From: Longimicrobium sp.
GTDB taxonomy: Bacteria; Gemmatimonadota; Gemmatimonadetes; Longimicrobiales; Longimicrobiaceae
Length of the DNA: 33,339 nt
Assembly (NCBI GenBank): GCA_036387335.1
Contig: DASVTZ010000044.1
Coordinates: forward strand, 1-33,339
Reading direction: 5' to 3'
Made by a program: the position numbers and the translations under genes. The notes below the pieces were generated by a model. The model ran no database searches. It was given only the letters and a program-made list of their open reading frames with translations, and had not been told where the DNA came from. Positions within the stretch are counted from its first letter, which is position 1, and every line of letters starts with the position of its first letter. Of the stretch, positions 1 to 33,339 are shown piece after piece.

Positions 1-1
1 G

Positions 2-103
2 GGGCTCGCCGCGCTCCTCCCCAACCCGCGCGAGCGCACCCCCCGCAACACCCCCGAGTATCGCCGCGAGATCCTCCGCCGCATGAGCTTCCGCGGCTGG
101 TGA
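2..103 (+). CDS. mtgA: Monofunctional biosynthetic peptidoglycan transglycosylase, C-terminal fragment
   Basis: Only the last 33 codons are inside the window; the frame is open from base 2 to the TGA at 101-103. The tail reads LAALLPNPRERTP, followed by a basic stretch ending ILRRMSFRGW. An Ala-rich turn followed by LPNP and an Arg-rich helix is typical of the end of the GT51 glycosyltransferase domain in stand-alone MtgA proteins, which polymerise lipid II into glycan strands at the inner membrane. Class A penicillin-binding proteins usually carry LPQ or LPxAP at this point and then continue into a transpeptidase domain, which is absent here. The call rests on this short tail alone and the catalytic region lies outside the window. 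Confidence 0.55.
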   Translation, partial: GLAALLPNPRERTPRNTPEYRREILRRMSFRGW

Positions 104-125
104 ACGCGCTCGTGGCGGAAACGGC

Positions 126-416
126 TCACCCCGTCGCGTCCGTCCGGCCCGCCTTCCGGGGCTTGGTCACACGAATGCGCGCTTTTGCCGAGGGGCGCAG
201 CTCGCGCAACCCGAAGCTCGGCCACGTCCGCCCGTCCACGACCTCCGCGGAGCCGCAGTTCGTGTCGTGGCGAGTGCCGCGCAGGCCGTTGATCGCGGTG
301 AACGCCTCTCGTACGTCTTCGCCGGTGAGCGCCACCGCCGCTTTGAAGACGGAGTGGTGGTGCGCCTCGCCGATGGGGCGGTAGCCGCACGCCGCAGCGA
401 AAGTCGTCGTGGCTCT
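126..416 (-). pseudogene. Decayed HEPN-like domain fragment (5' part missing)
   Basis: On the minus strand the translation from about 416 down to 228 reads ATTTFAAACGYRPIGEAHH, then SVFKAAVALTGEDVREAF, then a RGTRHDTNCGSAEVVDG segment. A GYRPxGExHH turn, a helix, then a basic RxxRHxxxxG segment and AEVV is the layout of the second half of small HEPN-type helical proteins, often found as antitoxin or nuclease partners. The first helix and a plausible start are missing: upstream, the frame runs into the antisense of the lipoprotein gene. The expected Tyr of the usual YG pair is Cys here. The tail after 228 looks like non-coding read-through to the stop at 126-128. I read it as a remnant rather than an expressed gene; it could also be coincidence. 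Confidence 0.35.
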
Positions 417-440
417 GCCAATCTCAACCAGGAGCAACCG

Positions 441-866
441 ATGCAGCATTCCCGCGTTTTCCTGCTGCTCGCCCTCACGCTGGCCGCCGGAGCCTGCGGC
501 GACTCCTCCGGCGGCGGCATCGACAACGAGCTCGAGCGGCAGCTTAGCGCCGTCGCCGGCCCGTGGACCGGCGTTTCCCCGGAGCTCACGCTCGATTTCC
601 AACTCCAAGACGGAGCCGGCACCGCCGTCTCGGGAAGCGGCACCATGAAGGAGGCCGCGGCCGCCAGCACGGTGCCCATCACGGTGACCGGCACCTTTCA
701 GCGCCCGCAGCTATCCCTCACCGTCAGCGGGATGACCTTCGAAGGCCGCGCTGTCCAGGCCGCCTTCCAGGGGAGCTACACCACCGTCGGCGGCATCAGC
801 GCCCCCCTGCACCTCACCGCGACGGGCTACTCCAGGGACATCAGCATCCTGCTGCAGGAACGCTGA
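441..866 (+). CDS. Small predicted lipoprotein, unknown function
   Basis: The product is 141 residues. The start chosen is the ATG at 441, preceded by AGGAG at 430-434; the frame is open further upstream but has no coding character. Residues 1-17 form a short basic start and a hydrophobic segment (FLLLALTLAAGA), followed by Cys18 and a GDSSGGG linker, which is a lipoprotein-type signal with Ala rather than Leu at -3. The remaining ~115 residues look like a small beta-rich domain with alternating Val/Thr/Leu strands (for example PITVTGTF and PQLSLTVSGMTFEG). I do not recognise a family. It is probably an exported, membrane-anchored protein. No partner is evident; the next gene starts 132 bases downstream and is unrelated. 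Confidence 0.8.
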   Translation: MQHSRVFLLLALTLAAGACGDSSGGGIDNELERQLSAVAGPWTGVSPELTLDFQLQDGAGTAVSGSGTMKEAAAASTVPITVTGTFQRPQLSLTVSGMTFEGRAVQAAFQGSYTTVGGISAPLHLTATGYSRDISILLQER

Positions 867-998
867 CTCCCTCCACGGCCATCCGGCTGGCGCACGTGAG
901 GGTGAATGGACCATCTTATGACCGCCCCTCACGCCAATGCGCCATCGCGATCCGCGATTGCGGGTGTGTGGGCCGGCAACGCAAGGAGCGCGGTCCTG

Positions 999-2366
999 AT
1001 GCTGAATCAACTCGGGCTGGAAAACTTCAAATCCTGGCGCTCGGTCCGGCACCTTCGCCTGGCCCCCGTCACGGGCCTGTTCGGTACGAACAGCTCCGGG
1101 AAGACGAGCATCATCCAGGCGCTGCTCATGATGAAGCAGACCGTGGAATCGTCGGATCGCAAGCAGGTGCTGAACCTCGGCGACGACTCGGACCCGGTGC
1201 GGCTGGGCACCTTCCGCGAGATACTGCACCAGGGCAGGGGGCCCTTTGAGTTCGACCTGGATTGGACGCTCCCCCACGAGCTCGCGATTGCTGACCCCGT
1301 CCGGCCGGGCGCCACGATGTTCTCCGGTGACGAGATGGGCTTCTGCACGCGCATCGGCTCCGCCGGCAGCAAGGGCCGCATGCGTGTGGATCGAATGGAA
1401 TACCGCTTCGCGGACGCCACCGTCGGCATGCGCCGCAAAGAACGGCAGGAGCATGGCTACGAGCTGGAGGGATCGTCCGGTGGAGGATTCGGGTTCAGGC
1501 GCATCCGCGGGCGGGCCTGGGACCTTCCAGACCCGGTAAAGAGCTACGGCTTTCCAGACCAGGTGAAGGCGTATTACCAGAACGCCAGCTTCGTTTCGGA
1601 CCTGGCGCTCGCGTTCGAAGAGCAGATGAACCGCGTGTACTACCTGGGCCCGCTCCGCGACTACCCAAAGCGGGAATACACGTGGGCCGGCGCCGAGCCG
1701 GCGGACATGGGCCAGCGCGGCGAGCGGGTGGTGGACGCGTTGATGGCCGCGCAGGACCGGCCAAAGATCTCCCGCGGCAAAGGCACCAAGGCGTTCACGG
1801 TCCAGGAATACGTAGGCTACTGGCTCAAGGAACTGGGCCTGGTGCACAGTTTCAGCGTGCAGCCCATCACGCCTGAAAGCAATCTGTACCGGGTGTGGAT
1901 CACGCGCAGCCCGGGCGCGGCCCCGGTTCTGATCACCGACGTGGGCTTCGGCGTTTCTCAGATCCTGCCGGTGCTGACCATCTGCTACTACGTCCCCGAG
2001 GGATCCACCATCCTGCTGGAGCAGCCGGAGATTCACCTTCATCCGGCGGTGCAGTCGGGGCTGGCCGACGTGTTCATCGACGTCGTGAAGCGCCGCAGGA
2101 TCCAGCTTGTGGTGGAAAGCCACAGCGAGCACCTGCTGCGCCGCCTGCAGAGGCGCATGGCGGAGGAGCAGCTCGCGCCGGAGCAGGTCGCGCTCTACTT
2201 CGCGCAGGAAGAACGGGGCGTGTCGCGCCTCAGCCCGTTGGAGGTGGACGAGTTCGGCAACATCCGGAACTGGCCGCCCAACTTCTTCGGCGACGAGATG
2301 GGCGACCTCGCCGCGATGGCCGAGGCCGCGATGCGCCGGCAGATGGCTCGGCGGGGCGCCGCATGA
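999..2366 (+). CDS. DUF3696-type AAA/ABC ATPase (OLD-like), likely defence-associated
   Basis: A 455-residue P-loop ATPase of the SMC/ABC-like class. Visible motifs: Walker A GTNSSGKTS (residues 29-37, right after an N-terminal GLENFKSW strand typical of RecF/OLD-like ATPases), a signature-like GFGVSQILP (316-324), Walker B ILLEQPEIHLHP (338-349) and a switch histidine segment VESHSEHLL (372-380). The C-terminal part has DEFGNIRNWPPNFFGDE, the pattern ending DUF3696 proteins. The start is placed at ATG 999 because AAGGAG lies at 983-988; the frame is open to 906 but the extra 31 residues look non-coding. The stop overlaps the next start by ATGA, so the PIN-like nuclease is translationally coupled. 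It probably acts as the NTP-driven sensor of a two-component toxin or antiphage module; the trigger is unknown. Confidence 0.85.
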   Translation: MLNQLGLENFKSWRSVRHLRLAPVTGLFGTNSSGKTSIIQALLMMKQTVESSDRKQVLNLGDDSDPVRLGTFREILHQGRGPFEFDLDWTLPHELAIADPVRPGATMFSGDEMGFCTRIGSAGSKGRMRVDRMEYRFADATVGMRRKERQEHGYELEGSSGGGFGFRRIRGRAWDLPDPVKSYGFPDQVKAYYQNASFVSDLALAFEEQMNRVYYLGPLRDYPKREYTWAGAEPADMGQRGERVVDALMAAQDRPKISRGKGTKAFTVQEYVGYWLKELGLVHSFSVQPITPESNLYRVWITRSPGAAPVLITDVGFGVSQILPVLTICYYVPEGSTILLEQPEIHLHPAVQSGLADVFIDVVKRRRIQLVVESHSEHLLRRLQRRMAEEQLAPEQVALYFAQEERGVSRLSPLEVDEFGNIRNWPPNFFGDEMGDLAAMAEAAMRRQMARRGAA

Positions 2367-2854
2367 CGCACTGGGCGGTGGACACCAACGTCCCGCGCGT
2401 CGCCAACTACCCGCACGCTCCCACTCACGCCTCGCCCGAGTGCGTGCTGGAATGCGTGCGCCGCGTACGCGAGCTCTCCGCTCGCGGCGGCCTCCTGCTG
2501 GATGACGGATGGCGGATCATCCGCGAGTACCAGAACCAGTTGCGCAGCGTGGGGCAGCCAGGCGTGGGCGACGCGTTTCTAAGAGCGGTTCTCACGCGCC
2601 ACGCGGACCCGTCGTGGTGCACCCTGGTTCCGATCACTGCCCACCCGGAACGTGGCTTCGACGAATACCCTGCCGACCCCGACCTCGCCGCGTTTGACCC
2701 TTCTGACCACAAGTTCGTGGCGGTCGCGCTCGCCGGTCCTCAACCGGCTGTCGTCCTCAATGCGGTGGACAGCGATTGGTGGGAGCACCGCGAAGTGCTT
2801 GAGCGGAACGGCGTACGCATCGAGTTCCTCTGCCCGGGCGAGATGGGCGACTGA
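2363..2854 (+). CDS. PIN-like domain nuclease partner of the upstream ATPase
   Basis: The product is 163 residues. It starts AVDTNVPRVAN with Asp7, the first acidic residue of PIN folds. Further acidic positions sit where a PIN active site expects them: Glu55 in WRIIREYQ, Asp115 in FDPSDHKFVAVAL (compare the DxxF/ixAxA motif) and Asp136/Asp138 in LNAVDSDWW, the usual near-terminal acidic strand end. PIN domains are metal-dependent ribonucleases, common as toxins. There is no VapB-like antitoxin nearby; instead the gene overlaps the ATPase by 4 bases, so its activity is more likely gated by that ATPase. The family assignment is by motif spacing only; no specific family name is claimed. Convergent with the next gene, which ends 50 bases away. 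Confidence 0.75.
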   Translation: MTHWAVDTNVPRVANYPHAPTHASPECVLECVRRVRELSARGGLLLDDGWRIIREYQNQLRSVGQPGVGDAFLRAVLTRHADPSWCTLVPITAHPERGFDEYPADPDLAAFDPSDHKFVAVALAGPQPAVVLNAVDSDWWEHREVLERNGVRIEFLCPGEMGD

Positions 2855-2903
2855 TTGCTAGCAGTGCGCCCGTTCTAAAGAGGACAGCGCGTGTCCCCGT
2901 CCC

Positions 2904-5900
2904 TCACTGCTCGATTTCCACCGCCTCCACGTTGTCGAAGCGCTCCAGATCGATCAGCAGCAGGTAGGGGTCAATGCCGGCTTCGGCGGGTTTGCGGGGG
3001 ACGGTGAGCGTGATGGTCTGCAGGCCGGTGCGGATGCGGTGGGGGCGCAGGTAGAGCCGCTCGCCGTACTCCGAGCCCAGGCCGCTGTTGGGGGCGAAGA
3101 CGCCGACCGGCACCCACTCGTTCATCGGCACCTCGGTCTCCACGCCGGCGGGGTCGACGGTGACTTTGCGCGCGCGCAGGCGGAGGGTGACCTGCCAGGC
3201 GCCCTCCGCGATCTGCCTGGCGGAGGCGCGCTCCGTCTTGAGCTGCCAGAAGGTGTTGGCGGCGAAGAGGTCGTGCAGGAGGTAGCGGAGCGAGTCGGGG
3301 GTGACCGCCTCGAGCTCGCGGTAGAGGTCCAGGGTGGTGGCCCGGGGCGCGCCCGCGCGCTGCTTCTCGCGCAGGCGGCGGAAGGCGAGGTTCACGCGGT
3401 CGGCGCCCATGTACTCGCGCAGGGCGAAGAAGGCCGCGGGGCCCTTACGATAGGCCGCGTACGGGTCCATCGCGCGGAGCAGGGGGACGGACTGGCGGAT
3501 GGGCGGGATGGGTGACGGCTGGCGAAAGAACCTCCGCAGCCGCTCCAGGTGCGCGCGCCCGTACGCCTCCTCCACGACGCCCATCCCGGCGTACCAGGCG
3601 AAGCTCTCGGAGAGCAGCGGCGCACCCTCGGCCAGGGCGTACGCGACACCCCACTGGTGCGCCATCTCGTGCGCGATGATGGCGAACGGCATGTCGAGGC
3701 CGTTCGGATCCTCGGCGGGGTTGTAGCGGGAGAAGCCTTCCGTGTAGTCGATCGTGGTCGCGTCGGCGTGCGCGCCCATGCCGCTGCCGGGGTTTTCGAC
3801 GAGGCGAATGAAGCTGTGCGGGTACGGGCCGAACTCGCGGCTGTTGTGCTCCAGCGAGGCGCGCACGCTGCGGAGGATGCGCGCCAGGTTCGCGGCGTGC
3901 CGCGGGTGATGGAAGACCTGGATCGTCACGGGCCGCCCCGCGCCCGACCTGGGCGTCCAGCGCTCCTCGTGCACGGCGTAGCGCGCGGAGAAGAAGCGGT
4001 ACTCGTTGCCGATCGGGGCGTCGGTGGCGTAGTGGAAGTACCGGCGCCCGTTCGTGGTCCACGTGCGGCGCAGCAGGCCGGGCGCCACGGCGGTCTGGTC
4101 GCCATCGGTGCCGATGACCGTTTCGACGGCGATGGGCGCGGCGCCGGTGAAGTCGCCCGCTCCGCCGGTGACGTCCCCGCCTGCCTCGACCTCGGCGAGC
4201 GAGGGGAAGAGGCGGCGCGGCGAGAGCCCGTGCGCCCGCCGGTCGCTGGGCTTGAACAGCTCGCGGCCGGGATCGTAGCCGATCTCGGGGAGGAAGTCGT
4301 TGGTGAAGAAGCTGCTGGCCGCCGTCACCGAGCGCCCCGCGCCGCTGTTGCGGAAGCCGCGCGGCTTGATGTGGATCGCGAAGCTGAGCCGCAGCGATTC
4401 GCCGGGCCCGAGCGGCTGCTTCAGCGCGTAGATGGCGTGGCCGAGATCCTCGTCCGCGACGACGCGCGTGGCGGGGCGGTCGAAGGAGATGGCGCCGGTC
4501 TGCACGCCGGGGCTGGTGGCCAGGTGGATCGTGTCGATGGGCACCTGCGTGCGGTTCACGAGGAGGTGGGAGCCGCGCACCTCCACCTCCCGCCGACGGG
4601 GATGGATCTCCATGTGCAGCTTCGTCCCCGCGATCCGCGGCTGAGGGGCGTTCGCGTACCGCCCGAAGCGCCGCTCGTACAGGGCCTGCCGCTCCGCCCG
4701 CTCGAACGGGGAAGCGTACTCGTTCAGCACGTTGGTGTTGTAGAAGACGAAGCCGCCCAGCGCGAGCACGAGCCCCGCCGCCGTCGCGGCCGCCACCGCC
4801 GTGGGACGCGTGAAGCGGAGGCGCGCGAGCTGGAGCCGCACGCGCGGGCGCCCCTCCAGCCCCCGCATCCAGAACACCCGCGCCACAACCGCCAGCAGCA
4901 GCGCCCAGGCCGCCCAGTAGAGCATGAACCACGTCCACGGCCCCAGTGACGCGCCGAATCCGCGCATGTCCGAGTAGGTCCACCTGGGCGCGGAGCCGTA
5001 GACGAGCAGGTCGTGGTCGATCCCCAGCCAGGCGGCGAAGGCGATGAAGAAGTAGGCGAGCAGCGCCAGCAGGTGGCCGAGGTACTTCTGATTGACCAGC
5101 CCCTGCACCACCAGGGCGAGCACGGCGAAGAGGAGGTACTCGGGTAGCTGGAGGCCGAAGAGGACCTTGATGTAGAGGCCGATCTCGAACTTGTAGTATC
5201 CCATCCTCACCTGCACCGCCATCCCGACCGCCATCAGCAGCGCCATCCACACGGCCAGGACCAGCCCGAGCCCCAGGAACTTGCCGGCGAAGCGCACCCC
5301 GTCCGGCACCGGCGCCGCGTCGGTGATCTCGCCCAGCCCCGCCTCCCGCTCGCGCCAGACCAGCTCGCCGGCGTAGAGGACGATGAACAGCGGCGTGATC
5401 ACCCACTGGGTGAAGGGCTGCGTGAGGGAGGCGGTCAGGAAGGTGAGCACGTACTCCGTCCGCGGCAGCAGCGGCGTCCCCGAGCTCTCGAAGTTCTGGG
5501 GGAGGACGATGACGGCGATCACGGCAATGCCGGCCAGCACGATGAGCCCGCCGCGGCTCTTTGCGATCGTGCGGAACGAGTCCCACGCGATCGCGAGCGT
5601 CTGGCGCGCGCGGCTCGCGAAGCCGAACGCCTGCTGGACGTGCGGCACGGCGATCGGTGCGGTGCTGGCGATGTCGCTCCCGGACGGCGTCGGCGCGTGC
5701 GCATCGCCCCTGTGCCTGCCGAAGCGCGCGATGCGGCTCCACCACACGGTCGCCGCCAGGTGCTCGAAGCGGAAGCGCGCGTAGGTGAAGGCGAGCGTGG
5801 CGAGCGCGACGCCCGCCCACACCAGGCGCCCGTGGAGCAGCGGGCCTTCGAGGGCGATCAGCCGCGTGCTCTTTTCGATCGGCGACCATCCCAGCACCAC

Positions 5901-6560
5901 CTCGGAGGTCATGTACAGGTGGCCGAAGACGTCGAGCAGCGCCGCCACGTCCCGCCGCTCCAGGTAGTACATCACGGCCGCGAACCCGCCGTACGCCACC
6001 GCGATCAGCAGCACGCTTCCCACGTAGCTCCCCAGCGCCCGCCGCCCCAGCGCCGCCCACGCGAACTGCACCGTCGTGCCGACGAAGGCGTTCGGCAGCG
6101 CAAAGAAGCCGAATGCCGTGAGGTACGCCGCCGGGCGGAATGGCCCGATCAGCTCCGGATCGGCCCCGGAAGCGTAGACGGCGAGCAGCACGCCCAGCGG
6201 AATCGCCAGCAGGATCAGCAGGTTGAGGACGAGCGCCGCGAGGAAGCGCCCGCCCAGGTGCTCCGCCTTGCTGACCGGCGCGGTGTAGGTGAGCGGGTGC
6301 ATCCCCGTCTCCACGTCGCGCGCGGCGATCTCGCCGGCCGTGGCCGCGCCCAGCACGAGCCACAGCAGGCTGCCGAACACCGTGGCGGACGCGATGATGA
6401 ACGGCGAGTTCAGGAAGAACTCCGCGTACAGCGCATCCGAGAGGAAGCTTTCCCGCGTGAAGATGAAGGCGATGGTGGCCAGGATGGCGAAGACGAGCCA
6501 GGTGGAGACGCGCCGCGCCTGGTAGGCAAGCTCGAAGCGGAAGATCGTCCGCAGTTTCAT
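2904..6560 (-). CDS. ABC-2 type permease fused to M1-family metallopeptidase domain
   Basis: A 1218-residue fusion. Residues 1 to about 605 are a multi-pass ABC-2 permease: an amphipathic start (MKLRTIFRFELAYQARR), a first membrane segment at about 19-37, many more segments in two blocks, and the last at about 585-603. Residues 606-1218 form an extracytoplasmic M1-like peptidase with the zinc motif HEMAHQW (964-970) and a third-ligand candidate Glu985 in LLSESFAWY. The spacing between the second His and this Glu is 16 residues, shorter than the classical 18. An exopeptidase-type GSGMGAHAD segment precedes it. The start is ATG 6560, overlapping the ATPase stop by ATGA; the upstream open frame is antisense or out-of-frame to that ATPase. 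Together they make an exporter whose permease carries its own peptidase. Confidence 0.9.
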   Translation of the reverse strand: MKLRTIFRFELAYQARRVSTWLVFAILATIAFIFTRESFLSDALYAEFFLNSPFIIASATVFGSLLWLVLGAATAGEIAARDVETGMHPLTYTAPVSKAEHLGGRFLAALVLNLLILLAIPLGVLLAVYASGADPELIGPFRPAAYLTAFGFFALPNAFVGTTVQFAWAALGRRALGSYVGSVLLIAVAYGGFAAVMYYLERRDVAALLDVFGHLYMTSEVVLGWSPIEKSTRLIALEGPLLHGRLVWAGVALATLAFTYARFRFEHLAATVWWSRIARFGRHRGDAHAPTPSGSDIASTAPIAVPHVQQAFGFASRARQTLAIAWDSFRTIAKSRGGLIVLAGIAVIAVIVLPQNFESSGTPLLPRTEYVLTFLTASLTQPFTQWVITPLFIVLYAGELVWREREAGLGEITDAAPVPDGVRFAGKFLGLGLVLAVWMALLMAVGMAVQVRMGYYKFEIGLYIKVLFGLQLPEYLLFAVLALVVQGLVNQKYLGHLLALLAYFFIAFAAWLGIDHDLLVYGSAPRWTYSDMRGFGASLGPWTWFMLYWAAWALLLAVVARVFWMRGLEGRPRVRLQLARLRFTRPTAVAAATAAGLVLALGGFVFYNTNVLNEYASPFERAERQALYERRFGRYANAPQPRIAGTKLHMEIHPRRREVEVRGSHLLVNRTQVPIDTIHLATSPGVQTGAISFDRPATRVVADEDLGHAIYALKQPLGPGESLRLSFAIHIKPRGFRNSGAGRSVTAASSFFTNDFLPEIGYDPGRELFKPSDRRAHGLSPRRLFPSLAEVEAGGDVTGGAGDFTGAAPIAVETVIGTDGDQTAVAPGLLRRTWTTNGRRYFHYATDAPIGNEYRFFSARYAVHEERWTPRSGAGRPVTIQVFHHPRHAANLARILRSVRASLEHNSREFGPYPHSFIRLVENPGSGMGAHADATTIDYTEGFSRYNPAEDPNGLDMPFAIIAHEMAHQWGVAYALAEGAPLLSESFAWYAGMGVVEEAYGRAHLERLRRFFRQPSPIPPIRQSVPLLRAMDPYAAYRKGPAAFFALREYMGADRVNLAFRRLREKQRAGAPRATTLDLYRELEAVTPDSLRYLLHDLFAANTFWQLKTERASARQIAEGAWQVTLRLRARKVTVDPAGVETEVPMNEWVPVGVFAPNSGLGSEYGERLYLRPHRIRTGLQTITLTVPRKPAEAGIDPYLLLIDLERFDNVEAVEIEQ

Positions 6561-7459
6561 GACGCCACCGCCACCTCGCTCCGGCGGCCGATGTGCCCGG
6601 CCATCGTCCCGAAATAGACATCCTCCAGGTCCGGCTCGGCGGGCTCGAAGCCGGACCCCGGCGCCGCGTCGGCGTACACGTGCACCAGGGTGCGCCCGGC
6701 GAGCATCTTGGTGGAGATCACCGCGTGCTCGCGCTCCACCCGGGCCAGCGCGCTCTTTTCGATGACGCTGCGCCAGATCCGCCCCCGCATCTCCTCGATG
6801 GCGCCGAGCGGCTCGGCCTCCAGCAGGATCTCGCCGCGGTCGATGATCGCCATCCGCGTGCACAGCTCGGAGACGTCCTCCACGATGTGCGTGGAGAGGA
6901 TCACCGCGCTGTTCTCGCCCAGCTCGCTGAGCAGGTTCAGGAACCTCACGCGTTCCGCCGGGTCCAGCCCCGCCGTGGGCTCGTCGACGATGAGCAGCTT
7001 CGGATTCCCCAGCAGCGCCACCGCCACGCCAAAGCGCTGCCGCATCCCGCCCGAGTAGCCGCCCAGCTTCTGCTTGCGCACCTCCCACAGGTTCGTCTGC
7101 CGGAAGAGCGCCTCCACCACTTCCCTGCGCGCCTTCTTCTCGGGGATGCCCTTGAGGATGGCGAAGTAGTCGAGCAACTCCTCCGCGCTCGCCTTTGGAT
7201 ACACGCCGAACTCCTGCGGCAGGTAGCCGAGCGTCTTCCGCACCTCGTCTTTCTGGCGCACGACGTCAAGGTCGCCCAGCTGGATGGTGCCGCTGTCCGG
7301 CTCCTGGAGCGTCGCAAGGATGCGCATCAGCGTGGATTTCCCGGCGCCGTTCGGGCCCAGCAGCCCGTACATCCCCGCCGGGATCGTGAGCGTCACGTCG
7401 TTCAACGCCTGCACGCCGTTGGGGTAGCTCTTGGAGACGCCGCGTATCTGCAATTCCAT
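6557..7459 (-). CDS. ABC transporter ATP-binding protein
   Basis: A 300-residue nucleotide-binding subunit of a DRA/CcmA-like exporter. It has Walker A GPNGAGKST (35-43), Q-loop Gln82 (YLPQEFG), signature YSGGMRQR (135-142), Walker B LLIVDEP (155-161) with the D-loop GLDP, and a switch His in LSTHIVED. The C-terminal ~80 residues after the ATPase core match the regulatory tail common in ABC-2 exporters, ending with DLEDVYFGTMAGH. The start is ATG 7459 (MELQIRGVSKSYPNG). The stop codon overlaps the start of the permease-peptidase by 4 bases, so the two are coupled and are expected to form one complex. It is probably transcribed from the promoter at 7539-7567, which has a repressor-like site in its spacer. 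Substrate unknown. Confidence 0.93.
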   Translation of the reverse strand: MELQIRGVSKSYPNGVQALNDVTLTIPAGMYGLLGPNGAGKSTLMRILATLQEPDSGTIQLGDLDVVRQKDEVRKTLGYLPQEFGVYPKASAEELLDYFAILKGIPEKKARREVVEALFRQTNLWEVRKQKLGGYSGGMRQRFGVAVALLGNPKLLIVDEPTAGLDPAERVRFLNLLSELGENSAVILSTHIVEDVSELCTRMAIIDRGEILLEAEPLGAIEEMRGRIWRSVIEKSALARVEREHAVISTKMLAGRTLVHVYADAAPGSGFEPAEPDLEDVYFGTMAGHIGRRSEVAVAS

Positions 7460-7534
7460 GGCTGCTGTCCTGGCGAGTGCCGCTGGGGAGAACGGATGCA
7501 GCAACACCCGGTCGGATGTACTGGCCGCTATGCG

Positions 7535-7567
7535 AAGTACTTTACGTTTCAAAGCGGCGCGGCGCAA
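7535..7567 (-). promoter_or_regulatory. Promoter with operator-like site for the ABC-peptidase operon
   Basis: On the minus strand TTGCGC (7562-7567) is separated by exactly 17 bases from TAAAGT (7539-7544), a plausible -35/-10 pair ending about 80 bases before ATG 7459. The spacer and -10 contain CTTTG-N4-GTAAAGTACTT (down to 7535), and the same arrangement occurs at 11487-11519 with identical spacing. The placement across the -10 is that of a repressor site. Confidence 0.65.
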
Positions 7568-7630
7568 GGCTTTGGGCGGAATGGTTCTGCCCGGTAATGT
7601 CGTCACTCGCCGCGTACCAGCTGCCCTGCT

Positions 7631-8074
7631 TCAGCCCTGGGCTGTGCCCGAATGCGCGTGCCGCCGAGCCGCGTACCGCCACGCCGTCGCCGATGCGACC
7701 GCCGAGAGGGTGCTCAGCAGGGTGATGGAGCCGATGACGATGGAGGCGAGCTGCCACAGCGGGAGCTTCGAAGCCGACTCGCCGATGGTGAACGGAAGCA
7801 CGCCCACCAGCACACCCGCCGCCGCGCCCCACGCGCCCGCCCGCGCCCGCGTCAGCTCGCCGGGTCCGCGGCGGCCATACGCGATCGCGATCAGCGCCGA
7901 AAACACCACTCCGGACAGGAAGCCGGGGTACGCTCCGATGGCCGGCCACATCTCGTCCATCGACCCATCCGGATCCACGATCAGCCCCGCCAGCACGGCG
8001 ATCGGCGCCCACACCACGGCCCACGCCAGGCCCATCACGATCGCACCCCGGATGCGTGTCAGCCACTCTTTCAT
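7631..8074 (-). CDS. Small multi-pass membrane protein, unknown
   Basis: The product is 147 residues. ATG 8074 is chosen over the GTG three bases upstream because the AGGAGG at 8081-8086 is then 6 bases away. About four hydrophobic segments are visible: AIVMGLAWAVVWAPIAVLAGLIV split in two around residues 11-33, GFLSGVVFSALIAIAYG, AGAWGAAAGVLVGVLPF, and SIVIGSITLLSTLSAVASA. The remainder is short loops with an Arg/His-rich tail, so it is an inner-membrane protein with no recognisable domain. It follows the serine hydrolase gene in the same direction but a strong hairpin (8115-8142) lies between them, so it may have its own transcript. No function is proposed. Confidence 0.75.
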   Translation of the reverse strand: MKEWLTRIRGAIVMGLAWAVVWAPIAVLAGLIVDPDGSMDEMWPAIGAYPGFLSGVVFSALIAIAYGRRGPGELTRARAGAWGAAAGVLVGVLPFTIGESASKLPLWQLASIVIGSITLLSTLSAVASATAWRYAARRHAHSGTAQG

Positions 8075-8114
8075 CACAGCCTCCTCTAACGGATCGTACA
8101 GGGTTGATGGAGCG

Positions 8115-8142
8115 GCGGGAGAGGCCGCGCGGCCCCTCCCGC
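8115..8142 (-). terminator. Hairpin downstream of the serine hydrolase gene
   Basis: Outer arms GCGGGAG (8115-8121) and CTCCCGC (8136-8142) pair perfectly, and GGCC/GGCC pair inside after one mismatch. It begins 8 bases past the hydrolase stop on the minus strand. No U-run follows, so intrinsic termination is uncertain. Confidence 0.4.
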
Positions 8143-8149
8143 ATGAGTG

Positions 8150-9535
8150 TTACTGCTTCTTGAGGATCATGTATGAGCCCGGCGTGCTGACCCGCAGCTC
8201 CGTAGCCGGGCCGCTGTCGCCGTTCGCGCGGCGGAAGGTCAGGATGCGGACACCCTGGCGGAAGGTGAGCCCCTCGACCCACGGGAACGGACGCGGCGGC
8301 GCGCCGTCTGTGGAGAAGGCGAGTCCGCCCGGCGTCTGCGTCACCTCGATCGTCGCGTCGCGGCCGCGTCCCTGCCCCACGTACCGACCCAGCAGCGGCG
8401 CGGCATCGCCGGTGAACCACTGCGGCCGCGGCTGATTCCAGCCCAGGATCTGGCTCGCGAGCTCACTCGCGACGGCGGCGGGATCGAGGTTGCCGGCCGT
8501 GTTCTCGAGGACGACGACGGCCATCTTCGCGGCGGGATACCACCCCACCTCCGCCGTGAAGCCGGCGATGGCGCCGCCGTGGCCGATGTAGCGGTGGCCG
8601 CTCGGGTCCGGCCCCACCTGCAGCCCCATGCTGTAGCGCAGCGGCGTGCCGTCGTTCAGCTTCGACGGCGTGATCAGCTCGGCGTACGATGCCGGCGAGA
8701 GCACCTTGCCGCCGTGCAGCGCCCTCAGCCACGTCACCATGTCGCCCGCCGTGGAGCAGAGCGAGCCCGCTGCGAACGGCCAGGTGTGCACGTTGGTATG
8801 CGCGCGGCGCACCGCGCGGTTCGGCGCCACCAGATAGCCATGCGCGCGGCGGGGGACGTTCTCCGTGCTGTTGCAGTACATCGAGCGCGTCATCCCCAGC
8901 GGCTCGAAGATCTTCTTCTCGACGTAGTCCTCGTAGCTCATTCCGCTCGCCTTCTCCGCGATCAGGCCCAGGAGGAAGAATGCGGAGTTGTTGTAGATCT
9001 GCGCCTCGCCCGTCCTGAACTGGAAGGGGGTGCGCCGGATCAGCGCGTACGCCGAGTCGCGGGGGAAGCGCACGTTCGTCACCAGATTGCCGAACTCCGG
9101 CATCTCGGTGAGCCCCACGATTCCGGACGTGTGATCGAGCAGCCGGCGCAGCGTCACCCGGTTGCCGCGCGTGTCGAAGTCGGGGAGCCACTTCGTGATC
9201 TCGTCGTCCAGGCTGAGCTTCCCCTCGTCGCGGAGCTGGAGCAGCGCGACGGCGGTGAACTGCTTGGTGACGGAGCCGATCTCGAACATCGCGTCGCGCG
9301 GCATCGGCACGTCCCACTCGACGTTCGCCTTGCCGTAGCCCTCGTAGAGCAGCGTGTCGTTCCCCCTCACCACCGCCGCGACGATCCCCACCGCGCGGTT
9401 CTCCTTCACTCCGGATGCGGCGATCGAGTCCAGCCGTACGTGGAGCGGACGCCCCGGCTGCGCGCCCGCTGAGGCGCTGATGGTAACGAGGGCGATGGCG
9501 GCGAGCGATGAACGGAGTGTGGCTTTCCTGAGCAT
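8150..9535 (-). CDS. Serine hydrolase, beta-lactamase / class C family
   Basis: The product is 461 residues with a signal peptide (residues 1-25, basic start, SLAAIALVTISASAGA, cleavage after AGA or AQ). The catalytic Ser-x-x-Lys is SVTK (88-91), the second motif is Y181-N-N183 and the third is HGG (319-321) in place of KTG, as in many esterase- or D-peptidase-like members. A C-terminal segment after about 365 (GRYVGQGRGRDATIEV) resembles the small barrel domain that often follows this fold. It is therefore an exported hydrolase acting on peptides, esters or lactams; the sequence does not say which. It has a strong sigma-70-like promoter (9592-9620) and a hairpin after its stop, suggesting a monocistronic gene. 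A true antibiotic-resistance beta-lactamase is not implied. Confidence 0.9.
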   Translation of the reverse strand: MLRKATLRSSLAAIALVTISASAGAQPGRPLHVRLDSIAASGVKENRAVGIVAAVVRGNDTLLYEGYGKANVEWDVPMPRDAMFEIGSVTKQFTAVALLQLRDEGKLSLDDEITKWLPDFDTRGNRVTLRRLLDHTSGIVGLTEMPEFGNLVTNVRFPRDSAYALIRRTPFQFRTGEAQIYNNSAFFLLGLIAEKASGMSYEDYVEKKIFEPLGMTRSMYCNSTENVPRRAHGYLVAPNRAVRRAHTNVHTWPFAAGSLCSTAGDMVTWLRALHGGKVLSPASYAELITPSKLNDGTPLRYSMGLQVGPDPSGHRYIGHGGAIAGFTAEVGWYPAAKMAVVVLENTAGNLDPAAVASELASQILGWNQPRPQWFTGDAAPLLGRYVGQGRGRDATIEVTQTPGGLAFSTDGAPPRPFPWVEGLTFRQGVRILTFRRANGDSGPATELRVSTPGSYMILKKQ

Positions 9536-9591
9536 GAATGCGCAGTTGGTTGGGGTCGGAGTGCACGTGCCGTTCGGCAGCTTTGCAATCC

Positions 9592-9620
9592 TTAGTACGT
9601 GGCCGCCCGCAGCGTGTCAA
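9592..9620 (-). promoter_or_regulatory. Sigma-70-like promoter of the serine hydrolase gene
   Basis: On the minus strand a perfect TTGACA (9615-9620) is followed after exactly 17 bases by TACTAA (9592-9597). The predicted start of transcription lies about 50 bases before ATG 9535. This is one of the two best consensus promoters in the window. Confidence 0.75.
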
Positions 9621-9636
9621 ACATCCTGCACTCACC

Positions 9637-10194
9637 TCAGACCGCGCCCCGCCCCGCCGGAGCGTTTCGCCGCCGCGCGTCCGCCTCCCCCGCCCCGGCC
9701 ATGGGGTCGCCCGCGCCCACGAGTTCGGGCTCCACCGCTTCCGGCAGCGCGTGCTCGGCGCGCTGGGCCAGCTTGAGCGAACCGCCGGCCGCGACCGCGC
9801 CGAAGAGAGCCGCGAGCGCCGCATCATCCAGGATGAGCCCCGGCGGAATCAGCCCACCGCCGGAAAGTACGCTCATCGTCTCGAGGAAGAGCGGCACGAA
9901 GAGCCCCGCCATGACCCCGCCGCCGACCCCGAAGCGCACCACGCTCATCTCCGCGAGGCGCCGCCCCCGGTACAGCGTCCCGACGGCGAGGGAGAAAGCT
10001 CCTCCCACGATGCCGCCCATCACCCCCAGCCTCGCGGCGATCCCGAGCCCATCCAGCCAGATCACTTCCGCGGGAAGGAATCCGACGGACTTGAGCACGG
10101 CGAACACCGCGAGCGCGAGGGCAGTCCACCCGGCGCCCCAGACGAGGACGTTTCCGATCGCGCCCCGCAGGCGCCTGGCGAAGCTGGCACTCAT
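9637..10194 (-). CDS. Membrane protein encoded with an FAD oxidoreductase, unknown
   Basis: The product is 185 residues. ATG 10194 overlaps the stop of the upstream oxidoreductase gene by ATGA, so translation is coupled. Predicted membrane segments: VLVWGAGWTALALAVFAVL (about 15-33), GVMGGIVGGAFSLAVGTLY (about 57-75), GGGVMAGLFVPLFLETMSVL (about 90-109) and DDAALAALFGAVAAGGSLKLA (about 123-143). The tail from 145 on is hydrophilic and acidic then basic. Four-helix proteins with this pattern (a glycine-rich second and third helix) recur next to regulators and oxidoreductases in related genomes, but I cannot name a family. The product is predicted to sit in the inner membrane; a link to the oxidoreductase substrate is plausible from gene order only. 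Confidence 0.78.
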   Translation of the reverse strand: MSASFARRLRGAIGNVLVWGAGWTALALAVFAVLKSVGFLPAEVIWLDGLGIAARLGVMGGIVGGAFSLAVGTLYRGRRLAEMSVVRFGVGGGVMAGLFVPLFLETMSVLSGGGLIPPGLILDDAALAALFGAVAAGGSLKLAQRAEHALPEAVEPELVGAGDPMAGAGEADARRRNAPAGRGAV

Positions 10195-11378
10195 GATGGC
10201 ACTCCCTGTCGTGATGAAGCGGCAACGAGAGCGGGCGCCGCGCGCACTCCACGCCCGCGCGCGACATCCGGGAACGATCCGCGGCCGAAAAACACCCTGT
10301 GCGCGACGGTGCTGAACGGCGGGAGGCGGAGCGCGGCGCAGGCCAGCTCGGCCGCGAGGGGTGAGCGCACCGCCGCCAGCGCCCGGCGGATCAGCAGGCG
10401 CGTGCGGAAGCGGGCGCGCAGCGAGGTGCCGTCGTACGGCGCCAGCGCGGCCGGGTCCCCCGTGGCCAGGAGCTCGATCGCCACCTCCGCGGCCAGGGCG
10501 GAGAGGCGGAGGCACGGATCCAGCCCGCCCGCCGTCAGCGGCGACACCGCGCCGGCCGCATCGCCGGTCAGCAGCCCGCGCGCGCAGGCGATGCGCGGCA
10601 GCACACCGCCCACCGGGATGCGCCCGCCGCGCCGCTCGCACGGCACCGCGCCATGCAGCCCGAAGCGCGCCGCCACGCGCACCTTGAACCGCCGCAGCGC
10701 CTCCGCCGGCTGGAAGCGCGATCTGTAGCCGCCCACGCCCACGTGCACCTCTTCGCCATCGTCCACCACCCAGGCGATGTAGCCGGGCGCCACGCTGGGA
10801 TCGATCCAGCAGTGAAAGGCGGGGTCGTGCCCCGTGGCGGCGCCGCGGAACACCTCCTCCACCCCCACGATCCACTCGCGGTTCTCGTCCAGCCCCAGCG
10901 CGGGCGCCACCCGCGAAGTCGCGCCGTCCGCGCCGACCACGAAGCGCGCCAGGAGCCGCTCCCGCCGCCCGCCCCGCTCCAGCGTCGCGGCGGAGCCCGC
11001 TCCGTCCGCCTCGAGCGCCGCCAGCGTCGTCGAGGGCGCCCACTGCACGCCCGCGCGGAGGCACGCGTCCAGCTCGCGGCGGTAGAGCGCGCCCATGCGG
11101 CCCACGCGGTACTCGTCGTGGGGGCTCTCCAGGAGCTGCGACCGCCCGCCGGGCGAGTAGAGCGCCACGCGCCGCACCGGCGGCCCCAGGCAGTCGTCCG
11201 GCAGCTCGAAGCTCTCCAGCGTCCGCCGGACGAAGATACCGGTGGTGTGCACCGCGTGATCGACGGCGGGCTTGCGGTCGGCCAGCAGCACGCTCGCGCC
11301 GGCCTCTCCCAGCCGCCGGGCGCACTCCAGCCCTGCCAACCCCGCGCCCACAACGAGCACGTCCACGCGCGCGCTCAT
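10191..11378 (-). CDS. FAD-dependent oxidoreductase (geranylgeranyl-reductase / halogenase-like group)
   Basis: The product is 395 residues. The N-terminus has a dinucleotide-binding GAGLAG (11-16) preceded by VDVLVV and followed 20 residues on by an acidic/basic LADRKP. A second FAD motif, VGADGATS (148-155), and the third, TGDAAGAVSPLTAGG (from 271), define the PHBH-type flavoprotein fold. The GDAAG...PLTAGG variant is the one found in geranylgeranyl reductases and related alkene or aromatic-modifying flavoenzymes. The start is ATG 11378 (MSARVDVLVVG). It is followed with a 4-base overlap by a membrane protein. Upstream lie a promoter and operator-like palindrome identical in plan to that of the ABC operon, so both operons are probably co-regulated. 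Substrate unknown. Confidence 0.88.
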   Translation of the reverse strand: MSARVDVLVVGAGLAGLECARRLGEAGASVLLADRKPAVDHAVHTTGIFVRRTLESFELPDDCLGPPVRRVALYSPGGRSQLLESPHDEYRVGRMGALYRRELDACLRAGVQWAPSTTLAALEADGAGSAATLERGGRRERLLARFVVGADGATSRVAPALGLDENREWIVGVEEVFRGAATGHDPAFHCWIDPSVAPGYIAWVVDDGEEVHVGVGGYRSRFQPAEALRRFKVRVAARFGLHGAVPCERRGGRIPVGGVLPRIACARGLLTGDAAGAVSPLTAGGLDPCLRLSALAAEVAIELLATGDPAALAPYDGTSLRARFRTRLLIRRALAAVRSPLAAELACAALRLPPFSTVAHRVFFGRGSFPDVARGRGVRAAPALVAASSRQGVPS

Positions 11379-11486
11379 GACCCGCCTCGCATGCCGGTTC
11401 CTTTCACCTCGGTCACGTGCTCGTGCATGTGTCGGTCGATCATCTTGTCCCGAAGCTCGAATGCAACGCCAGTTTGCCGTACTTGA

Positions 11487-11519
11487 AAGTACTTTACACT
11501 ACAAAGAGTACTCGCGCAA
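11487..11519 (-). promoter_or_regulatory. Promoter with operator-like palindrome for the FAD oxidoreductase operon
   Basis: On the minus strand TTGCGC (11514-11519), a 17-base spacer and TAAAGT (11491-11496) repeat the arrangement at 7539-7567. An AGTACT hexamer bounds each end (11488-11493 and 11507-11512), giving an imperfect palindrome between and over the promoter elements. Transcription would run toward ATG 11378. Confidence 0.68.
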
Positions 11520-11553
11520 GTGTCTCGCACGGGTGGGCGCGCATGCACGACGG

Positions 11554-12342
11554 CTACATCTGCCGGAACAGATGCACGTAGGCGCGGCTCACCGGCAGCA
11601 CCTCGTCGCGCCCCCTGAGGTGGATCTCCGCGGTTTCGTTCTCGTGCCGCTTCACAAGGCGGATCGCGCGCAGGTTTACGACGACCGAGCGATGGACCTG
11701 CGCGAACTGCTGCGGATCGACCTGCTCCAGCAGATCCTTGAGCGGAACCCGGATCACTGCCTCGGCGGGTTTGCCGCCGTCGCGCCACGCCACGACCGTG
11801 TACTTCGCGTCCGAGCGTAGGTAATCGACGTCGTCGATGGCGATGAGGCGTACGGTCTTCCCCGCCTGCGCCCGTATCCAGCGCAGCGGCTCGCTCTTGC
11901 CGCCGCCCTGCAGCATCGCGAGCTGGGCGGTGAGCTGCTGCAGGAGCTGCTCGGTGTTGATCGCGGGCCTGGAGGATTGCAGACGTTCCTGGAGACGGCT
12001 CACCGTTTCCGCGAGCCGCGCCGCCTCCACCGGCTTCAGCAGGTAGTCGAGCGCGCCCTGCGCAAAGGCCTGCACCGCATAGTGGTCGTACGCGGTTACG
12101 AACACGAGGTGCGCGCGCCGGCCGATCTGGTTCGCGGCATCCACGCCCGAGAGCCCCGGCATGTGAACGTCGAGGAAGCAGATGTCGGGATGCAGCTCCT
12201 CGAACAGCCGCACCGCCTCCCGCCCGTTCCGCGCCTCGGCCACCACCTCGAGCTCGGGCCACGCATCCGCGAGCTGGCGCCGCAGTGCATCGCGCAGCAG
12301 CGGTTCGTCGTCGGCGATCAGCGCCGTCGCGGGCGCCTTCAT
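11554..12342 (-). CDS. LytTR-family response regulator
   Basis: The product is 262 residues: an N-terminal receiver domain (about 5-120) with acidic pocket Asp11/Asp12, phosphoacceptor Asp58 (CFLDVHMPG), Thr83 (FVTAYD) and Lys103 (LLKPVE); a linker of ~35 residues rich in Gln; and a C-terminal LytTR DNA-binding domain (about 157-260) with the characteristic VDYLRSDAKYTVV, FAQVHRSVVVNLRAI and LPVSRAY segments. It is the cognate partner of the upstream kinase, whose stop overlaps this ATG by 4 bases. LytTR regulators bind direct repeats upstream of target genes, often for envelope or peptide-export functions. The targets are not evident here; the shared palindrome of the ABC and FAD operons does not look like a LytTR site. 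Confidence 0.94.
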   Translation of the reverse strand: MKAPATALIADDEPLLRDALRRQLADAWPELEVVAEARNGREAVRLFEELHPDICFLDVHMPGLSGVDAANQIGRRAHLVFVTAYDHYAVQAFAQGALDYLLKPVEAARLAETVSRLQERLQSSRPAINTEQLLQQLTAQLAMLQGGGKSEPLRWIRAQAGKTVRLIAIDDVDYLRSDAKYTVVAWRDGGKPAEAVIRVPLKDLLEQVDPQQFAQVHRSVVVNLRAIRLVKRHENETAEIHLRGRDEVLPVSRAYVHLFRQM

Positions 12343-13388
12343 GTCTGTGCCGGCATGTCGACCTCGGCGGTGACACCGCGTTCCGCGCCCGATGTCAGCC
12401 GCAACTGGGCCGCATCGCCAAAGAGCAGCCGCAGCCGCTCGCGCAACGCGGTCAGGCCCGTCCCGAGGCCGCTCTCCGACGGATGGAGACCGACACCTGT
12501 GTCCGTGACGCGGACAACGCAGCGCTCACCCAGGCGCGCGACGCCGACGTCGATGCGGCCCCCTTCCTCGCTGGGATCGATCCCGTGCCGCACGGCGTTC
12601 TCCACCAGCGTCAGCAGCGTGGTCGGGGGGCAGCGGAGCTTCAGCGCGGAGGGGTCGACGTTCATCGCGTACTGGAGGCGGTCGGGCATCCGCATCTGCA
12701 TCAGCTCGAGATAGGGCGTCACGAGCTGCAGCTCGCGCTCGATGGTCGCCGCCGGCTCGTGGAGCAGCGGGACCGCCGCGCGAAGGTACTGGATCAGGCT
12801 CCCCAGCACCGGCGACGCGCGCGGCGAGCCCGCATCGACGAGCGCCTGCACGTTGGCGAGCGTGTTGAACAGGAAGTGCGGCGCGACCTGCGCCTGGAGC
12901 AGGTGCAGCCGCGCGTCGAGCCCCTGCCGCTCCAGCTCGCTCCGCTCCAGCGCGAACGCGAGCTTCTGATGCCGCGCGAACGCCTCCTTCTGCCGCACCA
13001 CCGCCGCCAGCGCCGTCCACGGCGCGATGAGGATCGCCGCGAACGAGAGGTGCATCCGGTCGCTGTCCTCCAGGAACGGCGTCGCGCCTCCGGAAGGCAG
13101 GTACAGCAGCGTCAGCGTGACCGGCACGATGACGCCGACCGCGACGACCTGGAGTACCCATCGTTCGATCCACCCCGGCAGCCTCCGCGGCCATGCCTCG
13201 AACAGCGTGAACGCCGCCGTAGTCGTCACGCCGAGCGTGATGGTGCGGAGGAAGAGAGTGGAGGTGGACCCCCTCCATCCGTTCAGCAGCAGGAACCCCA
13301 CGGCGACCGCGATCGCCAGCGCGACGCCGAAGCGCCGCGCCGTCCTCGCGATGATGCCGGCCCGCTTCGCCGCCGTGCCCAGGGTCAT
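12339..13388 (-). CDS. LytS-type sensor histidine kinase
   Basis: A product of about 349 residues. The N-terminal half holds about four membrane segments (for example ALAIAVAVGFLLLNGW, TITLGVTTTAAFTLFEAW, VLQVVAVGVIVPVTLTLLYL, LSFAAILIAPWTALAAVV) with no extracellular sensor domain, then a short coiled coil (KLAFALERSELERQGL). The kinase part is of the His_kinase (PF06580) type: phospho-His171 in AQVAPHFLFNTLANV, N-box TLVENAVRHG (Asn264), and G-boxes DTGVGL and GLGTGLTALRERL. ATG 13388 is used; GTG 13403 would add five residues and no clear ribosome site decides between them. It sits 22 bases (7 for GTG) after a membrane protein gene and overlaps the response regulator. Confidence 0.92.
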   Translation of the reverse strand: MTLGTAAKRAGIIARTARRFGVALAIAVAVGFLLLNGWRGSTSTLFLRTITLGVTTTAAFTLFEAWPRRLPGWIERWVLQVVAVGVIVPVTLTLLYLPSGGATPFLEDSDRMHLSFAAILIAPWTALAAVVRQKEAFARHQKLAFALERSELERQGLDARLHLLQAQVAPHFLFNTLANVQALVDAGSPRASPVLGSLIQYLRAAVPLLHEPAATIERELQLVTPYLELMQMRMPDRLQYAMNVDPSALKLRCPPTTLLTLVENAVRHGIDPSEEGGRIDVGVARLGERCVVRVTDTGVGLHPSESGLGTGLTALRERLRLLFGDAAQLRLTSGAERGVTAEVDMPAQT

Positions 13389-13410
13389 GGCCGCCCGCTG
13401 CACGCCGCGG

Positions 13411-13803
13411 CTAGCGGGAACGTCTCCACGTGAGGCTCCACAGTCCGGTCGCCGAGAGAATCAGAGAGAAGAGCGCGGTGACACCGATCGCGATGAGCGT
13501 CCAGATGTAGAACAGCGCTCCGCTGGACGTGGCGACGGGGCTCGCGACACCCACGCCTCTCCCCATCATGTGGGTGATGGGAACGGCCATCCCGAGAAGC
13601 GACCCGAGGAAGACGATGACGTACCCCGACCGCCGCTCCGCCAGCACCAGCGCTCCGTACAGCCAGCCGACGAAGATGGGAAGGGCGGAAAGGTTCGAGG
13701 CGTTTCCCTTTTCGACCCCTCGTACGATGTCGTCCGCCAGGTGGAGCGTGAATAGGAGGACCGAGAGCAGAGACGCGACGGGGAGCATGACCCTGTATTT
13801 CAT
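13411..13803 (-). CDS. Small membrane protein in the LytS/LytTR operon
   Basis: The product is 130 residues with four predicted membrane helices: LPVASLLSVLLFTLHLADDIV (7-27), LPIFVGWLYGALVLAE (41-56), YVIVFLGSLLGMAVPITHM (61-79) and GALFYIWTLIAIGVTALFSLILSATGLW (95-122). A basic tail (TWRRSR) fits the positive-inside rule. It starts 4 bases after the upstream gene stop and ends just before the histidine kinase, so it is part of one operon of four. I recognise no family. The LAD/HLADDI feature in helix one and a HMMGRG loop are notable. A role in sensing together with the kinase is possible but rests on position only. Confidence 0.78.
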   Translation of the reverse strand: MKYRVMLPVASLLSVLLFTLHLADDIVRGVEKGNASNLSALPIFVGWLYGALVLAERRSGYVIVFLGSLLGMAVPITHMMGRGVGVASPVATSSGALFYIWTLIAIGVTALFSLILSATGLWSLTWRRSR

Positions 13804-13807
13804 CGTC

Positions 13808-14527
13808 TCACCCCGCGTGCGTGGCGGGCGCCATCGCCTCGTGCCGGATGAGCGCCGGCAGCTTGCCGCGGCCGCGGACCCTCCACAGCCAGTAGAACAT
13901 CGCGCCGAACACCAGCAGGATCGGCAGCGCGCGCATCGGCCCCGTCGTGAACGGCTCGGGAAGCACCTTCGCCACCCGCTCGCGGATCGAAAAGAACGAT
14001 CCGGCCGCGATGAACAGCGCGAAGCACATCCGCCACAGGTGCCGCGCCAGCCGCGCCCCGCCGCGCCGCTCGCCGGATCGCATGATGCGCAGGTCGCCGG
14101 CCGCAGCCAGCGTCAGCACGGTCGCCAGGACGAACGACATCACGCCGATCGTGCGGAACGGGACGCCGCTGGGAGAAACGCGCGTGCTGCGGACGGCCAT
14201 CGTCCCGCCCACCACCGCGGCGAGCGCGAGCAAGGCCGCCACCGTCAGCGCCGCCCCGTTGATCCGGCGCGTCCACGGCGACGGCGGGCGGACGGTCGTC
14301 AGCGCGGTGACGACGAAGTAGGCGGTCATGAGCCCCGCCATCACGTTCCCGTCGGCGGGCCCGTTGCGAAGCCCCATGATCGCGGCGCTGAACCCCATCA
14401 CGAGCATCGCGTAGACGAACAGCAGCCCGCTGCGCCGGTGGATGTTCCCGCCCTTCTTCGCCACCAGCGCCACAGCCCCCAGCACGATGGCGAGCCCGCC
14501 CGCTGCGATGTGGATCGGTAGGAGCAT
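13808..14527 (-). CDS. DUF2306-like multi-pass membrane protein
   Basis: The product is 239 residues; ATG 14527 follows a GGAGGG ribosome site closely. The first helix has the HIAAGGLAIVLGAVALVAKKGG-type signature (with HRRSG after it) seen in DUF2306 and related haem-like or cytochrome b561-like membrane proteins: a histidine in the first helix and another in the HRRSGLLFVYAM loop. About seven helices follow (for example GLMTAYFVVTALTTV, AALTVAALLALAAVVGGTM, TIGVMSFVLATVLTLAAAG, HLWRMCFALFIAAGSFFS, ALPILLVFGAMFYWLW). The tail is short and basic. It is the first gene of the operon running through the histidine kinase and LytTR regulator. The family name is a pattern match, not a search result; function is unknown. 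Confidence 0.75.
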   Translation of the reverse strand: MLLPIHIAAGGLAIVLGAVALVAKKGGNIHRRSGLLFVYAMLVMGFSAAIMGLRNGPADGNVMAGLMTAYFVVTALTTVRPPSPWTRRINGAALTVAALLALAAVVGGTMAVRSTRVSPSGVPFRTIGVMSFVLATVLTLAAAGDLRIMRSGERRGGARLARHLWRMCFALFIAAGSFFSIRERVAKVLPEPFTTGPMRALPILLVFGAMFYWLWRVRGRGKLPALIRHEAMAPATHAG

Positions 14528-14728
14528 GCGCCCTCCCAGGATGGAATCGAATCAGCCTCACTTTCCTGGTACGAAGCAATACCGCCGCAGGTGTCGCGGA
14601 ACCACACTCTTGCGACGAAGCGCGGATTCCCGCGGACGAACGGTGGTTGGACCCGCCGGAACAAGCAGGAGGGGCCGCGGCTCACGACTGTGTCCGGGCG
14701 CTCTGCTAGTCGTGCGGCGCAGGTGTGG

Positions 14729-15343
14729 TTACGACGCGACGTACCCGGTCACGAGCCGGATCAGGTCCTGGAACCCGAAGTCGGCCGAGTCGATGTGCAG
14801 GGCGGCGAGCGACGCGGGCATCTCGGCCTTGAACTGCCTGAACCGTGCGATGACCTTGTCCGACCCGGCCAGAAAGGTGGTTTTCGGCGACTTCGAGAGA
14901 AGAAACCCGCGCACGTGCCGGATGACGTTCTCGGGATCGCCTCCGTGGGCTCGGATGTCCTGGCCTGCGATGTCCGAGATGTACCGCTGGAACCGGTACT
15001 GCTCGGTGTCGAGGATCATCGCGGCCTTGCGTTTCTGAACAGCGCCGCCGAACGCCTTCGCCCCCATGAAGATGCCGAGCTCGAAGGGCATGTTGAAGCG
15101 CGGGAGCGGCGGATTGCCGTCCGTCTCGGTCCGCGAGATGTCGTGGACCGAAAGCCGGCACGCCCTGATGATGTCGTTGATCTTCTGGATTCGCACCTGG
15201 CTGCTGTCGTCCACCTCCAGCGCACAACGCGGAAAGTACCCGAGATCGTAGACCGAAAAAGTAATGGCCTCGAAGAGAGGCCAATACTGGGAATCGAACG
15301 GGTAGTTGACAAAGACGCTGTTCTCGTACGTCGCGGCCGTCAT
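14729..15343 (-). CDS. TIR / nucleoside-deoxyribosyltransferase-like protein
   Basis: The product is 204 residues. It opens with SVFVNYPFDSQYWPLFEAI, an FVNYPFD strand-turn like those opening TIR and NDT folds. Then come the strongly patterned segments CALEVDDSSQVRIQKI (40-55), CRLSVHDISRTE (62-73), PRFNMPFELGIFMGAKAFG (81-99) and ISDIAGQDIRAHGG (122-135). Glu88 of MPFELG sits where TIR NADases and deoxyribosyltransferases keep their catalytic Glu, and AHGG follows the last core strand. I recognise the conserved FVxYPFD...CALExDD...MPFELG pattern as recurring in many bacteria but not with a settled function; NAD or nucleotide cleavage is inference. It overlaps the stop of the preceding small gene by 4 bases. 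Confidence 0.75.
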   Translation of the reverse strand: MTAATYENSVFVNYPFDSQYWPLFEAITFSVYDLGYFPRCALEVDDSSQVRIQKINDIIRACRLSVHDISRTETDGNPPLPRFNMPFELGIFMGAKAFGGAVQKRKAAMILDTEQYRFQRYISDIAGQDIRAHGGDPENVIRHVRGFLLSKSPKTTFLAGSDKVIARFRQFKAEMPASLAALHIDSADFGFQDLIRLVTGYVAS

Positions 15344-15642
15344 CGTTTGGCCGGAGCCCGTGCCGCTCGAGTGCCGTTCTTCGGGGACTTCCGCTTGGAC
15401 GCAGCCGTCTTCCCCTTTTGCACGAGCATGAAACGCCCCGACTCGTCGCGCCGCAGGAACTGCTTCTCACCCTCGATCAGCTCCACCTTCGTGGCGTTGC
15501 CACGTGCCAGACGGAAGGCACGGGCTGCCTCGGCGACGGTGAATGTCAGCGGAACTGGGGCTGGGAGGGTCCTTCCGGTCCTGCGTCCTTCACGATCAGG
15601 CGCGGCAACTCGCTCGCCACGAACACCTGGTAGCCGAGCCAT
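15340..15642 (-). CDS. Small partner of the TIR-like gene, possibly frameshifted
   Basis: An open frame of 100 codons from ATG 15642, ending with a 4-base overlap into the TIR-like gene. From about residue 31 it looks real: LTFTVAEAARAFRLARGNA, then KVELIEGEKQFLRRDESGRF, then a Lys/Arg/Ala-rich tail. The FTVAEAARAFRL part resembles a small helix-turn-helix or binding element, and the tail suggests nucleic acid contact. The first ~30 residues (MARLPGVRGERVAAPD...) are low-quality Arg/Pro-rich sequence. In the adjacent frame the same DNA reads YQVFVASELPRLIVKDAGPE, which is far more protein-like, and then hits a stop exactly where the good part of this frame begins. A one-base loss in a C-run near 15550-15560 would explain this. 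Confidence 0.55.
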   Translation of the reverse strand: MARLPGVRGERVAAPDREGRRTGRTLPAPVPLTFTVAEAARAFRLARGNATKVELIEGEKQFLRRDESGRFMLVQKGKTAASKRKSPKNGTRAARAPAKR

Positions 15643-15678
15643 CGGTGAGGTGCATCTCCGGGTTCGAGCCTGTGAAAA

Positions 15679-16854
15679 CTAGTTGATATCCGCTCCACCC
15701 GAATTCAGAGACGCTTCGTACGCTGCCCTCAGGTCCCTTTCGAATTCAGGCTGATATTCCCGGTAAGATGGATCTAGTTCGATGGCCCGGCGACAGCTTT
15801 CGGCCGCAGATGCCTCTTGACCCCAGACACGCAGTGTGACACACAGCTCATCATAGTACCATGCTACATTAGGATCGAGTTCTATCGCGCGTCTAAAACG
15901 GGCAGCCGCTGCACTAAAACGCAGCATCCGAGTAAGTGTTGCGCCGACTTGTGCCTGATATTCCGCGTGCAGCGGCATCAATTGTGAAGCGCGCGTAAAA
16001 CGCTTTAACGCAGGCTCGTACTGACATGTACCTTTCGTCGGCCAAGAACACTGCCCCTGTTTCCACAGCTTGTCCGCTTCTTGGGCCAGGATCGCTGCTG
16101 CTTCCTCATTATCCGTTTTCTGCGAAGAAGGCCGAACTCCGCCAGTATCTAGGAGAAGAGGTTCTGAAGGACGAACGCGTGTTGGAAACTTGAGTCGGTT
16201 CGAATAATTTCCAACTTTGCCTGTGTCTACAAGCGTTTTCCCATATGCACGAACATATATTTCAACCGAATCGCCTGCTAATATTGCTGCACGAGAAATC
16301 CGGAAGCTAAAAAGCCCGTTTTCAGTGGTTAGGAAAGACCCTGGCTGTCCTGGCACACTCACAGAAGCATCTCGCTCGATCGGCGTTCCGTCAGCGTCGT
16401 AGACGTTCCCCTGCACCCATACTTGGTCATCATGTGGCTGTGGCGCAGGCCTGTTGATGACCACCGTACTGATGAACCACAAGATAGACGCGAGGGCGAA
16501 GGCGCCAAAGGCCAAAGACGTGTTGTGACGTCTCTCCGAGTGTTTTGTCTCGAGTTCCCGTATCACAATTGCGACGCGATCCGCAGGGGCAAGGCCACTT
16601 ACCGGAACGCCATAGTGCTCTGCCAAACGCCCAGCAAGTTTACCTCGGTCCTTCGAAGGTAGAACCTTTAACTGTTCTGTATATGCACGGATTCGCTGGA
16701 GTTTCCAACCGTAGTACAGCACCGCGCAAAGTGCTACCAGCATCAGAGGCGTAGTAATCTTCGTAATAATCTCCCAGGGAATACCTGTGAGGCGGAGCTT
16801 TGTTGACGGATCGGACAGCTCCCCAAGCACGAGGAGCGGTGATAATACTTGCAT
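15679..16854 (-). CDS. Membrane protein with regulatory-like domain and TPR tail (low GC)
   Basis: The product is 391 residues. ATG 16854 is preferred because GGAG lies 9 bases upstream; GTG 16887 would add 11 residues. Two membrane segments, TPLMLVALCAVLYYGW (35-50) and TSLAFGAFALASILWFISTVV (112-132), enclose a cytoplasmic loop. Next is a beta domain, about 145-230, with VQGNVYDADGTPIERDASV, like the carboxypeptidase-regulatory-like fold. Last come TPR-type helices, about 275-380, with repeated RRAIELDP (321-328 and 355-362). It looks like an envelope scaffold rather than an enzyme. Base composition is clearly lower in GC than all neighbouring genes (many ATA, TTA and AGT-type codons), suggesting recent transfer. 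Function unknown. Confidence 0.8.
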   Translation of the reverse strand: MQVLSPLLVLGELSDPSTKLRLTGIPWEIITKITTPLMLVALCAVLYYGWKLQRIRAYTEQLKVLPSKDRGKLAGRLAEHYGVPVSGLAPADRVAIVIRELETKHSERRHNTSLAFGAFALASILWFISTVVINRPAPQPHDDQVWVQGNVYDADGTPIERDASVSVPGQPGSFLTTENGLFSFRISRAAILAGDSVEIYVRAYGKTLVDTGKVGNYSNRLKFPTRVRPSEPLLLDTGGVRPSSQKTDNEEAAAILAQEADKLWKQGQCSWPTKGTCQYEPALKRFTRASQLMPLHAEYQAQVGATLTRMLRFSAAAARFRRAIELDPNVAWYYDELCVTLRVWGQEASAAESCRRAIELDPSYREYQPEFERDLRAAYEASLNSGGADIN

Positions 16855-16930
16855 ACCAGACCACTCCAGAAGGCGGCGGTGGATCACCAGAGTCTCTCGT
16901 GGCCTTCATATGTAGAGTACAGTCACGCAG

Positions 16931-17215
16931 CTACGCAAGGAGTTTGACGAATCGTCGAGCAGACTGTTCTCGTGTCCCTGCCGACCGCCTTTCCACCCCT
17001 TGGCGCGCCGCGCTAGGCCAATCTTGGACAGCGCCCACCAAACGGACGTGCTCGGGATCGCCTGCCTGCTTGCGCGCGGTGCTCACGGGTCGCTCGAAGC
17101 AAGCAGGCAGGTCGGTTGCGGCACGCGCGGCTGCTGCCACGTTACATGCGCGCGCAACGAAGTTGTCTCGCAGTTGGCGGATCCTGGTCGAGGTTGAGAA
17201 AGTGAGTAGAGGCAC
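16931..17215 (-). CDS. Hypothetical protein, uncertain
   Basis: An open frame of 94 codons from GTG 17215, preceded by a weak AGGG. The translation is polar and mildly basic with no Pro/Gly runs: LRDNFVARACNVAAAARA, ACFERPVSTARKQAGDPEHV, then AGTREQSARRFVKLLA at the end. This is the kind of helical sequence a real gene would show, and the frame sits 30 bases after the DUF1353 gene and 76 before the TPR gene in the same direction. I recognise no family and no motif, and the codon use is not decisive. It may be a small helical protein of the same accessory unit, or a chance frame. Confidence 0.35.
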   Translation of the reverse strand: MPLLTFSTSTRIRQLRDNFVARACNVAAAARAATDLPACFERPVSTARKQAGDPEHVRLVGAVQDWPSAARQGVERRSAGTREQSARRFVKLLA

Positions 17216-17245
17216 ACCCTAGTCCGAGCTGGGCGCGACAGACGG

Positions 17246-17638
17246 TCAGTCGTTGGTGACTGCGTCAATCCGGCGCTCCACCTCCTCAACGGACGGCTGA
17301 TCTATCGCGATCCACGTGACGATCTCCCGGTACTCCTGTTCGGAGAAGGGCGGAGTGATCTCGACGAGCCTCTCCGCATTACCTTCCAGCCCACCCATCT
17401 TCACACGTTTCCAGCGAGGTCCGCCGCCATAGACAGCCGCGTACATCCCGGGTGCCCGCGGCTGTTCGACACCAACCGCGAGCATATCCTCGTAGAACAT
17501 CCGGTATACCGCCTTCCATGCTTCAGACTTCGTCACACAGTAGCGGTCATGCACCACCGATGCCCTGCGGTAATCACCAGTGGACGACGCCCCTACGGCC
17601 GACCAGAACGCCTGTGGGATAGATGCGCCGTCAACCAC
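17246..17638 (-). CDS. DUF1353 family protein, 5' end unresolved
   Basis: The frame from GTG 17638 gives 130 residues opening VDGASIPQAFWSAVG, followed by YRRASVVHDRYC and MYAAVYGGGPRW. VDGASIPxxFW, a Tyr-Arg-x-Ser-x-x-His-Asp pair and the AAVYxGGPxW end are the hallmarks of DUF1353 proteins, a small family often seen in phage or prophage contexts. In that family the DGASIP core is preceded by a strand and turn (WxVPxGT). Upstream of the GTG here the frame stays open to 17792 and reads IWIVPANTVVDGASIP, so GTG 17638 cuts into the domain. No ATG, GTG or TTG is available upstream; only CTG at 17725. The gene is therefore either 5'-truncated or uses an unusual start. Confidence 0.72.
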   Translation of the reverse strand: MVDGASIPQAFWSAVGASSTGDYRRASVVHDRYCVTKSEAWKAVYRMFYEDMLAVGVEQPRAPGMYAAVYGGGPRWKRVKMGGLEGNAERLVEITPPFSEQEYREIVTWIAIDQPSVEEVERRIDAVTND

Positions 17639-17817
17639 CGTGTTGGCAGGGACTATCCATATCGGCGCGCTCGAGCGACATCGGTGATAGACTTCAACGT
17701 GGCCTCCGCGCCTGCGGCGCTTCAGCCTTCCACCAATCCCCCGTGATGGGGGCGGTACGTCGCTCTGGTTTTCAGCAATCCCGCACTCGCTCTACTTCTT
17801 GCGCCCGGCAAAGCGAC

Positions 17818-17850
17818 GGGCGGTGAGAGAGGTTGTCCCTCCCACCGCCC
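17818..17850 (-). terminator. Hairpin after ssb
   Basis: GGGCGGTGAGAG (17818-17829) and CTCCCACCGCCC (17839-17850) pair with one mismatch. It lies 48 bases beyond the ssb stop on the minus strand; no U-run follows on that strand, so function as a terminator is uncertain. Confidence 0.38.
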
Positions 17851-17898
17851 CCCTCTGCCATCCGTAGAGTTTATATGCAGCTCCGGGGGTATAGTATT

Positions 17899-18438
17899 CT
17901 AGAACGGCAGATCGTCGTCGTCGTCCATCCCCGGCGCCTGGAAGTCGTCGTACGAGCCGCCGCCGCCCGCCGGGGCTCCCCCGCCGCCGCCGCGCGATCC
18001 GCCGCGATTGCCGCCCCCACCGCCGCCCCCGCCGCCCGAACCCTGCCGATAGCCGCCCCCACCGCCACCGCCGCCGTAGTCCCCGCCGCCGCCGCCGGAG
18101 CCGTCCAGCAGGAGCAGATCGCGCGGGCGAATCTCGGTGACGTACTTGGTGACGCCATCCTTGTCTTCGTAGGAGCGGTACTCGATCTCGCCTTCCACGT
18201 AGAGCTTGGTACCCTTTTTCACGAACTTCTCGATCACGTTGAATGGATCGCCCCCGCCCGCGTTCTGGCGCTCCCAGACGACGATGCGATGCCACTGGGT
18301 GACGTCGGTTCCGTCCTTCTTTCGGTACCCCGTCGCGAGGCTGAACTGCGCGACGCGGCTCCCGCCGCCCGTCGTACGGATTTCGGGGTCCGAGCCCACG
18401 TTGCCGATCAGAATGGCCTTGTTGAGGCTGCGAGCCAC
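17899..18438 (-). CDS. ssb: Single-stranded DNA-binding protein
   Basis: The product is 179 residues. It starts at GTG 18438 with AAGGAGGAG just upstream. The first ~110 residues are the OB fold: LNKAILIGNVGSDPEIR, then TQWHRIVVWERQ and KGTKLYVEGEIEYRSYEDKDG. Then comes an unusually long, nearly pure Gly linker of ~50 residues with scattered Asp/Tyr/Arg. The last eight residues, DDDDDLPF, are the conserved acidic tip that recruits replication and repair proteins. It binds ssDNA at replication forks and repair tracts. It has its own consensus promoter (18488-18517) in the short gap after rimI, and a hairpin follows. Confidence 0.96.
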   Translation of the reverse strand: MARSLNKAILIGNVGSDPEIRTTGGGSRVAQFSLATGYRKKDGTDVTQWHRIVVWERQNAGGGDPFNVIEKFVKKGTKLYVEGEIEYRSYEDKDGVTKYVTEIRPRDLLLLDGSGGGGGDYGGGGGGGGYRQGSGGGGGGGGGNRGGSRGGGGGAPAGGGGSYDDFQAPGMDDDDDLPF

Positions 18439-18487
18439 AGCTCCTCCTTCATCCCAAAAGTGAACAGAGTTGACACCGCCAGGGCGT

Positions 18488-18517
18488 AGGATACTCCCCC
18501 CACGCGCCCGGTGTCAA
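18488..18517 (-). promoter_or_regulatory. Sigma-70-like promoter of ssb
   Basis: On the minus strand a perfect TTGACA (18512-18517), an 18-base spacer and TATCCT (18488-18493) lie about 50 bases before the GTG start of ssb. It falls entirely in the gap after the rimI stop. Confidence 0.7.
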
Positions 18518-18525
18518 GAGAATCG

Positions 18526-18990
18526 TCAAACGCGGAGACGCATAATGAGCGCGTCTTCCGTGGGCGACGAGTAGTACGAGCGGCGGCGCCCGATCACCGA
18601 GAACCCGCGCTCCAGGTACACCGACTGCGCGCCCACGTTGGACTCGCGCACCTCCAGAAAGAGCTCCTGGGCCCCGCGCTCACGGACCCTCCGCACCACG
18701 GCGTCCACCAGCGCTCCGCCGATCCCGCGTCCGCGCGCCTCCTCGGCCACGGCCACGTTGCCGAGCTCGCTCTGGTCGACCACCGTCCAGCACGCCGCGT
18801 ACCCCACGACCCGCCCCACCGCGTCGGCCACGAAGAGGTCGGTGTCGGCGCGGCGCATGAGGCCGCGAAAGGTGTTCTCGCGCCAGGGGGTGGAGAACGC
18901 GGCGGTCTCGATCTCCATCACGTCCGGCAGGTCGCTCTCGCGCAGGAGGCGGATGCGGAAGGCGGGCATGGCGCGCACGGAGGCCTCCAT
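18526..18990 (-). CDS. rimI: Ribosomal-protein-alanine N-acetyltransferase
   Basis: The product is 154 residues from ATG 18990. A single GNAT domain is visible: RLLRESDLPDVMEIETAAF at the front, GRVVGYAACWTVVDQSELGNVAV as the central sheet, the acetyl-CoA loop EEARGRGIGGALV, and LFLEVRESNVGAQSVYLERGF, with GRRRSYYSSPTEDALIM at the end. The EVRESNxxAQxxYxxxGF stretch and the YY...DALxM tail are the RimI signature. RimI acetylates the N-terminal alanine of ribosomal protein S18. Its start overlaps the TsaB stop by one base (TGATG), so it is translated as part of the tsaE-tsaB-rimI string, a common grouping. Confidence 0.93.
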   Translation of the reverse strand: MEASVRAMPAFRIRLLRESDLPDVMEIETAAFSTPWRENTFRGLMRRADTDLFVADAVGRVVGYAACWTVVDQSELGNVAVAEEARGRGIGGALVDAVVRRVRERGAQELFLEVRESNVGAQSVYLERGFSVIGRRRSYYSSPTEDALIMRLRV

Positions 18991-19685
18991 CAACGCACCC
19001 TCCCCTGCGCTGCGATGCGCTCCGCGCCCGAGGAGCGCACGTAGTCCGGCTCCCACCCCGCGACGTCGGCCACGCGTCCCCGCTCCGGCACCGCCCCCGC
19101 CAGCCAGAGGAGCCCCGCCGCGATCGAGGGACCCTCCTCCGGCGCCACGGCTTCATCGCCAAAGGCGGCGGCCAGCGTGTCGCGGTGCATCCACGCCCCT
19201 TCGCCGGTGAAGAGGGGCGGATCGCCGCGGAAGCGCTCGATGAGCTCGTCCAGCGCGAGCGCCTCGATCGCCATCGCCTCCTCCACGCCGGCCCCGAAGC
19301 GCCAGCAGCCGGCGTACACCTCGCGGTTGCGGGCGTCGAAGAGGGCGCACACGGCGCGGCCCTCATCCCGCCGCGCGGCCGCGGCGCCCATCAGCCCGCT
19401 GAAGGCGAACAACGGCACGCCTCGCACCCGCACCACCGCCTTGGCCGTCGCCGCGGCGATGCGCAGGCCGGTGAACGATCCGGGCCCGCCGCCCACCACC
19501 AGCGCCGCCACGTCGCCCGGAGCCAGGCCGGCCTCGCGCAGCGCCTCGTCCGCGTTGGGGAGCAGCGTTCCAGACGCGCCGGCGCGGTTGGGGAGGACGC
19601 GCTCGGCCACGATGCGGCCGTCCACCGATACGGCGACCGATCCGCCGAGCGTGGAGCTGTCGAGGGCCAGCACGGGGCCGTTCAA
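18990..19685 (-). CDS. tsaB: tRNA t6A37 biosynthesis protein TsaB
   Basis: The product is 231 residues. The chosen start is TTG 19685 (then [18 protein letters not shown]): GGAGGG sits 8-13 bases upstream, and the codon overlaps the tsaE stop as TTGA. The frame is open much further upstream but that stretch is antisense to nothing useful and reads as Arg/Gly repeats inside tsaE. The fold is ASKHA: LALDSST phosphate-1 loop, then GGGPGSFTGLRIA, the TsaB hallmark, and a DARNREVYAG strand. TsaB pairs with TsaD and TsaE to make threonylcarbamoyladenosine at tRNA position 37. A TTG start suggests lowered, coupled expression. Confidence 0.93.
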   Translation of the reverse strand: MNGPVLALDSSTLGGSVAVSVDGRIVAERVLPNRAGASGTLLPNADEALREAGLAPGDVAALVVGGGPGSFTGLRIAAATAKAVVRVRGVPLFAFSGLMGAAAARRDEGRAVCALFDARNREVYAGCWRFGAGVEEAMAIEALALDELIERFRGDPPLFTGEGAWMHRDTLAAAFGDEAVAPEEGPSIAAGLLWLAGAVPERGRVADVAGWEPDYVRSSGAERIAAQGRVR

Positions 19686-20149
19686 CGCACACCCTCCATC
19701 GGCGGCAGCGCGGGCGGGGCGCCGACGGGCGTGGCGGCGACCCGGCGCAGGTCGCCGCCGGCCGCTTCCTCCAGCTCCACCTCCCACCTCGTCGCTGGCA
19801 GCATCGTCTCCGCGCGCTCCGGCCACTCGATCAGAACCACGTCCCCCGCGGCGCCCAGCTCCTGCCATCCCAGGTCCCACACCTCGTCCGGGTCCTCCAG
19901 GCGGTACAGGTCCAGGTGGTGGACCGTCACGCCGCGCGGCGTGTCGTAGCGGAAGAGGAGGTTGAAGGTGGGCGAGGGGACGTCCCCCGCGACCCCCGTG
20001 CCGTGCACGATGGCGCGGGCCAGCGTGCTCTTCCCCGCCCCGAGGTCGCCGCGCAGCGCGATCACCAGCGGCGTATCCGCCTCCCGCCCGATCCGCTCGC
20101 CCCAGGCCACCAACGCGGCCTCGGAGAGCTCCGCGACCCGCTCAGCCAT
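19682..20149 (-). CDS. tsaE: tRNA threonylcarbamoyladenosine biosynthesis ATPase TsaE
   Basis: The product is 155 residues from ATG 20149. The P-loop GDLGAGKST (34-42) is followed by the TsaE signature [17 protein letters not shown], the [19 protein letters not shown] segment and [10 protein letters not shown]. These match the small TsaE ATPase throughout. TsaE drives turnover of the TsaB-TsaD complex in t6A synthesis. The gene starts inside the last codons of uvrB (8-base overlap) and its stop overlaps the TTG start of tsaB. The last ~20 residues ([18 protein letters not shown]) form a flexible, probably non-conserved tail. Confidence 0.95.
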
Positions 20150-22199
20150 AGCCGCGAAGCTGCGACACGGTCCTCCGCTGCGGCGCCGGGCGCGCGCCGT
20201 CCATCTCCGCCTTGAGCTCCAGGTACTGGTCGCGCAGCAGGGCGGCGCGCTCGAAGTCGAGCTGGGCGGCGGCGTCGCGCATCTCCCGCTCGATGTCGGC
20301 CAGGATCTCCTCCGGCTTCTTGGCGCCCTGCCCGGCGCGGCGCTCCGCCACCTTTTGGATCTCCTGCTGCTGCGCCTCGTACTTGGTGCTGCGCGAGTCG
20401 GCCACGCGCGTCGACTTCTCGATCTCCTCGATCGACTTGATCACCGACTGAGGGATGATGCCGTGCTCGCGGTTGTACTCCTCCTGCAGCGTGCGCCGGC
20501 GGTCCGTCTCCTCCATCATCCGCTGCATGGAGCCGGTGATGCGGTCGGCGTACAGGATCGCCGTCCCCTGCGCGTTGCGCGCGGCGCGGCCCACCGTCTG
20601 GATCAGCGACGACGAGGAGCGCAGGAAGCCTTCCTTGTCCGCGTCCAGGATGGCGACGAGCGACACCTCGGGGAGGTCCAGCCCCTCGCGCAGGAGGTTG
20701 ATGCCGATCAGCACGTCGAACTTCCCCAGCCGCAGGTCGCGCAGGATCTCCACCCGCTCCAGCGACTCGATGTCGCTGTGCAGGTAGCGCACGCGCACGC
20801 CCGCCTGCGACAGGAAGTCGGTGAGGTCCTCGGACATCCGCTTGGTGAGCGTCGTCACCAGCACCCGCTCGCTGCGCGCGGCGCGCACGCGGATCTCGGC
20901 GAGCAGGTCGTCCACCTGGCCCTTAACCGGCCGCACGATCACCTGCGGGTCGATGAGGCCGGTGGGGCGGATGATCTGCTCCACCACCACGCCGCCCGCC
21001 TTCGCCAGCTCGTACTCCCCCGGCGTCGCCGAGACGAAGACGGCGCGCGGCACCAGCATCTCCCACTCGTCGAACTTGAGCGGGCGGTTGTCCAGCGCGG
21101 ACGGAAGTCGGAAGCCGTGGTCCACCAGCGTCAGCTTGCGCGCGCGGTCGCCGTTGAACATCCCGCCGATCTGCGGCACGGTGACGTGGCTCTCGTCCAC
21201 CACCACCAAGAAGTCCTCGGGGAAGTAGTCGTACAGGCACGCCGGCCGGTCGCCCTCCGCCCGTCCCGAGATGTGGCGCGAGTAGTTCTCGATGCCGGAG
21301 CACGTCCCGATCTCCAGCATCATCTCGATATCGAAGTTGGTGCGGCTCTCCAGGCGCTGCGCCTCCAGCAGTTTCTGGTCGCGGTACAGCTCCTTGAGGC
21401 GCTCGTCCAGCTCCGCCCTAATGCGCTGCACCGCGCGCTCCAGCGTGGGCCGCTGGGTCACGAAGTGCTTCGCCGGGTAAATGGCGCAGCGCGGCAGGAT
21501 GGCGATGGTGTCGCCGGTCAGGGGGTCGAAGCGGGTGATGCGCTCCACCTCGTCGCCCCACAGCTCCACCCGCACCCCCTGCTCCTCGTAGGCCGGGTAG
21601 ATCTCGATCGTGTCGCCGCGCACGCGAAAGGTGCCGCGCTCGAACGAGGCGTCGTTGCGCGAGTACTGGATGGCGACGAGCCCCTCGATGATCTTCTTTC
21701 GCCCGATCTCCTGCCCCGTCTCCAGCGTCAGCATCAGCTTGCGGTACTCCTGCGGGTCGCCCAACCCGTAGATGCACGAAACCGACGAGACGATGATGAC
21801 GTCGTCGCGCTCCATCAGGCTCGACGTTGCACGCAGCCGCAGCCGCTCGATGTCCTCGTTGATGGAGGAATCTTTTTCGATGTACGTGTCCGTGGAGGGG
21901 ACGTACGCCTCGGGCTGATAGTAGTCGTAGTACGAGATGAAGTACTCGACGGCGTTGCTGGGAAAGAACTGCTTGAGCTCGCCGTACAGCTGCGCGGCGA
22001 GCGTCTTGTTGTGGCTCATCACCAGCGCGGGCTTCCCCAGGTTGGCGATGACGTGCGCCATGGTGAGCGTCTTCCCGGTACCGGTGGCGCCAAGCAGCGT
22101 CTGGTACTTGTCGCCGCGCTTGAGGCCCTCGGTAAGCTCCTCGATCGCCCGCGGCTGGTCGCCCGCGGGGGAGAAGGGAGACACCAGTTCGAACGGCAT
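20142..22199 (-). CDS. uvrB: Excinuclease ABC subunit B
   Basis: The product is 685 residues, the usual UvrB length. It starts [19 protein letters not shown] and has Walker A GATGTGKT (37-44), the [13 protein letters not shown] motif, the beta-hairpin [20 protein letters not shown] (from about 90), DEXX-box [16 protein letters not shown], helicase motif [10 protein letters not shown], and a C-terminal UVR helix pair ([24 protein letters not shown]). UvrB verifies DNA damage and links UvrA to UvrC in nucleotide excision repair. Its upstream region has a loose GAAC-N10-GTTC pair but no standard LexA site. It is the first gene of the uvrB-tsaE-tsaB-rimI overlap string. Confidence 0.98.
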
Positions 22200-22350
22200 T
22201 TTACCTCGTCAGCGGACCACGAAGAAGGCGCGCGGGATCGCCCCTTCTATTACCCGAACAAACCCCGAAGTTCACACGGAACGCGAGCCCCACACGCTGG
22301 CTCCCGCGCCCGCGATCCGCAAGACCCTGGCCGGTTTTCGGATGCGAGAA

Positions 22351-22375
22351 GCCCGGCGGAATCGCTCCGCCGGGC
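22351..22375. terminator. Perfect hairpin between rel and uvrB
   Basis: Ten-base arms GCCCGGCGGA (22351-22360) and TCCGCCGGGC (22366-22375) pair perfectly around the loop ATCGC. It is flanked by TTCTCG on the minus side and ATCGTCAAAGTCTTT on the plus side. It could end minus-strand read-through from rel before uvrB. The 22200-22486 gap otherwise holds only the uvrB leader. Confidence 0.55.
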
Positions 22376-22486
22376 ATCGTCAAAGTCTTTGCGTTCCAGC
22401 TCCGATCAGATTACCCCTGTAGAAACCCGACTGACGCCTCAGGAAAGGCTCGCGCCGTTTCGGCGGCCACGACATCGAAGACTGAC

Positions 22487-22705
22487 ATGACCGAGCCAGA
22501 CGTGGTGATGTACTACCAGATTTGCGGGCTCTGCGGAGAGCGCGTTTTCAGGGAGGATCTGACCTCGTTTTGGATTCCGTCCAAGCGTCTCGGGAGCATC
22601 GAGTTCAACGCGCACGTGAGCTGTCTTCAACGTATACTGCACCCCATGGTCAGCTCGATCTTCGACCCGGAGGACGTCAGATCTCACGCGCGTCCGGGCG
22701 GCTGA
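22487..22705 (+). CDS. Small putative zinc-binding protein, unknown
   Basis: The product is 72 residues from ATG 22487. It has CGLCGE near the start (Cys13-x-x-Cys16) and later HVSC (His43...Cys46), so a treble-clef-like or zinc-ribbon site Cys-x2-Cys...His-x2-Cys can be drawn. The rest is mixed hydrophobic/charged, for example VFREDLTSFWIPSKRLGSIEF. It is the only plus-strand gene between the long minus-strand operons; it sits antisense just beyond the end of rel. No strong ribosome site or promoter was found. The residue pattern supports a real gene, but size and isolation leave doubt. No function is proposed. Confidence 0.55.
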   Translation: MTEPDVVMYYQICGLCGERVFREDLTSFWIPSKRLGSIEFNAHVSCLQRILHPMVSSIFDPEDVRSHARPGG

Positions 22706-22723
22706 GCCTACGGTCCGACGCAG

Positions 22724-24961
22724 CTACGCCTCCGCCGCCTCACCCTCGCCCGCCAGCTCCATCTGCTCGCGGCGCTCCACCTTGATGACGCCTTTGACCT
22801 TGCGCACCGCGTTGATGACGCGGGTGAGGTGCGTGAGGTTCTCGACTTCCACCACGAACTGGCCGTGCATCCCGTGCTCGTCGGCGGTGATGTCGGCGCT
22901 CTTGATGTTGGTGTTGGTGGACGAGATGGTGCTCGCGATGTCCGCGAAGAGGCCGCGCCGGTCCGTGCCCTCCATCACCAGGCGCACGAAGAAGCGGTCG
23001 CCTGCGACGGTCTCCCACTCGATCTCCGTGCGGCGCTCCGGGTGGTCGCGGAGCTGCAGGATGTTGGGGCAGTCGATGCGGTGCACCGAGATGCCGCGGC
23101 CGCGCGTGACGTAGCCCGTCACCTTGTCGCCCGGCACCGGCTGGCAGCACTGGGAGTAGCGCACCATCAGGTTGTCGATCCCCTGGATCTTGACCCCCTG
23201 CCCCCGCTCCGGCTCCGCGCCGCGCACGCGCGACACCAGCCGCTCGAAGGCGGAGGGCGGACGCACGGGCGCGGCCTCCACCGTCTCCGGCCACAGCTCG
23301 CGGATGACGGCGCTGGGGCCCAGATCGCCGCGGCCCAGGGCGGCGAAGAGGTGGTCCGAGTCGGCGAACTCCAGCTTCTTCGCCACCTCGGCGAAGCGGT
23401 CGTCGCCCACCTTCTCGCGGCGCGACTTGCGGATCTCGCGCTCGATGAACTCGCGGCCCAGCCGCACCGACGAGCCGAACTCCTCTTCCTTGATCCACTG
23501 CCGGATCTTGTTGCGCGCGCGCGCCGTCTTCACGAACGCCAGCCAGTCGCGCGAGGGGCGCTGCTTCTGGTCGGTGAGCACCTCCACGGTGTCGCCGTTC
23601 TTCAGCTCGCGCGAGAGCGGAACGATCTTGCCGTTGATCCTGGCGCCGTTGCAGCGCAGCCCCACCTGCGTGTGCACCGCGAAGGCGAAGTCGATGGGCG
23701 TGGCCCCCTTGGGGAGCTGCTTCACGTCGCCCATCGGCGTGAAGACGAAGATCTCGTCCTGGAAGAGGTCGATGCGGAGGAACTCCATGAACTCCTCCGG
23801 CTCGCGCGTCTCCTGCTGCCACTCCAGCACCTGCCGGAACCAGGAGAGCGTGGAGTCCACGTCGTCGCCGCCGCGCGGGCCTTCCTTGTACTTCCAGTGC
23901 GCCGCGATCCCGTACTCCGCCGTGCGGTGCATCTCGCGCGTGCGGATCTGGATCTCGTACAGCCGCCCACCCGGCCCGAAGATGGTGGTGTGGAGCGAGC
24001 GGTACATGTTGGACTTGGGCGTGGCGATGTAGTCGTGGAACCGCTCCGTGAGCGGCGTCCAGCGGTTGTGGATCACCCCCAGCGCGTGGTAGCAGTCCGT
24101 GACCGTGTCCACGATGACGCGCACCGCCATCAGGTCGTAGATCTCCTCGTAGCTCTTCTCGCGCAGCGCCATCTTGCGCCGGATCGACCAGAGGTGCTTG
24201 GGCCGCCCGGTGACCTCGCACTCGATCCCCGCGGCGCGCAGGTCGCCCTCCAGCGGCTCCCGCATCTGCTCGATCAGCTCTTCGCGCTCGCGCCGCTTCT
24301 CGGCCACCTTGGCGGCGAGCTCCTTGTACGGCTCGGGCTCCAGGAACTTGAAGCAGAGGTCTTCCAGCTCCCACTTGATGTGCGCCACCCCCAGCCGGTG
24401 CGCGAGCGGCGCGTAGATCTCGCGCGTCTCCTGCGCGATGCGGCGGCGCTTCTCCTCTCGCAGGTGCTCCAGCGTGCGCATGTTGTGGAGGCGGTCGGCC
24501 AGCTTCACCAGGATGACGCGGGCGTCCTGCGCCATGCTCAGCAGCAGCTTGCGGAAGTTCTCCACCTGCTGCTCCGTGCTGGTGCGGAACTGCACCTTGC
24601 TGATCTTGGTGAGCCCGTCCACCACCGTAGCCACCTCGGCCCCGAAGGCGTCGTGCACGTCCTGCAGCGTGGCGGATGTGTCTTCCACCACGTCGTGGAT
24701 CAGCCCGCTGGCGATGGTCACCGAGTCCAGGTGCAGGTCGGCCAGGATGCGGGCCACTTCCACGCAGTGGACGATGTAGTCCTCGCCCGAATGGCGCTTC
24801 TGCCCGGCGTGCGCCACGCCCGAGAACTCGTAGGCGCGCGTGATCCGGTCCAGGTCCAGCCGGTCCAGCGTCGGCTCCAGCGACGCGAACAGCTCAGGCG
24901 GCAGGATGGCGCGGGCGTGCTCGACCGCGTCCTCGCGGGCGGGGAGGAGGGAGGCGGCCAT
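22724..24961 (-). CDS. rel: Bifunctional (p)ppGpp synthetase/hydrolase (Rel/SpoT)
   Basis: The product is 745 residues. The HD hydrolase domain (about 45-200) has His51, His65, HDVVEDT (89-95) and the KLADRLHNMRTL helix, all intact, so degradation is expected to be active. The synthetase domain follows (GRPKHLWSIRRKM, YDLMAVRVIV, SNMYRSLHTTIFGP). A TGS domain starts at about 400 (DEIFVFTPMGDVKQLP), then the helical and zinc-like regions (SQCCQPVPGDKVTGYVTRGRGISVH), and a C-terminal ACT domain (EGTDRRGLFADIASTISSTNTNI). It sets the alarmone level during starvation. ATG 24961 is used. A perfect 22-base palindrome lies 41 bases upstream in its leader. Confidence 0.96.
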   Translation of the reverse strand: MAASLLPAREDAVEHARAILPPELFASLEPTLDRLDLDRITRAYEFSGVAHAGQKRHSGEDYIVHCVEVARILADLHLDSVTIASGLIHDVVEDTSATLQDVHDAFGAEVATVVDGLTKISKVQFRTSTEQQVENFRKLLLSMAQDARVILVKLADRLHNMRTLEHLREEKRRRIAQETREIYAPLAHRLGVAHIKWELEDLCFKFLEPEPYKELAAKVAEKRREREELIEQMREPLEGDLRAAGIECEVTGRPKHLWSIRRKMALREKSYEEIYDLMAVRVIVDTVTDCYHALGVIHNRWTPLTERFHDYIATPKSNMYRSLHTTIFGPGGRLYEIQIRTREMHRTAEYGIAAHWKYKEGPRGGDDVDSTLSWFRQVLEWQQETREPEEFMEFLRIDLFQDEIFVFTPMGDVKQLPKGATPIDFAFAVHTQVGLRCNGARINGKIVPLSRELKNGDTVEVLTDQKQRPSRDWLAFVKTARARNKIRQWIKEEEFGSSVRLGREFIEREIRKSRREKVGDDRFAEVAKKLEFADSDHLFAALGRGDLGPSAVIRELWPETVEAAPVRPPSAFERLVSRVRGAEPERGQGVKIQGIDNLMVRYSQCCQPVPGDKVTGYVTRGRGISVHRIDCPNILQLRDHPERRTEIEWETVAGDRFFVRLVMEGTDRRGLFADIASTISSTNTNIKSADITADEHGMHGQFVVEVENLTHLTRVINAVRKVKGVIKVERREQMELAGEGEAAEA

Positions 24962-25001
24962 GGCGCTACCCTCGGGCGGCTTGCGGCCGCGCGCCGGCCC
25001 C

Positions 25002-25023
25002 CGCCGCGCGAATTCGCGCGGCG
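25002..25023. repeat. Perfect 22-base palindrome between radC and rel
   Basis: CGCCGCGCG, loop AATT, CGCGCGGCG is its own reverse complement. As RNA it gives a 9-base-pair stem with a four-base loop. It lies 48 bases past the radC stop and 41 before the rel start, so it may end radC transcripts or shape the rel leader. Confidence 0.6.
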
Positions 25024-25070
25024 AAGGATGCGGTTGGCCTGCGGGGGACGAGAGTAGTCATGCAATCAAT

Positions 25071-25820
25071 CTACACCATGGGGGAAGCCCTCGCGCCCTC
25101 CAGGATCCCGCTCTCCACGAACGAGACGTAGCGCCCCTCGCCCACGACCACGTGGTCGAGCACGGGGATCCCCAGCAGCTCCCCCGCTTCGGCGAGCTGG
25201 ACGGTGACCGCGCGATCCTCTGCGGAGGGGGTGGGCTCGCCGCTGGGATGGTTGTGCACCAGGATGATCGACGCCGCAGATTCCGCCAGCGCGGGGCGAA
25301 AGACCTCGCGCGGGTGCACCAGCGAGGCGTCCAGTGTGCCGCGCGTCACCACCACGTCGCGGAGCACCTGGTTCTGGGTGTTGAGGAGGAGGACGTGGAA
25401 CTCCTCCTGCGGCAGGTCGCGCATCACCAGCCGCATCCGCTCGTACACGTCGCGCGGGGACGCGATCCGGTCGCGCTCGCCCCGTACCTCCTCGGTGGCG
25501 CGGCGGCCCAGCTCCATGGCGGCCAGGATCTTGGCCGCCTTTGCCGGCCCGATCCCGTACACCTCGCAGATGGCGCTGGGCGGCGCCGTGAGGATGCGCC
25601 GCAGCGACTCGTGGCCGCTCCCGCCCTGCGCGGTCCAGCGGAGCAAGTCGCCGGCCAAGTCCAGCGCGGTCTTGGCGACCCTTCCCTCCTGCGCGGGCCT
25701 TCCGGTCTCGATCAGCAGCGCCAGCAGCTCCCTGGACGCGAGCGCCCGCGGCCCCAGCATGCGCAGGCGCTCGCGCGGCTGGTCGGCGGTGGGCCATTCT
25801 TTGATGGTGTAGGTGGTCAC
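25071..25820 (-). CDS. radC: RadC family JAB-domain protein
   Basis: A product of about 249 residues. The start is placed at GTG 25820 (VTTYTIKEWPTADQPRERL), which matches the usual IKxWPxxxxPRERL opening of RadC; a GTG at 25877 would add 19 unconserved residues. The N-terminal helix-hairpin-helix (IYGIGPAKAAKILA-like segment, here VYGIGPAKAAKIL) precedes the JAB/MPN metal domain with Glu in EEFHVLLLNTQNQV, the HNHPSGEPTPSAED motif (His-x-His...Asp) and a HVVVGEGRYVSF strand. RadC proteins are conserved but their true function is unsettled; a role in repair has been questioned. No clear ribosome site precedes either start. Confidence 0.92.
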   Translation of the reverse strand: MTTYTIKEWPTADQPRERLRMLGPRALASRELLALLIETGRPAQEGRVAKTALDLAGDLLRWTAQGGSGHESLRRILTAPPSAICEVYGIGPAKAAKILAAMELGRRATEEVRGERDRIASPRDVYERMRLVMRDLPQEEFHVLLLNTQNQVLRDVVVTRGTLDASLVHPREVFRPALAESAASIILVHNHPSGEPTPSAEDRAVTVQLAEAGELLGIPVLDHVVVGEGRYVSFVESGILEGARASPMV

Positions 25821-25936
25821 GGCAGGGGAATGGGTGCGGGGGCGGGGTTCGGCGTCCGGGATGGCACGGGCAGCCACATGGGGCGGCCCCTACAGGTTCG
25901 GTGCGCTGTGACGAGCGGCGGAGCGGCGGCGGGCAC

Positions 25937-25956
25937 GGGCGCGATAAATCGCGCCC
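25937..25956. repeat. Short perfect inverted repeat (dispersed-type)
   Basis: GGGCGCGAT and ATCGCGCCC (25937-25945 and 25948-25956) are perfect complements separated by AA. It is followed by CCTAC, a layout typical of short dispersed intergenic palindromes. It lies in the radC-secA gap, which holds no gene. Confidence 0.6.
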
Positions 25957-25990
25957 CTACGGAATTTGTGCGCCGCGCGCGGGCTTCGCC

Positions 25991-26040
25991 CCCTCTCTCG
26001 ATAACAGAGGGCGCAGCCCTCTCCTGTTATCGGGAGAGGG
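25991..26040. repeat. Long nested palindrome (REP-like) in the radC-secA gap
   Basis: Outer arms (25991-26006 and 26025-26040) pair with one mismatch across 16 bases; inner arms GAGGGC and GCCCTC pair around GCA, with a three-base bulge between. The 25821-26267 gap carries no gene: it holds this element, the palindrome at 25937, the secA terminator-like hairpin and a G-rich tandem repeat. The structure resembles a dispersed repeat rather than a gene regulatory site. Confidence 0.6.
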
Positions 26041-26172
26041 GGCAGCGAGGAACGAGCGGGGGTGAGGGCCCCTCCCACCCCCAACATCACACCACACCCG
26101 CCGCCGCAGAAGCCCCTACGCGAAACCGGTCCGCGCGGCGCCCCCAAACGCGCGCCAGCGCACCCAAACGCA

Positions 26173-26208
26173 AGCGGGGGCGGAGCCGATTCCGGCCCCG
26201 CCCCCGCT
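26173..26208 (-). terminator. Hairpin terminator-like structure after secA
   Basis: Sixteen-base arms around a four-base loop (26173-26188, 26193-26208). One A-C mismatch on the plus strand becomes a G-U pair in the minus-strand RNA, so the secA transcript would form a fully paired stem. A short TGCGTTTGG follows, not a real U-run. Confidence 0.55.
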
Positions 26209-26219
26209 CGCTGTCACCT

Positions 26220-26262
26220 ATTCCCCATTCCCCATTCCCCATTCCCCATTCCCCTATTCCCC
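26220..26262 (-). repeat. Tandem 7-base repeat with quadruplex potential, just after secA
   Basis: ATTCCCC occurs five times in a row (26220-26254), then once more after a T (26256-26262). On the minus strand this is six GGGG tracts separated by 3-4 base loops, lying five bases past the secA stop codon. It is a simple repeat, not a CRISPR array. Confidence 0.8.
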
Positions 26263-26267
26263 GCCGT

Positions 26268-29468
<3,201 letters not shown>

Positions 29469-29484
29469 GGACGTACCCTTCGCC

Positions 29485-30069
29485 TTACAAACGGGGAAGC
29501 TCCCGGTACAACCCGCGGCGCTCGACCAGCGCGCGGACCGCATCGGGAACCAGATATCGAATCGTTTCTCCGGCCGCGGCGCGCCGGCGCACTTCGGTCG
29601 CGGACACGTCCACCCGCGTTACCGCCACGCTGGTGGCGGGGATGGGCGCGTCCGGCGGCACTCCCGCGCCGTCCCTGGAGAGGACGGCGACGCGGGCCAG
29701 CCGCAGGATCTCGCCCGGCTCCCTCCACCCGGGGATCTCGCGCAGGTTGTCCGCGCCGATCAGCAGCACCAGCTCGTCGCCGGGGTGGCGCGCCGCGAGC
29801 TCGCGCAGCGTGTCCACCGTGTACGACGGCCCTTCGCGGCGCAGCTCCACGTCGTCGGCCTCGAAGCGCGGGTCGCCCTCCACGGCGGCCCTCACCATCT
29901 CCAGCCGCGCGGTGGCGGAGGCCTGCACGGTGCCCAGCTTGTGCGGCGGCACGGCCGAGGGGATCCAGAGGACGCACTCCAGCCCCAGCGCCTCGCACGC
30001 ATCGGAGGCGACCACCAGGTGCCCCAGGTGCGGCGGGTCGAAGGTCCCGCCGAATACCCCGATGCGCAT
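29485..30069 (-). CDS. nadD: Nicotinate-nucleotide adenylyltransferase
   Basis: The product is 194 residues from ATG 30069 (MRIGVFGGTFDPPHLGHL). GGTFDPPHLGH is the nucleotidyltransferase (T/H)xGH motif region; ISATEVRRR-type VDVSATEVRRRAAAG is the second ATP site and the IRYLVPDAV end is standard. It adenylates nicotinate mononucleotide in NAD synthesis. It lies between bamD (17 bases upstream) and secA (16 bases downstream), so the three share a transcript. Length and motifs are complete. Confidence 0.96.
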   Translation of the reverse strand: MRIGVFGGTFDPPHLGHLVVASDACEALGLECVLWIPSAVPPHKLGTVQASATARLEMVRAAVEGDPRFEADDVELRREGPSYTVDTLRELAARHPGDELVLLIGADNLREIPGWREPGEILRLARVAVLSRDGAGVPPDAPIPATSVAVTRVDVSATEVRRRAAAGETIRYLVPDAVRALVERRGLYRELPRL

Positions 30070-30086
30070 TCCGCCTGCGGGCGCCC

Positions 30087-30827
30087 CTACGCCGGCGGAA
30101 GGGTGCGCGCTTCGGGGCTCTGCGGGTAGCTCTGCCGCAGCTTTGCGCGGGTCTCCTGCGCCTCTTCCTTGTACCCCACCCGGTCGTACGCCAGCGCCAT
30201 CTGCAGCAGCGCCTGCGGTGCCGTGGGGGTGTCCGGGTACTCCGTGGCCGCGCGCTGGAAGTAGATGACCGACGCGTCGAAGGCGCCGCGGCGGAAGTAC
30301 CACATCCCGGCCTCGTACGACTTGCGGGCCAGCTTGTCGCGCAGCTCCGCCACCCAGAGGCGCGCCCGGTCCGACCGGGCGGTCTGCCCGTAGTACTCCA
30401 CGTACGAGCCGCAGTACAGCAGCGCCGTCTCGGTGTTCTCCTGGTCCAGCGCCGTCTTGGGCGACAGGGTGCGGTACGCCTCGCACACGCCGAAGCGGGC
30501 GTCTTCCTGGCGCGGCGTGGCGGGAAACTCCGTCACGATGCGCAGAAAGGTGGTGGCCGCCATCAGCTGCTCGTGCGTCTCCATGCGCGAGCGCCCCAGG
30601 GCGTACAGCCCTTCGGGGAGGCGCGGGTCGCCGGCCGAGGCGTCCACCCACGTCTGCAGCAGCTCCGCGGCGCGGCCGAAGCGGCGTGCCTCGTACGCGG
30701 CCATCCCGCGCTGGTACGCGGTCTCGGGGGTGAGCGGGGGCGGGGCGCGGAACACCGAGCATCCCGCGGTGGAAAGCGCCAGGACCAGGGCCAGCGGCGC
30801 GCAGCGTGTAAGTAGCTTGGGTCTCAT
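30087..30827 (-). CDS. bamD: Outer-membrane assembly lipoprotein BamD-like
   Basis: The product is 246 residues from ATG 30827. Residues 1-22 are a lipoprotein signal ending STAGC. The mature part is five TPR-like repeats: TAYQRGMAAYEARRFGRAAE, AATTFLRIVTEFPATPRQEDARFG, a YCGSYVEYYGQTARSDRARLW unit, SYEAGMWYFRRGAFDASVIYF and APQALLQMALAYDRVG. ADxxExxxG and YPDTPxAPQAL spacing match BamD, the TPR component of the beta-barrel assembly machine at the inner face of the outer membrane. The assignment as BamD rather than another YbgF/TPR lipoprotein is likely but not certain. Second gene of the TPR-bamD-nadD-secA set. Confidence 0.82.
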   Translation of the reverse strand: MRPKLLTRCAPLALVLALSTAGCSVFRAPPPLTPETAYQRGMAAYEARRFGRAAELLQTWVDASAGDPRLPEGLYALGRSRMETHEQLMAATTFLRIVTEFPATPRQEDARFGVCEAYRTLSPKTALDQENTETALLYCGSYVEYYGQTARSDRARLWVAELRDKLARKSYEAGMWYFRRGAFDASVIYFQRAATEYPDTPTAPQALLQMALAYDRVGYKEEAQETRAKLRQSYPQSPEARTLPPA

Positions 30828-30859
30828 GGGTGCCGGTACCCCGATGGGCGGGGCATTGT

Positions 30860-31615
30860 TCAACGGTCGTTGACGGAATCCTGCGTGCGCCCCGCGGCGC
30901 CCTCGCGCTGCCGTTCCAGCATCCCCAGGTACGACGACACCTGGGCGTTGCCGGGGTTCTGCTCCAGCGTCCGGCGCCACTCCGCCCCGGCTTCGTCCAC
31001 CCGGCCGGCGCGGTACAGCGCCAGCCCCAGGTTGGCCCGCGCGGCCGCGAAGGAGGGGCGGGCTTCCACCACGCCGCGCAGCTCGGCGATCGCTTCGTCG
31101 TGCCGGCCCACCTCAACGAGCAGGCGGCCCAGCTTGTTTCGGATGTCCAGGAACTGGGGGCGCAGCACCAGCGCCTTGCGGTACTCGGCCAGCGCCTCGT
31201 CCACCCCGCCCGCTTCGGCGTACAGGTCGCCGAGGTCCTGGTGCAGGTTGGCGAGCCGCGCCGCCGCCGCGCTGGGAAAGCGCCCGCCGGACTTCTCCTC
31301 GTCCGCGCCCGCCGCGTGGGCGAACGACTCGCGGGCTTCCTCGGTGCGCCCCAGGTCGTTGAGCGTGATGGCGCGGTTGAGGTGCGCCTCCACGTACCCG
31401 GGGTTCAGCTCCGTGGCCCGCCCGAACGCTTCCAGCGCCTCGTCCGTGCGCCCCACCAGCGACAGGCAGAGCCCCATGAGGTTCTGCACGTCCGGGAACT
31501 CGGGGTGCCGCTCCGCCACCGTCTGCAGGTCGGCCAGGGCGGCGAGGTACGCGTTGCGCGCGTATGCTTCTTTGGCGCGCGCCAGGAGCTGCTCCGTCGT
31601 GGCTTCGGGGGCCAT
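30860..31615 (-). CDS. TPR-repeat protein upstream of bamD
   Basis: The product is 251 residues from ATG 31615 (MAPEATTEQLLARAKEAY). It has no signal peptide or membrane segment, so it is cytoplasmic. It is almost entirely tetratricopeptide repeats: AYLAALADLQTVAERHPEFPD, VGRTDEALEAFGRATELNPGY, LGRTEEARESFAHAAG, AGGVDEALAEYRKALVLRPQF, VGRHDEAIAELRGVVEARPSF and AGRVDEAGAEWRRTLEQNPGN, about six units. Such proteins act as scaffolds. The role is unknown; gene order suggests a link to envelope assembly or secretion. Its promoter is probably the element at 31652-31681. The upstream stretch before ATG is not coding. Confidence 0.88.
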   Translation of the reverse strand: MAPEATTEQLLARAKEAYARNAYLAALADLQTVAERHPEFPDVQNLMGLCLSLVGRTDEALEAFGRATELNPGYVEAHLNRAITLNDLGRTEEARESFAHAAGADEEKSGGRFPSAAAARLANLHQDLGDLYAEAGGVDEALAEYRKALVLRPQFLDIRNKLGRLLVEVGRHDEAIAELRGVVEARPSFAAARANLGLALYRAGRVDEAGAEWRRTLEQNPGNAQVSSYLGMLERQREGAAGRTQDSVNDR

Positions 31616-31651
31616 CGATCCTCCGCTGGGGGATGGGCGCGAAACCGGGGG

Positions 31652-31681
31652 AAGATAGGCCCTCCCCCGGCCCGCGAGCAA
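31652..31681 (-). promoter_or_regulatory. Possible promoter of the TPR-bamD-nadD-secA operon
   Basis: On the minus strand TTGCTC (31676-31681) is followed after 18 bases by TATCTT (31652-31657), about 37 bases before ATG 31615. The -35 is weak; no better candidate exists before the dispersed repeat. Confidence 0.42.
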
Positions 31682-31716
31682 GGCGCCGGGCGCGTGGCGT
31701 GCATTCTTAACTGCTT

Positions 31717-31762
31717 GTCTCACGCGGAGGCGCGGAGACGCAGAGAAAAGCCTCACACAGAG
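31717..31762. repeat. Left arm of a dispersed long palindrome (interrupted by the IS)
   Basis: The first 25 bases (31717-31741) are the exact reverse complement of 33270-33294, and CTCACACAGAG (31752-31762) that of 33241-33251. Together they form the two sides of one long inverted repeat into which the IS is inserted. Such 'CACGCGGAGGCGCGGAG...CACAGAG' elements recur in intergenic regions of related genomes (my recollection, not verified here). Confidence 0.75.
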
Positions 31763-31766
31763 TTGG

Positions 31767-31778
31767 TATGAGAAGGCT
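31767..31778 (+). repeat. IS left subterminal inverted repeat
   Basis: TATGAGAAGGCT, the exact reverse complement of 33169-33180; four bases inside the inferred left end. Confidence 0.8.
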
Positions 31779-31867
31779 GCCCCCGGCCGGTCGCGGCGTA
31801 GCGTAGATTACGCTCGCCAGGGAAATGACCGTTTACGGGCAAGACGCCCCGAAGCCGGAGGACAGCC

Positions 31868-32926
31868 ATGCGCAGCGATACGGTGTGGTTCCCGAAGATT
31901 ACCATCGGGTTTGACCTTGGGGACCGGAAAAGTCATACCTGCGAGGTGGACGAGACATCGCGAGTGATCCGCACCGCGGTGGTGCAGACGACGCGAAGCG
32001 CGGTGGAGGCGTACTTCGGATGTCGGGAGCGGTGCCGCGTGGTGATGGAGGCGGGAACGCACTCGCCGTGGATCTCGCGCCAGATCGCGGAGCTGGGCCA
32101 TGAGGTGGTGGTCGCGAATCCGAGCGAGCTGTATGGAAGCAGGCGGCGCAAGAAACGCAACGACCGCACGGATTCGGAGTTCCTGGCGCGGCAGGGCAGA
32201 GCCGACGTGAAGCTGTTGCACGCTGTGCAGCACCGGAGCGCGAAAGCGCAGGCACACCTGGAGCTGATTCGAGCGCGGGACCAGTTGGTGCGGGTGCGCA
32301 CCAAGCTGATCAACCACGTGCGCGGCGCGGTCAAAGCGATCGGAGGACGGGTCACGATCTGCTCGGCGGAGGTGTTCGCCGGACGCGCCGCCCATCAGAT
32401 CCCCTGTGAGCTGCGGGTCGTGCTGGAGCCGATGCTGGCCGTCATCACGGACGTGACACAGCGGATCAAGGCGATGGACCGGCAGGTGGAGCAGATCGCT
32501 CTGGAATACCCGGCGGTCGCCCGCCTGCAGCAGCTGAAGGGAGTGGGGGCGCTGACCGCGCTGGCGTTCGTGCTCCTGATCGAGGACCCGAGGCGCTTCA
32601 AGCAGAGCCGGGACGTGGGGCCGTACTTCGGGCTGGTGCCGCGCCTGGACGACAGCAGCGACAGCACGCCTCAGCTCGGCATCACGAAAGCGGGCGACGA
32701 GCTGGGCCGCCGCCTCCTGGTCAGCGCAGCACAATACATCCTGGGACCGTTCGGTCCCGAGTGCGACCTGCGGCGCTTCGGGAGTGCGATCGCGGCGCGC
32801 GGCGGGAAGAACGCCAAGAAGCGAGCGGTCGTAGCGGTGGCACGCAAGCTCGCCGTGCTGCTGCACCGCCTCTGGGTCACGGAGGCGGCATACGATCCAG
32901 ACCGGCAGAGCAAGCGGGCCGCGTAG
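31868..32926 (+). CDS. IS110-family transposase (DEDD recombinase)
   Basis: The product is 352 residues from ATG 31868, with GGAGG just upstream. The N-terminal RuvC-like DEDD domain shows Asp16 in IGFDLGDRKSH, Glu61 in VVMEAGTHSPW and the acidic pair in RNDRTDSEFLAR (Asp98 and Asp101). A helical linker follows, then the C-terminal Transposase_20 domain (LQQLKGVGALTALAFVLLIEDPRRF) and GPYFGLVPR...GITKAGDELGRRLL with the catalytic serine region. The Tnp ends KRAA, full length for IS110 members. It excises a circular form and reinserts it at a target matched by a structured RNA. The frame is intact, so the element may be active. Confidence 0.95.
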   Translation: MRSDTVWFPKITIGFDLGDRKSHTCEVDETSRVIRTAVVQTTRSAVEAYFGCRERCRVVMEAGTHSPWISRQIAELGHEVVVANPSELYGSRRRKKRNDRTDSEFLARQGRADVKLLHAVQHRSAKAQAHLELIRARDQLVRVRTKLINHVRGAVKAIGGRVTICSAEVFAGRAAHQIPCELRVVLEPMLAVITDVTQRIKAMDRQVEQIALEYPAVARLQQLKGVGALTALAFVLLIEDPRRFKQSRDVGPYFGLVPRLDDSSDSTPQLGITKAGDELGRRLLVSAAQYILGPFGPECDLRRFGSAIAARGGKNAKKRAVVAVARKLAVLLHRLWVTEAAYDPDRQSKRAA

Positions 32927-33168
32927 CCCCACGCTGAACTTGTGAGAGGGCAGACTCGCCCCACATACCTCGCCGCCGAAGACTGCGATCTGTGTCTTGG
33001 TCCGAAGCTGAGGCCGCAACAGAGTTGGCAGCGTCGGGAGAGGTCATCGGATACCAGCATGCACCGGCGCCCAAGAGCGTGCAGTCCAGAGTGCGGATAG
33101 AAGAGCGGTCCGGGGCGAGTTGCCGGCCAGAGGCCGGCAGGGCCACCACGTTGGCCCTTGACAGACAA
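32927..33168 (+). ncRNA. Candidate bridge (guide) RNA of the IS1111-like element
   Basis: No gene is present in these ~240 bases between the transposase stop and the right inverted repeat. The end has two abutting stem-loops: TGCCGGCC/GGCCGGCA (33121-33128, 33132-33139) with loop AGA, and AGGGCCA/TGGCCCT (33139-33145, 33152-33158). IS1111-type members encode their bridge RNA at the right end. The exact ends and the target/donor loops are not assigned. Confidence 0.35.
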
Positions 33169-33180
33169 AGCCTTCTCATA
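33169..33180 (+). repeat. IS right subterminal inverted repeat
   Basis: AGCCTTCTCATA, the exact reverse complement of 31767-31778; five bases inside the inferred right end. Confidence 0.8.
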
Positions 33181-33185
33181 GAAGA

Positions 33186-33294
33186 ACACAGAGGGAACAG
33201 CAAGCCACAGAGACCTCTTCTTTCAGTTCTCTCTCTGTGTCTCTGTGTGAGCCCCGCCGTTCCACCTCCGCGTCTCCGCGCCTCCGCGTGAGAC
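33186..33294. repeat. Right arm of the dispersed long palindrome
   Basis: Continues the host repeat after the IS: it opens with the second ACACAGAG copy, holds CTCTGTGTGAG (33241-33251), and ends in the 25-base complement of 31717-31741 (33270-33294). No gene is seen from here to the end of the window. Confidence 0.72.
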
Positions 33295-33339
33295 TGCAGT
33301 TTTCGCACTCGCAGACCGACGATGGCGACTTTCGTTCAC

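Follow-up and report, generated by a model that had tools for sequence, protein, structure and literature searches.

Autorepressors that act on palindromic operators are already a known kind of regulator. Among the closest described systems, the SdpR family is of the ArsR type, other than HTH_34, and CreBC is a two-component system with another site. In Bacillus subtilis, SdpR is an autorepressor and SdpI a membrane protein that sequesters SdpR (PMC1626106). The open literature searched offered no operator, no regulon and no partner for bacterial members of HTH_34 (PF13601), and nothing relevant on the operator motif described below, on a link between CreD and DUF4153 or on regulons in Gemmatimonadetes; subscription journals lay outside the search, so an earlier description may exist there. 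The solved sequence nearest to the HTH_34 protein considered here is PH1061 (PDB 1ub9; phmmer E 1.7e-7). The window under analysis is the whole 33,339-nucleotide stretch of Longimicrobium sp. DNA, in which two operons share a palindrome at their promoters; taking the evidence as a whole, the best explanation is that both sites are, very probably, operators of an HTH_34 (PF13601) winged-helix regulator encoded on contig C7, outside the window.

Both window operators were read directly in the sequence and lie on the minus strand, operator 1 at 7535..7554 (read 7554-7535, CTTTGAAACGTAAAGTACTT) and operator 2 at 11487..11506 (read 11506-11487, CTTTGTAGTGTAAAGTACTT). The core promoter of the ABC/M1 operon (7539..7567, minus) consists of TTGCGC (7567-7562), 17 nt and TAAAGT (7544-7539), with the operator over the -10, and that of the FAD-oxidoreductase operon (11491..11519, minus) of TTGCGC (11519-11514), 17 nt and TAAAGT (11496-11491). 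At both sites CTTTG-N4-GTAAAGTACTT sits at one offset inside TTGCGC-N17-TAAAGT, and direct reading confirmed the original prediction of these shared elements at 7535-7567 and 11487-11519. The two had been called identical; this holds for the elements just named, whereas the sites differ in the N4 and in the spacer's 5′ half. The operator is a palindrome, ACTTTGYANTRYAAAGT, with the right arm lengthened by ACTT, and at both window sites it overlaps the -10 hexamer. When up to three mismatches were allowed, sites 1 and 2 were the only matches in the window, with none in 100 dinucleotide shuffles and a chance expectation of none. A sigma-70 consensus scan gave no match for TTGCGC/TAAAGT, which has only a weak likeness to sigma-70; its reading as a promoter rests on its conservation in relatives and not on a sigma-70 match. 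Site 2 had also been described as bounded by AGTACT on both sides: the left AGTACT is present, but it lies 2 bp off the register of the palindrome axis and is not kept in relatives. On these grounds it was rejected as a second half-site, and it probably does not belong to the operator.

Operon 1 begins with the gene of an ABC transporter ATPase (6557..7459, minus; PF00005 and NCBIfam ABC models), whose start ATG lies about 75 nt past operator 1, followed by that of an ABC-2 type permease fused to an M1-like metallopeptidase (2904..6560, minus), recognized from its translation (HEMAHQW...E), with PF12730 at its cut-off and PF01433 weak. The first gene of operon 2 encodes a FAD-dependent oxidoreductase (10191..11378, minus; PF01494) that is geranylgeranyl-reductase-like, with 127 bits to TIGR02032, below the cut-off of 158.8. 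It overlaps by 4 nt the gene of a 185-aa membrane protein (9637..10194, minus); a serine-hydrolase/beta-lactamase-fold protein (8150..9535, minus; PF00144, 241 bits) is a probable further member, and the gene of a 148-aa membrane protein (7631..8077, minus) lies just upstream of operator 1, operon 2 ending 64 nt ahead of the -35 of site 1. Judged by gene order, these four genes would form one transcript. The 185-aa protein shares 50% identity over 158 aa with the product of a gene from another family (G122; L034:1585-2115) that is preceded by CTTTGTAGCGCAAAGTACTT, and the 148-aa protein shares 39% identity over 83 aa with a G011 homologue that has its own operator, TTTGCATCGTAAAGTACTT (L018); because these homologues carry the operator directly, regulon membership beyond the first genes is supported.

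Two other features were seen around site 2. A 22-codon ORF (MIDRHMHEHVTEVKGTG..., window 11442-11374, minus) lies between the site and the FAD gene, overlapping the start of the latter, and G005 (L008) has a similar ORF. The ORF may encode a leader peptide, or the similarity may reflect no more than close relatedness. Directly upstream of the site is a pair of genes for a histidine kinase (PF06580) and a LytTR response regulator (window 11554-13403, minus).

The 5.8 Mb genome to which the window belongs was scanned with patterns and with a sequence-only profile. The strict pattern, with up to two mismatches, occurs at four places in the whole genome (reversed control: 0). The operator profile, whose 75 source sites all come from other genera, ranks site 2 first and site 1 second, followed by places on C116 and C105 and by the HTH_34 promoter on C7 (E 4e-4 to 0.016 for these five); scored in this way, the window sites behave like independent members of the family. 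The relaxed consensus finds seven places, namely the profile places and a site at uppS. There is also a weak sixth candidate, ATGCTTTGTACTGTAAAGTG, at C33:23297 (L240, about 1501-1518), with a profile E of 0.14. A genome-wide scan had been proposed as a check, and it points the way the original prediction expected: operator places are few (about five to seven), nearly all in promoters, and one stands ahead of the regulator's own operon.

The site at C105:59193 precedes the gene of a chromosomal subclass B3 metallo-beta-lactamase (L003 1533-2444; NCBIfam 254 bits against a cut-off of 240) and lies over its promoter, TTGACC-N17-TAGAGT; this operator is kept in G005 (L017). The one at C116:7922 precedes the gene of a 138-aa membrane protein, with TTGCGG-N17-TAAAGT. 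Since the same operator and promoter architecture is found at the window genes, on C105 and on C116, four unrelated genes share one architecture.

The claim that a single regulator, coded outside the window, is implied by the two sites is supported by where the site leads, namely to a putative regulator gene on contig C7. This gene encodes a 123-aa HTH_34 (PF13601) winged-helix protein (C7:16549-16788; 94.7 bits against a cut-off of 27), and the match of about 94 bits covers all 80 model positions. The gene order is a 208-aa membrane partner, the HTH_34 protein and then uppS, the partner gene overlapping the HTH_34 gene by 8 nt (L056). The operon is preceded by GTGCTTTACATCGCAAAGCACTT; its promoter carries GTGCTTTACATCGCAAAGCACTTGACT, and uppS carries GTGCACTTTACATTGCAGAGTGCTTTG, an operator variant right after the HTH_34 gene (L056 1790-1815, contig C7) that is kept across the genus. 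With one strong HTH_34 in 5.8 Mb, chance is well under 1% per site. The HTH_34 orthologue is found in 9 of 10 genomes of the genus; its promoter site is present in each of the eight loci long enough to include that promoter, and the uppS site in 9/9. The L031 row, which was in the wrong frame, was left out of the first HTH_34 alignment. The predicted regulon in this genome comprises the HTH_34 operon, uppS, the ABC/M1-peptidase operon, the geranylgeranyl-reductase-like operon, the B3 metallo-beta-lactamase and the 138-aa membrane protein.

Within the genus, the motif stands ahead of the ABC ATPase orthologues of five relatives (L007, L009, L011, L013 and L014), with CTTGCG at equal distance before each of them, and it recurs at the FAD-oxidoreductase region (L008, G005; same architecture), at the 138-aa protein (L006, L016) and at the metallo-beta-lactamase (L017). 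In the phylum, 72 of 395 genomes carry a site with one mismatch or none, giving about 85 sites (reversed control: about 20). More specifically, a C before TTTG (position -1), although absent from the query, is present in 74 of 75 phylum sites, the inner positions obey the dyad symmetry of ACTTTGYANTRYAAAGT, and the Y/R positions of the palindrome, likewise outside the query, are also conserved; because conservation beyond the query positions is independent, most of the phylum matches are real. Most of the approximately 85 sites precede a two-gene unit, in which the gene of a membrane partner about 200 aa long (RAMDNLxFIRxTMERAGSFTAVxGWG) is followed by that of the HTH_34 winged-helix protein. 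A close HTH_34 (E below 1e-30) was found in 30/30 phylum genomes with the site, against 8/30 without it. Where a site lies away from the HTH_34 operon, all 11 genomes keep a close HTH_34, against the same 8/30 (Fisher p 2e-5, uncorrected for phylogeny).

Beyond the phylum, exact matches to ACTTTGNANNGCAAAGTACTT were sought in 85,000 genomes, and at least 118 stretches were found, mostly in Bacteroidota. Among the 120 sites listed, 85 are at an HTH_34 gene and 12 more at a partner, CreD or DUF4153 gene; several of the remaining listed sites are cut off by the end of the locus. The palindrome precedes the HTH_34 operon in this genome, its genus and its phylum, in Bacteroidota, in Acidobacteriota and in others, and PF13601 was confirmed by Pfam in ten loci of distant groups (Ignavibacteria, Actinomycetota, Verrucomicrobia, Planctomycetota, Neomarinimicrobiota, Alphaproteobacteria and a Thorarchaeota record). 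The membrane partner of this genome is homologous to that of Flavobacterium (E 8e-19). In Bacteroidota, HTH_34 is often followed by the gene of CreD (PF06123; 485 bits in L124) or DUF4153 (PF13687), each with its own site. In the Thorarchaeota record (L178), the exact palindrome lies about 0.7 kb from an HTH_34 gene (PF13601, 88 bits), and a binning error is possible there.

The position of the palindrome relative to the promoter distinguishes two classes of site. In class A, the type seen in the window, TTG lies at -14 with a 17-nt spacer in 25 of 53 sites (any other offset is found in at most five), and the palindrome's TAAAGT is the -10; in class B, which includes the regulator's own operon, TTGAC in the right arm is the -35, with TAnnnT 17-18 nt further on (23/40). 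The same ABC gene has a class A site in the genus of the window and a class B site in L109. The palindrome therefore stays constant while the promoter shifts around it, which fits a repressor covering either the -10 or the -35 and, on these sequence grounds, supports the original prediction of a repressor-type palindrome placed over a promoter and common to both operons. Read across these promoters, the shared palindrome is an operator and not a promoter element. Were it instead a promoter element read by one particular sigma factor (CTTGCG-N17-TAAAGTACTT) and not a repressor site, the strongly conserved TTGCG-17-TAAAGT spacing of class A (TTG at -14, as above) would be accounted for, but in class B, and at the ABC gene of L109, the palindrome lies over the -35 with the -10 elsewhere; in Bacteroidota its left arm falls on TAnnTTTG, the -7 box of Bacteroidota; the dyad symmetry reaches past any -10; and the site travels with the gene of a DNA-binding protein. 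Such a sigma factor is very unlikely to be the explanation.

As to which protein would bind, PadR- and BlaI-like repressors had been put forward. A PadR-type repressor could be suggested by three things: PadR, like HTH_34, is a winged helix, and the profiles of the two match each other weakly; the site in L041 and L102 is followed directly by a PadR gene; and PadR-like genes exist in this genome (L057, L058). However, L041 and L102 are the only two of about 85 phylum sites with a PadR gene directly downstream, against dozens of sites at HTH_34 operons and a link to HTH_34 across phyla, and the PadR-like genes inspected in this genome have no site nearby, which makes PadR a very unlikely binder (counts from a local PadR profile, which drifted into HTH_34 proteins on iteration, are left out). 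Inspection of the genes directly downstream in the inspected loci brought no BlaI-type gene to notice, and both families seem poor candidates. It is barely credible that the sites are bound by the LytTR response regulator (11554-12342), whose gene adjoins site 2 just upstream of it in this genome, when neither at site 1 nor at the other inspected loci was a LytTR gene noticed and the palindrome is unlike the direct-repeat site style of LytTR proteins. There may also be two regulators with overlapping specificity in the genus: the regulator's own site on C7, CTTTACATCGCAAAGCACTT, has no mismatch to the relaxed consensus and its outer arm is GCAC, as in the regulator's own sites of this genus, against GTAC at the window sites; outside the genus, the regulators' own sites usually have GTAC arms.

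If the C7-encoded HTH_34 protein is the regulator, it would bind the palindrome as a dimer and block RNA polymerase by steric hindrance. In this way it would repress itself as well as the ABC/M1-peptidase operon, the FAD-oxidoreductase operon and another two or three genes. We infer repression as the direction of control because the operator overlaps promoter elements; HTH_34 may instead act as an activator. Since HTH_34 has a DNA-binding domain only, its co-transcribed membrane partner, so placed by gene order, may well be the sensor or anti-repressor, and one could speculate that an envelope signal perceived by this partner leads it to release or capture the repressor, in the manner of SdpI and SdpR. 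The predicted targets (UppS, CreD, DUF4153, ABC export/peptidase and the B3 metallo-beta-lactamase) suggest a cell-envelope stress regulon, here and elsewhere, and HTH_34 appears to control mostly cell-envelope genes in several bacterial phyla.

For the large and little-studied HTH_34 family, this supplies a concrete operator together with a predicted regulon and a candidate for the sensor partner, and the groups concerned include model Bacteroidota that can be cultured. CreD and DUF4153, about whose roles little is known, would receive their first regulatory context, and a chromosomal B3 metallo-beta-lactamase is placed under a defined, albeit predicted, switch. The broadest form of the proposal stands at even chances: a previously undescribed envelope-stress regulon, conserved in this phylum, in Bacteroidota and Acidobacteriota and in several others, with an HTH_34 autorepressor, a near-invariant operator, a co-encoded membrane controller and, as targets, CreD, DUF4153, UppS, ABC/peptidase exporters and, in this genus, a metallo-beta-lactamase.

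Compared with known systems, the arrangement resembles SdpR/SdpI in that a small autorepressor is coded together with a polytopic membrane protein, the co-transcription of the partner with HTH_34 being judged by gene order only. It differs in having more predicted targets; sequestration of HTH_34 is hypothetical, and the system has no known toxin or ligand. Predicted control of CreD in Bacteroidota, and of a metallo-beta-lactamase here, recalls CreBC-controlled creD in E. coli and related systems of beta-lactamase control, but a single winged-helix protein and a palindrome take the place of CreBC. PadR and BlaI are likewise small winged-helix repressors of palindromes over promoters, whereas the regulator gene linked to the present site is HTH_34.

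What the first reader, a model, noticed from the sequence alone, without database searches (positions are those of the whole stretch)
31763..33193. Complete IS1111-type element with defined ends inside a host palindrome
The ends can be drawn from the sequence: 12-base perfect subterminal inverted repeats and flanking ACACAGAG copies. The host DNA on both sides folds together (25-base perfect complement, then CTCACACAGAG/CTCTGTGTGAG), so the IS sits in a long dispersed inverted repeat. IS1111 elements are known to prefer repeated hairpin targets.
Basis: partly seen in the sequence, partly recalled or inferred. Interest (0 to 1): 0.6.

Follow-up and report, generated by a model that had tools for sequence, protein, structure and literature searches.

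The report
RNA-guided insertion element in a repeat
A small jumping gene of a known RNA-guided family has inserted, at one precise point, into one copy of a hairpin repeat that is scattered through a bacterium's genome; its closest relatives mostly sit in the same kind of repeat and carry guide RNAs that tend to fit each host's own spelling of it.

Summary
A complete IS1111-type element is present and probably intact: DEDD transposase (352 aa), 12-bp perfect subterminal inverted repeats, and a 256-nt non-coding region after the gene. Empty repeat copies in the same genome place the junction at 31760|33183 (IS 31761-33182, with the IS1111 rule of a 7-bp left and 3-bp right extension). Joining 31762 to 33194 deletes a host octamer: 0 of 29 empty copies carry that join, 21 of 29 the corrected one. 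The flanking ACACAGAG copies are host repeat, not a duplication. The non-coding region encodes a predicted bridge RNA (seekRNA); four guide segments can be found and covary with target and ends across relatives. The target belongs to a dispersed, mostly intergenic hairpin family of CRCRGAG octamers; 269 guide-matching sites occur in this genome, one IS copy. Five close relatives form one clade with it; four of them also sit in CRCRGAG repeats, and four of five T guides fit their own target best. New member of a known kind. Extras: guides that seem to follow a drifting repeat, a clade-specific Ser-Ser for Ser-Gly, and an apparently undescribed repeat family.

The parts
31717..31745 (+). Outer left arm of the host hairpin repeat (GCGGAG octamers)
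   Evidence: 28 of 29 complementary to 33266-33294; same module in empty copies
31752..31760 (+). Left half of the target site, CTCACACAG
   Evidence: Continuous with AGAACACAGAGG in empty copies
31761..33182 (+). IS1111-type insertion sequence, 1422 bp (equivalently 31763-33184; core AG shared with the host)
   Evidence: Ends by the 7-bp/3-bp rule and by empty sites
31761..31767 (+). Left terminal extension AGTTGGT (starts with core AG)
   Evidence: Left extension AGnnnnn in most relatives with paired sTIRs
31767..31778 (+). Left subterminal inverted repeat TATGAGAAGGCT
   Evidence: Perfect complement of 33169-33180
31868..32926 (+). DEDD (IS110/IS1111) transposase gene, 352 aa, no internal stop; GGAGG at 31857-31861 before the ATG
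   Evidence: model matches the IS621 and ISCro4 recombinases
32967..33117 (+). Predicted bridge RNA (seekRNA) region inside the 3' non-coding region; RNA ends not known
   Evidence: Conserved columns and paired stems in 32 relatives
32988..32998 (+). T guide (AUCUGUGUCUU): pairs with the top strand of the right target half
   Evidence: 7 of 8 to its own target; family test
33018..33024 (+). B guide (AACAGAG): pairs with the bottom strand of the left target half and core
   Evidence: ACAG|AG matches 31757-31762; 4 of 6 in register before the core; family test
33051..33056 (+). Donor guide for the left end (AUACCA)
   Evidence: Complement of TGGTAT in the left end; 6 of 7; family test
33096..33103 (+). 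Donor guide for the right end (GAUAGAAG)
   Evidence: Same as right-end ATAGAAG; the A/G variant agrees in 32 of 32
33158..33163 (+). -35-like TTGACA, 5 bases before the right sTIR
   Evidence: TTGAC[AT] near the right end in 42 of 54 elements; promoter role in the circle inferred
33169..33180 (+). Right subterminal inverted repeat AGCCTTCTCATA
33180..33182 (+). Right terminal extension AGA (its first base is also the last base of the 12-bp repeat)
   Evidence: AGA or GGA followed by host AG in most relatives
33183..33193 (+). Right half of the target, AGAACACAGAG (host)
   Evidence: Present in empty copies
33230..33251 (-). Opposite inner arm of the same hairpin; on the minus strand it holds an intact exact guide match, CACACAGAGACACAGA
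33266..33294 (-). Outer right arm of the host hairpin

Best explanation
This is an IS1111-group insertion sequence that moves by bridge-RNA-guided site-specific recombination. The element would excise as a circle with abutted ends. The RNA encoded after the transposase gene would pair by two donor guides with those ends and by two target guides (T: AUCUGUGU, B: ACAGAG) with a host site. The transposase (RuvC-like DEDD plus catalytic serine S263) would join the two at a shared AG core without net duplication. The target is the CTCACACAG|AG(A)ACACAGAG stretch in one arm of a dispersed hairpin repeat, so the element was directed to a multi-copy, mostly intergenic site. Shown by sequence: ends, empty sites, guide-target and guide-end covariation, protein family and fold. 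Inferred from homologues: circle, RNA production, recombination chemistry, present activity.
For: Protein: Pfam DEDD_Tnp_IS110 and Transposase_20 over cut-off; NCBIfam IS110 RNA-guided transposase, 198.5 bits against a cut-off of 140; model pLDDT 89.7, best PDB hits the IS621 and ISCro4 bridge-RNA complexes. Ends: 12-bp sTIR and 7/3 extensions as stated for IS1111 and as in most relatives with paired sTIRs. Empty sites: 28 of 29 favour 31760|33183. Guides: T guide 5.54 of 8 to its own target against 2.84 to others (57 elements), B guide 4.61 of 6 against 1.61 (46 elements), 0 of 5000 permutations as good for either. Donor-left guide 5.29 of 7 against 3.99, 0 of 5000 (28 elements); donor-right A/G agrees in 32 of 32. 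T before B is the IS1111 order. RNA structure: 17 pairs, 11 with changes on both sides that keep the pair. Targets: 269 exact ACAGAGN{0,1}ACACAGA sites in G000, 0 in the five genomes G014, G308, G349, G282 and G330 that host the other clade members. By arithmetic, a random insertion would hit such a site with probability about 269/(2 x 5.82 Mb) = 2e-5.
Against: One copy only in this draft genome, so orientation and site specificity of this very element rest on relatives. The T guide fits the occupied site only with a one-base offset (7 of 8; 1 of 8 in the other register), while exact matches, including one in the other arm of the same hairpin, are empty. Its B guide matches only 4 of 6 before the core. 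16 of 57 elements have T matches of 4 or less and 7 of 46 have B matches of 3 or less. Permutations ignore relatedness. The family's Ser-Gly motif is Ser-Ser here, which might impair activity. No transcript or transposition data.
Confidence: 0.92

Rival explanations
1. The element recognises the hairpin shape of the repeat, not its sequence by RNA guides.
For: The host DNA is a real palindrome (25-base perfect outer arms; 38 paired columns in 20 copies), and IS elements in REP palindromes are known (passages of PMC1525189).
Against: The insertion point is in one arm, away from the apex, where both guides match. Most relatives with the same ends have different targets that covary with their guides. 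The flanks of L062 and L178 show only short inverted matches of 10 and 8 bases.
Confidence: 0.05
2. One reading: the IS is 31763-33193 and ACACAGAG is a target duplication.
For: ACACAGAG stands on both sides.
Against: The 7/3 rule and the host AG in relatives set the right end at 33182.
Confidence: 0.02
3. The IS landed in this repeat by chance because the repeat is abundant.
For: The repeat is common: 176 exact CACACAGAGN{0,1}ACACAGA sites.
Against: Those sites are a tiny part of the genome; the guides match the point of insertion; four of the five closest relatives sit in the same octamer family.
Confidence: 0.03
4. The locus is an assembly chimera between an IS contig and different repeat copies.
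For: Draft genome of 265 contigs; the IS lies near a contig end and the repeat is multi-copy.
Against: The two outer arms match each other, including the GGCGC/GACGC variant position (28 of 29), as arms of one copy often do (column pair 22/178: 13 of 20 A-U or G-C).
Confidence: 0.04

Closest known systems
ISPa11 (IS1111 family, Pseudomonas aeruginosa REP)
   Same: Inserts inside a dispersed intergenic palindrome at a fixed point; downstream NCR yields a seekRNA with T then B guide (PMC11187229: abstract, sections 4, 6, 9 and 13 read, further passages; PMC1525189: passages)
   Different: Different repeat sequence and host phylum; six copies in PAO1 against one here; sequences not compared here
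IS621 (IS110 group, E. coli REP)
   Same: Bridge-RNA-guided recombination at a dinucleotide core, insertion into REP (PMC11208160: passages and section 12; PMC11208158: passages); the model of this transposase has the same fold (TM-score 0.70/0.77, 20% identity)
   Different: IS621 has its RNA in the left end and no long sTIR; here the RNA lies after the gene and the guide order is that of IS1111
ISEc11 / ISXne4 pair (natural reprogramming)
   Same: Related elements whose guide segments differ and match their own different targets (PMC11187229 passages)
   Different: Here the targets are spellings of one host repeat family in several genomes, not unrelated sites

Membership tests
IS1111 group of the IS110/IS1111 families | DEDD RuvC-like N-terminal domain plus C-terminal Transposase_20 domain | tested here: met
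   D16, E61, D99 and D102 conserved in nearly all 33 rows
IS1111 group of the IS110/IS1111 families | Subterminal inverted repeats, usually 11-13 bp | tested here: met
   12 bp perfect; criterion from PMC11187229
IS1111 group of the IS110/IS1111 families | Asymmetric terminal extensions, 7 bp left and 3 bp right | tested here: met
   AGTTGGT and AGA, counted from the 11-bp core of the sTIR, agree with empty sites
IS1111 group of the IS110/IS1111 families | Longer non-coding region downstream of tnp | tested here: met
   256 bp after the gene against 107 bp before it (coordinates)
IS1111 group of the IS110/IS1111 families | seekRNA guides with the top-strand match 5' of the bottom-strand match | tested here: met
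   T guide 32988, B guide 33018-33019; prediction from sequence only
IS1111 group of the IS110/IS1111 families | GL-P----S(T)G motif (a consensus with stated exceptions such as TA, not a stated criterion of membership) | tested here: inconclusive
   GLVPRLDDSS: the catalytic-position serine is invariant (33 of 33) but the glycine is serine in this clade (6 of 33 rows)
IS1111 group of the IS110/IS1111 families | Circular intermediate and RNA bound to the transposase | not testable with these tools
   Needs experiment
REP elements (host repeat) | Short palindromes, intergenic, many copies per genome | tested here: met
   24 of 29 (G000) and 24 of 30 (G005) sampled places intergenic by a crude caller; 176 and 963 exact sites
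REP elements (host repeat) | Association with a REP-associated tyrosine transposase (RAYT) | tested here: not met
   2 Y1_Tnp matches in G000; no repeat near one, nearest repeat about 1.35 kb away in the other. The repeat is therefore called REP-like, not REP

The most novel reading that the evidence does not exclude
A clade of IS1111 elements with a Ser-Ser in place of the Ser-Gly motif has stayed tied to one family of octamer hairpin repeats across families of Gemmatimonadota, and its bridge-RNA guides change by point substitutions that follow each host genome's spelling of the repeat: a natural series of guide reprogramming along a moving target.
Probability: 0.4. Interest if true: 0.55.

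Novelty: new member of a known kind. Interest (0 to 1): 0.36.

Why it matters
It is a clean worked example of an IS1111 element whose ends, target and four guide segments can all be read from sequence, and it corrects a plausible but wrong boundary. The clade suggests bridge-RNA targeting evolving step by step inside one repeat family, which could inform how guides and targets co-change. It also points to an apparently undescribed, strongly amplified repeat family and to a naturally altered catalytic loop (Ser-Ser) that could be tested.

Tried and rejected
A genome-contig scan with the single protein found no relative; the scan with alignment A1 found 130 and kept 80. Phmmer against PDB sequences found nothing at E 0.001; the fold search did. 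Rfam gave no match for the window and five loci. RAYT as mobiliser of the repeat: not supported by position. Covariation as proof of the host hairpin: only 2 of 38 pairs change on both sides; the copies are too alike, so the palindrome rests on complementarity. The reversed-pattern control is not independent because the octamers are tandem; it is clean only. Sigma-70 promoter at the circle junction: TTGACA is conserved (42 of 54), but in the window no convincing -10 was seen at usual spacing by eye; left as inference. L064 (sixth clade member) shows no clear match of its guides to its flanks by eye, and a spurious end pair was drawn for it. L178's T guide fits its right flank poorly (4 of 8).

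Rows dropped before counts: L066, L083 and L097 as the same elements as L034, L035 and L037; L033, L064, L081, L111, L134 and L139 lacked guide anchors (L033 read by hand); loci without a right inverted repeat gave no guide row; places with under 12 right-flank bases were left out. One search used 32 of the 63 seekRNA regions (28 of them with a left end). The tree dropped 12 rows by name (duplicates, partial or doubtful) and 7 with stops. In one search the motif was not located in 20 of 92 rows. One search scored 40 of 591 candidates, so its 109 matches are not a copy count.

Full report
What is there. The window (contig 44 of a 5.82-Mb, 265-contig genome, G000) holds one transposase gene of the IS110/IS1111 families at 31868-32926. 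The same element sequence in L034/L066, L035/L083 and L037/L097 ties the window's order, and for L037/L097 its family f1, to records titled Gemmatimonadetes; this naming is an inference from shared contig lengths and sequences. The 12-bp subterminal inverted repeats are perfect.

Ends. IS1111 elements have a 7-bp extension outside the left repeat and 3 bp outside the right (PMC11187229, introduction). Applying this to the window and to relatives with paired repeats gives left extensions that mostly begin with AG and right extensions AGA or GGA followed by host AG, so the IS is 31761-33182 with an AG core.

The host repeat. Copies in G000 are a two-tier palindrome of octamers, outer GCGGAGAC-type and inner ACACAGAG-type. 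Exact CACACAGAGN{0,1}ACACAGA occurs 176 times in G000 and 0 times reversed. In 99 genomes (G000 and 98 relatives) it occurs in 11: 8 of the 10 of the genus, with 2 to 963 sites, and 3 others with 1 to 11. In G005 (963 sites) it is a short hairpin, often close behind a stop codon (seen by eye). 24 of 29 G000 and 24 of 30 G005 places sampled were intergenic by a crude GC3-based caller. No paper in the held library contains the five octamer strings searched, and a search of Gemmatimonadetes with repeat terms showed no description among its 20 listed titles of 434 papers. The repeat family is thus apparently undescribed, within those searches.

The guide RNA. The 3' non-coding region aligns across 32 relatives (the window included) with highly conserved anchors (GACTGCG, GCAGC, GAGTGCG). 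It folds into a target-loop stem with covariation, 11 of 17 pairs having changes on both sides. T and B guides match their own targets much better than other elements' targets: 5.54 against 2.84 of 8 in 57 elements and 4.61 against 1.61 of 6 in 46 elements, with 0 of 5000 permutations as good. The donor guides behave likewise: left end 5.29 against 3.99 of 7 in 28 elements with 0 of 5000; right-end A/G in 32 of 32. The permutations do not correct for relatedness. In the window the T guide matches 7 of 8 with a one-base offset and the B guide 4 of 6 before the core plus the AG core. An exact guide match remains empty in the opposite arm of the same hairpin.

The clade. A tree of 73 proteins puts the window element with L033, L062, L063, L064 and L178 (support 100/98). 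Five of these six sit in CRCRGAG repeats. The exception is L064. L033 has lost its left end, so only its right flank was seen. Guide against target in those five: each of four T guides fits its own target best (7 of 8, against 6 or less elsewhere); L178 does not stand out (4 of 8 to its own, 4 of 8 to two others); the B guides discriminate poorly. The window's guide target occurs 269 times in G000 and 1260 in G005 but 0 times in G014, G308, G349, G282 and G330. L063's occurs 18 times in its host G308, 7 in G000, 2 in G005, 1 in G282 and 0 in G014, G349 and G330. The listed G014 repeat sites are almost all of the GCGGAG spelling. This suggests that the guides follow the host's spelling. With one element per host it is suggestive, not shown.

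Catalytic loop. In 33 aligned proteins the serine at position 263 is invariant and the next residue is glycine in 27 and serine in exactly the six clade members. In IS621 the equivalent glycine G242 bonds to D102 and steadies the catalytic loop (PMC11208158, passages). Whether serine still allows activity is unknown; its conservation in six diverged elements argues that it does. The AlphaFold model has low confidence at 262-264.

Verdict. An IS1111-group element with a complete predicted bridge RNA, sitting at a guide-matching site in a REP-like repeat. Elements of these families in REP sequences are known (ISPa11, ISPpu9 and ISPpu10; PMC1525189 passages; PMC11187229), and natural guide changes are known. 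So this is a new member of a known kind, with three points worth following: repeat-tracking guides, the Ser-Ser motif, and the amplified repeat family. Present activity, RNA production and the circle are inferred.

Noticed in passing
G005 (L144-L173) and other genomes of the genus: The octamer hairpin repeat varies from 0 to 963 exact sites among 10 genomes of one genus, mostly intergenic, with no known mobiliser found.
   Followed up: partly
window 32654-32659 (codons of S263-S264): The Ser-Gly motif of the transposase is Ser-Ser in exactly the six-member clade.
   Followed up: partly
window 33230-33251, minus strand: An intact exact guide target lies in the other arm of the same hairpin as the IS.
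   Followed up: no
L033 about 2520-3600: The relative in G014 has lost its left end; the adjoining sequence looks by eye like another transposase gene (not searched).
   Followed up: no
G016 contigs 35, 37, 82, 86: Fragments of 53-73% identical transposases suggest decayed copies of close relatives in the same family.
   Followed up: no
G000:C169 (L142) and G000:C7 (L143): Two Y1_Tnp (RAYT or IS200-like) genes, one with an internal stop; neither is flanked directly by the octamer repeat.
   Followed up: partly
L085, L088, L098: Distant relatives in other lineages sit in CACAAAG/CACAGAG-like sites, for example AACCACAG|AGAGATCACAGAGG, but the octamer pair pattern was absent in two of their three genomes (0 in G429 and G430, 7 in G431).
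   Followed up: partly
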